Shown piece after piece: positions 1 through 64,000 of a stretch of 64,000 nucleotides of DNA. A program made the translations under genes and the position numbers. The stretch comes from Marinihelvus fidelis. GTDB lineage: Bacteria > Pseudomonadota > Gammaproteobacteria > Xanthomonadales > SZUA-36. Below the pieces are notes generated by a model. It was not told the origin of the DNA and made no database searches. It was given only the letters and a program-made list of their open reading frames with translations. The stretch is from contig NZ_VYXP01000005.1 in the NCBI RefSeq assembly GCF_008725655.1, positions 270,209 through 334,208 on the forward strand, in the 5' to 3' direction. The number at the start of each line of letters is the position of its first letter. The first letter of the stretch is position 1.

Positions 1-1882
1 CCTGCAGGTGATCGCCGGAGCGCATCAGGCCATGCAGGGTGTCGATCACCGGCAGGCCGGCGCCGACATTGGTCTCATACAAAAAGCGCCGGAAACCGCG
101 CGCCGCGGTATCACGCAGCTCATGGTAGAAATCCATCGACATGGTGTTGGCCTTCTTGTTGGCGCACACCACGTTGAAGCCGTTCGCCAGCAGGCGCACG
201 TACTGGCTGGCCAGGCCGGCATCCGTACTGCAGTCGACGATGGTCGGGTTCAGCAGGCCGAGTTCCTCGCGGATCTTCAGGATATCGTCCAGCGTGTAGG
301 CCTTGCCCTTGCTCTGCAGGTCGTCTTTCCAGCGGCCCGTGTCGACCTCGTCGGCCGCCGTCAGCAGCAGCTTGCTGTTGGCGATAGCGCGGACCTTCAG
401 CTGCTGGTGGTTCGAGGCCAGCTTGTCACGCTGGCGGTGAATCTGCGCCAGCAGTGCGCCGCCGACATTGCCGCAACCCAGCAGGATCACGTCGATATGG
501 CTCATGTGGCCGAAGAACGCGGTATGGCTGGCGCGGGTCGCGGACACCGCGTCGCGCCGGTCAACGACCAGGGAGATCGCGCGCTCGGTGGAACCCTGGG
601 CGATGACTTCAACGTTCACCCCGGCCGCCGAGTTGGCGGTCAGGAAACGTGCCGCCACGCCACGGTTCTGCTTCATGCCGTCGCCCACCAGCGTCACCAC
701 GGCGCGCTCACGCAGCACCGAGATATCGCTGACCAGGCCATGCAGGCGCTCGAAATGGAATTCCTCGGCCAGTGCCTTGGAGGCCGTGTCGGCCTCGTCG
801 GTACGCACACACAAGGTAATGCTGTACTCCGAAGACGACTGTACGATCAGCAGCACCGAGATGGACTGGCGGGCCAGCGCGCCCATGACGCGGTGGGCCA
901 CGCCGACGCGGCCACGCAGGCCGCTACCGGCGATGGTGATCGAGGCCACGTGGTCCAGCAGCGAAATGCCCCGCACGGCCACGCAGCGCGACGCGCCGGC
1001 ATGGACCACGGTGCCGGGCAGTTCCGGACGGTAGGTATTGCGAATCTCGCAGGGAATGTTGGCGCTGGCCAGCGGCGCCAGGGCCTTGGAACTGATCACG
1101 CCGGCGCCATAGAACGACAGTTCCATGGCTTCGCCGTAGCTGACCTCGTCCAGGACCTGCGCGTTGCCCACAATCGACGGGTCGGCGGAGAAGAAGCCAT
1201 CCACGTCTTTCCATATCTGGCAGCAACGCGCGTCCAGTGCGGCGGCCACGGCGGCGGCCGAGTAATCGGAGCCATTTCGCCCCAGCAACTGGTAGTCGCC
1301 CTGGGCGTTACGGCCATGGAAGCCCGGCAGCACAAGCACACGCAGGTCGTCGGCCATGGCGTCCTTCAGTCGCGGCGCGGCGCGCTCGACATCCACCAGC
1401 GAGTCCAGCCAGCTGTCGTTGGCCGGTGGAATCACCTCGGAATCGGACCAGCGTGCATTCACGCCGGTCAACGCCAGGTACTCGGCCATCAGGCGGCTGC
1501 TCAGGTTTTCGCCGGAGGCCAGGATCTCGGCGCGGCTCTTGTCCGGGCAGTCCCCCAGCAGGCGGATACCCTCCAGGCGTCCAGCCAGGCGTTTTTGCCG
1601 TTCGGCCAGGATGTCGCGCAGGCGGCTGTCGTCGTGTCCGGCGCCGGCCATGCCATCAACCACCGCAGACTCGCGTGAGGCGATGTCGGCCAGGGTCGTA
1701 GAGAAATCATCACCCGCCTGGGCCTGGTTGATCGCGGCGATCAACAGGTCGGTCACACCATAGACGGCGGACAGCACCACGGCCACGGGTTCGTCTTCGG
1801 AAAACTTCCGGATCAGGGCCGCGCTGGCCTCGAATCCGCGGAAGTCCGCCAGTGACGAGCCCCCGAATTTCTGCACCAGCAT
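1..1882 (-). CDS. thrA: Bifunctional aspartokinase / homoserine dehydrogenase (3' end outside window)
   Basis: This enzyme phosphorylates aspartate and, with its second domain, reduces aspartate semialdehyde to homoserine for threonine and methionine synthesis in the cytoplasm. I translated the minus strand by hand: 627 codons are present and the gene leaves the window at base 1. The N-terminus is MLVQKFGGSSLAD, the aspartokinase signature. A middle ACT-type regulatory region follows, and then the dehydrogenase nucleotide-binding motif GCGNVGG. Near the window edge NKKANTMSMD and ETNVGAGLPVID match the homoserine dehydrogenase domain of ThrA. The ATG shares one base with the asnB stop (TAATG), so the two genes are probably translationally coupled. 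The missing part should be the C-terminal dehydrogenase domain. Confidence 0.93.
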   Translation of the reverse strand, partial: MLVQKFGGSSLADFRGFEASAALIRKFSEDEPVAVVLSAVYGVTDLLIAAINQAQAGDDFSTTLADIASRESAVVDGMAGAGHDDSRLRDILAERQKRLAGRLEGIRLLGDCPDKSRAEILASGENLSSRLMAEYLALTGVNARWSDSEVIPPANDSWLDSLVDVERAAPRLKDAMADDLRVLVLPGFHGRNAQGDYQLLGRNGSDYSAAAVAAALDARCCQIWKDVDGFFSADPSIVGNAQVLDEVSYGEAMELSFYGAGVISSKALAPLASANIPCEIRNTYRPELPGTVVHAGASRCVAVRGISLLDHVASITIAGSGLRGRVGVAHRVMGALARQSISVLLIVQSSSEYSITLCVRTDEADTASKALAEEFHFERLHGLVSDISVLRERAVVTLVGDGMKQNRGVAARFLTANSAAGVNVEVIAQGSTERAISLVVDRRDAVSATRASHTAFFGHMSHIDVILLGCGNVGGALLAQIHRQRDKLASNHQQLKVRAIANSKLLLTAADEVDTGRWKDDLQSKGKAYTLDDILKIREELGLLNPTIVDCSTDAGLASQYVRLLANGFNVVCANKKANTMSMDFYHELRDTAARGFRRFLYETNVGAGLPVIDTLHGLMRSGDHLQ

Positions 1883-3546
1883 TAGTAGGCCTCCTTGTGG
1901 ACGGAACGCATGGCGCGACCGCTGGGGTCGGCCATCTCGGCGAAGGACGGGTCCCAGGCCATGGCTTCGGGTGACGAGCAGGCCACCGACTTGCCGCCGG
2001 GCACACACTGCGCCGCAGACGGCAGCGGGAAGTGCTGCTCAAACACCGTGCGGTAGTAATACGCTTCCTTGGTATCCGGCGTGTTGTGCGGGAACCGGCG
2101 CGCGGCGCTGGCCATCTGCGCGTCGCTGACGCGCTCGTTGGCGTTGTCACGCAGGGCGTCGATCCAGCCGTAGCCCACACCATCGGAGAACTGCTCCTTC
2201 TGGCGCCAGGCCACTTCGTGGGGCAGCAGTTCCTCGAACGCCTCGCGCACCACCTGCTTTTCCATGCCGCCCTCGACGATCATCTTGTCGGCCGGGTTGA
2301 TGGACATGGCGTAGTCCATGAAATCGCGGTCCAGGAACGGCACCCGCGCCTCCACGCCCCAGGCGGACATGGCCTTGTTGGCACGCAGGCAGTCATACAT
2401 GTGCAGGCGCGACACCTTGCGCACGGTCTCGGCGTGGAATTCCTCGGCGTCCGGCGCCTTGTGGAAATACAGGTAGCCACCGAAGATCTCGTCGGCGCCC
2501 TCGCCGGACAGCACCATCTTGATGCCCATGGCGCGGATCTTGCGCGCCATCAGGTACATCGGCGTGGCCGCGCGGATGGTGGTCACGTCGTAGGTTTCCA
2601 GGTGCGCGATCACTTCTTCCAGCGCGTCCAGGCCTTCCTGCAGGGTGTAGGTGAAGCCGTGGTGCACGGTGCCGATATGGTCCGCCACCTTCTGCGCGGC
2701 GGCGAGATCCGGCGAACCCTCCAGGCCGACGGCGAAGGAATGCAGCCGCGGCCACCAGGCCGGGCTCTGCTCGTTGTCTTCCACGCGGCGCTCGGCATGG
2801 CGCGCCGCCAACGCGGCAATCACCGAGGAATCCAGCCCGCCGGACAGCAGCACGCCGTAGGGCACGTCGCTCATCAGGTGGCTGCGGACGCTGTCGTCCA
2901 GGGCGCGGAACAACTCGCCGCGGTCGGTTTCGCCTTTGTCCACGGCGTCGTATTCGCGCCAGGCCGGCTCGAAGTACCGCTGCGGTGCGGCTTCACCTTT
3001 CTGCCAGTAATGCCCAGGCGGAAACTCGTGCACCTCTGCACAGACCTCCATCAGCGCCTTCATCTCCGAGGCCACGTAGGTCCTGCCCTGGTCATCGTGG
3101 CCGTAGTAGAGCGGGATGATGCCGATCGGGTCACGGGCGATCAGCCAGTGGTCGTTGTCGGCGTCGAACAGGACAAAAGCGAACATGCCGCGCAGGTCGT
3201 TGAGAAACCCGGCGCCACGGCGCTGGTACAGCGGCAGGATCACTTCACAGTCCGACGCCGTGGTGAAGGCATAGTCGGCCAGTTCACTGGCGCGCAGTTC
3301 CTGGTGATTGTAGATCTCGCCATTCACCGCCAGCGCGCACTCGCCGTCCGCGGACAGCAGCGGCTGGGCGCCGGTATTCACATCGACGATGGCCAGGCGC
3401 TCATGCGCCAGGATCGCGTGCGGGTGGGTGTAACTGCCAGACCAGTCGGGACCGCGATGACGAAGCAACCGGGACTGGCGCAGGGCGGTCTGCCGCAAAG
3501 CGTCATCCGCCTCCTGGACGTCCAGGATGCCGAAAATGGAACACAC
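1882..3546 (-). CDS. asnB: Asparagine synthetase B, glutamine-hydrolysing
   Basis: AsnB makes asparagine from aspartate, ATP and glutamine in the cytoplasm. The 554 residues equal the usual length of the enterobacterial enzyme. The start is GTG followed by a Cys codon (MCSIFGI), so removal of Met exposes the Cys nucleophile of the N-terminal glutaminase domain. RHRGPDWSG and NGEIYNHQELR are class II amidotransferase motifs. LLSGGLDSS is the ATP-pyrophosphatase loop of the synthetase domain, and LSGEGADEIFGGY lies further on. The gene runs into thrA with a one-base overlap. This makes a small aspartate-family operon in which one product consumes aspartate for asparagine and the other for threonine. 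Confidence 0.95.
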   Translation of the reverse strand: MCSIFGILDVQEADDALRQTALRQSRLLRHRGPDWSGSYTHPHAILAHERLAIVDVNTGAQPLLSADGECALAVNGEIYNHQELRASELADYAFTTASDCEVILPLYQRRGAGFLNDLRGMFAFVLFDADNDHWLIARDPIGIIPLYYGHDDQGRTYVASEMKALMEVCAEVHEFPPGHYWQKGEAAPQRYFEPAWREYDAVDKGETDRGELFRALDDSVRSHLMSDVPYGVLLSGGLDSSVIAALAARHAERRVEDNEQSPAWWPRLHSFAVGLEGSPDLAAAQKVADHIGTVHHGFTYTLQEGLDALEEVIAHLETYDVTTIRAATPMYLMARKIRAMGIKMVLSGEGADEIFGGYLYFHKAPDAEEFHAETVRKVSRLHMYDCLRANKAMSAWGVEARVPFLDRDFMDYAMSINPADKMIVEGGMEKQVVREAFEELLPHEVAWRQKEQFSDGVGYGWIDALRDNANERVSDAQMASAARRFPHNTPDTKEAYYYRTVFEQHFPLPSAAQCVPGGKSVACSSPEAMAWDPSFAEMADPSGRAMRSVHKEAY

Positions 3547-3654
3547 TGTTTTTATCTCAACGTTTTAAGAGCACGAACCCCGCATCATAGCGAGGGTTTC
3601 GTACAGGATGAAACACATAATTGCCATATCGATAGAGTGTTTACGTATGCAGAA

Positions 3655-3664
3655 TGTCCGGACA
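3655..3664. promoter_or_regulatory. Perfect 10-bp palindrome upstream of the BrnT-type pair
   Basis: TGTCCGGACA is a perfect palindrome lying about 50 bp before the toxin start, in the 166-bp space between asnB and the toxin gene. Toxin-antitoxin pairs of this type usually bind dyads in their own promoter, so it is a candidate operator. A short palindrome can occur by chance, and I found no convincing -35/-10 pair. Confidence 0.25.
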
Positions 3665-3712
3665 CACCCGACTTGATGCCATAAGGCACACAACGTCATA
3701 ATGTTCTTCAGA

Positions 3713-3994
3713 ATGAAGTCCATCGTATGGAACCCGGACAAGAACGCGCGACTCAAATCCGAACGCGGCGTTTCGTTTGAAGATGTGGTTTTCCATATTC
3801 TCGCGGGCGATGTCCTCGACACATATGAACACCCCAACGCGGAGAAGTATCCGGACCAACAGGTTCACGTAATTGAGATAGAGGAATACGTCTACCTGGT
3901 TCCATTTGTAGAGTCGGAAAACGAGGTGTTCCTGAAAACGATCTTTCCGAGCAGAAAGGCCACGCGAAAATTCAGAGGCAATGAAGATGAGTGA
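3713..3994 (+). CDS. BrnT-family toxin (DUF497-like)
   Basis: This looks like the RNase-type toxin of a type II toxin-antitoxin pair. The start MKSIVWNPDK matches the BrnT opening (W-[DN]-P-x-K), GVSFEDVVFHI matches the next conserved block, and the C-terminus carries IFPSRKATRKF, like the basic end of BrnT. The usual Asn-x-x-Lys-His before Gly-Val-Ser is changed to KSERGVS, so it belongs to a divergent branch. I chose the ATG at 3713 because family members start with MKxxxWxP. An ATG at 3701 would add four residues, and neither has a clear ribosome site. It overlaps the downstream antitoxin by eight bases, so toxin comes first, as in brnTA. Confidence 0.75.
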   Translation: MKSIVWNPDKNARLKSERGVSFEDVVFHILAGDVLDTYEHPNAEKYPDQQVHVIEIEEYVYLVPFVESENEVFLKTIFPSRKATRKFRGNEDE

Positions 3995-4262
3995 CCTGGA
4001 CAATGAAGAACGCGAGATTCTGGAAGCATTCGAATCAGGCTCGCTGAAGCCAAGTGACAACGCGAAGGAAATACAGACACGCCACCAGGCTTATGCTGAA
4101 GCCATGTTGCGCAAGGACGCCCGGATCAACATTCGAATTTCATCACGGGACCTGCGCGGAATTCAAAAGCGTGCGTTGGCGGAAGGTATTCCCTATCAGA
4201 CCCTGATCGCGAGTGTGTTACACAAGTACGTTGAAGGCCGGTTGCGGGAAGCAGCCGACTGA
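3987..4262 (+). CDS. CopG/BrnA-like antitoxin of the BrnT-type pair
   Basis: This is the likely antitoxin of the preceding BrnT-like toxin. The 91-residue protein has an acidic N-terminus (MSDLDNEEREI) and a basic ribbon-helix-helix-like C-terminal half (DARINIRISSRDLRGI, then ALAEGIPYQTLIASVLHKY), the pattern of CopG-type antitoxins. A GAGG at 3975-3978 lies 8 nt before the ATG at 3987 but only 2 nt before the in-frame ATG at 3981, which decides the start. The overlap with the toxin frame argues for co-translation and autoregulation. The family call is secure, but the precise subfamily is inference. Confidence 0.75.
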   Translation: MSDLDNEEREILEAFESGSLKPSDNAKEIQTRHQAYAEAMLRKDARINIRISSRDLRGIQKRALAEGIPYQTLIASVLHKYVEGRLREAAD

Positions 4263-4269
4263 TCCAGGG

Positions 4270-5325
4270 TCAGCGCATTTTCGACTGCAACTTTCTGAGC
4301 GCGTCCGAACCCGGCGATAGCTCCTCGTAGGGAATGTCCTTCAACGGACGCTCCGTGGTGCCGAACAGGTCGTGCATCTCGGGCAGGTCTTCGTTCATGT
4401 ACATCAGGCCGGTCACCACTTCGCCGCGGGAGCGCGCGGTTTCCAGGTACTGCAGCGCGCGGCTGCGATCGGTGGGGTCATAGCCATCCTCGGTACGGCG
4501 CAGCATCACGCGTGAGCCGTCGTGCAGGGTCACGGCTTTCGCCTCGCCCGGGTCGAACTGGGCGTTGATCTCTTCGGCGGGCGGGACGAAGTCCAGTTTC
4601 ACCGCCTCATGCTTGTTCTCGCGGGTGTAGGCGTAGCTCTTGGTTGAGCCTTCGTGGTCGTTGAAGGTCACGCAGGGCGAGACCACGTCGATGATGGCGC
4701 AGCCGCGATGGCGCACACCGGCCTTGATCAGCGGCACCAGCTGGTCGCGGTCGCCGGAAAAACCCCTGGCCACGAACGAGCCGCCCAGCGTGATGGCCGT
4801 GGCCACCGGGTCGATATTCTGCCAGCGGTTTTCGGCGCCTTTCTTGGCGCGGCTGCCGACGTCGGCCGAGGCCGAGAACTGGCCCTTGGTCAGGCCGTAC
4901 ACGCCGTTGTTCTCGATGATGTAGAGCAGGTTGAGGTTGCGGCGCACCACGTGGCCGAACTGGCCGAAGCCAATGGACAGCGAGTCGCCGTCGCCGGACA
5001 CGGCAATCGCCACCATGTCGCGGTTCCCGGCCATGGCGCCGGTGGCCACCGACGGCATGCGCCCGTGCACGGAGTTGAAGCCGTGCGCGCCGGAAATGAA
5101 GTACGCCGGCGTCTTCGATGAGCAGCCGATACCGGACAGCTTGGCCACTTTCTCCGGCGCGATCGACATTTCCCAGAACGCCTGGACAATGGCGGCGGTG
5201 ATGGAATCGTGGCCGCAGCCGGCGCAGAGCGTGGAGAGCACGCCCTCGTAATCGCGGCGGCGCAGGCCGATGTCATTGAGCCGGTCGGACGGCAGGTCGA
5301 TGCGGGGTTTGGCGATGAAGGTCAT
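4270..5325 (-). CDS. korB: 2-oxoacid:ferredoxin oxidoreductase, beta (TPP) subunit
   Basis: The beta subunit binds thiamine diphosphate and an Fe-S cluster in an oxidoreductase that interconverts a 2-oxoacid (probably 2-oxoglutarate) and its acyl-CoA with ferredoxin. CAGCGHDS near residue 30 is the N-terminal Cys motif. GDGDSLSIG followed by IIENNGVYGLT is the TPP/Mg2+ motif (GDG...NN). The open frame extends eight codons further upstream, but MTFIAKPRID at 5325 is the natural start because its ATG overlaps the korA stop as ATGA. The order korA-korB with that overlap means stoichiometric synthesis. Substrate choice (2-oxoglutarate rather than pyruvate) comes from overall likeness to KorB, not from a single residue. 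Confidence 0.88.
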   Translation of the reverse strand: MTFIAKPRIDLPSDRLNDIGLRRRDYEGVLSTLCAGCGHDSITAAIVQAFWEMSIAPEKVAKLSGIGCSSKTPAYFISGAHGFNSVHGRMPSVATGAMAGNRDMVAIAVSGDGDSLSIGFGQFGHVVRRNLNLLYIIENNGVYGLTKGQFSASADVGSRAKKGAENRWQNIDPVATAITLGGSFVARGFSGDRDQLVPLIKAGVRHRGCAIIDVVSPCVTFNDHEGSTKSYAYTRENKHEAVKLDFVPPAEEINAQFDPGEAKAVTLHDGSRVMLRRTEDGYDPTDRSRALQYLETARSRGEVVTGLMYMNEDLPEMHDLFGTTERPLKDIPYEELSPGSDALRKLQSKMR

Positions 5326-7136
5326 GCGGCCACCTCCTTGCCGGCGCAAAATTCGGTGACGGCCTGGATAATGCAGTCACTGGGGATGGGCATGCCGTTG
5401 TAGTGCAGCAGCGGCACCAGCAGGTCGCGCCGGCCGGTCTCGGTTTCGGTCAGCAGCAGCGAACGGAGCTGGGCGTCGCGGTTCTGTTCGACCACGAACA
5501 CGGTGTCGTGCGCTTCCAGGAAGGCCTCCACGTGATCGTTGAACGGGAACGCCTTCACGCGCAGGTAATCCAGGTGGACACCTTGTTCGGCCAGCCGGTC
5601 CAATGCCTCGTTGACCGCGCCGTCGGAAGACCCGTAGGCAATCACACCCAGGCGCGTCGGCTCGGGCGCCTCGCGCAGCACCGGCTGCGGCACCAGCGAC
5701 TTGCCGGTCTCCCACTTCACCAGCAGGCGGTCGACCACGTCCTGGTACTCGTCGGCGTCCTCGGTGTAACCGCCGTAGCGGTTGTGCCCGGAACCGCGCA
5801 CGAAATATGAGCCGCGCGCGTCCTCGCCCGGTAGCGTACGGGCAGTGATTCCGTCGCCGTCGGTGTCCAGGTAGCGGTGGAATTTCTGGATTTCGTCCAG
5901 CTCGGCAGAATGCAGCACCTTGCCGCGGTCGGGCCGCCAGGTGTCGTTCCACTCCAGTTCCGGAATCATCCAGTCGTTCATGCCGATGTCCAGGTCGGAC
6001 AGCACGAACACCGGGGTCTGCAGCCGCTCGGCCAGGTCAAAAGCGTTGACCGCCATCTCGAAGCACTCGCGCGGGTCGGCCGGGAACAGCAAGGGGTGGC
6101 GGGTATCGCCATGCGAGGCATAGGCGCACATCGTCACATCGCACTGCTGGGTGCGTGTCGGCATGCCGGTTGAGGGCCCGACGCGCTGGATGTTGAAGAA
6201 CACCGACGGGATCTCGGCGTAGTAGGCGAAGCCGATGAACTCGCTCATCAGCGAGATGCCCGGCCCGGAGGTGGGCGTGAAGGCGCGCGCGCCCATCCAG
6301 TTGGCGCCCAGCACCATGCCGGCCGCAGCCAGTTCATCCTCGGCCTGGATGATGCAGAAGTTGTTCTGGCCGTCCTCGGTACGGCGAAACATCTTGCAGT
6401 AACGCTCGAAGCCGTCCATCAGCGAGGTCGACGGCGTGATCGGGTACCAGGCACCCACCGTGGCGCCGGCGTAGACACAGCCCAGTGCTGCCGCCGAGTT
6501 GCCGTCGATGAGGATATGGCCGGCGTTGTCGCCCATGGCCTCGGCGCGCACCGGCAGCGGGCAGGTGAAATTGGCCGTCGCGTATTCATAGCCCAGGTTG
6601 ATGGCTTCCAGGTTGCTGTCCACCAGTTTCGGCTTGCTGGCGAAGGTTTCTTCCAGCAGTTGTTTCAGCACCGCGCGGTCGATACCCAGCAGCGCCGAGA
6701 GCACGCCCACGTAGGCGATGTTCTTCATCAGGATGCGCACGCGGGCCTTGTCGAAATGCTCGTTGCACATTCGCGCCAGCGGCACGCCCAGCACGGTGAT
6801 GTCGTCGCGCTCCAGCTGCGAATCGCGCGGCCAGGTGGAGTCGTAGATAAAGAAGCCACCCGGGGCGACCTCGGCCAGGTCTTTCGCGTAGGTCTGCGCG
6901 TTCATCGCCACCATGACATCGACGCGCGCCTCGCGGGCCATGTAGCCGTCGCGGTTGGCGCGGATCTCGTACCAGGTGGGCAGGCCCTGGATGTTCGACG
7001 GGAACATGTTCTTGCCGGTGACCGGGATGCCCATGCGGAACAGCGCCTTCATCAGCATGCCGTTGGCGCTGGCCGAGCCGGTGCCGTTGACGGTGCCGAT
7101 CTTGAGGACGAAATCGTTAATGCGTTCGGTGGTCAT
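5322..7136 (-). CDS. korA: 2-oxoacid:ferredoxin oxidoreductase, fused gamma-alpha subunit
   Basis: This 604-residue protein joins the gamma domain (residues about 1-190: GTVNGTGSASANGMLMKALF, then a Rossmann-like region with MVAMNAQTYAKDL) to the alpha domain (from about 200: GNSAAALGCVYAGATVGAWY, PITPSTSLMD, TSGPGISLMSEFIG). That is the usual KorA architecture in bacteria with a two-subunit enzyme. It pairs with korB through a 4-base ATGA overlap and follows the GltD-like flavoprotein gene by 21 bp. Such enzymes act in the cytoplasm as a ferredoxin-dependent alternative to, or reversal of, the 2-oxoglutarate dehydrogenase step. Confidence 0.88.
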   Translation of the reverse strand: MTTERINDFVLKIGTVNGTGSASANGMLMKALFRMGIPVTGKNMFPSNIQGLPTWYEIRANRDGYMAREARVDVMVAMNAQTYAKDLAEVAPGGFFIYDSTWPRDSQLERDDITVLGVPLARMCNEHFDKARVRILMKNIAYVGVLSALLGIDRAVLKQLLEETFASKPKLVDSNLEAINLGYEYATANFTCPLPVRAEAMGDNAGHILIDGNSAAALGCVYAGATVGAWYPITPSTSLMDGFERYCKMFRRTEDGQNNFCIIQAEDELAAAGMVLGANWMGARAFTPTSGPGISLMSEFIGFAYYAEIPSVFFNIQRVGPSTGMPTRTQQCDVTMCAYASHGDTRHPLLFPADPRECFEMAVNAFDLAERLQTPVFVLSDLDIGMNDWMIPELEWNDTWRPDRGKVLHSAELDEIQKFHRYLDTDGDGITARTLPGEDARGSYFVRGSGHNRYGGYTEDADEYQDVVDRLLVKWETGKSLVPQPVLREAPEPTRLGVIAYGSSDGAVNEALDRLAEQGVHLDYLRVKAFPFNDHVEAFLEAHDTVFVVEQNRDAQLRSLLLTETETGRRDLLVPLLHYNGMPIPSDCIIQAVTEFCAGKEVAA

Positions 7137-7157
7137 GGGGCGTTCTTCCCCGGGCCG

Positions 7158-8960
7158 TCACCCGGTCTTCTTCAGCGGCTCCGCCGTCGGTTCGTGGTCG
7201 CCCGCGCGGGGGAATTTCAGCAGCGACTTCTGCATGTCCCAGGCGGCCGTCGGGCAGCGCTCGGCGCACAGGCCGCAGTGCACGCAGAGGTTTTCGTCCT
7301 TCACCATCACCCGGCCGGTTTGCTTCAGCTCGCCGGACACGTACAGCGGCTGGTCCGGCTCCAGGCGCGGCGCGCGCAGGCTGGCGACCAGCGCCGGCTC
7401 CTCGGCGTCGGGGACAATGGTCAGGCATTCGGTCGGGCAGATATCCAGGCAGGCATCGCATTCGATGCAAAGATCATCGGTGAAGACCGTCTGGATATCG
7501 CAGTTCAGGCAGCGCTCGACTTCCACGGCTACCTGGTCGGGGTTGAAGCCCAGTTCGACCTCGGTGCCCAACGCCCGGAACCGCTCGGCCAGCGGCACAT
7601 GCTCCATCTTGCGGCGGGCCGCCGCGTCAAAACTGTTCGAGTAACTCCACTCGTGCATGCCCATCTTGCGGCTGCCCAGGTTCAGGTGAACTGGGATACG
7701 CTCTTGCAGCGGCTGGCCGGTGCAGTGCAGGTGGATGGAAATGGCGGCCTGGTGGCCGTGCTCGACCGCCCAGATGATGTTTTTCGGCCCGAAGGCCGCG
7801 TCACCACCAAAAAACACGCCATCGCGTGTCGATTGGTGGGTTTTTTCGTCAACCACGGGCACATCCCACTGGTCGAACTCGATGCCCAGGTCACGCTCAA
7901 TCCACGGGAAGGCGTTGTCCTGGCCAATCGCCAGTACAACGTCATCGCAGGGGATGGTCTCCTCGCGCAACACCCGCTGGCCGGTGATGCGGCCGTTCTC
8001 GATGTCGTACTCCATGACCTCGAAAACCATGCCGGTGAGCTTGTCGTCTTCTACCACGAACGCCTTCGGCGAGTGGTTGATGACAATCTCGACGTTCTCT
8101 TCCTCGGCGTCTTCCAGTTCCCAGTCGGACGCCTTGAAGAAGTCGCGCGGCTTGCGCGCCATGACCTTGACGTCGTTCGCGCCCAGGCGCAGCGAGGTGC
8201 GGCAGCAATCCATCGCCGTGTTACCCACGCCGATAATCAGCACGCGCTCGCCGATGGATTCAATATGTCCGAAGGCCACCGACTCAAGCCATTCGATACC
8301 GATGTGGATGTTGGCGTCCGCTTCCTCGCGGCCGGGCAGGTTCAGTTCCTTGCCCTTGGGCGCGCCGGAACCGACAAACACGGCGTCAAAGCCCTCGTCC
8401 AGCAGCGACTGCATGCTCTCGACCCGGGTACCCAGGCGCAGGTCCACGCCCATGTCGACGATGCGGTCGATCTCGTCGTTCAGCACTTCGTGCGGCAGGC
8501 GGAAGCTGGGAATGTTGGAGCGCATCAGGCCGCCGGGCTCATCCAGCGCTTCGAAAATCGTGCAGTCGTAACCCAGTGGCACCAGGTCATTGCAGACGGT
8601 CAGCGAGGCACAACCGGCACCGACCAGCGCGATCTTCTTGCCATTTTTCGGTGGAATGACCGGCATGCGGTCGTCGATATCACCACGATGATCGGCGGCC
8701 ACGCGTTTGAGTCGGCAGATAGCGACCGGCTTCTGGCCGGTGCGGCCACGCCGGCAGGCCGGCTCACACGGCCGGTCGCAGACACGCCCCAGGATGCCCG
8801 GAAAGACATTGCTCTCCCGGTTGACCATGTACGCTTCGGTGAAATTGCCCTGCGCGATCTGGCGGATGTACTCCGGGACATCCGTATGCGCGGGACAGGC
8901 CCACTGGCAGTCGACCACCTTGTGAAAGTAGTCAGGATTCGACGTATCCGTACGTTTCAT
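7158..8960 (-). CDS. GltD-like FAD/NAD(P) oxidoreductase with C-terminal 2x[4Fe-4S] ferredoxin domain
   Basis: The 600-residue protein resembles the glutamate synthase small subunit. An N-terminal Fe-S domain carries CQWACPAHTDVPEYI and CDRPCEPACRRG. A flavin-binding fold starts at about residue 108 (IALVGAGCASLTV, a Cys where most relatives have Pro), and a second nucleotide fold has LIIGVGNTAMD. The C-terminal 130 residues add a ferredoxin-like unit with CIECDACLDICP and CVHCGLCAERCP. It is the first gene of the operon with korAB, so it most likely moves electrons between NAD(P)H and the ferredoxin or oxidoreductase. It is not a glutamate synthase subunit, since no large subunit is nearby. 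An AAAGGG lies a few bases before the ATG. Confidence 0.85.
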   Translation of the reverse strand: MKRTDTSNPDYFHKVVDCQWACPAHTDVPEYIRQIAQGNFTEAYMVNRESNVFPGILGRVCDRPCEPACRRGRTGQKPVAICRLKRVAADHRGDIDDRMPVIPPKNGKKIALVGAGCASLTVCNDLVPLGYDCTIFEALDEPGGLMRSNIPSFRLPHEVLNDEIDRIVDMGVDLRLGTRVESMQSLLDEGFDAVFVGSGAPKGKELNLPGREEADANIHIGIEWLESVAFGHIESIGERVLIIGVGNTAMDCCRTSLRLGANDVKVMARKPRDFFKASDWELEDAEEENVEIVINHSPKAFVVEDDKLTGMVFEVMEYDIENGRITGQRVLREETIPCDDVVLAIGQDNAFPWIERDLGIEFDQWDVPVVDEKTHQSTRDGVFFGGDAAFGPKNIIWAVEHGHQAAISIHLHCTGQPLQERIPVHLNLGSRKMGMHEWSYSNSFDAAARRKMEHVPLAERFRALGTEVELGFNPDQVAVEVERCLNCDIQTVFTDDLCIECDACLDICPTECLTIVPDAEEPALVASLRAPRLEPDQPLYVSGELKQTGRVMVKDENLCVHCGLCAERCPTAAWDMQKSLLKFPRAGDHEPTAEPLKKTG

Positions 8961-9054
8961 CGCCCTTTAGTTCTACCGCTCTCCGCGACCCCTTCAGAGC
9001 CAGAAGGGTTATTGATTCCGGAGAATAACGGTTTTGTCACACTCGCGCATCCCC

Positions 9055-9261
9055 GTAACGCGTGACGCGTGACGCGTGACAGAAAACATTCCAGGGTTTG
9101 GGGGTGGTGTAGTGCCTGTGCGGACCTTCGGCGGCATGGATGCCGCCGATGAGCGATCCATGGACGGACTTGAGCGAGTCCGCACAGGCGCTACGCCACC
9201 CCCAAACCCCTGCGACATGCTCCCCCGCGTCACGCGTTACGCGTCACCCGTTACCTGTTAC
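9055..9261. repeat. Composite hairpin element, copy 1, flanked by heptamer arrays on both sides
   Basis: This fills most of the 440-bp space between the divergent GltD-like gene and rhlE. Arms at 9092-9125 and 9178-9212 are inverted repeats of 34/35 nt with one gap and two positions that would be U-G pairs in plus-strand RNA. They enclose exactly 52 nt (9126-9177), which is the reverse complement of the core found at 37377-37428 and 43988-44039. That core holds the hairpin CGGCGGCA-tgga-TGCCGCCG. The heptamer GTGACGC is repeated at 9055-9080, and degenerate GCGTCAC/GCGTTAC units lie at 9226-9261. The sequence between 9262 and 9400 holds nothing I can name beyond the likely rhlE leader. Confidence 0.8.
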
Positions 9262-9400
9262 AATGCGCGCCTCGGATGCCCGACCGGTGGTGTCCTTATC
9301 TTTTCGGCCATTCGGGCCGTCTGGCAAATCATTACGATTCCAGCCCTGACCGGTTACGCCACGAATAGCGGCGTTGGGCGAGACTGGAGCAACAATCCCA

Positions 9401-10897
9401 ATGTCTTTTGAACACTTCGGCCTCGAAGCCGAAATCCTGCGCGCGATTAACGAGCAGGGCTACGATTCCCCTACGCCGATCCAGGCCAAGGCCATTCCGC
9501 TGGTGCGGCAGGGCCATGACCTGATGGCCGGCGCGCAGACGGGTACCGGCAAGACCGCCGGTTTCGTGCTGCCGATGCTGCAGCACCTGGCCACCCAGCC
9601 GCGGCGCGGCAAGGGCAAGGCCGTGCGCGCACTGGTGCTGACGCCCACGCGCGAGCTGGCCGCCCAGGTGGGCGACAGCGTGCGCGATTATGGCCGCCAC
9701 CTGCGATTGAAATCTGCCGTCATTTTCGGCGGCGTGAACATCCGTCCGCAGATGAACAAGCTGCGCGACGGCGTCGATGTGCTGGTCGCCACCCCGGGCC
9801 GGCTGCTTGACCACGCCGGCCAGGGCACTGTTGACCTGTCGCAGATCGAGATCTTCGTGCTGGACGAGGCCGATCGCATGCTGGATATGGGCTTCATCCA
9901 CGATATCCGCCGCGTGATTTCGCTGCTGCCGGCCAAGGACCAGCGCCAGAACCTGCTGTTCTCGGCCACGTTCTCCGCCGATATCCGCAAACTGGCCAAC
10001 ACCCTGCTGACCAATCCGCAGCTGGTGGAAGTGGCCGGCACCAACCGTTCCGCCGACACCGTCGAGCAGCGCATCCACCCCGTGGACAAGTCACGCAAAC
10101 GTGAACTGTTGAGCCACCTGGTCGGCGCCGGCAACTGGCAGCAGGTGCTGGTGTTCAGCCGTACCAAGCACGGCGCCAACCGGCTGGTTAAACAGCTGAC
10201 CGCCGACGGACTGGAATCCGCCGCCATCCATGGCAACAAGAGCCAGGCGGCGCGGACAAAGGCGCTGAAGCAGTTCAAGGACGGCAAGGTCCGCGTTCTG
10301 GTCGCCACCGATATCGCCGCCCGCGGTATCGACATCGACCGCCTGCCACACGTGGTCAATTTCGACCTGCCGAATGTGCCGGAAGACTACGTCCACCGTA
10401 TCGGCCGCACGGGTCGAGCCGGCCGTGAAGGCGAGGCCATCTCTCTGGTCAGCGCGGATGAAATCCACCTGCTGCGCGATATCGAGCGGCTGATTGGGCG
10501 CGAACTCCCGCGCCAGGAACTGGACGGCTACGAGCCGGATCACACGCTGCCGACGGGCCCCACCAAGTCCGAACGCAAGGCCGCTGGCAAGCCGTCGAAC
10601 AAGTCCGGCCGTGGCAAGAACGGCGGCAAGCCGCGCAGCCAGGCCCGTGGTCACGGTGGCCGCGATGGCAATGGTGCCAAGCCCGCCGGCAAGTCCGGGC
10701 GGCGGCGTGGCGGCCGGTCCGGCGCCAGCAACGGCAATGGCAACAGCAATGGCAATCGTAGCGGCGGCAACATGAAGAAGGCCTCCACGGAGCGCGGCAA
10801 CCACTCCGGCAGCAAGCCGGGCGCCGGCAAGCCCCAGCGCGCCAAGCCCGGCCGTGGCCGGGTCAACCTGGCCGACAAGTTGTTCGGCAACGAGTAG
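9401..10897 (+). CDS. rhlE: DEAD-box RNA helicase, RhlE type
   Basis: This ATP-dependent RNA helicase of ribosome/RNA metabolism has 498 residues. All core motifs are present: [10 protein letters not shown] (Walker A), [20 protein letters not shown] within [15 protein letters not shown], and [11 protein letters not shown] in the second RecA domain. The last 130 residues are a disordered basic tail rich in Gly, Lys, Arg, Asn and Ser, with [12 protein letters not shown], as in RhlE-like proteins. The frame is open further upstream, but [13 protein letters not shown] at 9401 is the family start. The 5' region lies just after a large composite hairpin element, which could influence the leader. 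Confidence 0.92.
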
Positions 10898-10907
10898 GCC
10901 ACACGAG

Positions 10908-10932
10908 CCATTGGTGACCGGGTCACCAATGG
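10908..10932 (+). terminator. Perfect 12-bp inverted repeat after rhlE
   Basis: CCATTGGTGACC and GGTCACCAATGG face each other around a single G and are followed by TTTAGTCTT. The position, 11 bp after the rhlE stop, suggests a transcription terminator. The T-run is short, so a protein-binding dyad for the next gene cannot be excluded. Confidence 0.55.
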
Positions 10933-10968
10933 TTTAGTCTTCGGCCAGCCAAACTCCGGGGAAAACCG

Positions 10969-12537
10969 TTGTTGCGTAAACTGCTTCCTGGCCTTTGCCT
11001 GCTGGCCGTCACCGCCTGCTCACCGACGGCCGATCCCGAAGACGCCAAGCACGCGCCGGCGGCATCGCCCGCAAAGTCAGCGCCGGCCGTCGAGCACCCC
11101 GTCGCCGAGCACGCCGAACACGCCATTCAAACCGGGCCAAACCTGTCGCCGGTCGATGAGAAGCGTGCTTACAACCCGATGCACAACCGCGGCGAGAACC
11201 TCCGCAATCTCTACCTGATGAATATCCGCAACGCCCGGCTCGACCCGGTCGTCACCGGGCTGCGCAAGCCGTGGGCCTTCGAGTTCATCGACCCCAATAC
11301 CCTGCTGATCACCGAGATCGGCGGCCGGCTGTACCGCCTGACGCTGCAGCCGCGCGCGCTGGTCGAGATCACCGGCCTGCCGGACATCGCCACCAGCCAG
11401 GAGCAGACCGGGCTGCTGGATATCGAAGTGCACCCGGACTTCGCGAACAACCAGCGGATCTATTTCAGTTACTCCGAAGCGGACCCCGAGGCCGGGCGTT
11501 TCTTTCGCACCATGATCGCCACCGCGCGCCTGGTCGATACCCGGCTGGTCGACGTTAAAACGCTGGTTGCGGCCGACCCGTACGGGTATTCGCCGTCGAA
11601 TTTCGGCGGCGCCATCGAGTTCGATGACACGGGCAAGCTGTTCGTCTCCATGGGGGACCGCTCCGAAGAAGCCCTGGCCCAGCGCGGGGACCGACTGCAG
11701 GGCAAGGTCCTGCGCCTGAATGACGATGGCAGCGTGCCCGCTGACAACCCGTTCGTTGACGATCCGTCGATGGATGACCGCATCTACGCGTTGGGTGTGC
11801 GCAATCCACAGGGGCTGCACTTCGACGCGGAATCCGGGCTGCTGTTTGAAACCGAGCACGGCCCGCTGGGCGGTGACGAGGTCAACATCATCGAGGCCGG
11901 CGTGAATTACGGCTGGCCGGAAATCGGCTACGGCATGGGCTACAACTTCCAGCGCCTGGGTGTAGGCACCCACGCGCCGGGAATGCGCCAGCCCACCTGG
12001 TTCTACCTGCCGTCCGTGGCCACCTCGCCGATCACCGTCTACCGCGGTGACATGTTTCCGGAATGGGACGGCGACCTGCTGGTCGGTGCGTTGCGGGGCA
12101 AGTCCATCAGCCGCCTGGCCCGTGAAGGCCGGACCATCCTGTCGGAGTTCCGCTTCCTGGGCACGCTGGATGCACGTATGCGCGATATCAAGGTCGCCGA
12201 CGACGGCGCGGTCTGGGTGCTGATCGAGTATGGCGGGCTGTTCAGGCTGTCACGCGAAGACCTGCCGGGACTGGGCGAGCAGCCCGAAGCCTCCGGCCAG
12301 GCCATTTACGATGCCGTCTGCGCGGGCTGTCACGACACCGGCGCCTACGGCGCGCCGCGCATGGACGACCGCGCGCGCTGGAGCCAGGTCGCGGCGAAGC
12401 CGCTTGAAACGATCGAAGCGAATGTCCGTGATGGCCTGGGCGCGATGCCCGAACGCGGCATGTGCAGCTTCTGCAACGACGAACACCTGCGCCTGGTCAC
12501 CGACTTCATGCTGGAGACCGGCGCCGCGCAGGATTGA
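10969..12537 (+). CDS. PQQ-dependent glucose/sorbosone-type dehydrogenase lipoprotein with C-terminal cytochrome c domain
   Basis: This is a predicted periplasmic, membrane-anchored oxidase of a sugar or aldose-like substrate that passes electrons to its own haem. The N-terminus MLRKLLPGLCLLAVTAC is a lipoprotein signal with lipobox ending at Cys17. Residues about 90-430 form the six-bladed propeller of the glucose/sorbosone dehydrogenase family (VTGLRKPWAFEFI, GLLDIEVHPDFANN, ALGVRNPQGLHFD, TEHGPLGGDEVN). CAGCH at residues 451-455 is a haem c site, and GAMPERG near 493 could give the Met ligand. The start is TTG (10969 or 10972), preceded by GGGGAAAA. Haem fusion is a less common architecture for this fold. 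The substrate is unknown. Confidence 0.85.
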   Translation: MLRKLLPGLCLLAVTACSPTADPEDAKHAPAASPAKSAPAVEHPVAEHAEHAIQTGPNLSPVDEKRAYNPMHNRGENLRNLYLMNIRNARLDPVVTGLRKPWAFEFIDPNTLLITEIGGRLYRLTLQPRALVEITGLPDIATSQEQTGLLDIEVHPDFANNQRIYFSYSEADPEAGRFFRTMIATARLVDTRLVDVKTLVAADPYGYSPSNFGGAIEFDDTGKLFVSMGDRSEEALAQRGDRLQGKVLRLNDDGSVPADNPFVDDPSMDDRIYALGVRNPQGLHFDAESGLLFETEHGPLGGDEVNIIEAGVNYGWPEIGYGMGYNFQRLGVGTHAPGMRQPTWFYLPSVATSPITVYRGDMFPEWDGDLLVGALRGKSISRLAREGRTILSEFRFLGTLDARMRDIKVADDGAVWVLIEYGGLFRLSREDLPGLGEQPEASGQAIYDAVCAGCHDTGAYGAPRMDDRARWSQVAAKPLETIEANVRDGLGAMPERGMCSFCNDEHLRLVTDFMLETGAAQD

Positions 12538-14001
12538 TCAGCTGCCCAGGCCCGCCAGGGTGATGTACTTCATCTCGATGTATTCGTCGATGCCGTACTT
12601 CGAGCCTTCGCGGCCCATGCCCGATTCCTTCATGCCACCGAACGGCGCGGTTTCCGTCGACAGGATGCCGTCGTTGATACAGACCATACCGTAATCCAGG
12701 CCCTCGGCCACGCGCCACACACGGCCCAGGTCGCGGGCGTAGAAGTAGGACGCCAGGCCGAACTCCGTGGCATTGGCCAGGTCAATGACCTCCTGTTCGT
12801 CGCTGAAGCGGAAGACCGGCGCGATGGGACCGAAAATTTCCTCGGTGGCAAACGCCATGTCGGCGCTGGCGTCGCGCACCACGGTGGGTTCGTAGAACAG
12901 CCCGCCCCTGGAATGTCGCGCGCCGCCCACGACCACCTGGCCACCCTTTTCCACGGCGTCCGACAACAGTGTTTCCACCTTGTCCACGGCCTTGTCGGAA
13001 ATCATCGGGCCGATGCTGACGCCATCGTCTTCACCCCGGCCCACCACCAGCTCACGGGTGGCGGCGGCGAATTTCTCGATGAACGCGTCGTAGACCGCGT
13101 CCTGCACGTAGATGCGATTGGCGCAGACGCAGGTCTGGCCGGCGTTGCGGTATTTGCTGATGATCGCGCCCTTGACCGCGGCGTCGATGTCGGCGTCGTC
13201 GAAGACGATGAACGGGGCGTTGCCACCCAGCTCCATCGACACGTTCTTCACCGTCGAAGCGCACTGTCTGATCAGCTGCTTGCCCACCGCGGTAGAGCCG
13301 GTGAACGAAAATTTGCGTACCAGCGGGCTCTCGGTCAACTCCAGGCCGACCTCTTTCGCCCGGGTCGAGGTGACGATGTTGAACACGCCCGGCGGAATGC
13401 CGGCTTCCTCGGCCAGGACAGCCAGCGCCAGTGCCGACAGCGGCGTTTCCGAGGCCGGCTTGATGATGATCGGGCAACCCGCGGCCAGTGCCGGGCCGGC
13501 CTTGCGCGTGATCATCGCGTTCGGGAAGTTCCACGGCGTGATACAGCCCACCACGCCCACCGGTTGCCTGGTGACGATAATCCGGCGGTCATTCATGTGG
13601 GTGGGGATCACGTCGCCGTAAACCCGCTTGGCTTCTTCGGCGAACCATTCGATAAACGAGGCGCCGTAGAGCACTTCGCCCGTCGATTCGGCGACGGGCT
13701 TGCCCTGCTCGGCGGTCATCAGCCGCGCCAGGTCTTCCTTGTTGTCCAGCATCAGGCCATGCCAGCGGCGCAGGATGGCCGCGCGGTCCTTGGCGGTGCG
13801 CGCGCGCCATTCGCCCCAGGCGCGGTCGGCGGCCTCGATGGCCCGGCGGGTTTCGGCCGCGCCCATCTCCGGCACGGCGCAGATCACCTCGCCGTCGGCG
13901 GGGTTATCGACGTCGAAGGTGGCGCCGTCATCGGCATTGACCCACTGGCCATCGATATAGGCCTGGGTGCGCAACAGTTCTGGGTTGTCGAGTTTCAGCA
14001 T
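12538..14001 (-). CDS. gabD: Succinate-semialdehyde dehydrogenase, NADP-type
   Basis: This cytoplasmic aldehyde dehydrogenase has 487 residues and oxidises succinate semialdehyde to succinate in 4-aminobutyrate breakdown. The motifs are TPWNFPNAMITRKAGPALAAG (cofactor region), FTGSTAVGKQL, SMELGGNAPFIVF (catalytic Glu), and NAGQTCVCANR with the catalytic Cys followed by a second Cys, as in GabD. The C-terminus ends with APFGGMKESGMGREGSKYGIDEY, the GabD pattern. No gabT or gabP is beside it. It ends one base after the sugar dehydrogenase gene that converges on it, so the two share a tail-to-tail junction with no spacer. Confidence 0.88.
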   Translation of the reverse strand: MLKLDNPELLRTQAYIDGQWVNADDGATFDVDNPADGEVICAVPEMGAAETRRAIEAADRAWGEWRARTAKDRAAILRRWHGLMLDNKEDLARLMTAEQGKPVAESTGEVLYGASFIEWFAEEAKRVYGDVIPTHMNDRRIIVTRQPVGVVGCITPWNFPNAMITRKAGPALAAGCPIIIKPASETPLSALALAVLAEEAGIPPGVFNIVTSTRAKEVGLELTESPLVRKFSFTGSTAVGKQLIRQCASTVKNVSMELGGNAPFIVFDDADIDAAVKGAIISKYRNAGQTCVCANRIYVQDAVYDAFIEKFAAATRELVVGRGEDDGVSIGPMISDKAVDKVETLLSDAVEKGGQVVVGGARHSRGGLFYEPTVVRDASADMAFATEEIFGPIAPVFRFSDEQEVIDLANATEFGLASYFYARDLGRVWRVAEGLDYGMVCINDGILSTETAPFGGMKESGMGREGSKYGIDEYIEMKYITLAGLGS

Positions 14002-14084
14002 GTCGTAGTCATCCGTAAGTTCCTGGAACCGTGTGTTCGGTCCCGCCGCCGGGGTGCCTACCCTCTACGCTTGCCGGGGGCTTG

Positions 14085-14498
14085 TCAATCCCGCGTTTGC
14101 CAGCGACGCAGCGCGGCACCGGCGAGTAACGCGAGCACGAACGGCACGCCTTCAGCCGGATGAATGACCAGCGCTGTCAGTGCTGGCCCCGGGCAGTACC
14201 CGGTGAGCCCCCAGCCCAGGCCAAAGAAGACCGCGCCAACGACCAGCGGACGGTCGATGACTCGGCTGGCGGGAACATGAAATGCGGTATCGCAGGCCGG
14301 TGCCTGTCGACGCCATACCCAGCGGAACCCCAGCGCGGTGCCGATCACCGCGGTACCCATCATCACCGCGAGGCTCGGGTCCCAGTCACCGAAGATATCC
14401 AGGAAACCGAGGACCTTATTCGGGTTCGACAGGCCCGACACCACCAGCCCGGCGCCGAAAAGGGCACCGGCGAGTGCGGCGAACAGCAACCGGCTCAC
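14085..14498 (-). CDS. YeeE/YedE-type (DUF6691) membrane protein, C-terminal half of a split sulfur-compound transporter
   Basis: The 137-residue membrane protein has four hydrophobic segments. [16 protein letters not shown] contains the conserved Cys of YeeE/YedE transporters, which carry thiosulfate or related sulfur species. The start is a GTG at 14498 overlapping the upstream partner's stop as GTGA. The longer open frame (to 14780) is read out of frame through the partner and is not real. [16 protein letters not shown] is typical of the second half of PmpAB-type pairs. Function as a sulfur-compound importer or exporter is inferred from the family. Confidence 0.82.
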
Positions 14499-14932
14499 GC
14501 GCCCGGTCCCAGCAGGTGGCGGACAACCCAGACCACCACGATGGCTGTGGTCATGAACACGGCCGTGGCCACCAGGGAGCGTGGTGACAGCCTGGCCAGG
14601 CCACAGACCCCATGGCCGCTGGTGCAGCCGGACCCCATCGCCGTGCCGTAGCCCACCAGCAGGCCGCCCAGGACCAGGGCGACGGTAGAAAAACCCTGCC
14701 GGGGTGTAAACGAAAAGCCGGCGAGGTAAAACGTGATACCCGCCGCCGCGACCATGGAGACCAGGAACACGGCCGGCCACGCCCGGTCGGCGGACTTACG
14801 CCGCGTGGCGCTGGCGAGCATGCCGCTGATGCCGGCAATGCGGCCCAGCCCCAGCATGAGCAGGGTCGCCGACGCGGCGACCAGCAGGCCACCGGCGGCA
14901 GCCAGCAGCGGGGTGAATGTCGTTAATTCCAT
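14495..14932 (-). CDS. YeeE/YedE-type membrane protein, N-terminal half of a split sulfur-compound transporter
   Basis: The 145-residue membrane protein has about four hydrophobic helices and the motif GSGCTSGHGVCG, the cysteine-containing signature of the YeeE/YedE (TsuA-like) family. RIAGISGML near residue 31 is also conserved. It precedes its partner with a 4-base overlap, so two half-proteins together replace the single long transporter of other bacteria. The ATG lies 10 bp after the mnmE stop on the same strand, so the pair may be co-transcribed with yidC-mnmE. Confidence 0.83.
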   Translation of the reverse strand: MELTTFTPLLAAAGGLLVAASATLLMLGLGRIAGISGMLASATRRKSADRAWPAVFLVSMVAAAGITFYLAGFSFTPRQGFSTVALVLGGLLVGYGTAMGSGCTSGHGVCGLARLSPRSLVATAVFMTTAIVVVWVVRHLLGPGA

Positions 14933-14942
14933 GGTCTCGCGC

Positions 14943-16283
14943 CTATTTGCCGATACAGAAACTGGAGAAGATCGCGCCCAGCAGGTCGTCGGCCAGCACC
15001 TTGCCGGTGATTTCGCCCAGCGCGTCCTGCGCCAGACGCAGTTCCTCGGCCAGGGTTTCAGCCATGGCGAACGCCTGCAACTGCTGGCGGCCCGTCACCA
15101 GGTGCTCCGCCGCGCGTGACAGGGCATCGAGATGACGGCCGCGGGCAGAGAAAGTGCCGTCGACCTGGCCACCCAGGCCGGCCGCGACACGGATCTCACC
15201 GACCAGCCCATCCAGGCCTTCGCCCGTGCGGGCGCAAAGGCTGACGCGACGCTTTGGGCCGTCAACCGCCGGCGCCTGGCCGGCCAGGTCGATCTTGTTG
15301 ATCACCTCGATGGTGACCACGGACTCGGGAAAGTCGGCCAGCAATGCGCGCTGGGGCTCCAGCTCGAGACTGCCGTCGAGCACCAGCAGGGCGATATCAG
15401 CCACCCGCAATGCCGCGCGGGCGCGGCGCACGCCCTCGACTTCGACCTGGTCATCGCTGTCGCGAATACCGGCGGTATCGGCGATATGGACGGGCAGGCC
15501 ATCCAGCGACAGCGTTTCACGCAGCACATCGCGCGTGGTACCGGGGATATCGGTGACGATGGCGGCGTCGCGACCGGCCAGCGCATTCAGCAGGCTGGAC
15601 TTGCCGGCATTGGGTTGGCCAACGATCGCGACCGTCACTCCATCGCGAAGCACCTGGCCGCGCTGGGCCCGGCGCTGCAGGCCGGCCAGTTCTTCGATCA
15701 CCGCGTCCAGGCGCTGCAGCACATCGCTCTCGGCGATGAAGTCGATCTCTTCGTCGGGGAAATCAAGCGCGGCCTCGATAAAGACCCGCAGTTCCGTCAG
15801 CCGCGCGACCAGTGCTTCGACTTCGTCCGAGAACACGCCTTCCAGCGAGCGCTGCGCGGCACGGGCGGCAGACTCGGTGCCCGACGACACCAGGTCGGCG
15901 ATGGCCTCGGCCTGGGCGAGATCCAGCTTGTCATTCAGGAACGCGCGTTCGGAAAATTCACCCGGCCGGGCGGCGCGGGCGCCCAGCGATGCCAGGCGGC
16001 GAGACAGCATCTGCTGCGCCACGGGGCTGCCGTGGCCCTGGAGTTCGACCACGTCCTCGCCGGTGAACGACGCCGGGCCCTGGAAATACAGGGCGATGCC
16101 GGAATCGATGGCCTGGCCGTCGTCGTCGTTGAATGCACAGAAAACGGCCCTGCGTGGCGCCAGGGTTTTGCCTGTCACCTTGCGGCCAATGCCCAGGGCA
16201 TCGGGGCCGGACAGCCTCACCACCCCGACGCCACCGGCGCCCGGCGGCGTGGCGATGGCGAAGATGGTGTCAGTGGCGGCCAA
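14943..16283 (-). CDS. mnmE: tRNA uridine-5-carboxymethylaminomethyl modification GTPase MnmE
   Basis: MnmE works with MnmG to modify U34 of certain tRNAs. The N-terminal formyl-THF-binding domain begins TIFAIATPPGAGGVGVVRLSG. The central G domain has GQPNAGKSSLLNALAG (P loop), DIPGTTRD, DTAGIRDS and NKIDL. The protein ends CIGK, with the C-terminal Cys motif of the family. The start is TTG, directly abutting the yidC stop, so translation is probably coupled. Length 446 residues is normal, and the yidC-mnmE order is the usual one beside the origin. Confidence 0.95.
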   Translation of the reverse strand: MAATDTIFAIATPPGAGGVGVVRLSGPDALGIGRKVTGKTLAPRRAVFCAFNDDDGQAIDSGIALYFQGPASFTGEDVVELQGHGSPVAQQMLSRRLASLGARAARPGEFSERAFLNDKLDLAQAEAIADLVSSGTESAARAAQRSLEGVFSDEVEALVARLTELRVFIEAALDFPDEEIDFIAESDVLQRLDAVIEELAGLQRRAQRGQVLRDGVTVAIVGQPNAGKSSLLNALAGRDAAIVTDIPGTTRDVLRETLSLDGLPVHIADTAGIRDSDDQVEVEGVRRARAALRVADIALLVLDGSLELEPQRALLADFPESVVTIEVINKIDLAGQAPAVDGPKRRVSLCARTGEGLDGLVGEIRVAAGLGGQVDGTFSARGRHLDALSRAAEHLVTGRQQLQAFAMAETLAEELRLAQDALGEITGKVLADDLLGAIFSSFCIGK

Positions 16284-17987
16284 CTATTCGTTCGCGATCT
16301 TGCGGGTGATGTACCACTGCTGGGCCAGTGAAAGGCCCGCGTTGGTGGCCCAGTACAGCACCAGGCCGGCCGGGAAGAAGGCAAACATCACCGAGAACAC
16401 GATCGGCATGGCCTGCATCATCTTCTGCTGCACCGGGTCCATGCCGGCCATCGGCGTCAGCCGCTGCGTGGCGATCATGAAGATGGCGTTCAGCGCCGGC
16501 AGGATGAAGTACGGGTCACGCACCGACAGGTTGTCGATCCACAGCATGAACGGCGCCTGGCGCAGCTCGACCGACTCGATCAGCACCCAGTACAGGGCAA
16601 TGAAGATGGGGATCTGCACCAGGATCGGCAAACAGCCGCCCAGCGGATTCACCTTCTCTTCCTTGTACATCTTCATCATCGCCTGGCTCATGGCCTGGCG
16701 GTCGTCGCCGTAGCGCTCCTTGAGTTTCTCGATGCGCGGCTGCAGCTTGCGCATGCGCGCCATGGAGCGGTACTGCGCCTCGGTGAGCTTGAAGAACGCC
16801 AGCTTGATCAGGATGGTCAGGATGACAATCGCCCAACCCCAGTTGCCGACAAAGTCATGGATCTTTTCCAGCAGCCAGAACAACGGCGCGGAAATCACGG
16901 TGAAGATGCCGTAGTTCACGGTCAGGTCCAGGCCTGGCGCGACCTCGGACAGGTGGTCCTGCAACTTCGGGCCGACAAACAGGCGGCTGGAGAACTCGTG
17001 CGACTGTCCGGGTTCGATACTGACGCCAGGTGAAACCGCACGGGCAATCACGCGCGGGGAATGGCCCGGGTTGAAGCCCTGGGTGGAATAGGCGTCGGCC
17101 TCACCGGCCGGCGGAATCCAGGCGGTGACGAAATAATGCTGCATCATCGCCAGCCAGCCGTCGGTGATGGAGCGCTGGTACGGCTCCTCGGCGGCGTCAT
17201 CGAAATCAAGCTTCTCCAGCTTCTCGTCCGGGCTGTAGATACCCACGCCCTTGAAGCTGTAGCGCTCCGGGTTGTTGAACCCCGAGCCTTCATCATCACC
17301 CGGCACGGCGCGCTGCAACTGCTCGTAGCGGTTGCCGGCCCAGGCCATGGCACCCTGGTTTTCAACCCTGTGGGTCACGCCAATCTCGTAACTGCCGCGC
17401 TCCAGCGTGAACGTCTTGGTCACGCGGATGCCATCGGCCCCGGTCCAGGTCAGCGGAATCACCAGCGTACTTTCACCGTCGGCCAGGGTGTACTGATCCC
17501 GCGCCGTGGCGTAAACCGTGGTGTGGTTGGGGGCATCCATGCGGCTGAGCAGGCCCGACTGGGCGATATGAAAGCCCGGCCAGTCGCGGCTTAACAGCGC
17601 GACCTTCTGCTCCGGCGACTCCAGGTGCACCGGGTAATCGAGCAGTCGCGCACCGACCACGGTACCACCCGCCGGGTCGATATCCAGTTCCAGGACATCG
17701 GTGGTGACGGAAATCACCGGTGATTCCGGCGCGGCTTCCGCGGTTTCACCCGGCAACCCGACGTTGCTTGTCGTGTCCGGCATCGAAGAAGGCAGGTCGC
17801 CGGCCTGGACTGAGGCGCCCTCCGACGGAATGGCCGGAACCGGCGCGCTCGTCGGCGTATCGGTCGCCGTGGTCGTTGATGCAGGTGCCGGCTGGGGCTG
17901 GGGACCGTAGTCCTTTTGCCACTCGACCCAGAGCAGGTAGCCGATGAAAACGAGGGTGATCAGCAGAACGGGGCGCAGGTTAGCCAT
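16284..17987 (-). CDS. yidC: Membrane protein insertase YidC
   Basis: YidC inserts and folds inner-membrane proteins with or without Sec. At 567 residues it has the long gammaproteobacterial form. An N-terminal anchor (PVLLITLVFIGYLLWVEW) is followed by a linker rich in Ala, Pro, Ser and Thr. A large periplasmic beta domain spans about residues 90-350. The conserved C-terminal membrane region includes NWGWAIVILTILIKLAFF, GGCLPILVQIPIFIALYWVL and PAGLVLYWATNAGLSLAQQW. rnpA ends 11 bp upstream. A yidD gene, often found between rnpA and yidC, is absent here. Confidence 0.95.
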   Translation of the reverse strand: MANLRPVLLITLVFIGYLLWVEWQKDYGPQPQPAPASTTTATDTPTSAPVPAIPSEGASVQAGDLPSSMPDTTSNVGLPGETAEAAPESPVISVTTDVLELDIDPAGGTVVGARLLDYPVHLESPEQKVALLSRDWPGFHIAQSGLLSRMDAPNHTTVYATARDQYTLADGESTLVIPLTWTGADGIRVTKTFTLERGSYEIGVTHRVENQGAMAWAGNRYEQLQRAVPGDDEGSGFNNPERYSFKGVGIYSPDEKLEKLDFDDAAEEPYQRSITDGWLAMMQHYFVTAWIPPAGEADAYSTQGFNPGHSPRVIARAVSPGVSIEPGQSHEFSSRLFVGPKLQDHLSEVAPGLDLTVNYGIFTVISAPLFWLLEKIHDFVGNWGWAIVILTILIKLAFFKLTEAQYRSMARMRKLQPRIEKLKERYGDDRQAMSQAMMKMYKEEKVNPLGGCLPILVQIPIFIALYWVLIESVELRQAPFMLWIDNLSVRDPYFILPALNAIFMIATQRLTPMAGMDPVQQKMMQAMPIVFSVMFAFFPAGLVLYWATNAGLSLAQQWYITRKIANE

Positions 17988-17998
17988 GGTAATGCGGG

Positions 17999-18379
17999 TT
18001 ATCCTTGGTCGCGGGCCGTCCGCCGGCCGCTGTCAATCAGGCGCTGCCACAATCCGGCAAGCGATTCGAAGAGTTCCCGGTTGCATATGGTGGCGGCTCG
18101 CCGCGCAGGCAAGACCACGATGTCGATTCCGCCGAAATCAGCCAGGTCGTGCCTGCGCTGGCGAAAGCTCTCGCGGATGACCCGCTTTAACCGGTTGCGG
18201 CCCACCGCCTCGCGGCTGACCTTTTTGGAAACCGCGAGACCCAGGCGCGCGTCTTCGCCGTCACTGGATCGGGCGAGAATCCTGAAACAACGGTCCTGGT
18301 ATACACGGGGGCGCTCGAAAACACGGCTGTACTGCGCGCCGTTGACGAGCCTGGAAGACTTAGGGAATGTCCCGGTCAC
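17999..18379 (-). CDS. rnpA: Ribonuclease P protein component
   Basis: RnpA is the protein subunit of RNase P, which cuts the 5' leader from tRNA precursors. The 126-residue basic protein shows LGLAVSKKVSREAVGRNRLKRVIRESFR, which contains the family signature around the RNR motif. The start is GTG at 18379 (MTGTFPKSSRLVN). It lies 61 bp after rpmH on the same strand, the conserved rpmH-rnpA pair. Confidence 0.93.
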   Translation of the reverse strand: MTGTFPKSSRLVNGAQYSRVFERPRVYQDRCFRILARSSDGEDARLGLAVSKKVSREAVGRNRLKRVIRESFRQRRHDLADFGGIDIVVLPARRAATICNRELFESLAGLWQRLIDSGRRTARDQG

Positions 18380-18440
18380 GGGATGTCGCTACCGGGAACG
18401 GCGCCCGCGCCGAAGACGCGGACGCTGGATCACGTGTCCG

Positions 18441-18575
18441 TCAGGCGGACAGGCGCTTGCGACCCTTGGCCCGGCGCGCATTGATGACGGCGCGACCACC
18501 ACGGGTCGCCATGCGGGCGCGGAAACCATGCCGGCGGGCGCGCTTGAGGCGGCTGGGCTGGAAAGTACGCTTCAT
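18441..18575 (-). CDS. rpmH: 50S ribosomal protein L34
   Basis: The complete 44-residue L34 reads [20 protein letters not shown] at its start and ends [11 protein letters not shown]. It is very basic and of standard length. The gene heads the rpmH-rnpA-yidC-mnmE run, and a strong promoter lies 65 bp upstream. Confidence 0.97.
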
Positions 18576-19002
18576 GGTTGAATCCTCGACCTAAAATTTA
18601 GACACAAACAGCCGCATAGGCGGCCGACACAAGAGGACAATTGTAGCCCCGTATTCCCTCGCTATCAACCCACTCGTGCAGGTTTTTCCTAAACACGACA
18701 GGATGATGGTTTCCGAGTAGTCAAGTTATCCACAGCGGAGTATGCTTGTTCCGCGTCACCACCTCAGCCGGTGCCAGGGTCGCCGAGATCGCCAGGGCGG
18801 CCCGTTAGCCGGAAGACCAGGGACCCAATCAGCGTGGACGCGCAGCCTCCCGGTTTCGCCGGGTCGTCGGAATCACGGCAGGCCAGCGCTCCGCTCCGGG
18901 CCCTGTTGCGCCCGAAAACCGGGCCCGGCGGCCGCTAAAACAATAGCCCCACCCGCTCTAGCCGGGTGGCGACAAAGAAACCGGACAGAAAATTTTTAGG
19001 GT
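18576..19002. other. rpmH-dnaA intergenic region with one perfect DnaA box
   Basis: This 427-bp space separates the divergent rpmH and dnaA genes. It holds the rpmH promoter and a perfect DnaA box TTATCCACA at 18726-18734, placed where DnaA could repress both genes. The remainder, from about 18740 to 18980, is GC-rich with no gene I can support. A short AT tract (AAAATTTTTAGGG) precedes the dnaA start. Confidence 0.6.
18640..18668 (-). promoter_or_regulatory. Sigma-70 type promoter of rpmH
   Basis: On the minus strand TTGATA and TACAAT are separated by exactly 17 bp, a near-consensus housekeeping promoter. It points into rpmH, leaving a leader of about 55 nt. Confidence 0.8.
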
Positions 19003-20316
19003 ATGTCACAGACGATCTGGCAACGTTGTATCGAACACCTGGAACGCGAACTGCCCGCGGAAGACATCAACACCTGGATTCGGCCCCTGCAGGCCGTCAG
19101 CGACAGAAGCCAGACCCGGCTACTGGCCCCGAATGCCTACGTTCGCGACCACATTTCACTGCACTACCTGGAACGGATCCGGGACATTTTCGAACACCTG
19201 GGCGAGTCACGTGAATCTGCAGTGGTCGAAATTGGCCTGCCGGGGCGAAAGGCCGAAGAACCGGCCAGGGGTGCCCGCCAGCGGCCGGTCGTCAAGTCCA
19301 ACCTGGACACACGCTACCGGTTTGAGAATTTCGTACGTGGTAAATCCAACGAACTCGGCTACGCGGCGGCCCAGCAGGTCGCCAAGAAGCCCGGCAGCGC
19401 GGCATACAACCCCCTGCTGCTGTACGGGGGCACCGGCCTGGGCAAAACGCACCTGCTGCACGCCGCCGGTAACCTGATCCGCGAGCAGAATTCGGACGCC
19501 AAGGTGCTGTACCTGCATTCTGAGCGTTTCGTCAGCGAGATGATCCAGTCATTGCGCCAGGGTTCGATCGACGACTTCAAGAACCATTACCGCTCCGCCG
19601 ACGCGCTGTTGATTGACGACATCCAGTTTTTCGCCGGCAAGGAACGCACGCAGGAAGAATTCTTCCATACATTCAATGCGTTACTCGAAAGCAAGCAACA
19701 GATCATCCTGACCTGTGACCGTTACCCGAAGGAAGTCCAGGGCCTGGAGAACCGCCTGCGATCCAGGTTTGGCTGGGGCCTGACGGTGGCCATCGAGCCG
19801 CCCGATTTCGAAACACGGGCCGCCATTCTGCTGAACAAGGCCCAGGAGCGAGGCATCCAGCTGGATGAAACCATCGCCGCACTGATCGCCAAGCGCATGC
19901 GTTCCAATGTCCGTGACCTGGAAGGCGCACTGAATACGCTGATCGCCAACTCGCGCTTTACCGGTCGCCAGATCACCGAGAGCTTTACCCGCGAGGTGCT
20001 GCGCGACCTGCTGACCGTACATGAGCGGCTGATCACGATCGAGAATATCCAGAAAACGGTCAGCGAGTACTACAAGCTACGGGTCACCGACATGCTGTCG
20101 AAGCGGCGGACCCGGGCCATTGCCAGGCCACGCCAGATGGCCATGGCACTGTCGAAAGAACTGACCGAGCACAGCCTTCCGGAAATTGGCGAGGCATTTG
20201 GTGGCCGCGACCATACCACCGTGCTGCATGCCTGTCGTAAAATCGAAGAGCTTTGCGATACGGATGGCCGGATTCGCGAAGACAAGGCACGGCTGTTAAG
20301 GACATTGACCACCTGA
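19003..20316 (+). CDS. dnaA: Chromosomal replication initiator DnaA
   Basis: DnaA binds DnaA boxes and opens the origin. It has 437 residues. Domain I begins [14 protein letters not shown]. The AAA+ domain starts around [19 protein letters not shown] with [13 protein letters not shown] (Walker A) and [20 protein letters not shown] (Walker B). The C-terminal DNA-binding domain contains the signature [18 protein letters not shown]. The linker domain II is short. It is followed by the likely origin and dnaN. Confidence 0.97.
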
Positions 20317-20551
20317 TGTGGGTAAATGGACTCACAAACCTGTTGAATGCCTGTGTATAAGTACGGGATGAATTCGGGGCGAGGAAAAGCCCACATGTTA
20401 TACACAGGGTCCAGTGCATAATGTGCACAGGACAAAACAACCCATGTTGTTGATATAAAACGATTAAACAGGGTTGTTTCGATGTCCACAGGACTTATTA
20501 CTATTACATTGATTTAAATAAAACAGAACAACCATCATTTAGGGACCGGAC
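20317..20551. other. Probable replication origin (oriC) between dnaA and dnaN
   Basis: Perfect DnaA boxes are at 20352-20360 (TGTGTATAA, minus) and 20398-20406 (TTATACACA, plus). A one-mismatch box is at 20317-20325 (TGTGGGTAA), and weaker relatives lie at 20482-20490 and around 20422. The stretch from about 20440 to 20540 is strikingly AT-rich for this genome (GATATAAAACGATTAAACA; GATTTAAATAAAACA), as expected of a DNA-unwinding element. The dnaA-dnaN location is a common origin site in gammaproteobacteria. The dnaN promoter must also lie here. Confidence 0.75.
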
Positions 20552-21652
20552 ATGAAGTTCAAAATCCAGCGCGAAGTTTTCCTGCAACCCCTGATCCAGG
20601 TCGTCGGTGTCGTCGAGCGTCGGCAGACACTGCCCGTGCTGGCGAATTTCCTGTTGGTCGCAAAAGACGGAACCCTGTCTTTGACCGGTACCGACATGGA
20701 AGTCGAGTTGGTCAGCACCGTATCGGCGGACGTGGAAACCGAGGGTGAAATCACCGTACCGGCCCGCAAGCTGGTCGATATCGTCAAGGCCTTACCGGAC
20801 GGCGCAACCATTTCGCTGTCGGTATCGGATGACCGTGCCACGCTTCAGGCCGGTCGTAGCCGCTATATCCTGTCGACACTGCCCGCGGCCGATTTCCCGG
20901 CCACGGACGACGTGGCGTCTGTTCAGGATGTGTCACTACCCGAGTTTGAGCTTAAGACATTGCTCGATCGCACGTCATTCGCAATGGCCAACCAGGATGT
21001 CCGTTACTACCTGAACGGGCTGTTACTTGATTTCAAGGGTGGACGCATCCGTACCGTGGCCACCGACGGTCACCGCCTGGCGGTCTGTGATTACGATGGC
21101 GATGTGCCGGTCGAAGGCGATCGCCAGGTGATCGTACCGCGCAAGGGTGTGCTCGAATTGGCACGTATGCTCTCGGATTCAAAGGAAAACGTGGTGCTTT
21201 CCCTGGGTCGGAATCATGTCCGCCTGGTCAATGGCAACACCCGCTTTACATCAAAACTCATCGATGGCCGTTTCCCGGATTACGAGATGGTCATCCCGGC
21301 CGGTGCAGACAAGCAGATCAAGGTGGATCGGGGTGTGTTCATGCAGGCACTGCAGCGCGCGTCGATTCTCTCCAACGAGAAATATCGTGGCGTCCGCATC
21401 GAGGCCTCGGACAACTCGGTCAAGATCCTCGCACACAACCCGCAGCACGAAGAAGCCGTTGAAGTCATCGAGGCCGAAATGAACTTCGATTCGCTGGCGG
21501 TGGGTTTCAATGTCAACTACCTGCTTGACGCATTGACGGCGCTGACATCCGAGGACGTCTCGATGGAATTGAAGGACGCCAACAGCAGCTGCCTGGTGGC
21601 CGCGCCCGAGTCTGACTTGAACCGTCACGTCGTTATGCCGCTCAAGCTCTGA
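20552..21652 (+). CDS. dnaN: DNA polymerase III sliding clamp beta
   Basis: The 366-residue clamp protein starts MKFKIQREVFLQPLIQVVGV and shows the three repeated clamp domains. Recognisable blocks are LPVLANFLLVAKDG, RYYLNGLLLDF, DGHRLAVCDYD and FNVNYLLDAL. The C-terminal end (HVVMPLKL) follows the pattern M-P-x-[RK]-L. It is the second gene in the dnaA-dnaN-recF-gyrB run. Confidence 0.96.
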   Translation: MKFKIQREVFLQPLIQVVGVVERRQTLPVLANFLLVAKDGTLSLTGTDMEVELVSTVSADVETEGEITVPARKLVDIVKALPDGATISLSVSDDRATLQAGRSRYILSTLPAADFPATDDVASVQDVSLPEFELKTLLDRTSFAMANQDVRYYLNGLLLDFKGGRIRTVATDGHRLAVCDYDGDVPVEGDRQVIVPRKGVLELARMLSDSKENVVLSLGRNHVRLVNGNTRFTSKLIDGRFPDYEMVIPAGADKQIKVDRGVFMQALQRASILSNEKYRGVRIEASDNSVKILAHNPQHEEAVEVIEAEMNFDSLAVGFNVNYLLDALTALTSEDVSMELKDANSSCLVAAPESDLNRHVVMPLKL

Positions 21653-21666
21653 TGTAAGGGCTCACC

Positions 21667-21692
21667 GGCCCGTTCCTCTTCCGGGACGGGCC
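21667..21692 (+). other. Ten-bp hairpin between dnaN and recF
   Basis: GGCCCGTTCC and GGGACGGGCC form a stem with one wobble pair around TCTTCC. It has no T-run, so it is more likely an attenuator or mRNA-stability hairpin that lowers recF expression relative to dnaN than a full terminator. Confidence 0.5.
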
Positions 21693-21705
21693 AGTACCAG
21701 CCAAA

Positions 21706-22782
21706 GTGCTGATTCAACGACTTAAAATCGATAACCTCAGGGTTATCGAGCAATCAGACACAACGCCGGGTACAGGTCTTAATCTATTTACGGGCCACAA
21801 TGGCGCCGGCAAAACCACGTTGTTGGAGGCCCTGGCCATCCTGGCCAGGGGCCGTAGCTTCCGTTCCGGCTCAGTGAGCGCCCAGATCGGCGGAGTCACA
21901 GACCACTACACGCTTTTGGTCGATATCGAACGCGCTTCAGGGCAGACGCATCGGCTTGGATTGTCACGAAGTCGTTCTGGCTGGAAAGCCCGTTGTGATG
22001 GGCGCGACATCACGCAGTTGACCGAATTGTCGGCCTTGCTACCCGTTATTTCGATGCATCCGGAGAATTACTCCCTGGTGAGTGGCCCGCCCGAAGGACG
22101 GCGACGCTATCTCGATTGGGGCGTGTTTCACGTGAAACATGGGTTTCTCGACGACTGGCGTCGGTATTCCAGGGCGTTGTCCCAACGCAACGCGGCGATT
22201 CGCCAGGGTGCCAGCGCTGCCGTAGTCGATAGCCTGACGCCGGAACTGGTGTCGCATGGAAACAGGCTGGATGAAGTACGAAGGGATGAAACAGAACGCC
22301 TGTCGCAGCGGTTGAAGATGATTCTTCCGGAACTCAGCGGTACGTTGGGTGAAATCGAGATTGCCTATCATCCAGGATGGTCCGCCACAGATTTCGAGTC
22401 GGCGCTCGTTGATGCGCTGCAGACTGACCGCGAGCGTGGCTGGACTTCGGTTGGCCCACATCGCGCAGAGTTGGTGTTCCGCACGGATGGCCGTCTTGCG
22501 CGGGATCGCCTCTCCAGGGGTGAACAGAAACTACTGTATGTGGCTCTGAATATCGCCCAGGCCGGACGATTGGCGGAAACCGGTGAGATACCGGTGATGC
22601 TGATCGACGACCTGGCTTCAGAGTTTGACGAAGATCATCTCGATCGCGTGCTGGACTATTGCCTTGCGATGGGCGGCCAGCTTTGGGTTACGGGCACATC
22701 GACCCAGGGTTTCTCGGAGCAGCGGCTGGAAAAAGCCAGCGTGTTTCACGTGAAACACGGGGTGGTCAGCGCGGCGACATAG
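21706..22782 (+). CDS. recF: DNA replication and repair protein RecF
   Basis: RecF loads RecA at gaps with RecO and RecR. The 358-residue ABC-type ATPase starts at a GTG (MLIQRLKIDNLRVIE). GHNGAGKTTLLEA is Walker A, LSRGEQKLLYVALNIAQ is the signature, and VMLIDDLASEFD is Walker B. The conserved block LDWGVFHVKHGFLDDW is where the first parS site sits. The C-terminal tail carries a second VFHVKH, encoded by another parS. A third site follows the stop by six bases. Confidence 0.95.
   Translation: MLIQRLKIDNLRVIEQSDTTPGTGLNLFTGHNGAGKTTLLEALAILARGRSFRSGSVSAQIGGVTDHYTLLVDIERASGQTHRLGLSRSRSGWKARCDGRDITQLTELSALLPVISMHPENYSLVSGPPEGRRRYLDWGVFHVKHGFLDDWRRYSRALSQRNAAIRQGASAAVVDSLTPELVSHGNRLDEVRRDETERLSQRLKMILPELSGTLGEIEIAYHPGWSATDFESALVDALQTDRERGWTSVGPHRAELVFRTDGRLARDRLSRGEQKLLYVALNIAQAGRLAETGEIPVMLIDDLASEFDEDHLDRVLDYCLAMGGQLWVTGTSTQGFSEQRLEKASVFHVKHGVVSAAT
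22124..22139. other. parS centromere site 1, inside recF
   Basis: TGTTTCACGTGAAACA is the perfect 16-bp palindromic parS consensus bound by chromosomal ParB. It is read in recF as codons for VFHVKH, in a region where RecF proteins naturally have Phe-His-Val. Confidence 0.92.
22742..22757. other. parS centromere site 2, near the recF 3' end
   Basis: A second perfect TGTTTCACGTGAAACA. It encodes a second VFHVKH, nine residues before the end of RecF, where the family has no conserved need for that peptide. Confidence 0.92.
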
Positions 22783-22788
22783 CGGCGG

Positions 22789-22804
22789 TGTTTCACGTGA
22801 AACA
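22789..22804. other. parS centromere site 3, recF-gyrB intergenic
   Basis: A third perfect TGTTTCACGTGAAACA, six bases after the recF stop and 31 bp after site 2. Sites 2 and 3 form a close pair, suited to ParB nucleation about 2.3 kb from the likely origin. Confidence 0.92.
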
Positions 22805-22860
22805 CCGCCTTTGAAAACCAACGAAGACGGTTGTAAATCAACCCTTTGGACCCAATTGAG

Positions 22861-25313
<2,453 letters not shown>

Positions 25314-25364
25314 GGCCGGCGGCCCGACGCTCGCGGTACCGCCGCGGGCGTCGAACCACTCCGG

Positions 25365-25835
25365 TCACTCGAGCGTGGTGATGGTTTTCGCCAGCACGTC
25401 CACGGCGGAATCGCCGCGCGGCACTTCCCGGGTCTCGATACCCAGCCCATCCGCGGCTTTCAGGAACGGCGCACTGTTACTGACCAGCAGGGTCTGTTTC
25501 GCACTAACACCAAAGCGGCGCATGATGTCCTCGAGCGCGCCGCGACGGTTACGGTCCTGCGTGAACAGCGAACGGGGCACGTAGTAAACCCCGTCCAGGT
25601 CTCCACCACATTCCTGGATTCCCTTTTGCAGCCGCGACTGTGCGGTCAGTACGTGATCCACTCGCCCCCGGGTGGGCAGCCATTTGTCGGGCTCGGGTGC
25701 CGTCAGCAGTAAGTGGCAACCCTTGCGGGTCAGGTTGGCCAGGGCGCGAAATATGCCGGATTCCAGCGGCGAGTGCTCGGCCAGCAGCAGGACATCGCGG
25801 CTGATCACAAGCAACTGGTAGCCCTTGCGCCCCAT
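25365..25835 (-). CDS. GmhB-like HAD-family protein lacking catalytic residues (probable pseudoenzyme)
   Basis: The 156-residue protein sits where gmhB follows glyS in relatives, and its middle (GGDLDGVYYVPRS) matches GmhB, the heptose-1,7-bisphosphate phosphatase. The active-site motif I, normally D-x-D-G, reads VISRDVLLL, so the nucleophile Asp is Ser and the Gly is gone. The zinc-binding Cys cluster is replaced (VPRSLFTQDRNRR), and the acidic motif IV (GDxxxD) is replaced by SNSAPFL. The frame is intact with no stop, and the ATG overlaps the glyS stop by one base (TGATG). It therefore looks retained as a protein without phosphatase activity. A structural or regulatory role is possible, and I cannot name one. 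Confidence 0.7.
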   Translation of the reverse strand: MGRKGYQLLVISRDVLLLAEHSPLESGIFRALANLTRKGCHLLLTAPEPDKWLPTRGRVDHVLTAQSRLQKGIQECGGDLDGVYYVPRSLFTQDRNRRGALEDIMRRFGVSAKQTLLVSNSAPFLKAADGLGIETREVPRGDSAVDVLAKTITTLE

Positions 25836-27922
25836 CAGTCGGCCTGGGCGAAGTCCGCAACGCCGTCAAACAGCGTCTTCAAAGCGTGAAGCTGGGCGAG
25901 GCGGTTGGCACGGATCCCGGCATCGTCATCCATCACCATGACCTTGTCGAAATAGGCATCGACGGGCTCACGCAGCTCGGCCAACCGGGTCAGCACGGCG
26001 GCATAACCGCCGCTCGCCAGCTGTTCAGGCAAGGCAGAGGATGCGGAAGATACGGCGTCGAAAAGGCACCCTTCTTCTTCCAAAACGAATCGATCGGGGT
26101 CGATATCGCCATAATCCGACAATTCGGCCTGCTTCAGGATGTTTCCAATGCGTTTATTGGCGGCGACCAGGCTTTCGGCTGCAGGCTGCGCCATGAAACC
26201 GATGACCGCGTCCAGGCGGGCGCGCAGGTCAGGCAAGTTCGTCACCGGCGCCGCCAGTACCGCGTTCATCTGCCGTGTCGTCGCGCCCTGCTCGATCCAC
26301 AGGTGCTTCAGGCGTTCGAGGATAAAACCGCGGACTTCCGCCAGCTGCTGGTCGGATATCTCGATCTGCCCCAGCAGGGCGTCGCGGCTGTATGCCAGCA
26401 GTTCATCCAGGTCGATGGCCAGTTCACCCTCGGTCAGCAGCCGGATGACGCCCAGCGCGGCGCGCCGGAGTGCGAAGGGATCCTTGCTGCCAGTCGGCTT
26501 CATGCCGGTCGCGAAAATGCCCACCAGGGTATCGAGCCGGTCCGCCAGCGCCACGGCCCTGGCTGTTTCACCGGTTGGGAGGTCGTCGCCGGCGTAGCGG
26601 GGCCTGTAATGCGCCTCTACGGCATCGACAACCGCCGGGTCTTCGCCTTCGGCGCGGGCGTAGTGGCCGCCCATGATGCCCTGGAGCTCCGGAAACTCGC
26701 CGACCATCTGGGTGACGAGATCACATTTGCTCAGCAGTGCGGCGCGCTCGGCCAGGGCTGCGTCTGAACCGGAAAATGACGCGATCTTGCTGGCTACTGA
26801 CGCGATCCGTCTGACTTTGTCGCCAATCGAGCCGAGTTTTTCCTGGAACACGATTCGATCGAGCGCCTCCAGGCGATCGCCCAATGGGGTCTTCAGGTCC
26901 TGCTCCCAGAAAAAGCGTGCATCGGCCAGGCGAGGACGAACGACCCGCTCATAGCCGGCGACCATTTCCGCGGGATCTGCGCTGTCCAGGTTGGCCATAA
27001 CCACGAAGGCGGGCGTCAATTCACCGTCCTCGCTGGCCAGCACCGGGAAGAATTTCTGGTGTGACTCCATGCTGGCAATCAGGGCCTCGGGCGGTACCGC
27101 CAGGAAGTCTTCCTCGAAGCGACCGACCACGGCGACCGGCCATTCGACCAGGTTGCAGACCTCGTCCAGCAGCGCGTCGGTCACGCGGGTCCAGCCACCC
27201 TGCGCCTGGCCAACGGCCTGCGCGGATTCACTGATCCGTGAACGACGCACCCGGTGATCACCGATCACGAAGGCGCTTTCGAGTATATCCAGCCAGTCCG
27301 CCGGTGACCCAACCGAATGCGGCCCCGGTGAATGGATGCGATGGCCGCGCGTCAGGCGACCAGCTGCGCAGCCGTACAGTTCGCCATCGATCACGTTTTC
27401 ACCATGCAGCACCACCAGCCAGTGAACCGGCCGTACGAAACTGAACTCATGATCCGACCAGCGCATGGGCTTGGGAACCGGCAGCTTGTCCAGCGACTGC
27501 TGGAGAATCGGGAACAGCAGCGCCGACAGCGGCTCACCCGGGATATCCAGCGTGCAGGCCAGCCATTCACCCTTGTCCGTGGCGAGACGGTCGAGTTGGT
27601 CGACCTCCAGGCCTACCGAGGCGGCGAAACCCGTGGCCGCCCGTGTCGGTTGGCCCTCGGTATCGAAGGCCGCCTGCACCGACGGTCCGCGCCGTTCGAC
27701 CCGGCGATCCGGCTGGCGCGCCTCGACCAAAGCGAGCCGCAAGGCCATGCGCCGCGGCGTGAAGTAATAGGTGCTGGCGTTGGCATCGAAGCCAACCCCG
27801 GCGTCGTCCAGGCCGGCGCAGACACCATCAAAAAAAGCCCGGGCCAGCGTAGCCAGCGCCTTTGGCGGCAGCTCTTCGCAGCCCAGTTCGACCAGCAGGT
27901 CCGCGGTATTGGATTCGGTCAT
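25835..27922 (-). CDS. glyS: Glycyl-tRNA synthetase beta subunit
   Basis: This is the beta subunit of the alpha2beta2 glycyl-tRNA synthetase. It begins [20 protein letters not shown], the family opening; the frame is open for 81 more codons upstream, but that is shadow of glyQ. The 695-residue length is normal. MRWSDHEFSFVRPVHWLV is a conserved block, and the C-terminal part includes YFDKVMVMDDDAGIRANRLAQL. The start overlaps the glyQ stop as TGATG, and its own stop overlaps the next ATG the same way, so three genes are chained. Confidence 0.95.
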   Translation of the reverse strand: MTESNTADLLVELGCEELPPKALATLARAFFDGVCAGLDDAGVGFDANASTYYFTPRRMALRLALVEARQPDRRVERRGPSVQAAFDTEGQPTRAATGFAASVGLEVDQLDRLATDKGEWLACTLDIPGEPLSALLFPILQQSLDKLPVPKPMRWSDHEFSFVRPVHWLVVLHGENVIDGELYGCAAGRLTRGHRIHSPGPHSVGSPADWLDILESAFVIGDHRVRRSRISESAQAVGQAQGGWTRVTDALLDEVCNLVEWPVAVVGRFEEDFLAVPPEALIASMESHQKFFPVLASEDGELTPAFVVMANLDSADPAEMVAGYERVVRPRLADARFFWEQDLKTPLGDRLEALDRIVFQEKLGSIGDKVRRIASVASKIASFSGSDAALAERAALLSKCDLVTQMVGEFPELQGIMGGHYARAEGEDPAVVDAVEAHYRPRYAGDDLPTGETARAVALADRLDTLVGIFATGMKPTGSKDPFALRRAALGVIRLLTEGELAIDLDELLAYSRDALLGQIEISDQQLAEVRGFILERLKHLWIEQGATTRQMNAVLAAPVTNLPDLRARLDAVIGFMAQPAAESLVAANKRIGNILKQAELSDYGDIDPDRFVLEEEGCLFDAVSSASSALPEQLASGGYAAVLTRLAELREPVDAYFDKVMVMDDDAGIRANRLAQLHALKTLFDGVADFAQAD

Positions 27923-28809
27923 CACTTTGCGCCCTCCAGGCCCGGGAACCCAAGGGCCTCGCGGCTTTCGTAATAGGCCTTGGCCACCCGACGGGCCACA
28001 TCGCGCACACGCAGGATGTAGCGTTGGCGTTCGGTCACCGAGATGGCCTTGCGCGCGTCCAGCAGGTTGAAGGTATGCGATGCCTTCAGCACCTGCTCGT
28101 AAGCCGGTAGCGGCAGGCCCAGCTCGACCAGGCGGCGAGCCTCGGATTCGCAGGTGTCGAACCACTTGAACAGGGCCGGCACATCGGCCTCTTCGAAGTT
28201 GTAGCGCGACTGCTCGACCTCGTTCTGGTGAAACACCTCGCCGTAGGTGACCTTGCGGCCGCCACTTTCGGTCCAGACCAGGTCGTAGACGTTGTCGACG
28301 CCCTGCAGGTACATGGCCAGGCGCTCCGAGCCATAGGTGATTTCACCCATGACCGGTTTGCACTCCAGCCCGCCGACCTGCTGGAAGTACGTGAACTGCG
28401 TGACCTCCATGCCGTTCAGCCAGACTTCCCAGCCCAGGCCCCAGGCCCCCAGCGTAGGAGATTCCCAGTTGTCTTCGACGAAGCGGATATCGTGAACCTT
28501 CGGGTCGATGCCGATGGCGTCCAGCGAACCCAGGTAAAGCTCCTGGATGTCATCCGGGGAGGGTTTCATCACCACCTGCACCTGGTAGTAGTGCTGCAGG
28601 CGGTTGGGGTTCTCACCGTAGCGGCCGTCCGTGGGCCGTCGGGACGGCTGGACGTAGACCGAGCGCCACGGCTCGGGACCGATGGCGCGAAGGAAGGTGG
28701 CGGGGTGAAAGGTCCCTGCCCCCACCTCGAGATCCAGTGGCTGGATGTGGACACAGCCCTGGTCCGCCCAATAGCCGATCAGGCGGGAAATGAAGTCCTG
28801 GAATGTCAT
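27922..28809 (-). CDS. glyQ: Glycyl-tRNA synthetase alpha subunit
   Basis: This catalytic subunit has 295 residues. It starts [20 protein letters not shown] and has [60 protein letters not shown] and [17 protein letters not shown], all hallmarks of the alpha-subunit class II fold. It is the first gene of glyQ-glyS-GmhB-like. Confidence 0.96.
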
Positions 28810-28895
28810 ACCTGCGGATGCGCTGCCGTAAACCGGCGATTATACCGTGGATGCCGGTGTTCCAACGCACCCGCAGGCGCCAGGGGATGGACCCG

Positions 28896-29345
28896 TCAGC
28901 CCGGCGTCGAGACGATAAACACCACGCCGTCGACGTCATCCACCCGGACCGTGGCTCCGGCCGGCAGGTCTGGGCCCTTCACGCGCCAGGTGGAATCATC
29001 CACGGTGACCTTGCCCACGCCGTTGACGATGGGGGCTTCCAGCGTAAACGTGCGACCCACGTACTGGTGGCCACGGCGGTTCAGGTTGGGCTGGTCGCTG
29101 GATGGCGGGTGGGTCTCGCGATACTTGCGCCAGGCCACGACCGCCGCCAGCGACAGGATCGCGAACATCACCAACTGGGTCTCCAGTGAAATGCCCGGGA
29201 ACACCAGCACGATCAGCCCGGTGGCCGCCGCGGCGATACCCAGCCACAGGAAAAAGAACGCCGGCATGGTCAGTTCGATGATTAGCAGCACACCGGCCAG
29301 GATCCACCAGTGCCAGAACACCACGGGGTCAAGCCAGTCGCCCAT
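28896..29345 (-). CDS. NfeD-family membrane protein
   Basis: The 149-residue protein has two or three hydrophobic helices near the N-terminus (WHWWILAGVLLIIELTMPAFFFLWLG; MFAILSLAAVVAWRKY) and a C-terminal OB-like domain (VGRTFTLEAPIVNGVGKVTVDDSTW...VDDVDG), the NfeD short form. NfeD proteins pair with SPFH proteins in membrane microdomains. Here its ATG lies one base after the stop of an SPFH gene. Confidence 0.85.
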   Translation of the reverse strand: MGDWLDPVVFWHWWILAGVLLIIELTMPAFFFLWLGIAAAATGLIVLVFPGISLETQLVMFAILSLAAVVAWRKYRETHPPSSDQPNLNRRGHQYVGRTFTLEAPIVNGVGKVTVDDSTWRVKGPDLPAGATVRVDDVDGVVFIVSTPG

Positions 29346-29346
29346 C

Positions 29347-30291
29347 TCAGGACCCTCCGCGAGCGCCGCCCGAAGGCTTGTCGTTGAACGCCGCCTTGGC
29401 GACCTCGGTGATGCCGGCCAGTGAGCCCAGCACGCCGGTGGTTTCCATCGGCAGCAGCAGCGTCTTCTGGTTCGGGCTGATTGCGAAGTCTTTCAGCGCT
29501 TCGACGTACTTCTGTGCGACGAAGTAGTTGATCGCCTGGATATCACCGCTGGCAATGGCCTCGGAGACCATCTTCGTGGCGTTGGCCTCGGCCTCGGCCA
29601 GGCGTTCGCGGGCGTCGGCGTCGCGGTAGGCGGCCTCCTTGCGGCCGTCGGCGTCCAGGATCGCGGCCTGCTTCTCGCCCTCGGCGCGCAGGATCTCGGA
29701 CTGGCGGTGGCCCTCGGCCTCCAGCACCGTGGCGCGCTTCTCGCGCTCGGCCTTCATCTGCCGGGCCATGGCGTCGACCAGGTCCATCGGCGGGCTGATG
29801 TCCTTGATCTCGATACGCGTGACCTTCACGCCCCAGGGGGTCGTGGCCTCGTCGACCACGGCCAGCAGGCGCGCGTTGATGTCATCACGCCGTGACAGCG
29901 CTTCGTCCAGGTCCAGAGAACCCAGCACGGTACGGATATTGGTCATCGTCAGGTTCAGGATGGCGTGCTCCAGGCGGAACACCTCGTAGGCCGCCTTGGC
30001 CGCATCGAGCACCTGGAAGAACACCACGCCATCGACCGTCATCATGGCGTTGTCCTTGGAAATCACTTCCTGGGAGGGCACGTCCAGCACGCGCTCCATC
30101 ATGTTGACCTTGTGGCCGATGCGGTTGATGAACGGCACGATCAACGAAAACCCGGGATTCAGCGTGCGGCTGTACTTGCCGAAACGCTCCAGCGTGTACT
30201 CGTAGCCCTGGCGAACGATGACCACCGCCTTGCGGATGATGACGAACACCAGGAAAACAATGACCACGGCCCAGATAAAACTGCTGCTCAT
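29347..30291 (-). CDS. SPFH-domain (stomatin/QmcA-like) membrane protein
   Basis: The 314-residue protein has one N-terminal membrane helix ([22 protein letters not shown]), an SPFH/Band 7 domain ([62 protein letters not shown]) and an Ala/Glu-rich coiled coil ([14 protein letters not shown]). The ATG at 30291 has a perfect AGGAGG 8 nt upstream. The frame continues open upstream into the antisense of cmoA and should not be included. With NfeD it forms a two-gene unit for membrane protein quality control or microdomain organisation (family inference). Confidence 0.9.
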
Positions 30292-30462
30292 AGACTCCTC
30301 CTTATGTCTGACCCCTGGCGTGGAAGGGCTTCCGCGCCAACCCTGTGCGATACTTGCGCCCGACCCGTACAACAGCCCGGACCCTCGCAGACAGGTGATT
30401 TCTCCGATATCCACAGTATCAGAGCCCGGGCCCCGGACGAAGCGCCAGAAGTCACGAAACCC

Positions 30463-31200
30463 ATGAGCGAAAAAGACACCCTGTTCCAGCGCCAGCCGGC
30501 CGGCAGCGGCTCGTTCCGGTTCGATGAACGCGTGGTCGAGGTCTTCCCCGACATGATCGACCGCTCGGTGCCCGGCTATTCGCTGATCGTGCCGATGATC
30601 GGGCAGCTCAGCCGCCGCTTCGCCCAGCCGGGTACGGTGATTCACGACCTGGGTGCGTCCCTGGGTGCGGTGACCTTCGTCATGCGCCAGGCCCTGGCCG
30701 GGCGCGACGTGCGCATCGTCGCCACCGACACCTCGGCGGCGATGGTGGAACGATTCAGGGCCCTGCTGGACCAGGACGCTGCCGATGACCGGGCCGTGCC
30801 CGTCGACGTCGTTCATGGGGATATCCGCGAGACCGCGTTCGAAAACGTCTCCATGGCGGTGCTGAACTTCACGTTGCAGTTCGTGCCGGTCGAGGAGCGT
30901 GGTGGACTGCTTGCTCGCATCGCCGCCGGCATGAACCCCGGTGGCGCGCTGGTGCTGTCGGAAAAGCTTCGCTTCGAAGACGACGCCGAGCAGGCCCGGC
31001 AGACGGACTGGCATCACGACTACAAGCGACTGAACGGCTATTCGGAACTGGAAATCGCCCGCAAGCGCGCCGCACTGGAGCGGGTGCTGTTGCCCGAAAC
31101 CCGTGCGGAGCACGAGGCGCGCCTGTTTGACGCCGGTTTCAGCCGCGTGACGCGCTGGTTCCAGTGCTTCGGCTTCTGCAGCTTCCTGGCAGAAAAGTGA
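30463..31200 (+). CDS. cmoA: Carboxy-S-adenosyl-L-methionine synthase CmoA
   Basis: CmoA converts SAM and prephenate into carboxy-SAM, used by CmoB to make the wobble base cmo5U34. The 245-residue protein has [20 protein letters not shown], the SAM-binding region [20 protein letters not shown] and LSEKLRFED, all typical. The start at MSEKDTLF (30463) is the family N-terminus. The stop overlaps the next start (GTGA). The 171-bp space to the divergent SPFH gene holds no further gene I can support. Confidence 0.94.
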
Positions 31201-32219
31201 GCGACGTCTACGCGGCACTGGCGCCCGCGCTGGCGGGCAGTACGGTCACGGGCGCGGCGAGCCTGTCAGCGCTGGCCGAGCACGAACTGGCGACGCTGGG
31301 GCACGGCGACCTGCCCCGCTGGCAGCAGGCCCTGGCGGCACTGCCCGCGGTAGTAACCCGGTCAGAACTGGACCATGGTGCCCCACGCCTGGGCGCACCG
31401 GCCGACGACCCGGGAGCCCTGCGCGACACGCTGATGCGCCTGCACCCCTGGCGCAAGGGCCCGTTGTGCCTGGGTGGCGTCGAGATCGATACCGAGTGGC
31501 GTTCGGACTTCAAGTGGGACCGCGTGGCACCGCACCTGGACCTCGACGGCCATACCGTGCTCGACGTCGGTTGCGGCAACGGCTATTTCGGCTGGCGCAT
31601 GCTGGGCGCGGGCGCGAAATGCGTGGTCGGTATCGACCCGACACCGCTGTTCGTCATGCAGTGGCGGGCGCAGGCGCATTTTGCCGGGAACCTTCCGAAC
31701 TTTGTGTTGCCTCTGAAAGATACGCAGTTGCCCTGCGACCTGGCGGGATTCGATACCGTCTGTTCCATGGGGGTGCTGTACCATCGCCGTGACCCGGCCG
31801 ATCACCTGGCCCGGTTGATGGCCTGCCTGCGCCCCGGTGGCACGTTGCTGCTGGAGACGCTGGTGCTGGACCAGCCCGGTGAAGCGGTGATGGTGCCGGA
31901 GGGGCGATACGCGCGCATGCGCAATGTCTGGGGGGTGCCGACACCGGGAAACCTGGCCGGGCAACTCGAACAGGCCGGGTTCATTGACGTCGAGTGCGTC
32001 GACCTGGCCCGGACCACGGTGGCGGAGCAGCGCAGCACGGACTGGATGCGGTTCGAATCGCTTCCGGAGTGCCTGGACCCGGACGACCCGTCACTGACGG
32101 TCGAGGGTCACCCGGCGCCGGTCCGCGCGGTGATGCGGGCAAAAAGGGAACAGGGAGAACGCGCGGCTGTGGGCCGGAGGCAACCGGGCCGCGCAGAACA
32201 GACGACAAAGAATGATTGA
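31197..32219 (+). CDS. cmoB: tRNA U34 carboxymethyltransferase CmoB
   Basis: CmoB transfers the carboxymethyl group from carboxy-SAM to 5-hydroxyuridine in tRNA. It starts at a GTG overlapping the cmoA stop as GTGA. Signature blocks are [58 protein letters not shown] and NVWGVPTP. At 340 residues it is longer than usual because of a tail of about 20 residues ([16 protein letters not shown]). That tail overlaps the next gene by eight bases, linking it to the exporter operon. Confidence 0.94.
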
Positions 32220-32922
32220 ATTGAAACAGTTGCGCCGCGTCTACCATGTCGGCGGCCAGACCATTAATGCGCTGGATGGCGTCGACCTGGATATCGGCGA
32301 GGGCGAGTTCGTGTCCATCATGGGCCGCTCGGGTTCCGGTAAATCCACGCTGCTGAACATGCTGGGCTGCATGGACCGCCCCGACGACGGCATCTATCGC
32401 CTGGATGACAAGGCCGTCAGCGAGATGAATGACGACGAGCTGTCAGCCTTCCGCAACGAGTACATTGGCTTCATCTTCCAGAGTTTTCACCTGTTGCCGC
32501 GCCTGACCACGCTGGAAAATGTGCTGCTTCCGCGTCGCTATCACCAGGACGGCGCCCGGCCGCAGGATGACGAACGCGCCCGCGCCCTGCTCGACCGCGT
32601 CGACCTGGGCAGCCGCCTGGATCACAAGCCCAATGAGCTGTCCGGCGGCCAGCGCCAGCGCGTCGCCATCGCCCGGGCCCTGATCAACCAGCCGCGGCTG
32701 CTGTTGGCGGATGAGCCCACCGGTAACCTGGACAGCCGCACTTCGGACGCCATCATGGACCTGCTGCAGGAGCTCAACCGCGACGGCCAGACCATTGTCA
32801 TGGTGACCCACGAACCTGAAATCGCCGACTTCGCCCAGCGCCAGGTGATGATGATGGACGGCAATATCATCAGTGAAACCGGCAACGGCGCGACCGGAAT
32901 GCGCGAGGCTGGCCATGCGTAG
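32212..32922 (+). CDS. ABC transporter ATP-binding protein, MacB/LolD type
   Basis: The 236-residue ATPase has GRSGSGKSTLLNMLGCMD (Walker A), FIFQSFHLLPRLTTLENV (Q loop), LSGGQRQRVAIARALINQP (signature) and LLLADEPTGNLD (Walker B), the pattern of ATPases serving FtsX/MacB-type permeases. The ATG lies inside the last codons of cmoB. Its own end overlaps the first membrane-fusion gene by eight bases. It powers the exporter encoded by the next four genes. Confidence 0.9.
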   Translation: MIELKQLRRVYHVGGQTINALDGVDLDIGEGEFVSIMGRSGSGKSTLLNMLGCMDRPDDGIYRLDDKAVSEMNDDELSAFRNEYIGFIFQSFHLLPRLTTLENVLLPRRYHQDGARPQDDERARALLDRVDLGSRLDHKPNELSGGQRQRVAIARALINQPRLLLADEPTGNLDSRTSDAIMDLLQELNRDGQTIVMVTHEPEIADFAQRQVMMMDGNIISETGNGATGMREAGHA

Positions 32923-33868
32923 AGCTGCCATCCTTGGATTGGTGGCCAGCCTGGCCATGCCCGCCGCCTTTGCCGGCGAAGCGCCACCGCCCATGCTCAC
33001 CGGCGAGGTTTATTCCCGCCAGGCCCAGGCCGTGATCGTGCCCATGACCACCAACTGGCGCGCCAGCATCAGCACCATGGCGCCCGAGGGCAGCCAGGTG
33101 CAAGCCGGCGATATCGTGGTCGAGTTCGACGGCACCGAGGCGGCCCGCCAGCTGGAGACCCAGGAAGAGACCGCGCGCACCGAGCAGGCCATGACGGAAC
33201 GCGAAATCGCCCAGCTGGAGAAGTCCCTGGCCCAGGCGCGGTTCCAGTTTGAGCAGGCGCAGGTCACGCTGGACCTGGCCACCCTGAAGGCCGAAATCCC
33301 CGAGGGCGTGCTGGGCGCCATCGAGTACGCCGAGAACCAGCTGGCCTTCGAGGAAGCCACGAAAGCCCTTGAAAACGCCCGCCAGGCCTTCGCCGACGCG
33401 CGCAAGAGCCTGGATGACCGGGTCAAACAGGCCGAACTGGACGAGCGCAAGCTGCTGGTGCAGGCCGAGTGGTGGACCCAGATGCTGGAGAGTTTCCAGG
33501 TCCGCGCCAACCAGTCCGGTTACGTGATTTACGGGATTCATCCGTGGACGCGGACCAAGTTCCAGGAAGGCGACCAGGTGCAGACCAGTTTCCACGTGGC
33601 CCAGGTGGCCGATACGGCCGACCTGGCGGTCAAGGTGTGGATCAACGGCGTCGACCGGCCCCGCGTTGCCGCCGGCGACACCGTGACCATCCGCCTGGAC
33701 GCGTTGCCTGACAGGGCGTTCCAGGGTCGTATCGAATCCGTGTCCGAGAGCAGCTCCAATCGCCAGGAGTGGGGCTGGGCGGATTATTTCGAGGCGGAAG
33801 TGGTGTTCGACGACAAGGGTGTGGACGACCTGTTGCCGGGTATGAGCGCGCTGGTGGAGGTGCTTTGA
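32915..33868 (+). CDS. Periplasmic membrane-fusion (HlyD-like) protein, first of three
   Basis: The 317-residue protein starts MRRAAILGLVASLAMPAAFA, a cleavable signal peptide. It then shows the membrane-fusion layout: a lipoyl half (VQAGDIVVEFDG), a long alpha-helical hairpin (residues about 75-190, Glu/Gln/Ala-rich), a second lipoyl half, and a beta domain (VKVWINGVDRPRVAAGDTV). The hairpin piece LKAEIPEGVLGAIEYAENQL closely matches LKADIPANLLAARDYQENQL of the next protein, so the two arose by tandem duplication. It likely bridges the permease to an outer-membrane channel. Confidence 0.85.
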   Translation: MRRAAILGLVASLAMPAAFAGEAPPPMLTGEVYSRQAQAVIVPMTTNWRASISTMAPEGSQVQAGDIVVEFDGTEAARQLETQEETARTEQAMTEREIAQLEKSLAQARFQFEQAQVTLDLATLKAEIPEGVLGAIEYAENQLAFEEATKALENARQAFADARKSLDDRVKQAELDERKLLVQAEWWTQMLESFQVRANQSGYVIYGIHPWTRTKFQEGDQVQTSFHVAQVADTADLAVKVWINGVDRPRVAAGDTVTIRLDALPDRAFQGRIESVSESSSNRQEWGWADYFEAEVVFDDKGVDDLLPGMSALVEVL

Positions 33869-34899
33869 TGCGACGTGATGAGACGACATTCTGGGCATCC
33901 GTGTTGGCGGCGACCCTGGTCGTGGGCCTGGCGGGCTGCGGCGGTGGCGCGGAAACCGTGGCCGAAACGGACAGCGAAGACCGCAACGTGGTTCGCGTGA
34001 CCGGCGAACTGCAGTCCGGCAACTCGCATTTCTACGGCCCGCCGTCGATCGACGATATCTGGAACTACACCATCGCCTACATGGCACCCGACGGCGAACC
34101 GGTTGGCGCCGACCAGCCCATCCTGCGCTTCGACACCCAGGAGCTGATGATCAAGCTGCGGGACAAGAACAACGCGCTCAACGAGAAACGCAAGGAGCTC
34201 GACAAGGCCGGCATCGTCGCCCGCGAGACCCTGGCGGAGCTAAGCCTGGCCGTGGAAGAGGCCAAGGCCAACCTGGACAAGGCCCGCCTGAAAGCCGACA
34301 TCCCGGCCAACCTGCTGGCCGCGCGCGACTACCAGGAAAACCAGCTGATGCTGAAGAACGCCGAGCTCAACCTGGCGTTGCGCCGGGAAGAACTGGACAA
34401 GGAGCGCATCATCCAGGACACCGAGGTGCGGATCCTGGAGCGCGAAGTGGCCGTCCGGCGCTCCGAGGTCGAGCGGCTGCAGGCCTCCATCGGCCGCATG
34501 ACCATCAGTTCGCCGGCCGCGGGCGTGGTGATCCACGTGCGCGATCGCCGCAACAACAAGATGGCCGTCGGCGATAACGTCTGGGGCGGCCGGCGCGTGC
34601 TCGAGTTCCCCGACCTGGAGCAGCTCGAGGCGCATATCGAGATTCCCGAACGCGAGTCGGCCCGCATCCGCCAGGGCCAACAGGTCCGCTTCACCATGGA
34701 CGCGGCACCCGACCGGGTGTTCCTGGGCGAGATCGTCGAGCTGGCCTCGGTGATTCACACGCGCTCCAGCAACCAGCCTGACAAGGTGTTCGACGCGCTG
34801 GTGAAACTGGAAGACCCCGACCCCGACCTGATGCGGCCGGGCATGAATATCAACGCCGAGATCGTGACCGGCCCGGCCAGCGGAGCCAGCGGCACATGA
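33868..34899 (+). CDS. Membrane-fusion (HlyD-like) lipoprotein, second of three
   Basis: The 343-residue protein has a lipobox (VVGLAGC, Cys24), then a helical hairpin (residues about 90-210, many Lys/Glu) and SSPAAGVVIHVRD, a lipoyl-domain motif. FTMDAAPDRVFLGEIVELAS lies in the beta domain. Its ATG overlaps the previous stop by one base (TGATG). It is a paralogue of the first fusion protein but lipid-anchored, which suggests the two occupy different places in one complex or form alternative complexes. Confidence 0.85.
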   Translation: MRRDETTFWASVLAATLVVGLAGCGGGAETVAETDSEDRNVVRVTGELQSGNSHFYGPPSIDDIWNYTIAYMAPDGEPVGADQPILRFDTQELMIKLRDKNNALNEKRKELDKAGIVARETLAELSLAVEEAKANLDKARLKADIPANLLAARDYQENQLMLKNAELNLALRREELDKERIIQDTEVRILEREVAVRRSEVERLQASIGRMTISSPAAGVVIHVRDRRNNKMAVGDNVWGGRRVLEFPDLEQLEAHIEIPERESARIRQGQQVRFTMDAAPDRVFLGEIVELASVIHTRSSNQPDKVFDALVKLEDPDPDLMRPGMNINAEIVTGPASGASGT

Positions 34900-36089
34900 T
34901 GAAACGAATACCGGCCTGGGTCCTGGCCGTGGCGCTCGCCGGCTGCGGCGGCACCGGCGACGACGTCGAAACCTTCCGCGTGGACAGCAGCGAGTTCGCC
35001 ATTTCGCTGATCACCAAGGGTGAGTTGAAGGCGGCCGAGTCGACCCCCATCACGCCACCGCCCGGCAGCCGTGCGCCGCGCACCATCCGCTGGCTCGCGC
35101 CGAATTTCAGCTGGGTCAACGAGGGCGACGTGGTAGCGAGTTTCGATGTCACCGACGCCGAGCGCCAGGCCAGCACGGCGGGGCTCGAGATCAACAAGGT
35201 CGACCTGCAGGTGGTTGGCAAGCAGCGCGAACTCGATCGCCAGCTGTCGGAACTGGGCAACGACCTGGAACTGGTCGATATCGAGAAAATCATGGCCGAC
35301 CAGTTCGTGGTCGACAATGAACTCGCCTATTCGCGCTTCGAAATCATCGACGCCATGCGTGACAAGGTGCTGCTGGACTACAAGAGCGGCCACCTGGAAG
35401 GCAAGCGGGAGAATTACAGTGACCGCCAGGGCGCCGAGGTGGCCGTGCTGGCGGCACAGCGCGCCACGCAGGAATCGAAGTTTGATGAGCAGCAGTCGTT
35501 GCTGGACAACAACGAGGTCCGCGCCCCGCACGCTGGCTACTTCGTGCTCGAGCAGTCCTGGTTTGGCCAGACGGTCGACATTGGCAGCACCGTGTTCGCC
35601 GGCAACAAGTTCGCCAGCATTCCCAACCTGGGCATGATGGAAGCTGAACTGCACGTGCTGGAGGCCGAGGCCGTCAGCCTGGCCCCGGGCCAGGTCGCCG
35701 AAATCGTCATCGATGCCTACCCGGACCGGCCACTGACCGGCCGGGTGAAGTCGATCAGTGCGACTGCGGCGCCCATCGAGCGGGATAACCCGGTCAAGTA
35801 CTTCACCGTCGCCGTGACGCTGGACCAGTCCGACCCGGAATGGATCAAGCCCGGCGCGATTGTTTCCGCCGTCGTCCAGATCGACCGCGTCGAGTCCGCC
35901 ATCGCGGTGCCCAACCAGGCGCTTTACCGCGAAGATGGCAACGACTGGGTGATGGTGCGCGAGGGCGGCAAGCTGGTGCGCCGTGACGTCCGGCTGGGCC
36001 TGCGTGGCCCGAACCGCTCACAGGTGGTCGAGGGCCTGGCACCCGGTGACGAGATCGCGCTGTTCCTGCCCGGCGAGGTGGACGCATGA
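34896..36089 (+). CDS. Membrane-fusion (RND/MacA-like) lipoprotein, third of three
   Basis: The 397-residue protein has a lipobox (LAVALAGC, Cys17). The region NNEVRAPHAGYFVLEQSWFGQTVDIG is the second lipoyl half. A C-terminal membrane-proximal domain (PNQALYREDGNDWVMVREGG, VVEGLAPGDEIAL) is present here and missing from the two preceding proteins, so this is the most complete MacA-like member. It starts at ATGATG, and the first ATG overlaps the previous stop as ATGA. Confidence 0.87.
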   Translation: MMKRIPAWVLAVALAGCGGTGDDVETFRVDSSEFAISLITKGELKAAESTPITPPPGSRAPRTIRWLAPNFSWVNEGDVVASFDVTDAERQASTAGLEINKVDLQVVGKQRELDRQLSELGNDLELVDIEKIMADQFVVDNELAYSRFEIIDAMRDKVLLDYKSGHLEGKRENYSDRQGAEVAVLAAQRATQESKFDEQQSLLDNNEVRAPHAGYFVLEQSWFGQTVDIGSTVFAGNKFASIPNLGMMEAELHVLEAEAVSLAPGQVAEIVIDAYPDRPLTGRVKSISATAAPIERDNPVKYFTVAVTLDQSDPEWIKPGAIVSAVVQIDRVESAIAVPNQALYREDGNDWVMVREGGKLVRRDVRLGLRGPNRSQVVEGLAPGDEIALFLPGEVDA

Positions 36090-37336
36090 AGTGGGCAGAA
36101 GGCCTGAGCCTGGAATCATTCCGTCACGCGCTGGCGCAGCTGCGCCAGCACAAGCTGCGCACCTCGCTGACCCTGCTGGGCATGGTCTTCGGCGTCGGCG
36201 CCGTCATCGCCATGTTGAGCATCGGCGAAGGCGCGCAGCAGGAAGCCATGCGCCTGATTGAGTCCATGGGCCTGCGCAACCTGCTGGTGCAGAATCGCGA
36301 CCTGGACTACGACACCCTGCTGGAGGTGCGCGAGAAGAGCGTGGGGCTGTCGCGCAGCGATGTGCGCGCCATGCAGCAGACCCTGCCCAGCGTCGAGGAT
36401 GTCAGCGAGGAAAAGCGCATCAAGACCTGGGCGCTGTTCAGCTTCGAGGCCCCCAGCGAGGCCCAGGTGCTGGCGGCCACGCCGTCGTACTTTGACCTGG
36501 CCAGCCTGGATATCGCCTCGGGCCGCGCCTTCGATGAAGAAGACAACCGCCTGTTCCGACCGGTGGCCGTGCTGGGGGCGCAGGCCGCCCGCGACCTGTT
36601 TCCATCCGGTGAGCCGCTGGGCAAGCGAATCAAGGTCAACCACCTGTGGCTGGAAGTCATCGGCGTGCTCGCCGACCGTGACCTGAGCAAAGACGAGTTC
36701 CAGGGCGTTCGCCTGGGCGGTGACCGCAACCGAGTATTCCTGCCGCTGGAAACCGCCTACAAACGCCTGAAGTTCGAGCCGCTGGAAAGCGAGCTCGACT
36801 CGATCCGCCTGCGCCTGGCCGAAGGCGCCAGCCCGCAACGCACCGCGCAGACGGTCAACCACCTGCTCGCGCGGCGCCACAGTGGCCAGAACGACTACGA
36901 GCTGGTGGTGCCCGCCGCGCTACTGAAACAGCAGCAGCAGACCCAGCAGATCTTCACCATCGTCATGTCGGCGATCGCCGGGATTTCGCTGCTGGTGGGC
37001 GGCATCGGCATCATGAACATCATGCTCGCCACGGTGCTGGAGCGGACCCGGGAAATCGGCCTGCTACGCGCCATCGGCGCCCGCAAGGTCGATATCCAGC
37101 AGCAGTTCCTGATGGAGTCCGCCACCGTGGCGGCGATCGGCGCCGTCATCGGGATCTTCTTCGGGCTGGTGCTGGCCTTCGCCATCCAGCAGTTTGCCGG
37201 CTGGCCGGCGGCCTGGTCGCCGTTCGCCATCGTGCTCTCGGTGACCATCTGCCTGGTCACGGGCATCGTATTCGGGTGGTATCCGGCGAAGCAGGCGGCG
37301 GACCTGGATCCCATCAAGGCGCTGCACGCGGAGTAG
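36086..37336 (+). CDS. ABC transporter permease, MacB/FtsX type
   Basis: The 416-residue permease has an N-terminal helix (LTLLGMVFGVGAVIAMLSIG), a large periplasmic MacB-type domain (residues about 45-280) and three C-terminal helices, including ISLLVGGIGIMNIMLATVLERTREIGLLRAIGA, the FtsX signature. It lacks a fused ATPase, which the first gene of the set supplies. The ATG overlaps the third fusion gene stop as ATGA. The exporter may use TolC encoded at 42597, but no substrate can be read from the sequence. Confidence 0.9.
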   Translation: MKWAEGLSLESFRHALAQLRQHKLRTSLTLLGMVFGVGAVIAMLSIGEGAQQEAMRLIESMGLRNLLVQNRDLDYDTLLEVREKSVGLSRSDVRAMQQTLPSVEDVSEEKRIKTWALFSFEAPSEAQVLAATPSYFDLASLDIASGRAFDEEDNRLFRPVAVLGAQAARDLFPSGEPLGKRIKVNHLWLEVIGVLADRDLSKDEFQGVRLGGDRNRVFLPLETAYKRLKFEPLESELDSIRLRLAEGASPQRTAQTVNHLLARRHSGQNDYELVVPAALLKQQQQTQQIFTIVMSAIAGISLLVGGIGIMNIMLATVLERTREIGLLRAIGARKVDIQQQFLMESATVAAIGAVIGIFFGLVLAFAIQQFAGWPAAWSPFAIVLSVTICLVTGIVFGWYPAKQAADLDPIKALHAE

Positions 37337-37351
37337 CCGCTCCGGGCGAGC

Positions 37352-37526
37352 GGGAGGCTTTTACCAATCCCCGGACACGCTGTGAATACATCCCTGTACG
37401 CTCATCGGCGGCATCCCTGCCGCCGATGGTCCGGGGCTTGGCAAAAGCCCCCCACTCCGGAACGCTCTTCGCGTCACGCGTCACGCGTCACGCGTCACGC
37501 GTCACGCGTCACGCGTCACGCGTCAC
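37352..37526. repeat. Composite hairpin element, copy 2, with heptamer array
   Basis: The arms at 37352-37376 and 37429-37453 are 25-nt inverted repeats with three mismatches; two of these would be U-G pairs in minus-strand RNA. They enclose a 52-nt core (37377-37428) with the hairpins TACA-tccc-TGTA and CGGCGGCA-tccc-TGCCGCCG. An array of about eight GCGTCAC units occupies 37471-37526 and ends at the TAG of the LOG gene, read as TAGTGA on the minus strand. It fills the 189-bp gap after the permease gene. Confidence 0.85.
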
Positions 37527-38107
37527 TACGTCTCGTCCTGGGTGATCCATTTGCGGATTTGCGGGGCGCGGTAGGTGGCGAAGCGGTCCAATAGGCGGAC
37601 GGGGTCTTCTTCCAGGGTGAGGATGTCGCGGTAGACCGGGCGGACGAATTCTTCGTCGATGGCGTGATCGAGGAAGCGGAACAGGCCGTCGTAGTAGCCG
37701 GCGACGTTGAGCAGGCCGCAGGGCTTGTCGTGGAAGCCCAGCTGGGCCCAGGTCAGGATTTCGAAGATTTCCTCGATGGTGCCCCAGCCGCCGGGCAGCG
37801 CCACGAAACCGTCGGAGACGTCCGCCATCATCGCCTTGCGCTCGTGCATGGACTCGACCACGTGCTGCTCGGTGAGCGCCGGGTGGGCCACTTCCTTGAT
37901 AAACAGTGCGCGCGGGATGATGCCAATGGCCTCGCCGCCGGCGGCCAGTACCGTGTCAGCGATGGCGCCCATGACGCCCACGCTGGCGCCGCCGTAGACC
38001 AGGCCGATGCCGCGTTCCACCAGGGTCTCGCCCAGCTGGCGGGCGGCGTCGATGTAAGCCGGGTCGCGGCCCGGGCTGGAGCCGCAGTAGACGCAGATTC
38101 GCTTCAT
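37526..38107 (-). CDS. LOG-family protein (TIGR00730), nucleoside-monophosphate phosphoribohydrolase type
   Basis: The 193-residue protein starts MKRICVYCGSSPG and carries GLVYGGASVGVMGAIAD, SMHERKAMM and LPGGWGTIEEIFE, the LOG signature with the PGGxGTxxE active-site motif. Family members cleave nucleoside 5'-monophosphates (in plants, cytokinin ribotides) to the base and ribose phosphate. The frame is open further upstream, but this Met is the family start. The stop abuts the heptamer array. Confidence 0.88.
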   Translation of the reverse strand: MKRICVYCGSSPGRDPAYIDAARQLGETLVERGIGLVYGGASVGVMGAIADTVLAAGGEAIGIIPRALFIKEVAHPALTEQHVVESMHERKAMMADVSDGFVALPGGWGTIEEIFEILTWAQLGFHDKPCGLLNVAGYYDGLFRFLDHAIDEEFVRPVYRDILTLEEDPVRLLDRFATYRAPQIRKWITQDET

Positions 38108-38135
38108 TGGGTCATTCCCTGCATGTCGACGGGAC

Positions 38136-39485
38136 CTAGAGTCCGCGCGCGCGGACGACGGCCAGCATCTGGTCCAGCCGTTCGCGATCAAGCCACTGTC
38201 CTGCGCGGGCCACACCCAGGACGTTGGCGACCTGGCCGACGTCGTCCAGCGGGTTGCCGCCCAGCAGGACCAGGTCGGCGCGCTCTCCGACGGCGACATC
38301 GCCGCTGTCCGGCTGGCCCAGGTGGTCGGCCACGGCGCCGGTGCCGGAGAACAGTGCGGCACGCGGGCTGATGCCGGCGTCGACCATGTAAACCAGTTCC
38401 TGGGCCACCGAATAGCCCGGCACGTTCATGATTTGCGGCGCATCCGAGCCCAGCAGGATCACCACCCCGGCCCGCTCCATGGCCGCCAGCAAAGCCCGGC
38501 GTGCGGCCAGGAAGGCTTCGCGGTCGGCCTGGTCGGCGCGGCCGCGGATATCGGTGACCGAGCCGGTCCAGCGCGCCAGCAGTTCCGGGCTGAGCATGTC
38601 CATGCCCGTGCGGGCCGTCAGTGCATCCGGCGGTTCGGTGCCGGTAGTCGTTTCGAACAGGCTCTGCGTGGGCACCACGGCGACACCCGCGCGCGCCGTG
38701 CGTTCGGCCAGTTCATCGGCCAGGGACGGGTCCATCGCCGCGCCCAGGTTCAGGCCGAACCATTCCGGGGCCACGCCGGCCAGTGGAGAGCCCTCGGGCA
38801 CCATGGCCTCGGCGTAGGCGTCCAGGTGGTCGATGCTGTCCATGCCGGCGTCGAGCGCCGCGTCCAGGCCGGTGGCGTAGGACACGTGGCCGGCCACGGG
38901 GATGTCGACCTCGTCGGCGGCCGCCATGATGGCCAGGAACTCTTCGCGGCTGAGCCCGGGGTGGATCTTCAGCAGGTCGTAGCCGGCTGCGGCCTGCTCG
39001 CGCACCATCGCCGCGCCCTGTTCGGGTGAGCTGACGCTGTTGCCGTTGAACGACGGCCCGCTGGTGACGAGGGTGGGGCCCAGGCGCTCGCCGCTGGCCA
39101 ACTGCTCGCGCAGCTCCAGGTGCCAGGGCTGGCCGAGCATGCCGCGGATGGTGGTCACGCCGTTGGCCAGGAACAGGGACAGTACGTCGTTGACATGGTC
39201 GTCGCCGCGCTCGCGCGGTGGCACATGCGCGTGCATCTCGGCCAGGCCGGGAATCAACCAGCCCCCCTGCCCGTCGACGACCCGGGCACCGCCGGCATCA
39301 AACTCACCCGCCGGCACGATCGCGGCAATCCGCTCGCCGGTCACCCGCACCGCCTGCCCGGTGACGACTTCACCGCTACGCGGGTCGACAACATTAACCG
39401 GCGCCAGCCACCAACTCTCCGCGGCCCCCGCTCCCGGAAAGCCCAGCACCACCAATACCAGCAACACACTTAGCCGAACCGTCAT
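38136..39485 (-). CDS. Secreted amidohydrolase (imidazolonepropionase-like)
   Basis: The 449-residue protein has a signal peptide (MTVRLSVLLVLVVLGFPGAGA) and the amidohydrolase fold. GLAEMHAHVPP holds the first metal His pair (HAH), HVSYATGLDAA and DSIDHLDAY give further metal-side His residues, and LLGSDAPQ has the catalytic Asp. The end (GDVAVGERADLVLLGGNPLDDV) is the C-terminal beta domain. It is probably a periplasmic hydrolase of a cyclic amide or peptide; the substrate is unknown. GGAGGAG lies just upstream of the ATG, immediately after the heptamer array. Confidence 0.82.
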   Translation of the reverse strand: MTVRLSVLLVLVVLGFPGAGAAESWWLAPVNVVDPRSGEVVTGQAVRVTGERIAAIVPAGEFDAGGARVVDGQGGWLIPGLAEMHAHVPPRERGDDHVNDVLSLFLANGVTTIRGMLGQPWHLELREQLASGERLGPTLVTSGPSFNGNSVSSPEQGAAMVREQAAAGYDLLKIHPGLSREEFLAIMAAADEVDIPVAGHVSYATGLDAALDAGMDSIDHLDAYAEAMVPEGSPLAGVAPEWFGLNLGAAMDPSLADELAERTARAGVAVVPTQSLFETTTGTEPPDALTARTGMDMLSPELLARWTGSVTDIRGRADQADREAFLAARRALLAAMERAGVVILLGSDAPQIMNVPGYSVAQELVYMVDAGISPRAALFSGTGAVADHLGQPDSGDVAVGERADLVLLGGNPLDDVGQVANVLGVARAGQWLDRERLDQMLAVVRARGL

Positions 39486-39494
39486 AAGCTCCTC

Positions 39495-39535
39495 CCGTCA
39501 CGCGTCACGCGTCACGCGTCACGCGTCACCCGTCA
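39495..39535. repeat. Heptamer array without hairpin
   Basis: Five to six GCGTCAC units, the last degenerate (ACCCGTCACT), lie between two co-directional genes. On the minus strand it supplies the TGA that ends the DUF2333 gene. No inverted-repeat core accompanies it, so the array can exist alone. Confidence 0.8.
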
Positions 39536-40524
39536 CTGAGCAGGAAACGCAGGTCGATAATTGCCGCGTTCGCGCGGGCCACGTAATTCGCCATCACCAG
39601 TGAGTGATTGGCCAGCGCGCCGAACTTGCTGCCGTTCAGCACCATCGGCGAGCGCAGCGGCGCCTGGGTGGCTTCCAGCTCGCGGATGATCTGGCGGAAG
39701 CTGACCAGCGCGTTTTTCTTGCGCAGCACGTCTTCGAAGTCGTGCTCCATGGCTTTGAGGAAATGAATCAGCGCCCAGGTCGAGCCGCGTGTCTCATAGA
39801 AGACATCGTCAATCTCGAGCCAGGGCGTCTTCACGGTCACCTCTTCCGGCGCGCCGGTGGACTGGCGCGCGCCGGTGTCGCCGGCCAGGTCGGTGTTCAG
39901 GCGGTGCTGGCCGGTGCTGGCCGACAGGCGCTGAGACAGCGAGCCCAGGCGTTTTTCGACAATGGCCAGCCAGTCGGCCAGGTTGTCGGCGCGGGCATAG
40001 AACTGTGCGTCGGGCTGGGACGGGTCGGCCAGGCGCTCCAGGTACGCCTCCAGGTAGGCATTGGCCTTGCGGTAGCGGCCCTCGGTCGCCGGTGGGAACC
40101 AGCGCGCGTGGTCGTAATGCAGCATCGGGTCGGCTTCGGCCAGGTCCGGGTCCTCGGTGGACTGGGTCTGCGAGCGGCTCAGGTCGTTGCGCATCACCCG
40201 CGCCAGGTCACGCACCTGGGTCAGGGCGCCGAACTCCCAGTTGGGCATGTTATCCAGGAACACCCACGGCGGCATGATGTCGTTCGACATCCAGCCGCCA
40301 CGCTTGGTCAGCATGACGTTGACCACTTCGACCAGGGTGGCGGTCGTCGCAAAACCGGTGACCGGCTGGTGGCCGTGTGTCTCGGCGTGGCGGCGGGCGG
40401 TGTCGAGCGGGTCGAACGCGGGTGGCTCTTCGTTGTACCACCACATGCCGAACAGGGTGACGAGGATGGCAATCCCGATAATGACCAGCGTGGTGAGCTG
40501 GGTCCGGCGACTGGGCATGTGCAT
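39526..40524 (-). CDS. DUF2333-family membrane-anchored protein
   Basis: The 332-residue protein has one N-terminal helix (LTTLVIIGIAILVTLFGMWW) and a large soluble domain with GGWMSNDIMPPWVFLDNMPN, WEFGALTQVRDLARVMRND and SRSQTQSTEDPDLAEADP, the DUF2333 signature. Its function is unknown in the family. The last residues (LLSDG) and stop are written in the first heptamer of the array, so the array may have trimmed or replaced the original end. Confidence 0.8.
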   Translation of the reverse strand: MHMPSRRTQLTTLVIIGIAILVTLFGMWWYNEEPPAFDPLDTARRHAETHGHQPVTGFATTATLVEVVNVMLTKRGGWMSNDIMPPWVFLDNMPNWEFGALTQVRDLARVMRNDLSRSQTQSTEDPDLAEADPMLHYDHARWFPPATEGRYRKANAYLEAYLERLADPSQPDAQFYARADNLADWLAIVEKRLGSLSQRLSASTGQHRLNTDLAGDTGARQSTGAPEEVTVKTPWLEIDDVFYETRGSTWALIHFLKAMEHDFEDVLRKKNALVSFRQIIRELEATQAPLRSPMVLNGSKFGALANHSLVMANYVARANAAIIDLRFLLSDG

Positions 40525-40579
40525 TGAGGGGGCTCCGCGGTTGAGCGATCAGCGCGCCAACCTTATCAGATTCGGTGGC

Positions 40580-41197
40580 TCACGCACCCGTGCCGGAGGG
40601 CACCAGGCCGTCACGCAACCATGCGCCGACGACCACGTCCATGCCGGCGTCCGGGCCGATAATGGCGGCCGTGCCCGAGCGCAGCGCGACGATGTCGGCC
40701 GTAACTTCATCAAAGGCGAGTTGCCGTGGTGCCTCGACGACCATTTCCGGGATCACGATAACGGTGACCGGCCCGGTGTCGGTCTGCACGACCATGTGCG
40801 CGCCGCGGCCCTTCGGCGTGGGGCAGAACTTCACCAGGGTCACCCGACTGGCCAGCTCCGCCGAGGCCTCCAGGTTGAACCGGCCGAGGACGTCCGCCAG
40901 TGCCCGCGGGTCGACGCCAGCGTCGCCGGCACGGGCGAGCACGGTGGCGCCGTCATGACGGTAGTGGGCCAGGATGTACTCCTCCAGCGACGGCGCGGGC
41001 CGGCTGGCCTGCCAGGCGATGACCCCGACAGACAGCATGACCAGCACGCTGGCGGCGATGGCCCAGCCACGCCGGGCCGGCGGCGCCTGGCCGGCCGTGT
41101 CGGCGGGCGGCAGCAGGCTGTCCACCAGGGTGTCATCCACCGGCAGCTTCAGTGCGGCTTCCAGCCGTTGCTCAAATTGATCCATTGCCTTCACCAT
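40580..41197 (-). CDS. DUF3379-family protein, probable anti-sigma partner of the ECF sigma factor
   Basis: The 205-residue protein has one membrane helix (WAIAASVLVMLSVGVIAW, residues about 45-62) between a short cytoplasmic head and a periplasmic domain (PSLEEYILAHYRHDGATVL, LVKFCPTPKGRGAHMVVQT), as in DUF3379. It overlaps the ECF sigma gene by 14 bp if MDQFEQRLE (41185) is the start, or by 26 bp if the ATG at 41197 is used. Its position after the sigma gene is that of an anti-sigma factor; no classical zinc motif is visible. Confidence 0.75.
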   Translation of the reverse strand: MVKAMDQFEQRLEAALKLPVDDTLVDSLLPPADTAGQAPPARRGWAIAASVLVMLSVGVIAWQASRPAPSLEEYILAHYRHDGATVLARAGDAGVDPRALADVLGRFNLEASAELASRVTLVKFCPTPKGRGAHMVVQTDTGPVTVIVIPEMVVEAPRQLAFDEVTADIVALRSGTAAIIGPDAGMDVVVGAWLRDGLVPSGTGA

Positions 41198-41690
41198 CTT
41201 CTTCCAGCCGGTCGGCCAGCAATCCGCGGGCCCGGAACAGGCGGGTCATTACCGCGCTGCGGCTGATCTCCAGCTCGGTCGCGATCTCCTCGCAACTCAT
41301 GCCGATGACGACCTGCATCACCAACGGTTCGCGGTAGTTTGCCGGCAGCGCGAGTATCCGCTGGCGCAGTTGCTGTCGCTCCACGCGCTCCTGCGGCGTG
41401 GCGGCGTCCCGGTCCTCTATCACCAGCGCATCGATACTCACCAGCGGCGGTACCTTGCGCTCAAACGTCCGGGCGTACTCGCGCCGCAGGATCGTGATCA
41501 GCCATGACTTTGCCGCCGCTTCATCCTTCAGGCTGTCCACGGCTCGCCATGCGCGCAGGAAGGTTTCCTGCACCAGGTCACGGGCCAGCGTCTCGTCGCG
41601 GCACAACCAGACCGCGAAACGGTACAGGTCGGCGCCATGCTGACGAGCCAGCCGATCGAAGTCCGCGCGTTTACGGGCCACCCTTCTCAT
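41172..41690 (-). CDS. ECF-family RNA polymerase sigma factor
   Basis: The 172-residue sigma factor begins MRRVARKRADFDRL (41690). Region 2 shows LYRFAVWLCRDETLARDLVQETFLRAWRA, and region 4 shows ALPANYREPLVMQVVIGMSCEEIATELEISRSAVMTRLFRARGLL. There is no C-terminal extension. The frame is open upstream through the leader, but no better start is seen there. The 229-bp space before it, up to the divergent PCMT gene, shows no gene. I found no clear self-recognised -35 there. Confidence 0.88.
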   Translation of the reverse strand: MRRVARKRADFDRLARQHGADLYRFAVWLCRDETLARDLVQETFLRAWRAVDSLKDEAAAKSWLITILRREYARTFERKVPPLVSIDALVIEDRDAATPQERVERQQLRQRILALPANYREPLVMQVVIGMSCEEIATELEISRSAVMTRLFRARGLLADRLEEDGEGNGSI

Positions 41691-41919
41691 GACCGGTATT
41701 ATCGCCGTTTGATTGCAAAACACAGCCCCGGAAGGGGAAAATAGGCGATTCCGGTAACTTTTCCCGCCCACCGGGCGTCCAATAGCTAACGCGTGACCTA
41801 TGGCACTTCAGCCAGGGTGGGCAGGGCTTCATTCTCGTCCTTGCCGAGCCCCGGTGGAGGTCGTAACCTAAACGGTTGCCCCGGCCAGACGGGGTTGGCC
41901 ACAGGAGTGATGGTGAATC

Positions 41920-42579
41920 ATGACCATGAATTTTGAACAGGCCCGCCATAACATGGTGGAGCAACAGGTACGGACCTGGGAAGTGCTCGACGCCGAAGTG
42001 TTGGGCCTGCTGGGCGATATCCGTCGCGAGGATTTCGTCCCCGTCCGCTACCGCAAACTGGCGTTTGCCGACCTGAACATCCCGCTGGGGCACGACCAGG
42101 TCATGATGAAGCCCATCGTCGAAGGCCGCCTGTTGCAGGCCGCCGAGATCGGCGCCGACGACACGGTGCTGGAAATCGGTACCGGCAGCGGTTTCGTCAC
42201 CGCCTGCCTGGCCCGCCTGGCCAAGTCCGTGGTCAGCGTCGACATCATCGAGGAGTTCACCCAGGGTGCCGGCCGCCGGTTGGCGGAAAACGGTATCGAC
42301 AACGTGGAACTGTTCACCGGTGATGCACTCCAAGGCTGGCAACCCGAGCAGGCCCACGACGTGGTCGTGGTCACCGGTTCCGTTCCCGAAGTGCCGGAGC
42401 ACTTCCGCGGCTGGGTCAACCCCGGCGGCCGGATGTTCGTCATCTCCGGTGAGTCGCCCGCCATGGAGGCGCGCGTGTTGCGCCGGCTGGGCGCGACTGA
42501 ATGGGCCGAGGAAAGCCTTTTCGAAACCGATTTACCGCCGCTGGTCGGCGCAGAAACCAAGCCCGAATTCGAATTCTGA
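41920..42579 (+). CDS. Protein-L-isoaspartate O-methyltransferase-like protein
   Basis: The 219-residue SAM-dependent methyltransferase starts MTMNFEQARHNMVEQQVRTW and carries VLEIGTGSGFVTACLARLA, the PCMT SAM-binding motif. The substrate block reads GHDQVMMKPIVEGRLLQAAE, where true Pcm has an isoaspartate-binding Thr/Ile-Ser pattern, so this is the paralogue commonly found before tolC rather than the repair enzyme itself. tolC follows 17 bp later. Confidence 0.82.
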   Translation: MTMNFEQARHNMVEQQVRTWEVLDAEVLGLLGDIRREDFVPVRYRKLAFADLNIPLGHDQVMMKPIVEGRLLQAAEIGADDTVLEIGTGSGFVTACLARLAKSVVSVDIIEEFTQGAGRRLAENGIDNVELFTGDALQGWQPEQAHDVVVVTGSVPEVPEHFRGWVNPGGRMFVISGESPAMEARVLRRLGATEWAEESLFETDLPPLVGAETKPEFEF

Positions 42580-42596
42580 AGCACCTGGAGTCAGAC

Positions 42597-43946
42597 ATGC
42601 CGAAATCCCTACTCACCTGCGCCATCGTGGCCGCGGGTTTCACCCTCGCCGCCCCGGCGCACGCGGTTGACCTGATCGGCGTGCATGACCTGGCCATGGA
42701 AAACGATCCCATCCTGCAGGCCGCCAGCTACCGCCGCGATGCGACCGGAGAGAACGAGCGCCAGGCCTGGGCCAACCTGCTGCCCAACCTGGGCGGTTCC
42801 GCCGGAATGACCCGCGGTGACAGCGAAACCTCCATCGCCGGCGATCGCGTGTCCGACACCGACGTCGACAACGAGAGCTGGGGACTGAGCCTGCAGCAGG
42901 TACTGTACGACCAGTCCAACTACGAGCGCCTGGACCTGGCGCGCGGCCAGGTGAGCCAGTCCGAGGCCATTTACCAGCAGGCCTACCAGAACTTCCTGGT
43001 GCGGGTCTCGCAATCCTACTTCAGCGTGCTCACGGCCAGCGACCAGGTGGTCTTTGCCGAGGCCGAGGAACGCGCGCTGCAGCGCCAGTTCGAGCAGGCC
43101 GAACAGCGCTTCGAAGTGGGCCTGACGGCCATTACCGATGTGCATGAATCCCGTGCCAGCTACGATAACGCCCGCGCCCGCGCCATCGTCGCCCGCAACC
43201 GCCTGGCGGACGCGCGTGAAGGCCTGCGAGAGCTCACCGGGCAGTACTTCGAGGAAGTCGACCCGCTGCAGGAAGAACTGCCGCTGGTGAATCCGGACCC
43301 GAACAGCTCCGAGGAATGGGCGCAGATCGCACTGCAGTCCAATCCGTCGATCATCGCCTCGCAGTACGGTGTTGAAATCGCCGATGCCAATGCCCGCCTG
43401 CAGCGGTCAGGGCACTTCCCGACCCTGGGCCTGGAAGCCGGCTACAGCAACTTCACCAACAACAACTACGTGCTGTTTGATGATTTCCAGAACCCGATCG
43501 GCAACGTTGACCTGGAAAACACCGATTTCACCTATGGCCTGCGCCTGACGGTGCCCATCTACCAGGGCGGCGCGGTCAGCTCGCGGACCCGCCAGGCACG
43601 TTACGAACTGAACGCCACCCAGGAAGACCTGGACCAGCAGCAGCGCGCGGTGCTGCGTGACACGCGTAACGCGTATCGCGCCGTGATCGCCGGCATCGAG
43701 CAGGTGCAGGCGTTCAACCAGGCGCTGGTGTCGGCGCAGAGCGCGCTGGAAGCCACCCAGGCCGGTTTCGAAGTGGGTACGCGTACCATCGTCGATGTGC
43801 TGCTCGCGCAGCAGCGCTACTACGGCGCCCAGGGTGACAACTCGCTGGCGCGCCATGACTACATCCTCAGTCACCTGCAGCTGAAGGCGGCGGGGGGCAT
43901 GCTCTCTCGCGAGGACCTGGCGGCGGTTAACACGATCCTCGACTGA
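42597..43946 (+). CDS. tolC: TolC-family outer-membrane efflux channel
   Basis: TolC is the outer-membrane exit duct for type I secretion and multidrug efflux. The 449-residue protein starts MPKSLLTCAIVAAGFTLAAP with cleavage after AHA. Two repeated halves are visible: LANLLPNLGGSAGMTRG to NRLADAREGLRELTG, and HFPTLGLEAGYSNFTNNNY to VEVGTRTIVDVLLAQQR, with the typical GxxGxRTIxDVLxAQ. YQGGAVSSRTRQARYEL is conserved in the second half. An upstream GGAG supports this ATG. The composite hairpin element begins 13 bp after its stop. Confidence 0.92.
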   Translation: MPKSLLTCAIVAAGFTLAAPAHAVDLIGVHDLAMENDPILQAASYRRDATGENERQAWANLLPNLGGSAGMTRGDSETSIAGDRVSDTDVDNESWGLSLQQVLYDQSNYERLDLARGQVSQSEAIYQQAYQNFLVRVSQSYFSVLTASDQVVFAEAEERALQRQFEQAEQRFEVGLTAITDVHESRASYDNARARAIVARNRLADAREGLRELTGQYFEEVDPLQEELPLVNPDPNSSEEWAQIALQSNPSIIASQYGVEIADANARLQRSGHFPTLGLEAGYSNFTNNNYVLFDDFQNPIGNVDLENTDFTYGLRLTVPIYQGGAVSSRTRQARYELNATQEDLDQQQRAVLRDTRNAYRAVIAGIEQVQAFNQALVSAQSALEATQAGFEVGTRTIVDVLLAQQRYYGAQGDNSLARHDYILSHLQLKAAGGMLSREDLAAVNTILD

Positions 43947-43958
43947 GGCGTCAAAGCG

Positions 43959-44123
43959 GGACCGGGGTGGTTACGTCAACCCCGGACTCGCTCAAGTACA
44001 TCCCTGTATCGCTCATCGGCGGCATCCTTGCCGCCGAAGGTCCGGGGTTGACGTAACCACCCCGGTCCGTGACGCTCATTCGCGTCACGCGTCACGCGTC
44101 ACGCGTCACGCGTCACGCGTCAC
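43959..44123. repeat. Composite hairpin element, copy 3, with heptamer array
   Basis: The arms at 43959-43987 and 44040-44068 are perfect 29-nt inverted repeats. They enclose a 52-nt core (43988-44039) almost identical to copies 1 and 2, although the arm sequences outside CCCCGGAC are unrelated. Six GCGTCAC units at 44081-44123 follow. On the minus strand they encode the last residues of WaaA (VTRDA) and its TGA. The element lies between convergent tolC and waaA and could terminate both. Confidence 0.88.
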
Positions 44124-45377
44124 CCAGCCGTCGATGGCGTTCATGGTTTTGGTGAGGGCGCCGCGGCCGTTTTCGACCAGGCGCAGTGCGGCCTGGCCCA
44201 TGCGGTCGCGGGCGGCGGCGTCGGCGAACAGGCGGATGGCGGCATCGGCGATGTCGTTGCGGCCTGCCACGCGTTCCGCGGCGCCGGCGGCGAGCAGCTG
44301 GCTGGCGATTTCCTTGACGTTGTCGGTATGCGGGCCGATCAGCAGCGGTTTGCCCAGGGCGGCGGGCTCCAGCAGGTTGTGGCCACCGACGGGTTCGATG
44401 GTGCCTCCGACGAAGGTGATGTCGGCGGCGGCGTAGTAATTTCCCAGTTCACCCATGGTATCGACCACCAGGCACTGGCAGTCGGCCGGGGGTACGCGGC
44501 CGTCGCTGCGCAGGCACACTCGCAGGCCATACTCGCGCAGGGCCTCGGCCACCCGGCCGAACCGCTCCGGGTGGCGCGGTGCGACCACCAACAGGGCATC
44601 GGCCCGTGATTTGAGCAGCCGCTGGAAGGCCTCGACCAGTTCGGCCTCGTCACTCTCGTGGGTGCTGCCGGCCACCAGCACGGGACGGCCGACGCCCCAG
44701 GCGCTCTTCAGCATATCGCCTGTCTCCGCCAGGCTGGCGGACACCTCGATGTCGAACTTCAGGTTGCCGGTGACGGTGACCCGCTCTGCGATGGCGCCGC
44801 AGTCGACGAAGCGCTCCGCGTCGGCTTCAGATTGCGCAAGTACCGCGTCGGCGCTGCGCAGGGCCGGTGCAATCAACCCGCGCAGGCGCCGGTAGCCGCG
44901 CTGCGACGACGCCGTCATCCGGGCGTTGACCAACGCCAGCGGTACGGTCCTGCTGTCCGCGACCCGGTACAGGTTCGGCCAGATCTCGGTTTCCAGCACC
45001 AGGAACAGGCGTGGCTGCAGTCGCGCCAGCAGCCGGCCGCCCAGAGCGGGCAGGTCGATGGGCAGGTACTGGTGCGCAACCTTGTCGCCAAACAGTTCGC
45101 GGACGCGGGCCGAGCCGGTTGGCGTGATCGTGGTGATGGTCAGCGGGATGTCCGGATAACGCTGCAGCAGCGCGGACACCAGTGGGCTGGCGGCGTTCAC
45201 TTCGCCCAGCGAGGCGGCGTGGACGATGATGCCGCCGCCAGGTACGTCGACGGTGATGGCTCCCAGGCGCTCGTTCCAGCGCTGCCAGTAACGGTGATCA
45301 CGGAACCCGCGCACGCCGAAGTACGCCAGCAGGACCGGCGTCGCCAGGATCATGGCAAGCGAATACAGGAATCGCAT
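44106..45377 (-). CDS. waaA: 3-deoxy-D-manno-octulosonic acid transferase WaaA (KdtA)
   Basis: WaaA adds Kdo to lipid IVA at the inner membrane. The 423-residue protein starts MRFLYSLAMILATPVLLAYF (membrane anchor) and has IIVHAASLGEVNAASPLV, PTGSARVRELFGDKVAHQYL, ETEIWPNLYR, LVNARMTASSQRGY and FVGGTIEPVGGHNLLEPAAL, all family signatures. The frame is open further upstream, antisense to lpxL. The C-terminus VTRDA and stop lie inside the heptamer array. Confidence 0.94.
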   Translation of the reverse strand: MRFLYSLAMILATPVLLAYFGVRGFRDHRYWQRWNERLGAITVDVPGGGIIVHAASLGEVNAASPLVSALLQRYPDIPLTITTITPTGSARVRELFGDKVAHQYLPIDLPALGGRLLARLQPRLFLVLETEIWPNLYRVADSRTVPLALVNARMTASSQRGYRRLRGLIAPALRSADAVLAQSEADAERFVDCGAIAERVTVTGNLKFDIEVSASLAETGDMLKSAWGVGRPVLVAGSTHESDEAELVEAFQRLLKSRADALLVVAPRHPERFGRVAEALREYGLRVCLRSDGRVPPADCQCLVVDTMGELGNYYAAADITFVGGTIEPVGGHNLLEPAALGKPLLIGPHTDNVKEIASQLLAAGAAERVAGRNDIADAAIRLFADAAARDRMGQAALRLVENGRGALTKTMNAIDGWVTRDA

Positions 45378-45462
45378 CGAAGGCTCCTCGAACGGGCCAT
45401 CGCAGTATATCAGGGCGACGCGTGGGGCTTGGAAGGCGGGCCGGGGTTCGGGACAATGGGCC

Positions 45463-46416
45463 ATGGACGATCTCCCGCGCGCCCCCGCACCACCTCGCCC
45501 CGGATTCTCCCCGCGCAACTGGGGTGGCTGGCTGGTTGTCGGCATCTACTGGTTCCTGGGGCACCTGCCCCGGCCGGTTGGCCGCGCGCTGGTCGCGCCG
45601 CTGGGCCCGCTGCTGTACCGGCTCATGTCGTCGCGCCGCCGAATCGCCGAGCGCAACATCGCCCTGTGCCTGCCTGAACTGAATGCCGATGAGCGCGAGC
45701 GTATGGTGAAGGCCTGCTTCGGCTCGCTGGCCCGCATGCTGCCGGAGATGGCCTGGTGCTGGGCGGGCCCGGCGCAGGACATGGCGTCAATCTGTCGAAT
45801 CAGTGAGCCCGCGAAACAACATGTCCAGGCTGCCCTGGCCGAGGACCGCGGTGTGCTCGTGGTCACCGCGCACGTGACCTGCCTGGAAGTCGGCGCCCGC
45901 GCGCTGGGTGAGCTGTTCCCTGGCCACGGCGTCTACAGGCCCCTGAACAACGAGGTCATCGAGTGGTACCAGAACCGCGGCCGGGCCTGGTATGCCAGCA
46001 GCATGATCAGCAAACGCGATATCCGCTCACTGGTACGGGTGCTGCGGGCTGGCGGTTTTGCCTGGTATGCCGCCGACCAGGATTTTGGGCCGCAGCAGAG
46101 TGTTTTTGCGCCCTTCTTCGGTGTCGAAGCCGCGACCCTGCTGGCTACCCACCGTTTGCCGCGCCTGACCGGCTGCCGGGTGCTGGCGATGTTGCCACGC
46201 TACCTGCCGGACGAAGGCATCTACGAAATCGACGTGTCACCGGTGTTCGAGGATTTTCCCAGCGACGATCCGGTGGCCGACCTGGCCCGCGTCAACGCGG
46301 TGCTGGAAGCGCAGGTGCGCAAGGCGCCGGAGCAATACTGGTGGATTCATCGCCGCTTCAAGACACGGCCCGGGGGCCAGCCCGACATCTACGGCGACGA
46401 CGCGCGCGAGTCCTGA
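45463..46416 (+). CDS. lpxL: Lipid A biosynthesis (KDO2-lipid IVA) acyltransferase, LpxL/HtrB family
   Basis: The 317-residue membrane-associated acyltransferase adds a secondary acyl chain to lipid A. The motif VTAHVTCLEVGARALG contains the catalytic His-x4-Glu dyad. YRPLNNEVIEWYQNRGRAWY and YAADQDFGPQQSVFAPFFGV are further family blocks, and YWWIHRRFKTRP ends the conserved region. It is divergent from waaA, and the 85-bp gap must hold both promoters. LpxL versus LpxM/LpxP specificity cannot be decided here. It overlaps the convergent ligase gene by 28 bp at the 3' ends. Confidence 0.9.
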   Translation: MDDLPRAPAPPRPGFSPRNWGGWLVVGIYWFLGHLPRPVGRALVAPLGPLLYRLMSSRRRIAERNIALCLPELNADERERMVKACFGSLARMLPEMAWCWAGPAQDMASICRISEPAKQHVQAALAEDRGVLVVTAHVTCLEVGARALGELFPGHGVYRPLNNEVIEWYQNRGRAWYASSMISKRDIRSLVRVLRAGGFAWYAADQDFGPQQSVFAPFFGVEAATLLATHRLPRLTGCRVLAMLPRYLPDEGIYEIDVSPVFEDFPSDDPVADLARVNAVLEAQVRKAPEQYWWIHRRFKTRPGGQPDIYGDDARES

Positions 46417-47705
46417 GCGACCGCGCTCCGGCCCGTCCGCGGATCAACCACGGCGAAAAACAGTCCCGCCACGAACCAGGTCAAGGTCGAGATATAGGTA
46501 CCGAAGGCGGCGAAATGCGAGTTCAGCGGGAAGTAGATCAAAAACAGCGCCAGTGCGAACGGCAGGGCCTCGCGTCGTTGCCCGGCCGGCAGCGCGCGCC
46601 AGAACACGACACCCAGAACGTACAGGCCCAGTAACCCCAGCAGTCCTATCGTGCCGGCATCCGCCATGTATTCCAGCACAAAGTTGTGCGGGTGCCTGGC
46701 GCCAATATTCTCGCCTTCCGGGTTGATGTTCGGGTCATCGGCCTCCGCATAGTCGAAATAGGCCACGGGGTAGCCGCGCACGCCCACGCCGTTGACCGGG
46801 TGGTCGCGGTACATTTCCAGTGCGTGGCGGAAAATCGGCGCGCGGTTTGACGTGGCCACGGCGATGGCGGTGTCGGTCTGCTCGGCAGCCAGCAGGCTGT
46901 CGGCGATGCGGGCCTGGAAGATCGGCGAGGCGAACCACGCCGTGAGCACGGCGGCGGCGCCCAGGGCCGGCATGGCCGCCAGCAGCCGCCACTTGCCGGG
47001 CCGATTGGAGCGCAGCAGCACCAGGGCGTAGACCATCGTCAGCGCGAACATCATGACCCAGCCGGCGCGCATTCCGGCGATCAGCACGGCGCCCAGGATC
47101 AGCCCATAGGCCAGCGGCCAGGTCCAGGCCGGCCAGCGTCGGCGTACGTACTCCAGCGCCAGCGGCGACAGCATGGCCAGCACCGGGCCGTAGAACTGGA
47201 ATTTGCGGAAGAACAGCGCGTTCAGGCGGTCCTCGTGCATCGGGATGCCGAACACGTCGTAGCCCAGGAACAATTGCACGAAGCCATCGAACGCCCAGAA
47301 CAGCAGGATCAGCGCCGTCCACTTCAGGAAGGTCCAGCGAATATGCGGTGGATGCAGCAGCACCGCGATGCTGATGGCCGCGGCCAGGAAGCGCAACGCG
47401 CCCAGGCTCTGGGCCCAGCTCTTGGCCGCGGTGACCGAGTCGAAGCTGGACAGCAGCATCGGCAGCCAGAAGCAGGCGAACACGGGCACGATCACGCGGG
47501 CGATGGCCCGGGTCCGTTCGCGGTAACGGGCGGAACGCCAGAGCCAGGGCAGCATAAAGGCGAAGGCGATGATCGGCACTTCCGAAAACCGCCGGATGGG
47601 CAGGCAGACGACGAACAGGATCGCCAGCCACGCCGGCCATTCGTCGGCGAACCTGCGCAGGAGGGTGTTCACGGGTTCAGGCGGGCCGGCGGCGGGCGCC
47701 GGCAA
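46389..47705 (-). CDS. O-antigen ligase-like (WaaL/Wzy) polytopic membrane protein
   Basis: The 438-residue protein has about ten hydrophobic segments and a large periplasmic loop with NRAPIFRHALEMYRDHPVNG, GVRGYP and RHPHNFVLEYMADAGTIGL; the His of the HNxxLE-like motif is the catalytic feature of the family. It could ligate O-antigen to lipid A-core or polymerise it. It starts either at a TTG abutting the upstream stop (47705) or at a GTG at 47672 (VNTLLRRF). Neither has a clear ribosome site. Confidence 0.8.
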   Translation of the reverse strand: MPAPAAGPPEPVNTLLRRFADEWPAWLAILFVVCLPIRRFSEVPIIAFAFMLPWLWRSARYRERTRAIARVIVPVFACFWLPMLLSSFDSVTAAKSWAQSLGALRFLAAAISIAVLLHPPHIRWTFLKWTALILLFWAFDGFVQLFLGYDVFGIPMHEDRLNALFFRKFQFYGPVLAMLSPLALEYVRRRWPAWTWPLAYGLILGAVLIAGMRAGWVMMFALTMVYALVLLRSNRPGKWRLLAAMPALGAAAVLTAWFASPIFQARIADSLLAAEQTDTAIAVATSNRAPIFRHALEMYRDHPVNGVGVRGYPVAYFDYAEADDPNINPEGENIGARHPHNFVLEYMADAGTIGLLGLLGLYVLGVVFWRALPAGQRREALPFALALFLIYFPLNSHFAAFGTYISTLTWFVAGLFFAVVDPRTGRSAVAQDSRASSP

Positions 47706-47915
47706 TCAGTCGACCAGCCGGTACCGGGCGCTGCAGTAAGGGCAGAGGGCCTCGCCGGTTGCTTCGATGGGCAGGTACACGCGCGGATGGGAATTCCACA
47801 GCTTCTGCTCCGGTGTCGGGCAAGACAGGGGCAGGTCGGCCCGGCTCACTTCGTAGACCGTCTCGGCGTTGGCCACGGCCAGGTTGTCGTTGTTGGCATC
47901 CGTGAGATGGACCAC
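47706..47915 (-). CDS. Zinc-finger domain protein (zf-CHCC, NDUFS6-like)
   Basis: The 69-residue protein has a His-rich first half (WNSHPRVYLPI) and ends with CPYCSARYRLVD; with the upstream CPTP it gives a Cys-His-Cys-Cys zinc site, the zf-CHCC family. Such small proteins are common near ilvE/glnE in gammaproteobacteria. Their role is unknown in bacteria. It follows glnE by 41 bp on the same strand. Confidence 0.82.
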   Translation of the reverse strand: MVHLTDANNDNLAVANAETVYEVSRADLPLSCPTPEQKLWNSHPRVYLPIEATGEALCPYCSARYRLVD

Positions 47916-47956
47916 GGTGAAATCTCCCGATCATCGAAGCGCCTATTCTAACCCGT

Positions 47957-50608
47957 TCAAGACGTTGTCGCCGAGTCCCCGGCAAGGATTCGCTCGCAGA
48001 TCTCCGCCGTCGCCGAGGTGTCCGGCAGCACGGCGACGTCTCCCCGACGTCCCAGCGCACGGGCATGCCGCGCGGCGTTCAGCCGGTCGCGTGCCCGGCG
48101 CAGGGTGCTGGCGTCGACCGGATCCAGCCAGCCGGTCTCACCCAGCGCGGCCAGCAGGTCGTCGCTGCCATGATGATCGAGGATCTGCGGGTGCTCATGC
48201 GCCATCAGCAGGGTGCCCAGCTGGACCACGAAGTCGATGTCCACCAGCCCGCCAGGTGCATGCTTGGCCGTGTCTTCGGCGTTGATCTCGGCGCGCATGC
48301 GTACGCGCATATCGGCGACCTCGCGGTGTGTCTGGTCAGGGTCACGGGGGCGCGCCAGCGCCTGGCGGCGAACGTCTTCAAACAACTGCGCCACCTGCGT
48401 GTCGCCGGCCACGGCGCGGGCGCGAACCAGCGCCTGCAGTTCCCAGGTCCAGGCGCTGTCCAGCTGGTAGCGGCGGAAGGCGTTGCCGGAAGAGACCAGC
48501 AGGCCGGCGCGGCCGTTCGGGCGCAGGCGCGTGTCGACGTCGTACAACCGCCCGGCCGGTGACAGCGTCGTCGTCAGTGCCAGCATGCGCCGGGTCAGGC
48601 GCGTGTACCAGGTCTCCGCGGCCAGCGGCCGCTCGCCGTCAGTCTGTCCACCGCCCTCGCCATACAGGAACACCAGGTCCAGGTCCGAACCATAGGACAT
48701 GGCGTGGCCACCCAGGCTGCCATAGGCGATCACCGCCAGTCCTGGCGGGGGCGGCTCGCCGTGGCGCTCGCGCATGTAGCGCCGGGCCACATCCAGGGTG
48801 CCGCTCACCAGCACCTCGGCCAGTTCGCTCAGGCGGCGCTGCGTGGCCTCGGCGTCCAGTTCGCCCTGGATTTCGGCCACGGCCACGCGAAGGGTCTGGG
48901 CCTGGCGCAGGTAGTTCAGGGCATTGACCGCGGATTCGGTGTCCTCGGCGCCCTCCAGCACGCGCGCCAGGCCGGCTTCGAGATCCTTCGTGCCCGGCAA
49001 CAGCGAACCCAGCGCCGGGTCGATCAACTCGTCCAGCAATGCGGGGTGACGGGTCACTGACTGCGCCATCTGCGGGCTGTTGCTGAACAGCGAAAGCATG
49101 CGGTCCAGCGCGCCGGGGTTCTGCACCAGCAGTGCCAGGTAGGCGCTGCGGCGGCTGATGGCCAGCACCAGCTGGAACACGTCGTTGATGACGCGATCGT
49201 CCGGTGCCACGGATTGCAGGCGCTCGACCAGCAGCGGCATGAACTGGTCCAGGCGCGCGCCGGCGCGGTGGCTGTGGGCCTGTCGCGCCAGCCGGTCGCG
49301 GAAACCGGCAACCGCCTCGGGCCAGGTATCGGCCAGTGCGTCCAGTGCCTCGGACCAGCCGGTGACCACGTCACCGGCCTTCTCAGCCGGGTTCCTGGGG
49401 AAGCTGTCCTCGAGCGCGCCGCTGACATGCGCGCGGGTCTGCGCCAGGGCGTCCAGCAAACCAGCGCTGTCGTCGAAGCCGCTGGCCAGCGCCACGCGCT
49501 CCAGGTCCTCGCCTTCGGGCAGCGTGTGGGTCTGCTGGTCATGCAGCGCCTGGATGGCGTTCTCCACCCGGCGCAGGAATCGGTAGTCGCGGCGCAGGGC
49601 GTCGGTGCGCGATTTCGGCATGGCGCCGAGTTCGTCGATGGCGTCGAGCGCGGCCAAAAGACTGCGTGTCTGCAGGGATGGTTCGCGGCCGCCGCGCAGC
49701 AGCTGCACGCACTGCACCAGGAACTCGACTTCGCGAATGCCGCCGGGCCCGCGCTTGACGTCGTTTTCGCGACCGGCCCGTGCGGCGTCGGCGCGGATCA
49801 TGCCGAGCATGTCGCGCAGCGCTTCCACCGAGCCGTAATCGACGTAGCGGCGGTAAACAAAAGGCCGCAGCGTGTGCAGCAACTCGTTGCCGGCCGCCAG
49901 GTCGCCGGCCACCGGCCGGGCCTTGATCAGGGCGTAGCGCTCCCAGTCACGACCCTCTCTCTGGTAGTACTGTTCCATGGCGCCAAAACTGCAGACCAGC
50001 GGCCCCGATTCGCCGAACGGCCGCAACCGCGTGTCTACGCGGAAACAGAAACCATCCTCGGTCATCTCCGACAGGCTGCGAATGACGGCGCGCACCAGGC
50101 GGGTAAAAAACGATTCGGCCGACAGGCCGCGCTTGCCGTCACACTCGCCGGCCTGTTCGTAGGCGAAAATCAGGTCGATATCCGATGACAGGTTGAGCTC
50201 GCCACCGCCCAGTTTGCCCAGTCCAAGCGTCACCAGGCGTAAATTTTTTCCATCGGCCGAAACGGGTTTTCCGAAGCGATTTTCGAGCGCTTCATGATGG
50301 TGCGCGATGGCGACGTCCAGGCACAGGTCCGCCAGCTCGCTGAGATCCTTCATGGTCTGGTCGAGCGTGGCCGTGGCCGTGATCTCGCGCCAGGTGATGC
50401 GCAGCATTTCGCGGTTGCGGAACTGCCGCAGCCCGGCATCCAGGCCTTGTGCCGCCACGGTTTCTTCGAGCGTCTGCCGGTTTGGCGGCAGGTCTTCGCG
50501 CAGCCGTCCCTGTTGTTCCAGGGTCTCCAGCCAGCCCGGGTTGTGCGTCACCAGCCGATCCAGGAACGGACTGCAGCGGCGCGCAAGTTTGGTGCGTTGT
50601 TCGTCCAT
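47957..50608 (-). CDS. glnE: Bifunctional glutamine synthetase adenylyltransferase / deadenylase
   Basis: GlnE adenylylates glutamine synthetase when nitrogen is plentiful and removes the AMP when it is scarce. The 883-residue protein shows two nucleotidyltransferase halves: GLGKLGGGELNLSSDIDLIF near residue 150 and AYGSLGGHAMSYGSDLDLVF near residue 630. RGPGGIREVEFLVQ and HAPGGLVDIDFVVQ follow each. The ATG at 50608 (MDEQRTKLARR) is chosen; the frame has a TTG one codon earlier. The TorF porin gene lies upstream on the same strand with a terminator in between. Confidence 0.95.
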   Translation of the reverse strand: MDEQRTKLARRCSPFLDRLVTHNPGWLETLEQQGRLREDLPPNRQTLEETVAAQGLDAGLRQFRNREMLRITWREITATATLDQTMKDLSELADLCLDVAIAHHHEALENRFGKPVSADGKNLRLVTLGLGKLGGGELNLSSDIDLIFAYEQAGECDGKRGLSAESFFTRLVRAVIRSLSEMTEDGFCFRVDTRLRPFGESGPLVCSFGAMEQYYQREGRDWERYALIKARPVAGDLAAGNELLHTLRPFVYRRYVDYGSVEALRDMLGMIRADAARAGRENDVKRGPGGIREVEFLVQCVQLLRGGREPSLQTRSLLAALDAIDELGAMPKSRTDALRRDYRFLRRVENAIQALHDQQTHTLPEGEDLERVALASGFDDSAGLLDALAQTRAHVSGALEDSFPRNPAEKAGDVVTGWSEALDALADTWPEAVAGFRDRLARQAHSHRAGARLDQFMPLLVERLQSVAPDDRVINDVFQLVLAISRRSAYLALLVQNPGALDRMLSLFSNSPQMAQSVTRHPALLDELIDPALGSLLPGTKDLEAGLARVLEGAEDTESAVNALNYLRQAQTLRVAVAEIQGELDAEATQRRLSELAEVLVSGTLDVARRYMRERHGEPPPPGLAVIAYGSLGGHAMSYGSDLDLVFLYGEGGGQTDGERPLAAETWYTRLTRRMLALTTTLSPAGRLYDVDTRLRPNGRAGLLVSSGNAFRRYQLDSAWTWELQALVRARAVAGDTQVAQLFEDVRRQALARPRDPDQTHREVADMRVRMRAEINAEDTAKHAPGGLVDIDFVVQLGTLLMAHEHPQILDHHGSDDLLAALGETGWLDPVDASTLRRARDRLNAARHARALGRRGDVAVLPDTSATAEICERILAGDSATTS

Positions 50609-50782
50609 CAATCGAGTATACCTACATGGCCGGAAAGGTCGTGCTGGCGCGGTTTTCAGGCTTATTATCGCGACACGGTGACAGGGATGTTACAAAAAAG
50701 GTGCAATCTTCAACGGGATGCGCTACTTTTGTGCGCAAGACGCCGTTAATGAGCGTCGCACAGGCTTTTACCGGGGGGGCAT

Positions 50783-50811
50783 AAAAAGAAGCCCCGGGGG
50801 GGCCGGGGCTT
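50783..50811 (-). terminator. Rho-independent terminator of the TorF porin gene
   Basis: On the minus strand AAGCCCCGG and CCGGGGCTT form a stem around five C, followed by CTTTTTAT. It is 65 bp after the porin stop. It separates the porin from glnE. The rest of the 267-bp gap (50609-50875) holds no gene I can support. Confidence 0.85.
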
Positions 50812-50875
50812 AATGGTCAGACCTTATGTTAGCGCTGGTAGGCTCAATACCGGCAAGGTCTGGTTGGAGAACGTA

Positions 50876-51508
50876 TTACAGGTCGAACGACTTGCTCAGG
50901 GTCAACAACAGGTTCGTGTCGGAGTCCCCGCCAAGCAGAGTCGAGTCGCTGTAGATACCTACCAGTGCGTAGTCCAGCAGGTCGTAGTCATTGACGGTCA
51001 GCGTGTTGCCGTAGCCAACCTCGTAATAGCTGCCGTCGAAGTCGTCTTCGAAGGTGCCTACCGTTCCGTAGAAACCACCAAATTCGGCCGTCAGGGAGTA
51101 GAACTGGTAATCCAGGTCACCCTGTCCGAAATTATCGTAGGTGCCGATCGCCGCGTCAAAGGTCAAAAAGGCATACCCGGCGCTCAGGTTGATTTCCTTG
51201 TAATCGTCGTCAAAGTCACCGGTGTAGGTGTACCACGTACCACCGGCGCTGAAAGAGAAGTCGCCGACATCGAAGCCGTAACCGCCGTAGAAGTCGACTT
51301 CCAGGCCGTCACCAACGTCGGCGCCCCAGGTGCCTGCGTAGAAGCCGCCGGCTTCCATGTCGAGGCCACCGAACGCTGACGAGGTTTTCTGCGGAATACC
51401 GCGGAAAATGTATTCACTGTTCCAGCCCAGGTTGGCGGAAAAGTCCACGGCCAGCGCCGCGGGTGTGACGGCCAGTATACCCAGGCCCAAAATCAGCTTC
51501 TTGTACAT
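50876..51508 (-). CDS. TorF-family putative porin
   Basis: The 210-residue protein has a signal peptide (MYKKLILGLGILAVTPAALA) and a beta-barrel-like body of alternating short polar and aromatic strands: FSANLGWNSEYIFRGIPQ near the start is the TorF (TIGR02001) signature, and the end (LLLTLSKSFDL) is barrel-like. It is strongly acidic. TorF genes often neighbour nitrogen-regulation genes, and here the upstream region carries a sigma-54-like promoter and NtrC-like sites. The solute is unknown. GAGGAG precedes the ATG. Confidence 0.85.
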   Translation of the reverse strand: MYKKLILGLGILAVTPAALAVDFSANLGWNSEYIFRGIPQKTSSAFGGLDMEAGGFYAGTWGADVGDGLEVDFYGGYGFDVGDFSFSAGGTWYTYTGDFDDDYKEINLSAGYAFLTFDAAIGTYDNFGQGDLDYQFYSLTAEFGGFYGTVGTFEDDFDGSYYEVGYGNTLTVNDYDLLDYALVGIYSDSTLLGGDSDTNLLLTLSKSFDL

Positions 51509-51573
51509 CGGTGACTCCTCATCTCTAAAGGGTGCCCATGGCGGGCGTTAATAATTCTTCTTGCCCCTATAGA

Positions 51574-51589
51574 TGCAGGAATCGGGCCA
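51574..51589 (-). promoter_or_regulatory. Candidate sigma-54 (-24/-12) promoter of the TorF porin
   Basis: On the minus strand TGGCCCGATTCCTGCA matches the TGGCACG-N4-TTGCA consensus at 10 of 12 defined bases. GG and GC are separated by exactly 10 bp, which is required for sigma-54. It leaves a leader of about 55 nt. Confidence 0.65.
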
Positions 51590-51640
51590 AACTTTAAACT
51601 GTTTATAAATCAATCACTAATCAGTGACGACCTCCGTTCG

Positions 51641-51669
51641 GCACGGTATGGGTGCGTCATCGTGGCGCA
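51641..51669. promoter_or_regulatory. Candidate NtrC binding sites upstream of the TorF porin
   Basis: GCACGGTATGGGTGC (51641-51655) is GCAC-N7-GTGC, the NtrC dyad with one changed base inside. An overlapping weaker dyad TGCGTCATCGTGGCGCA spans 51653-51669. They lie about 85-100 bp upstream of the predicted transcription start, the normal distance for a sigma-54 enhancer. The rest of the 223-bp gap carries an AT-rich stretch and no gene. Confidence 0.5.
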
Positions 51670-51731
51670 CGCGTGCCCCGTTTTGGTTCGTGTTCTCGGC
51701 TTGCTATCAACCCGTGGCCCGATGGCCGGGC

Positions 51732-52604
51732 TCAGCGGGCCTGGAGTAAGGACTGCGCACGACTGAGCCATCGATCGGCGGGGGTGCCAAACTGGTCGGC
51801 GAGAAACGTGAGCATATCGAGGTACTGGGCGCTGAGCGCCTTTTCAAGGCGAGCCGGAATGCGGTCATAGCCGCCGGAATTGATGGTCACTCCCGTCGGC
51901 GACAGGGTGCGCGGCAATGGTGATGGGTCCAATCCGAGGAACTGGCATACGCCGGCGAGAAAATCGCCTGGTGAGGCCTTGAGTTCGTCGTAGAACCGGA
52001 CATGCAACTGGTCTGCAGGAAAGGCGCTTTGCCAGCGCCGCAGCATGCCCGGGTAATCGCCACGACGTCGGCTGCCACGGCCGCTGAAGTGCGCGAGGAA
52101 GGCCTCGTCGCTGACATCACTCACAGCGCGTCCTGCGAAGCGACACAGGTTCATGACTGCGTGGGACCAGGCGCGCTCAACCGGATTTCTCAGTATCAGC
52201 AGAATCCGGGCTTGAGGGGCCAACCGGGCCACGTGGCTGATGCGCCCTGGCGACATAGCGGAGTAGGCCGGCGTGAATTCACCGGCCAAGCGCTCTCGTC
52301 CCGGCTCGAACAGACGAACGTACCACTGGTCGTTACGCTCGCCGAAGAAGTAATGCCTGCCCCAGGCCAGGTCGCCCGGCTGGCGGTGATGGCGCAATTC
52401 GCCCAGCCATTCGGCGAAGGCGGCGCGGGTGCCGGGCTCGCCTAGCCTGGCCAGTGGGTGATGCGCGCAGCGCCGGGCTTCGCGGTCGAAGTAGTGCAGT
52501 TCCTTCACCGGCGGCAGCCAGGCGTCCGGGTGCGCGCGCAGCTGGCGGTACAGCCACGTGGTGCCCGCCTTTTGCGCGCCGATACAGATGAAGTCCGGGT
52601 TCAT
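51732..52604 (-). CDS. Sulfotransferase-domain protein
   Basis: The 290-residue protein begins MNPDFICIGAQKAGTTWLYR, which contains the 5'-phosphosulfate loop of PAPS-dependent sulfotransferases. PQARILLILRNPVERAWSH is the 3'-phosphate-binding region. Such proteins transfer sulfate to glycans, lipids or other small molecules. The open frame runs 20 residues upstream through the hppA terminator and is not real. No PAPS-synthesis gene is near, and the acceptor is unknown. Confidence 0.85.
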   Translation of the reverse strand: MNPDFICIGAQKAGTTWLYRQLRAHPDAWLPPVKELHYFDREARRCAHHPLARLGEPGTRAAFAEWLGELRHHRQPGDLAWGRHYFFGERNDQWYVRLFEPGRERLAGEFTPAYSAMSPGRISHVARLAPQARILLILRNPVERAWSHAVMNLCRFAGRAVSDVSDEAFLAHFSGRGSRRRGDYPGMLRRWQSAFPADQLHVRFYDELKASPGDFLAGVCQFLGLDPSPLPRTLSPTGVTINSGGYDRIPARLEKALSAQYLDMLTFLADQFGTPADRWLSRAQSLLQAR

Positions 52605-52629
52605 CCCGGCAAGGATACCTGTTAGGCAA

Positions 52630-52656
52630 GAAAAAACCCCGCCGGGGCGGGGTCTT
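52630..52656 (-). terminator. Rho-independent terminator of hppA
   Basis: On the minus strand ACCCCGCC-CC-GGCGGGGT is followed by TTTTTCTT. It lies about 50 bp after the hppA stop and just before the sulfotransferase start, so that gene needs its own promoter. Confidence 0.85.
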
Positions 52657-52706
52657 TTCGACACAGGCCGGAACCCGGTCAGCCGGGCCCGGCTTTGTGT
52701 GGCTGA

Positions 52707-54875
52707 TTAACCCAGCAGGATGCCGCCGTAGTTCACGAAGAACGGCGCGAACACCAGGCTGAGAATCGCCGACAGCTTGATCAGGATGTTCAGCGACGGG
52801 CCGGAGGTGTCCTTCAGCGGGTCACCCACCGTGTCGCCCACGACCGCGGCGTGGTGGCAGTCAGAGCCCTTGCCGCCATGGTTGCCCGCCTCGATGAACT
52901 TCTTGGCGTTATCCCAGGCGCCGCCGGAATTGGATGCACTGATGGCCAGCACACCGCCGGCGACCAGCGAACCGGCCAGGATACCGGCCACCGAGGACAC
53001 ACCGAACAGCCAGCCCGCGACCAGCGGGGTACCCATGATCAACACGCCCGGGGCGATCATCTCGCGCAGGGCCGCGCGGGTGGAGATATCCACACACTGG
53101 GCGTAGTTGGGGTCGCCGGTGCCTTCCATGATGCCGGGGATGGTGTGGAACTGGTGCCGCACCTCCTCGATCATCGCGAACGCCGCCTTGCCCACGGATT
53201 TCATGGTCATGGCGGTAAACAGGAACGGCAGCACCGCACCGATGAAGAGCGAGGTGTAGACCACCGGGTCCAGCAGGTCGACGCTCACGGCCGGCCGGCC
53301 TTCCGATGCCAGCAGCGAGTTGGCGGCGGTAATGAAGGCCGCGAACAGCGCCAGCGAAGTCAGGATGGCGGCGCCGATGGCGAAGCCCTTGCCGATGGCC
53401 GCCGTGGTGTTGCCGGCCGAGTCCAGGATGTCGGTGCGCTCGCGCACTTCCGGCGGCAGGCCCACCATCTCGGCGATACCGCCGGCGTTATCCGCCACCG
53501 GGCCGTAGGCATCGATGGTCAGCGCGATCACCAGCGTACCCAGCATGCCCAGCGAGGCGATGGCCACGCCATACATGCCGGCCAGTTCCCAGCTGATGAA
53601 GATGCTGGCGGCGATACACAGGTACGGCAGCACGGTGGACTTGTAGCCCAGCGCCAGGCCGTAGATGATGTTGGTGGCCACGCCCGTCTCACACGACTTG
53701 GCCACTTCCTGCACCGGCTTGTACTTCTCCGAGGTGTAGTAGCCGGTCAGTAGGCCGACGGCCAGGCCCGCCAGCAGGCCGGACAGGAAGCACCAGTACA
53801 CGCCCGTGTTGGTGTACGTGTCACCGCCCGCGGCAATCTGGAAACTTTCCGGAATCAGCATGTCGGTGAAGAACCACATCACCACGGCCATCAGGCCGCT
53901 GGAGATGATCAGCAGCTTCATCAGCGCCGGCGCAACGTCATTCTCGGTCTTCACGCCCACCAGCAGCTTGGTGACCAGCGACACCGGAATGCCGACAGCC
54001 GAGATCAGGATCGGGTACAGCAGCGCGTTCGGGTCACCGGCGAAGGCGATGGCGGAAATCACCATGGCGGCGCAGGTGCTCTCTGCGCAGGAGCCGAACA
54101 GGTCGGCGCCCATGCCGGCCACGTCGCCCACGTTGTCGCCCACGTTATCGGCGATCACCGCCGGGTTGCGCGGGTCATCCTCGGGAATGCCCTTCTCGAC
54201 CTTGCCCACCAGGTCGGCGCCCACATCCGCCGCCTTGGTGAAGATGCCGCCGCCCACGCGGGCGAACAGCGCGATGGTCGAGCCGCCCAGGCCGAAGCCA
54301 GCGATCACTTCCATCAACACGTGGTTGTTGTGCGCGCCGATGTCGCCCAGCGCCCAGGTCATGAACAGGTAGATCAGCACCAGGCCCAGTGTGGCCAGGC
54401 CGACCAGCGCGAAGCCCATCACCGCGCCGGAATTGATCGCCACCTTGTACGCGGCGCCGATGTCCTGCTTGGCGGATACCGTGGTGCGCGCGTTGCCCTG
54501 CGTGGCGACCTTCATGCCGATGTAGCCGGAGGCGATGGAAATGGCACCGCCGAAGAGGAAGGCGATGGCGGTGTACCAGCCGCCGACCCGGCCGGTCACC
54601 GTCGCGTGGTCGGTGTCGTACAGGCTGTAATTAATGAGCAGGCCGATCACTACGGCGAAGGCGATCATGAAAATGACCAGCACGCGGTATTCTGCTTTCA
54701 GGAACGCCATGGCGCCCCGGGCGATGGCGCCGTGGATGTATTTCAGGCGCTTGGCGTCTTCCGCTTCCAGCCCCAGGTCCAGCGGCACGCTGGTGACTTT
54801 TTTCATGTAGAAAAACGCGATGGCCAGCCCCAGCAGGGACAGTGCCGTCGTGATCCAGATGGTAATACCTGACAT
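52707..54875 (-). CDS. hppA: Membrane-bound ion-pumping pyrophosphatase
   Basis: This membrane pump couples pyrophosphate hydrolysis to H+ or Na+ transport. The 722-residue protein has about 16 hydrophobic segments. The motifs are [34 protein letters not shown] (active site), [16 protein letters not shown], and [44 protein letters not shown] has Ala where potassium-independent pumps carry Lys, so this should be potassium-dependent; whether it moves Na+ or H+ is open. The start is MSGITIW (54875). The longer frame upstream is not supported. Confidence 0.95.
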
Positions 54876-55060
54876 GTGTGTGGAACTCCCTCTATTTGGA
54901 TGAGTTTTTATGAGCCGGCGGCAATGTATCACATCTGTGCGGCGCGCAAATGACGCTGCCGTGCCGCCTGCGGGATATGTCCTGCGCTGCCATGGGGTAT
55001 TTGACGAAGACTTTTCACGCCGTTAAAGATGAAACCTCATTCGTACGAGCAGCAGTCGCC

Positions 55061-55258
55061 ATGAAAGTAGCCGTGAGTATTGACGAAGACCTTCTTCAGC
55101 GCGCGCAGGTACTGACAGGAATTGAGGCGCACGCGACCTTGTTAGAAGCTGCCCTGATTGCCCTGGTCGAGCGTGAAAGTGCGAAGAGACTGGCCGCCCT
55201 GGTTGGCTCGGAGCCCGGTCTCGTCGCCGGGTCCAGGTCAGGTTCAGGGCCGGCTTGA
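55061..55258 (+). CDS. vapB: VapB-type antitoxin, apparently orphan
   Basis: The 65-residue protein reads MKVAVSIDEDLLQRAQVLTG then AALIALVERESAKRLAALVG, the VapB pattern of a ribbon-helix-helix head and a C-terminal toxin-binding tail (LVGSEPGLV). No vapC follows; the next gene, hicB, is on the other strand and begins two bases later. The upstream in-frame part (from 54950) lacks family likeness. It may be a solitary regulator or the remnant of a lost pair. Confidence 0.75.
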   Translation: MKVAVSIDEDLLQRAQVLTGIEAHATLLEAALIALVERESAKRLAALVGSEPGLVAGSRSGSGPA

Positions 55259-55259
55259 A

Positions 55260-55601
55260 TCAGTTGTCCTGAACGACACGTTCCAGTGAATTGACGACAT
55301 AGCTGTTTAGACTTTCGCTGACGCCCGCGGCCCTCAGCGACAGCAGTTCATGCAACTCCGGCCCAACCCGCAGATTGAACTTGCCAGAGTACTGGCGACC
55401 GGCGGTGGGCGCGGGAAGCGTATGCCCTTCGGCCAGTTCCGAGGCGACCGTCTCTTTAATGGCATTAACCAGGTCACGGTAAACCTGGTGTTCATCGTCG
55501 CCGTGTACACCACCCAGGAAAAGTCCGGGCGAACGGCCGATGTAGCACTGATCCTCGTCTGACCATTCGACAATGCGGATGTAGTCGTCACTATTGTTCA
55601 T
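55260..55601 (-). CDS. hicB: HicB-family antitoxin
   Basis: The 113-residue protein has the HicB partial RNase-H-like head (YIRIVEWSDEDQCYIGRSPGLF, then GDDEHQVYRDLVNAIKETVA) and a C-terminal ribbon-helix-helix region (GKFNLRVGPELHELLSLRAA, SESLNSYVVNSLERVV). It neutralises HicA and represses the operon. Its ATG overlaps the ancestral hicA stop as ATGA. Confidence 0.85.
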   Translation of the reverse strand: MNNSDDYIRIVEWSDEDQCYIGRSPGLFLGGVHGDDEHQVYRDLVNAIKETVASELAEGHTLPAPTAGRQYSGKFNLRVGPELHELLSLRAAGVSESLNSYVVNSLERVVQDN

Positions 55602-55791
55602 GGGTTCACCTTGTCCAGCGCAAGCCTGACCTGCTTGACCTGGTAGTTTCTGCGTCGGCTCCAGGGTGTCCGCTTATAAAGACTACCAATCCACAAGGAT
55701 GCCGGTACTTCCTGTGACTTCCCTTCGCACTGGTACGGGTGAAGCCCGCCTTGCGTAAAGAGACTTCGAGTTGGCGGATCTTCGGCGGCAC
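55598..55791 (-). pseudogene. hicA: hicA toxin with a one-base frameshift
   Basis: Frame one starts at a GTG (55791) and reads MPPKIRQLEVSLRKAGFTRT, SAKGSHRKYRHPCGLVVFIS, GHPGADAE, an HicA double-stranded RNA-binding fold with the catalytic His in GSHRKYRHP. It then reads TTRSSRSGLRWTR and stops at 55606. The next frame continues NYQVKQVRLALDKVNP, the normal HicA end, and stops at 55598, giving the classic ATGA overlap with hicB. Adding one A to the AAA run around 55650 restores 64 residues. It is probably inactive, though a sequencing error in the A run or slippage is possible. Confidence 0.8.
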
Positions 55792-55801
55792 AACCTGAAT
55801 A

Positions 55802-55816
55802 GTACCGAAATGGTAC
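55802..55816. promoter_or_regulatory. Candidate hicAB operator
   Basis: GTACC-GAAAT-GGTAC is a 5-bp inverted repeat with a 5-bp spacer, 11 bp upstream of the hicA start. TACTAT on the minus strand at 55798-55803 could be its -10. HicB-type antitoxins bind such dyads. Confidence 0.4.
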
Positions 55817-55911
55817 CACGTGAGCTGTCAGAAATCTTCGAAACTTCCTGTAGGAAAAACTTGTTATGCAAGGAGCCGGACCGAGCGGCCCGGCTCCGTT
55901 GCGGGACGACC

Positions 55912-56457
55912 TTACCGGCGGAAACGGCAAACACCCGTGTAGTCGACCATGGCGTCCCCTTCGGGCGTGCTGCCAGTGCCGACGATATCCAGGTGGCATT
56001 CCACCTGGCCGCCGGCGATGGGCTGGTCGAGAAGCACCCTGCCGGTGGTCTCGCCGGTCGCCAGGTTAACGTCAAAGCGGAAGCTGTCGTCGTAGATCAG
56101 CACGGGCTCGCCACCCAGAACGGTGCCCGAGAACACCTGGTCACCCGTGTTCACCAGCGTGCCGGCGGCAAAGTCGAATACCGAGACGGGGTGGTACAGC
56201 ACCCTTCCCTCTACGTCGCCATGCAGGTCAATGATGTCGGTGCTGCGCTGGACCATGCCGGTCGGGGTGGGCTCAACGCTGTGCACGATGGCCGTGGTGA
56301 AGTAGTGCACGCCGGTGCCTGCCACTTCGACACAGCTGAATGCCTCGGACCGGCAGGTTTTTTCCCAGTGTTTCGCCGGTGTGCTCGCAGGCGCCGGCGA
56401 CGAAGCGGTTGCGGTGATGATCAGTACGACGATGGTGCGGACCAGTGTCATGGTCAT
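55912..56457 (-). CDS. Secreted protein of unknown function
   Basis: The 181-residue protein begins MTMTLVRTIVVLIITATASS, a signal peptide, and continues with a hydrophilic beta-rich body (VAGTGVHYFTTAIVHSVEPT, GQVECHLDIVGTGSTPEGDA). Four Cys may form two disulfides. I recognise no family. AGGAGAC lies 8 bp before the ATG. The frame open upstream is antisense to the HTH-TolB gene. Confidence 0.65.
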   Translation of the reverse strand: MTMTLVRTIVVLIITATASSPAPASTPAKHWEKTCRSEAFSCVEVAGTGVHYFTTAIVHSVEPTPTGMVQRSTDIIDLHGDVEGRVLYHPVSVFDFAAGTLVNTGDQVFSGTVLGGEPVLIYDDSFRFDVNLATGETTGRVLLDQPIAGGQVECHLDIVGTGSTPEGDAMVDYTGVCRFRR

Positions 56458-56592
56458 GTCCTGTCTCCTTTCGGGTGGTTGAAAAGCATCGGTGACAAGA
56501 CTGGTCGCTGGCGCGGTATCCGGCAACGGACAGGCGCGGCCAACGCCCGCGATGGCTGGCTTTGGCCGACTTTGTCCCACTACACTGGGGCC

Positions 56593-58155
56593 ATGAGCGA
56601 GCAAAGACAGCGGCTGGACTCCTGGAAGGCGATTGCCCGTCACCTGGGCTGCAGCGTCCGCACCGCCCGCCGCTGGGAAGACGAGGAAGGCCTTCCCGTG
56701 CACCGGCAGATGCACCGGGTGCAGGCCAGCGTCTATGCCTATGCTGATGAACTGGATGCCTGGCGCACGCGCCACGAGTCGCGGCCGCCGTCACCCCGCA
56801 CCACGCCGAGCCGACAGAATGCTTCGCTGGCTGTCATGCCGTTCGCATTCCTGGGCGCAGACACGGCGTCCGACTACATCGCCGACGGGCTGACAGACGA
56901 GCTTATCGCCCGCCTTTCCCACATCCGGGCCCTGCGGGTGATCTGCCGGACCTCGTCGATGGCGCTCAAGGGCACCGAGCTGTCGGCCAGGGACGTAGCC
57001 CGTCGGCTGGGGGTGACCCACCTGTTGGAAGGCACGGTGCGACTGGCGGGTGAGCGGCTGCGGATCAGTGCGCAGCTGGTGGAGCCCGGCAGCGAGGTCG
57101 CGGCCTGGTCGGCGCAATTTGATGGACTGCTGGACGATGTTTTCGACCTGCAGGAGCGCATCGCCCGGCACATCGCGGACACGCTCGCACCGCGACTCAC
57201 GCCGCGTGAGGACCAGATGCTGTCGCGCAACCCCGCCAACGACGTGGACGCCTGGCAGTGTGTGCAGCAGTCGCGCCAGTCGGCATTGCGTTGGCGGCAG
57301 GACGCGATCGACGACGCCATCGCCCAGCTGGAAACCGCCGTTGATCGACTCGGGCAACGCCCGGTGCTACTGGCCGCACTGGGCCGGACCTGGCTGCAGT
57401 ATCGAGAAGCGGGCCTGGATCTGGGCGAGGCGCCGCTCATCGCGGCACGTGAATGCGTCGACCACCTGGCGCGACTGGGCGATACGAGCCCCGCGACCCT
57501 GCTGCTGCGCGGCTGGGTGGCCTATCACGATGGCCGCGTGACCGATGCAATCGGCGAGCTGGAGCGCTCGATGGAAGGCAACCCCAACGACCCCGACACC
57601 CTGGGCCTGCTGGCCAACTGCCTGCTGATCTCCGGCCGGGTCGATGCCGCGCGCCCCATCATTGATCACCTGTTGTCCATTGACCCGCTGACTCCGCTGA
57701 GCCAGTGCCTGCCCGGTTGGGCGGCGGTCCTGGAGGGTGACGTCGCGGATGGCCTCGACCCGTACCGCATCATGTACGAGATGGATCCGGGTAATCCGCT
57801 GGGACGGTTGTTCTATGTCTGGGCGCTGGCGCTGAATGGCCGGGACGAAGAAGCCAGGGAGATCGCCGCAGGGTTTCCGCAGTCGCAGCAGCGCCACCCG
57901 GCCGCCGGTATCGGCGTGATGTTCGGGCAGGTGCTGGCGGGCCAGCCGCCGGCGGAGCCGCCACCGGAAGTCCTGCAGGCTGCCGGCGCCACGGAAATGT
58001 TCAGCCGCATCCTGGCCGAAGTCTACGCGCTGGCCGGCGACCATGGCGCGGCCCGGCGCTGGCTGGACGTGGCAAAAGCCCGGGGGTTCAGCAACCGTGC
58101 CTACCTGGGGTCCAGGAAAGCTCTAGGGTCAGAGCAGGGTCGTGGTTTACTCTGA
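56593..58155 (+). CDS. HTH-TolB-like-TPR protein, probably truncated at the C-terminus
   Basis: The 520-residue protein has an N-terminal MerR/excisionase-like helix-turn-helix (LDSWKAIARHLGCSVRTARRWEDEEGLPVHR), a TolB/FlgO-like domain (SLAVMPFAFLGADTASDYIA; SAQLVEPGSEVAAWSAQFDG) and TPR repeats (LGRTWLQYREAG, LLRGWVAYHDGRVTDAIGEL, DPDTLGLLANCLLISGRVDA). Relatives usually continue with about 25 more residues after the GF.N..YL motif. Here the end SRKALGSEQGRGLL is encoded by a palindromic GGGTCAGAG region, so the true end seems replaced. It probably regulates or senses something, but the target is unknown. Confidence 0.7.
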   Translation: MSEQRQRLDSWKAIARHLGCSVRTARRWEDEEGLPVHRQMHRVQASVYAYADELDAWRTRHESRPPSPRTTPSRQNASLAVMPFAFLGADTASDYIADGLTDELIARLSHIRALRVICRTSSMALKGTELSARDVARRLGVTHLLEGTVRLAGERLRISAQLVEPGSEVAAWSAQFDGLLDDVFDLQERIARHIADTLAPRLTPREDQMLSRNPANDVDAWQCVQQSRQSALRWRQDAIDDAIAQLETAVDRLGQRPVLLAALGRTWLQYREAGLDLGEAPLIAARECVDHLARLGDTSPATLLLRGWVAYHDGRVTDAIGELERSMEGNPNDPDTLGLLANCLLISGRVDAARPIIDHLLSIDPLTPLSQCLPGWAAVLEGDVADGLDPYRIMYEMDPGNPLGRLFYVWALALNGRDEEAREIAAGFPQSQQRHPAAGIGVMFGQVLAGQPPAEPPPEVLQAAGATEMFSRILAEVYALAGDHGAARRWLDVAKARGFSNRAYLGSRKALGSEQGRGLL

Positions 58156-58180
58156 GTCGACTCTGACCCGACTCTGACCC
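58126..58180. repeat. GGGTCAGAG / CTCTGACCC inverted repeat
   Basis: GGGTCAGAG (58126-58134) faces CTCTGACCC at 58161-58169 and again at 58172-58180. It covers the end of the HTH-TolB gene and the 36-bp gap before the next gene. It resembles an interspersed palindromic element, but no other copy was seen in this window. Confidence 0.5.
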
Positions 58181-58191
58181 CATAACCAAGA

Positions 58192-59262
58192 ATGAAACGC
58201 TCACTCGCTCTCGATGCCATGCGCGGTTTCACCATCGCCGCGATGATCCTGGTCAACACACCCGGTTCCTGGTCGCATATCTATGCGCCGCTGCGCCACG
58301 CCGAATGGAATGGCGCGACGCCCACGGACTATATCTTCCCGTTCTTCATGTTCATGGTCGGTGCGGCGCTGTTCCTGTCGAGCCGGCGCGCCGGCGAACT
58401 GCCGCGCCCCACGCAGGCGAAGAAGATCCTCAAGCGCACCGCCCTGCTGTTCCTGATCGGCGTGGCGCTGAACGCCTACCCGTTCACATCCAGCCCGGCC
58501 GAATGGCGCATTCTGGGCGTGCTGCAGCGTATCGCCCTGGCCTATGGCGCGGCGGCGTTCATCTGCTGGCTGCCGGGCCGGTGGCGCGCGGCCATCGCCG
58601 CCACCCTGATGCTGGGCTACTGGGCGCTGATGGTCACCGTGCCGGAGCCATGGTCGCTGGAAGGCAACCTGGTGCGAACCATCGACCTGGCGGTGCTGGG
58701 CGCCAACCACATGTGGAGCGGCCTGGGCATCGCCTTCGACCCCGAAGGCCTGCTCAGCACCCTGCCGTCCATCGTCAGCATCATGGCGGGTTTCGAAGTC
58801 ACGCGTGTGTTGATGGGCGTCGGCGGAAACACAGCAGCCAAAACGAAAGTGGCCATTGCCGGTATCGCCTGCGTGGTGCTCGCGCTGGCCTGGCACCAGG
58901 TGCTGCCGATCAACAAGTCGTTGTGGACCCCGCCGTTCGTGCTCATCACCACCGGCGCGGCCATCGGCGTTTTGCTGCTGCTGGATGCCCTGGAAAGGCT
59001 GAATGCATCAAGACCCATCCTGAATGCTTTCGCCGTGATGGGCCGCAACCCGTTATTCATCTACGTACTCAGCATCGTCTGGGTGAAGACCTATGGGCTG
59101 ATCGTGATCGGCGGCAAGACGCCGACGGGCTGGCTGTATGGCGGGCTGTCTTCGGTGATGTCCGAGGTCAACGCCTCACTGGCCTATGCGCTGCTGCATG
59201 TCGCGCTGTTCTGGGTGATTGCCTGGCTGCTGCACCGCAAGGGCGTGACCATCAGTCTGTGA
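58192..59262 (+). CDS. NagX/DUF5009-type membrane acyltransferase-like protein
   Basis: The 356-residue protein has about ten hydrophobic helices. It starts MKRSLALDAMRGFTIAAMIL, LVNTPGSWSHIYAPLRHAEW, the heparan-glucosaminide N-acetyltransferase-like (DUF5009/NagX) opening, and has GATPTDYIFPFFMFMVGAAL. NAFAVMGRNPLFIYVLSIVW lies near the end. Relatives sit with chitin or N-acetylglucosamine use genes, but none are nearby here. A role in sugar acetylation or transport is inference. Confidence 0.85.
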   Translation: MKRSLALDAMRGFTIAAMILVNTPGSWSHIYAPLRHAEWNGATPTDYIFPFFMFMVGAALFLSSRRAGELPRPTQAKKILKRTALLFLIGVALNAYPFTSSPAEWRILGVLQRIALAYGAAAFICWLPGRWRAAIAATLMLGYWALMVTVPEPWSLEGNLVRTIDLAVLGANHMWSGLGIAFDPEGLLSTLPSIVSIMAGFEVTRVLMGVGGNTAAKTKVAIAGIACVVLALAWHQVLPINKSLWTPPFVLITTGAAIGVLLLLDALERLNASRPILNAFAVMGRNPLFIYVLSIVWVKTYGLIVIGGKTPTGWLYGGLSSVMSEVNASLAYALLHVALFWVIAWLLHRKGVTISL

Positions 59263-59268
59263 ACACAT

Positions 59269-59294
59269 AAAAAAGCGGGGCCCGGAGGCCCCGC
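59269..59294 (-). terminator. Rho-independent terminator of the fasciclin gene
   Basis: On the minus strand GCGGGGCC-tccg-GGCCCCGC is followed by TTTTTT. It lies 27 bp after the fasciclin stop and 7 bp after the converging NagX-type gene. Confidence 0.88.
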
Positions 59295-59321
59295 AACAGG
59301 TGGAGTGCACAGAAAACCGGT

Positions 59322-59906
59322 TCAGGCGCAGTTGCTGGGCGGCACGAACGGCAGCACCACTTCGTCGATCACGTGGATGATGCCGTTGTCGGCTTCCACG
59401 TCGACAAAGATGATGTTGGCGTCGCGGCCCACGGCGTCGGTCAGCGTGCCGCCGGACTGCCACAGGAAGCCGCCATTAATGGTGCGCAGTTGGTCGCTGC
59501 CCAGCACTTCGCCGGAATCCCGGCGGCCGTTCAGCACGTGGTAGCTCACCACGGTCCGCACCTGCTCCGTCGTCAGGTCACCAATACTCAGGCACAGCGT
59601 GTTGAGCGTGGCTTCGAGGTTGGCGAAGGCCTCGTCGGTGGGCGCAAACACGGTGCGCTGGCCGCGGCGGGTCAGGGCGTTCAGCAGGGCCGGGTCGCCG
59701 GCGACCACGCTGACGATGGTGTTGATGGTGAACGGCGCGTCTTCACCGGCCGCGTTCAGGGCGTCGCGGGTGGCGATGGCGACATCAACGATGGTGTCCT
59801 GCGCCGGCGGGCCCTTGCCGTTGTCAGACTTGGGGCCGGCGAAGGTGGCGGCAGGCAGGGCGATGAATGCGCTGGCCAGTGCCAGCCATGCATTGCGAAT
59901 TCTCAT
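59322..59906 (-). CDS. Secreted fasciclin (FAS1) domain protein
   Basis: The 194-residue protein has a signal peptide (MRIRNAWLALASAFIALPAATF) and one FAS1 domain: TVFAPTDEAFANLEATLNTL, VRTVVSYHVLNGRRDSGEVL and ANIIFVDVEADNGIIHVID with the H-V-I-D end. FAS1 proteins mediate adhesion or matrix binding. Two Cys (LNTLCLSIGD and the C-terminal SNCA) may pair. Confidence 0.85.
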   Translation of the reverse strand: MRIRNAWLALASAFIALPAATFAGPKSDNGKGPPAQDTIVDVAIATRDALNAAGEDAPFTINTIVSVVAGDPALLNALTRRGQRTVFAPTDEAFANLEATLNTLCLSIGDLTTEQVRTVVSYHVLNGRRDSGEVLGSDQLRTINGGFLWQSGGTLTDAVGRDANIIFVDVEADNGIIHVIDEVVLPFVPPSNCA

Positions 59907-60046
59907 GTCGAACTCCTCAGGTAGGGGAACAGGGGAGCGTTATGGTGATACGGGCCGCGTCAATGGACGGTCAACGCCGGGTGAAGCCGCTGTGAAGGGC
60001 CGGGCCGAACGGCTATTCTGGGTCGCATGACCCTGGAAGTACGGCC

Positions 60047-61186
60047 ATGAACTCGCTACGCCCGCACCACCTGGCGGCGCTGTTACTGGCGCTGGCCGGC
60101 GTCGGCCTGCCGTTCGCGAGAGCCGCGCAGGCGTCCGTGCCAAACGATGACCCGCTCAGCGACCTGCGGGTGCCGGGCGAATTGTGTCGCAACTATTTCT
60201 TTGTCCCGGTCAGCCTGGCGCCGCGCGACGGCTACCCCGAAGACCGCACCCTGTGGTTCATCTACGACACCGGCAACGAAGTCACCGTGGTCGACCCCGA
60301 GAGCCTGGAGCGGGTGTCGAACCGCAAATTCGACACCGGCGACCGCGTCAACCTGGTCGACGCCACTGCCGGTGACATCACCTGGAACAAGCTGCCCACC
60401 CGCCTGCGCCAGCTCGACCACCTGTCGATGGCGCTGGGTCGGCCCATTGACGGCATCCTGCACTTCGAGGCGTTCGGCGATTACCTGGTCACGCTGGATT
60501 ACGCATCAGGCGAACTGCGCCTGGACGAGGGCCGCCTGCCCGAAGCGGACGGCATCAACGTCTACTCCAGCAAAGGCCCCGACGACCGACCCTGGCTGGA
60601 CGTGACCCTGGACGGCAAGCGCCGCCAGGTGCTGGTCGACAGCGGTGCGGGCGCAACGGTGCTGAAGATCAGGCGACTGGGCCGGGTGAAGACACAGCAG
60701 CCACCCGTGGACGCCGGCGCGTCATTCAAGATCAACCGGGTTGAAACCTTCCAGGCAGCCCGCGCGGCCGGTGACGCGAGCTTGGGCCGCTTCACGCTGC
60801 GCGCGCCCACGCTCACCAGCACCCGCGGCACGCAGCTGCTGGGTGGCGAGGCCATGCGCCATTTCACGTGGACCTTCGACCCGGCACGCGCGCGGATGCG
60901 CATCGTTCCGGTAGACCCCATAAACGACATCACCTTCGGTCCGTTCGAAGGCAACGGCCTGGTGCTGGCGCCCGTCGATGACGGCCTGCGCGTGCACCAG
61001 GTCCTGGCGGGCAGCGCCGCCGAGGGCCGGGGCATCCGCAAAGATGACGTGATCGTCCGGATTAGCGGCCGCGAACTGCTGGACCGCGACTGTTCGCCGG
61101 AACTCGGTGTAGCGGTGAGCTACACCCTGCGCCGGGACGGCGTGGAGCGCGAAGTGACCGTGCCACCGACCCGCTTCGTCGACTAA
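60047..61186 (+). CDS. Secreted retropepsin-like aspartyl protease with PDZ domain
   Basis: The 379-residue protein has a signal peptide (HHLAALLLALAGVGLPFARA). There are two aspartyl-protease-like repeats: FIYDTGNEVTVVD at about residue 75 and VLVDSGAGATVLK at about 195. Both active-site D-T/S-G signatures are thus in one chain, so it may act as a single-chain two-lobed protease rather than a homodimer. The C-terminus is a PDZ domain (LVLAPVDDGLRVHQVLAGSA, GIRKDDVIVRISGREL). The substrate is unknown. Confidence 0.78.
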   Translation: MNSLRPHHLAALLLALAGVGLPFARAAQASVPNDDPLSDLRVPGELCRNYFFVPVSLAPRDGYPEDRTLWFIYDTGNEVTVVDPESLERVSNRKFDTGDRVNLVDATAGDITWNKLPTRLRQLDHLSMALGRPIDGILHFEAFGDYLVTLDYASGELRLDEGRLPEADGINVYSSKGPDDRPWLDVTLDGKRRQVLVDSGAGATVLKIRRLGRVKTQQPPVDAGASFKINRVETFQAARAAGDASLGRFTLRAPTLTSTRGTQLLGGEAMRHFTWTFDPARARMRIVPVDPINDITFGPFEGNGLVLAPVDDGLRVHQVLAGSAAEGRGIRKDDVIVRISGRELLDRDCSPELGVAVSYTLRRDGVEREVTVPPTRFVD

Positions 61187-61244
61187 GTTAACTGAAACTT
61201 CCCACGTTCATTCAGGCGAATTGCCTATAGATGCCTGGATGGAT

Positions 61245-61278
61245 CCGGGTCATACTGGCTTGAGTTGGTATGACCCGG
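61245..61278. promoter_or_regulatory. Candidate mazEF operator
   Basis: CCGGGTCATAC and GTATGACCCGG are perfect 11-bp inverted repeats with a 12-bp spacer, ending 17 bp before the mazE ATG. This is the usual place for MazE/MazEF autorepression. Confidence 0.65.
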
Positions 61279-61294
61279 GTATTACCCTGTGCGA

Positions 61295-61531
61295 ATGAAA
61301 CTTGCCATATCGATCCCCGACGCCGTGTTCGAGGCGGCTGAACGCCTGGCGCAGGAACGCGGCGTCCCACGCAGCCAGCTCTACGCAGAAGCAATGAAGG
61401 CGTACCTGTCACAACACGAGGGTGATTCGGTCACGGCTCGCCTGGACCGGGTGCACGGTGACGCCGGGCATGCGCTTGATGCATCCCTGGCCAGGGCGCA
61501 ATTCAACGGCATCGACGATGAAGCGTGGTGA
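61295..61531 (+). CDS. mazE: MazE-like antitoxin
   Basis: The 78-residue protein (MKLAISIPDAVFEAAERLAQ, RGVPRSQLYAEAMKAYLSQ) has a ribbon-helix-helix head and an acidic C-terminal tail (ARAQFNGIDDEAW), as in ChpI/MazE antitoxins paired with MazF. ATG 61295 is preferred over the in-frame GTG at 61289, because family members start MK. It overlaps the toxin gene by 14 bp. Confidence 0.85.
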   Translation: MKLAISIPDAVFEAAERLAQERGVPRSQLYAEAMKAYLSQHEGDSVTARLDRVHGDAGHALDASLARAQFNGIDDEAW

Positions 61532-61856
61532 GATCCGCTGGGCGAACCTGCCCGGCCCCACCGGCTCCGGCCCTGGACATCGCCGCCCCGTGCTGGTCGT
61601 CCAGTCCAACCCGTTCAATCAAAGTCGAATCGCCACCGTCATCGTCGCGGTGATCACGTCCAACCTGGCGCTGGCGGAAGCGCCGGGCAACGTGCGCCTG
61701 TCAAAACGGGACTCAGGGCTGTCCAGGCCATCGACCATCAACGTATCGCAACTGGTAACACTCGACCGTGCATTGCTGGGTGAACGGGTCGGCGTGCTTC
61801 CTGCGGTCATTCTCGCGCGCGTCGACGACGGCCTGCGTCTGATCATCGGTGTTTGA
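61518..61856 (+). CDS. mazF: MazF-family mRNA endoribonuclease toxin
   Basis: The 112-residue protein (MKRGEIRWANLPGPTGSGPG, RRPVLVVQSNPFN, RPSTINVSQLVTLDRALLG) has the complete PemK/MazF fold with conserved R-P-V-L-V-V-Q and S-x-Q-L-x-T-L-D-x-x. The gene is intact, and with mazE and the upstream operator it looks like a functional pair. Confidence 0.9.
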   Translation: MKRGEIRWANLPGPTGSGPGHRRPVLVVQSNPFNQSRIATVIVAVITSNLALAEAPGNVRLSKRDSGLSRPSTINVSQLVTLDRALLGERVGVLPAVILARVDDGLRLIIGV

Positions 61857-61913
61857 TTCCACATCGGCGTTCAGTGCTAGGCTATTGACCCCTCTCCAAC
61901 AGGACTCGACGCC

Positions 61914-62276
61914 ATGCGCAAACGAACATTGCTGATGCCCGCCACAATGGTCTTGATGATGGCCACGGCGCACGCCGAGGAAGGCGATGGCGTGACCGCC
62001 ATGTGCCTGGATCGATATGATGCGGACGCCTGCGCCTGTGCCAGCAAGGCCCTGCGGGGAGAAGTGAGCGCCGAAGACTTCGAGCTTTACGACGCCATCG
62101 GCGCCGATTACATGGAGCGGCTGGAAGCGGGGGAGGACATGAGTGCGGCCTGGAGCGCGGCCAGCGACACCCAGGCGGAGCGCCTGGGTGTGAAAACGTC
62201 CGGCCTGCTTAAGCGCACCAACGCCATCGGCCGCGCCCATCGCGCGGCCATCAAGGCCTGCTCAGGCGAAGACTGA
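61914..62276 (+). CDS. Small secreted protein of unknown function
   Basis: The 120-residue protein has a signal peptide (MRKRTLLMPATMVLMMATAHA) and four Cys in the mature part (CLDRYDADACACASKAL at the start, IKACSGED at the end), suggesting disulfides. I recognise no family. It may form a unit with mazEF by position only. Its stop is one base before the converging hydrolase stop. Confidence 0.6.
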   Translation: MRKRTLLMPATMVLMMATAHAEEGDGVTAMCLDRYDADACACASKALRGEVSAEDFELYDAIGADYMERLEAGEDMSAAWSAASDTQAERLGVKTSGLLKRTNAIGRAHRAAIKACSGED

Positions 62277-62277
62277 C

Positions 62278-63159
62278 TCAGGCCAGTCGTTCCCCAAACA
62301 GTGTCAGCATCCGTGCCCAGGCTTTCTCGGCCTGGGCCTCGTTGTAGGCGTCGCCATCCGGCGGGCACCAGCCGTGCAGCGTGCCTTCGTAGACCTCGAT
62401 TTCGGCCTGGTCTGACTTGCCGGCGTCGGCAAAGGCCTTGCGCAGCTTAACCTTGGCGTCCGGGTCGCGCTCGTCGTCGTTCTCGGCAATCGCCACCAGC
62501 ATGCCGGCGTCAATGTCATTGACCAGGCGGTGCGGGCTGTCCTCGGCATCGGTGGCCAGGCCACCGCCGTGGAAGGAGCAGCCGGCGCCGATGCGCTCGG
62601 GGTAGGCCGCCGCCAGGCGGAACACGTAGGAGCCGGTCATGCAGTAGCCGGCGGTGCCGATCATGCGCCCGGAATCGACCGCGTCACTGGCGTCCAGCCA
62701 GTCAATAAACGCGCCACCGTCAGTGACACAGGTCTCGGGCGAGAGCGCCGCGCGGTACGGCCCGATGCGCTCGCGCACCTTCGGGTCGCCATAGCTTTCA
62801 CCCGGCTTGATCACCTCGCCGTGCACCATGCGGTAATACGGGTTCACCACCAGCACCGCGTAGCCGGACTGCGCGAGCCGCTCGCCCATGGCGCGGAACG
62901 CCGGGCGGATGCCCTTCACGTCCGGCCACATGATGACCCCGGCGCCCGTGCCGGACGCGGGATGGGCGAAGAAGCAGTCGGCCTCGCCATCCGGCGTGGG
63001 CACCCTGACCTCGGACGTCACCACGTCGGCCGCGTTGGCCACCGGCGGCAGCATGGCCATCAACGCGGCGGCCGACAGGCCGGCACCAAACTCGCGGCGC
63101 GTGAACCCGCGGCGGCGCAGATCGCGTTCGATATCGCGTTCAGTCAGGTCATCACACAT
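62278..63159 (-). CDS. Dienelactone hydrolase-family protein with Tat signal
   Basis: The 293-residue protein starts MCDDLTERDIERDLRRRGFT then RREFGAGLSAAALMAMLPPV, a twin-arginine (TRREFG) export signal. The hydrolase fold contains GTAGYCMTGSYVFRLAAAYP with the nucleophile Cys in the GxCxxG-like elbow, ENDDERDPDA (Asp region) and GTLHGWCPPDG (His). It should hydrolyse a lactone or ester in the periplasm. AGGAGAC precedes the ATG. Confidence 0.83.
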   Translation of the reverse strand: MCDDLTERDIERDLRRRGFTRREFGAGLSAAALMAMLPPVANAADVVTSEVRVPTPDGEADCFFAHPASGTGAGVIMWPDVKGIRPAFRAMGERLAQSGYAVLVVNPYYRMVHGEVIKPGESYGDPKVRERIGPYRAALSPETCVTDGGAFIDWLDASDAVDSGRMIGTAGYCMTGSYVFRLAAAYPERIGAGCSFHGGGLATDAEDSPHRLVNDIDAGMLVAIAENDDERDPDAKVKLRKAFADAGKSDQAEIEVYEGTLHGWCPPDGDAYNEAQAEKAWARMLTLFGERLA

Positions 63160-63266
63160 TGGGCGTCTCCTGTAGGTCGCGTGGCGCTCTATCGTACAGG
63201 TAGTAGACTGGTAAGGAGAACGGGCAGGAGCACGGCCATGATCCATGCGTCAGCAACGGGGGGACC

Positions 63267-64000
63267 GTGGCGACGTTGAGCCAATCGATCAGCGCCCTGT
63301 GGCGCGAACTGCAACGGCGAAAGGTGGTTCGCGTGGCGATCGCCTATGGCGCGTTCGCCTGGCTGTTGCTGCAGTTCGGCGACATCGCCTTCGACGTCTT
63401 CGGCACGCCGGGCTGGAGCATGCGCACGCTGTTCGTGATCCTGCTGGCCGGACTGCCGGCCGTGGTTGTACTGGCCTGGGTCTTCGAAGTCACGCCCGGC
63501 GGCATCGACCGCACCGGCCCGCCCAATCGCCCGAAATCCGTCGGCTCCCCGGTCACCCTGCTGGCCCGCCTGCCGGAACGCACACACACCACACCCAGCG
63601 GCCCCGACAACCCGGCCGGCCTGCTGATGCGCGAGTACGCCCTGCTGGCCGAGGACTTCCACGTCGACACCGCACAGGTCACCAGCGACGGCATGGTGCT
63701 GGAATTCGCCCACGCGCTGGACGCGATGGCCTTCGCCAGCCACGCGCAGGCCCACGCCCGCCGCCTGGACCTGCCGCTGCGCATGGGCATGGACCACGGC
63801 ACCGGCGGCGACGCGTTCCGGCTGGCCGAAATGGCCTCACCCGGCTCGCTCTGGGTCTCTGACGGCGTGTACCAGGAATTGAACGCGCTGGACATCGAAG
63901 GCGTCAGGACGGCCCTCGGCCAGGTCGTCACCCGCCCGGGGCCCGGCGGCACCGACGCCCACGGCCTGGACACCGGCCCCCTGGACGCCGTCGACGCCGA
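63267..64000 (+). CDS. Membrane-anchored protein with degenerate nucleotide-cyclase domain (3' end outside window)
   Basis: I translated this frame by hand; 244 codons are present. It starts at a GTG with GGGGGG just upstream (VATLSQSISALWRELQRRKV). RVAIAYGAFAWLLLQFGDIA and a second helix (LFVILLAGLPAVVVLAWVFE) form the N-terminal membrane unit common to cyclase-TPR and HTH-TPR proteins. It continues with DGMVLEFAHALDAMAFASHA and LRMGMDHGTGGDAFRLAEMA, then SPGSLWVSDGVYQEL, which match the C-terminal half of a class III adenylate cyclase domain. The usual metal-binding Asp residues and the N-terminal half of that domain are missing. Confidence 0.65.
   Translation, partial: MATLSQSISALWRELQRRKVVRVAIAYGAFAWLLLQFGDIAFDVFGTPGWSMRTLFVILLAGLPAVVVLAWVFEVTPGGIDRTGPPNRPKSVGSPVTLLARLPERTHTTPSGPDNPAGLLMREYALLAEDFHVDTAQVTSDGMVLEFAHALDAMAFASHAQAHARRLDLPLRMGMDHGTGGDAFRLAEMASPGSLWVSDGVYQELNALDIEGVRTALGQVVTRPGPGGTDAHGLDTGPLDAVDA

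Follow-up and report, generated by a model that had tools for sequence, protein, structure and literature searches.

Tandem heptamer arrays with a stop codon on one strand are dispersed through the genome of Marinihelvus fidelis and are placed at gene 3' ends; in a sister species (G001), site and period (7 or 8) are kept and the unit is replaced. We slightly favour the explanation that these are slippage- and hairpin-driven repeats tolerated just beyond the last essential codon, with stop supply as a tolerated consequence and not the reason for their persistence. The stop appears more like a side effect than a purpose because the sister species has different units at most of the same ends. Comparison of the two congeners separates what stays (site, direction, period, hairpin geometry) from what changes (the unit), so that the reason for bacterial heptamer repeats becomes testable by strain comparison.

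The window, that is, the whole stretch of DNA analysed, comprises 64,000 nt of M. fidelis contig NZ_VYXP01000005.1 (GCF_008725655.1), positions 270,209-334,208 of the forward strand. Its arrays and associated features are as follows.

9055..9080, minus strand: left arm array (GTAACGC/GTGACGC) in a divergent spacer
9094..9209: palindrome between the paired arrays, arms 32 nt and 94% complementary, apex in reverse direction
9227..9254, plus strand: right arm array (GCGTCAC/GCGTTAC/CCGTTAC), partner of 9055..9080
37352..37453: imperfect palindrome with conserved apex, arms about 37352-37376 and 37429-37453 (by eye), left of the LOG array
about 37470-37526, plus strand: (GCGTCAC)8, 8.1 copies, with GTGACGC on the coding strand of the LOG-family gene (minus)
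37526..37528, minus strand: LOG stop codon TAG, the gene's own, abutting the array; the last stop base is the first array base
about 39495-39536, plus strand: six-unit array (CCGTCAC, 4 x GCGTCAC, CCGTCAC), 5.9 copies, in the spacer between the DUF2333 stop and the next co-directional gene
39526..39528, minus strand: DUF2333 stop TGA within the array, in the second unit as read from the gene
43959..44068: palindrome with conserved apex, arms 29 nt and 100% complementary, left of the WaaA array
about 44081-44123, plus strand: (GCGTCAC)6, 6.1 copies, at the end of WaaA (minus)
44106..44108, minus strand: WaaA stop TGA in the third unit

The original prediction described heptamer arrays at LOG, DUF2333 and WaaA, and these are real, with 8, 6 and 6 units, respectively. 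It was also correct that GTGACGC carries TGA, that period 7 rotates the frame and that the reverse strand, GCGTCAC, is stop-free, which gives every frame a stop on one strand only. The array supplies the stop of DUF2333 and WaaA and encodes the final WaaA residues (VTRDA), as proposed, and the stop-bearing strand is the coding strand at all three genes. Three-of-three orientation in one window is weak evidence when arrays form inverted-repeat arms. The DUF2333 ending SDG* also ends the protein of the congener, where the array is (GTAAGCA)n, so this ending is not peculiar to the GTGACGC array. The two-unit motif (≤1 mismatch) has 21 matches in the window versus 0.14 expected from 100 shuffles, and a fourth site (about 9054-9254), beyond the three cited earlier, lies not at a gene end but in a divergent spacer, as two arrays in inverted orientation. 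Rfam returns 0 matches in the window at gathering score.

Placement of arrays at gene 3' ends is confirmed genome-wide. Exact copies of the two-unit motif number 171 in the M. fidelis genome (89 plus, 82 minus) and 0 in the control. Arrays are present at 64/411 gene 3' ends versus 8/423 5' ends, and at 21/298 3' ends distant from the locus centre; these and like rates come from loci chosen for arrays. Within 505.6 kb of chosen loci, 75 period-7 arrays lie outside genes and 5 inside, and other periods outside genes amount to three arrays of period 14 and one of period 11, with genes called by our own codon-usage caller, not a standard predictor. The catalogue of 108 arrays is built on listed GCGTCAC/SCGTTAC matches, so families GTGAGTR and GTGACGG are under-sampled. 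Among these listed arrays, 5 lie between divergent genes, 4 inside genes and 36 contain a stop codon, which falls in unit 1 in 16 arrays, unit 2 in 14 and unit 3 in 5, and shares a single base with the one remaining array. This spread of stops over units 1, 2 and 3 excludes plain outward growth of every array from a native stop.

Inverted array pairs enclose palindromes or terminator-like hairpins. Giant hairpins with heptamers at their base have a predicted folding z of -13.7, with -14.9 for a second fold, and an array lies within 190 bp of apex palindromes at 14 of the 17 M. fidelis copies tested and 7/7 in G001. The palindrome at 37352..37453 has an apex matched elsewhere, and its arms are absent among the 25 pairs listed. 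REP/BIME palindromes and bidirectional terminators are many-copy inverted repeats in 3' intergenic space; unlike REP/BIME, the hairpin base here is a tandem heptamer array. Pairing, predicted folding and apex proximity all favour a reading in which the arrays would be of use as the outer stems of predicted bidirectional terminators or mRNA-end hairpins and orientation follows the inverted repeat. That reading is possible but unlikely, since many arrays are single or lie beside a separate terminator, and the co-directional array at 39495-39536 has no partner. Large hairpins have many of the arrays as their arms, and this partly fixes orientation.

It had been suggested that orientation and placement look selected, with the arrays acting as an all-frame stop cassette. 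The 3'-end placement holds, as does a strong orientation bias near 3' ends, but the data do not establish selection for a role as all-frame stops. Arrays occur in either orientation and some lie away from stops, which in part contradicts the original prediction. Near gene 3' ends, the stop-bearing strand is coding in 42/49 M. fidelis arrays (42:7) and 33/33 congener arrays (33:0), which excludes a total absence of orientation bias. Arrays near the 3' end but clear of the stop are oriented 12:5 and 13:0, respectively, and co-directional arrays that lie up to 7 bp from a stop without overlapping it have the stop-bearing strand coding in 13 cases versus 2 clean and 1 composite non-coding. The congener count is based on 63 de-duplicated arrays, as earlier congener sets overlapped. 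Over all co-directional spacers, however, the listed M. fidelis arrays divide 23:19 (coding to non-coding), and a de novo count gives 15:16 in M. fidelis and 11:6 in the congener. Counts of 21 vs 12 and 28 vs 14 include composite arrays, and the former is set aside because the composite filter missed back-to-back arrays (L060, L061, L096). P-values on orientation, unit retention and the comparison with congener gene ends are descriptive because the two arms of a pair, like homogenised units, lack independence. An array can overlap a stop solely in the stop-bearing orientation. Arrays inside genes run in the stop-free direction in 4/4 listed cases and 4/5 de novo cases, the fifth being a short mixed run (L054:3967-4002).

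That the arrays are kept because they stop translation that has read through a gene end or shifted frame there is improbable on this evidence. The 36 listed arrays with a stop, the biases near and within 7 bp of gene ends and the composition of the unit families, nearly all of which are G + TGA or TAA + 3-4 nt, are in its favour. Against it are the 23:19 co-directional division and unit features that a stop role does not demand: bases 1 and 5 are invariant and GTAGC is absent (the unit core is GTNAC; the dominant form of the M. fidelis unit GTRACGS lacks a GGG run). Units beside gene stops are no better at keeping their stop (170/180) than units not adjacent (55/57), although units are not independent, and one study (PMC6764699) reports that evidence for fail-safe stops is lacking in eubacteria. 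The congener also has a stop-free octamer, GGGAATCG, at gene ends; its arrays are anchored in register at stops (13/15 at 4 mod 8) and are oriented like other families in convergent spacers (5/5).

Unit exchange at conserved sites is seen between the two congeners. The ortholog sample comprises 34/63 M. fidelis gene ends (stop overlap of more than one base; WaaA left out); four had no match and one weak match (the L091 gene) was left out, so that 29 were read by eye. A coding-strand array is present at 24/29 of these G001 ends, with 21 made entirely of another unit, 1 mixed and 2 of GTGACG type; the remaining five have one short opposite-orientation array (L057) or no array (L077, L080, L084, L119). 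By comparison, arrays occur at 10/150 non-focal G001 gene ends (Fisher p 3e-17), a count from two of three congener sets, with 0/3 in the third. GGGAATC-type arrays have 0 matches in M. fidelis and 65 in G001. In both species, arrays start at the matching place downstream of the final conserved residue. The M. fidelis and G001 proteins share their last residue in 8 of the 13 unit-1 cases examined, which puts the first unit at the native stop there.

There is a small chance that a copying process, either hairpin-templated or otherwise template-directed, lays period-7/8 units of G + stop + 3-4 nt in stop register and swaps families at many loci without changing site, direction or period, which would make the arrays a rewritable stop-anchored repeat at the clade's gene ends. 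Targeted insertion of a mobile element whose ends are the arrays, entering at or just past stop codons, would fit the common start position and the shared last residues, but it is very unlikely because the shared sites look ancestral and arrays also lie distant from stops and inside genes.

Under the favoured explanation of tolerated repeats, dispersed tandem repeats of period 7 (7 or 8 in the sister species) would occupy the space after the last essential codon, often as inverted outer arms of hairpin elements, namely shared-apex palindromes or terminator-like hairpins. Slippage would add and remove units, copying between arms, and presumably between arrays, would make units uniform, and an array entering a reading frame would survive only if it brought or kept a stop. 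This explanation is supported by the 3'- over 5'-end excess, the 24 orthologous G001 ends, the stop-free octamer, the near-even co-directional orientation, equal stop retention near and far, the giant hairpins and the precedents of Rehm et al. 2015 and MacGregor 2015. Against it, the near-3' bias is strong, is exceptionless in the congener and exceeds what open reading frame survival alone predicts; hairpin geometry accounts for convergent pairs and leaves some single arrays unexplained; no array of the opposite orientation was seen to read through a gene end; and all unit families except one have G + stop.

The arrays may be best explained as related in kind to two known systems. Xanthomonas GGGAATC heptamers (Rehm et al. 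2015, PMC4692102) are described as dispersed, mostly intergenic and rare between divergent ORFs, close to stops on the coding strand (overlaps included), with some inverted pairs; they recur, in varied sequence, at the same gene pairs of two species, and no function was found. M. fidelis arrays are likewise dispersed, of period 7, mostly outside genes, near stops on the coding strand and seldom between divergent genes. The Xanthomonas unit is stop-free and G-quadruplex-capable, and its co-directional strand use in Xcc is about even (30% vs 35%); in contrast, the M. fidelis unit is stop-bearing and not of GGGNATC or G-quadruplex type, and several unit families are exchanged at conserved sites. 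For the marine Beggiatoaceae heptamer TAACTGA, MacGregor 2015 (PMC4679880) describes one-direction stops in all frames, forward copies that can overlap only ORF ends and reverse copies inside ORFs. The M. fidelis unit similarly stops one strand in all frames, so the original observation had a counterpart in another genome. Most TAACTGA copies lie upstream of start codons, whereas M. fidelis arrays are rare at 5' ends.

In Marinihelvus fidelis the placement of heptamer arrays at gene ends is real, recurs throughout the genome and belongs to a known class; the less expected feature is that their sites are conserved and their units exchanged. Three arrays are present in the window (21 matches versus 0.14 expected by chance), at the genes for LOG (37471-37526), DUF2333 (39495-39536) and WaaA (44082-44123). 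The original prediction of an all-frame stop cassette was correct in the stop arithmetic of the GTGACGC unit, in identifying the stop-bearing strand as the coding strand at all three genes and in placing the DUF2333 and WaaA stop codons inside the array; unlike these, LOG ends at its own TAG. A fourth site (9054-9254) is an inverted pair with divergent genes on either side. The end of the DUF2333 array adjoins a GGAGG-like Shine-Dalgarno stretch and the ATG of the next gene (39485-39536), so array length could influence translation of that gene.

Both strands of the genome (3.43 Mb, 17 contigs) were searched, which yielded 171 exact two-unit matches and none in the control. Stretches around matches were catalogued with genes from a home-made codon-usage caller, and 108 arrays were classified: 52 convergent, 42 co-directional, 5 divergent, 4 intragenic and 5 at edges. 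Taking the stop-bearing strand as reference, a stop lies within -22 to 15 bp at the 5' side in 64 arrays and at the other side in 14, with 4 arrays counted in both groups. Arrays overlap a gene stop in 36/108 cases, which is possible only in the stop-bearing orientation; unit 1 holds the stop in 16, unit 2 in 14 and unit 3 in 5. De novo detection gave five intragenic arrays, four of which read in the stop-free direction; the fifth (L054:3967-4002) is a short mixed run that is read in the stop-bearing direction and has no stop in frame. Two stop-free-direction arrays (L080:5272-5327 and L115:4015-4042) lie within an orthologous gene in both this species and its congener G001, in a histidine-rich repeat region as judged from the flanking reading. 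Contigs end in or beside arrays (in G001 at the start of C2, the end of C3 and both ends of C4; in this genome at the end of C3), so that arrays break the assemblies and copy numbers may be unreliable.

Unit exchange is evident from orthologous gene ends compared by eye: G001 has a coding-strand array at 24 of 29, a short opposite-orientation array at one and none at four. Its WaaA (77% identity) ends WLPR*, followed by (GAATCGGG)n as far as the contig end; no array occurs at the WaaA end in the four other congeners. Where the stop lies in unit 2 or 3, array-coded tails differ between the species in 13/16 cases (e.g., HPP|VTRDA* versus HPPVPTRPEFG*), with SDG or GDG endings common to both in the remaining three. 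Among 61 genomes, three-unit exact GCGTCAC arrays occur in one, and GTRACNN arrays in four, which are this genome, G001 and two members of the family; the control gave few matches. GTRAGYR arrays are confined to this genome (53 matches, control 3) and G001 (198, control 14), with 25 control matches in one further genome; GGGAATC arrays occur in four of the 61, this genome not among them. Rehm et al. (PMC4692102) describe stop-free GGGAATC heptamers in Xanthomonas, to which they assign no function, with placement and conserved gene pairs similar to those of our arrays, from which they differ in lacking a stop. TAACTGA heptamers, described by MacGregor (PMC4679880), have stops in all frames and share the restriction to ORF ends. 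Searches of open-licence papers turned up neither the present units nor any case of one unit replacing another where the gene-end site is conserved. On balance, we lean towards repeats that would be driven by slippage and hairpins and tolerated where they arise, which leaves unexplained the exceptionless orientation near G001 gene ends and the common G+stop core.

A hairpin or terminator role for the arrays is possible, but rather unlikely. Arrays occur singly, back to back, or as inverted pairs around terminator-like hairpins or shared-apex palindromes, of which the window has three:

9094-9209, palindrome with conserved apex
37352-37453, palindrome with conserved apex
43959-44068, palindrome with conserved apex

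The palindrome arms are locus-specific yet complementary. Site 9054-9254 is predicted to fold into a single hairpin whose base is made up of the heptamers (-140.3 kcal/mol, z -13.7); the predicted fold of 43947-44123 has z -14.9, and the array there has no left partner. At the G001 counterpart of the 9054 locus the arms differ from ours, yet are complementary (30/31 pairs), and the apex is reversed. The apex 17-mer has 18 copies in this genome and 14 in G001, and none in the remaining 59 of 61 genomes searched. An array lies within 190 bp of 14/17 own and 7/7 G001 copies tested; one exception (L198) falls at the edge of its locus, shortly beyond which an array follows (L099:27-40), and two copies at locus L199 have no array within 190 bp. 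In a second own family, GTGAGTR (L189-L198), inverted pairs often flank a terminator-like hairpin that has runs of A and of T.

That arrays are selected as stop cassettes, kept for their stops at gene ends, is doubtful. The coding bias held near 3' ends: for arrays with one gene 3' end within -25 to 40 bp (congener arrays de-duplicated), the stop-bearing strand continues the coding strand of that gene in 42/49 own and 33/33 congener cases, and in 12/17 and 13/13, respectively, where the stop is clear of the array. Of the co-directional arrays that do not touch a stop but lie no more than 7 bp from one, 13 are coding; the non-coding exceptions are two clean arrays (L055, L059) and composite L088. 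The bias did not extend to all co-directional own arrays (23 coding, 19 non-coding), nor to those detected de novo (15 versus 16 own; 11 versus 6 congener); non-coding ones are mostly far from the stop, as would be expected if they were the distal arms of inverted pairs. Arrays between convergent genes follow the direction of the nearer gene in 37/41 own and 25/27 congener cases, as the stop-free family does in 5/5; co-directional stop-free congener arrays have GGGAATC on the coding strand in 1/6. Across 209 internal units of this genome, the bases at positions 1, 2, 4 and 5 are invariant (G, T, A, C), and positions 3, 6 and 7 depart from the commonest base 30, 10 and 41 times. A stop role would permit GTAGC and free bases 1 and 5, neither of which was found in these units, whereas stop-less GTTAC occurs three times among own units. 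In-register stops are retained in 170/180 units of stop-adjoining arrays versus 55/57 of other arrays. Nearly all other unit families contain GTGA or GTAA, except GGGAATCG. Stop-free octamer arrays in G001 have a gene 3' end upstream in 15/23, with the stop at 4 mod 8 in 13 and at 3 in two; the first unit thus contains the stop, although the repeat itself is stop-free. Ho and Hurst (PMC6764699) found nothing to indicate that fail-safe stops are under selection in eubacteria.

Targeted insertion is very improbable. In its favour, where the stop lies in unit 1, the last residue is identical between the species in 8/13 cases, so the native stop coincides with the first unit.

Other repeats in the window include 11-bp repeats ending in TGACCCG, in part inverted (58126-58180 and 61267-61287); in G001, the ortholog of the L077 gene has a comparable palindromic run after its stop. 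At 22741-22758 and 22788-22805, 29 nt apart, are two copies of a perfect 18-bp palindrome (GTGTTTCACGTGAAACAC), which may resemble parS partition sites.
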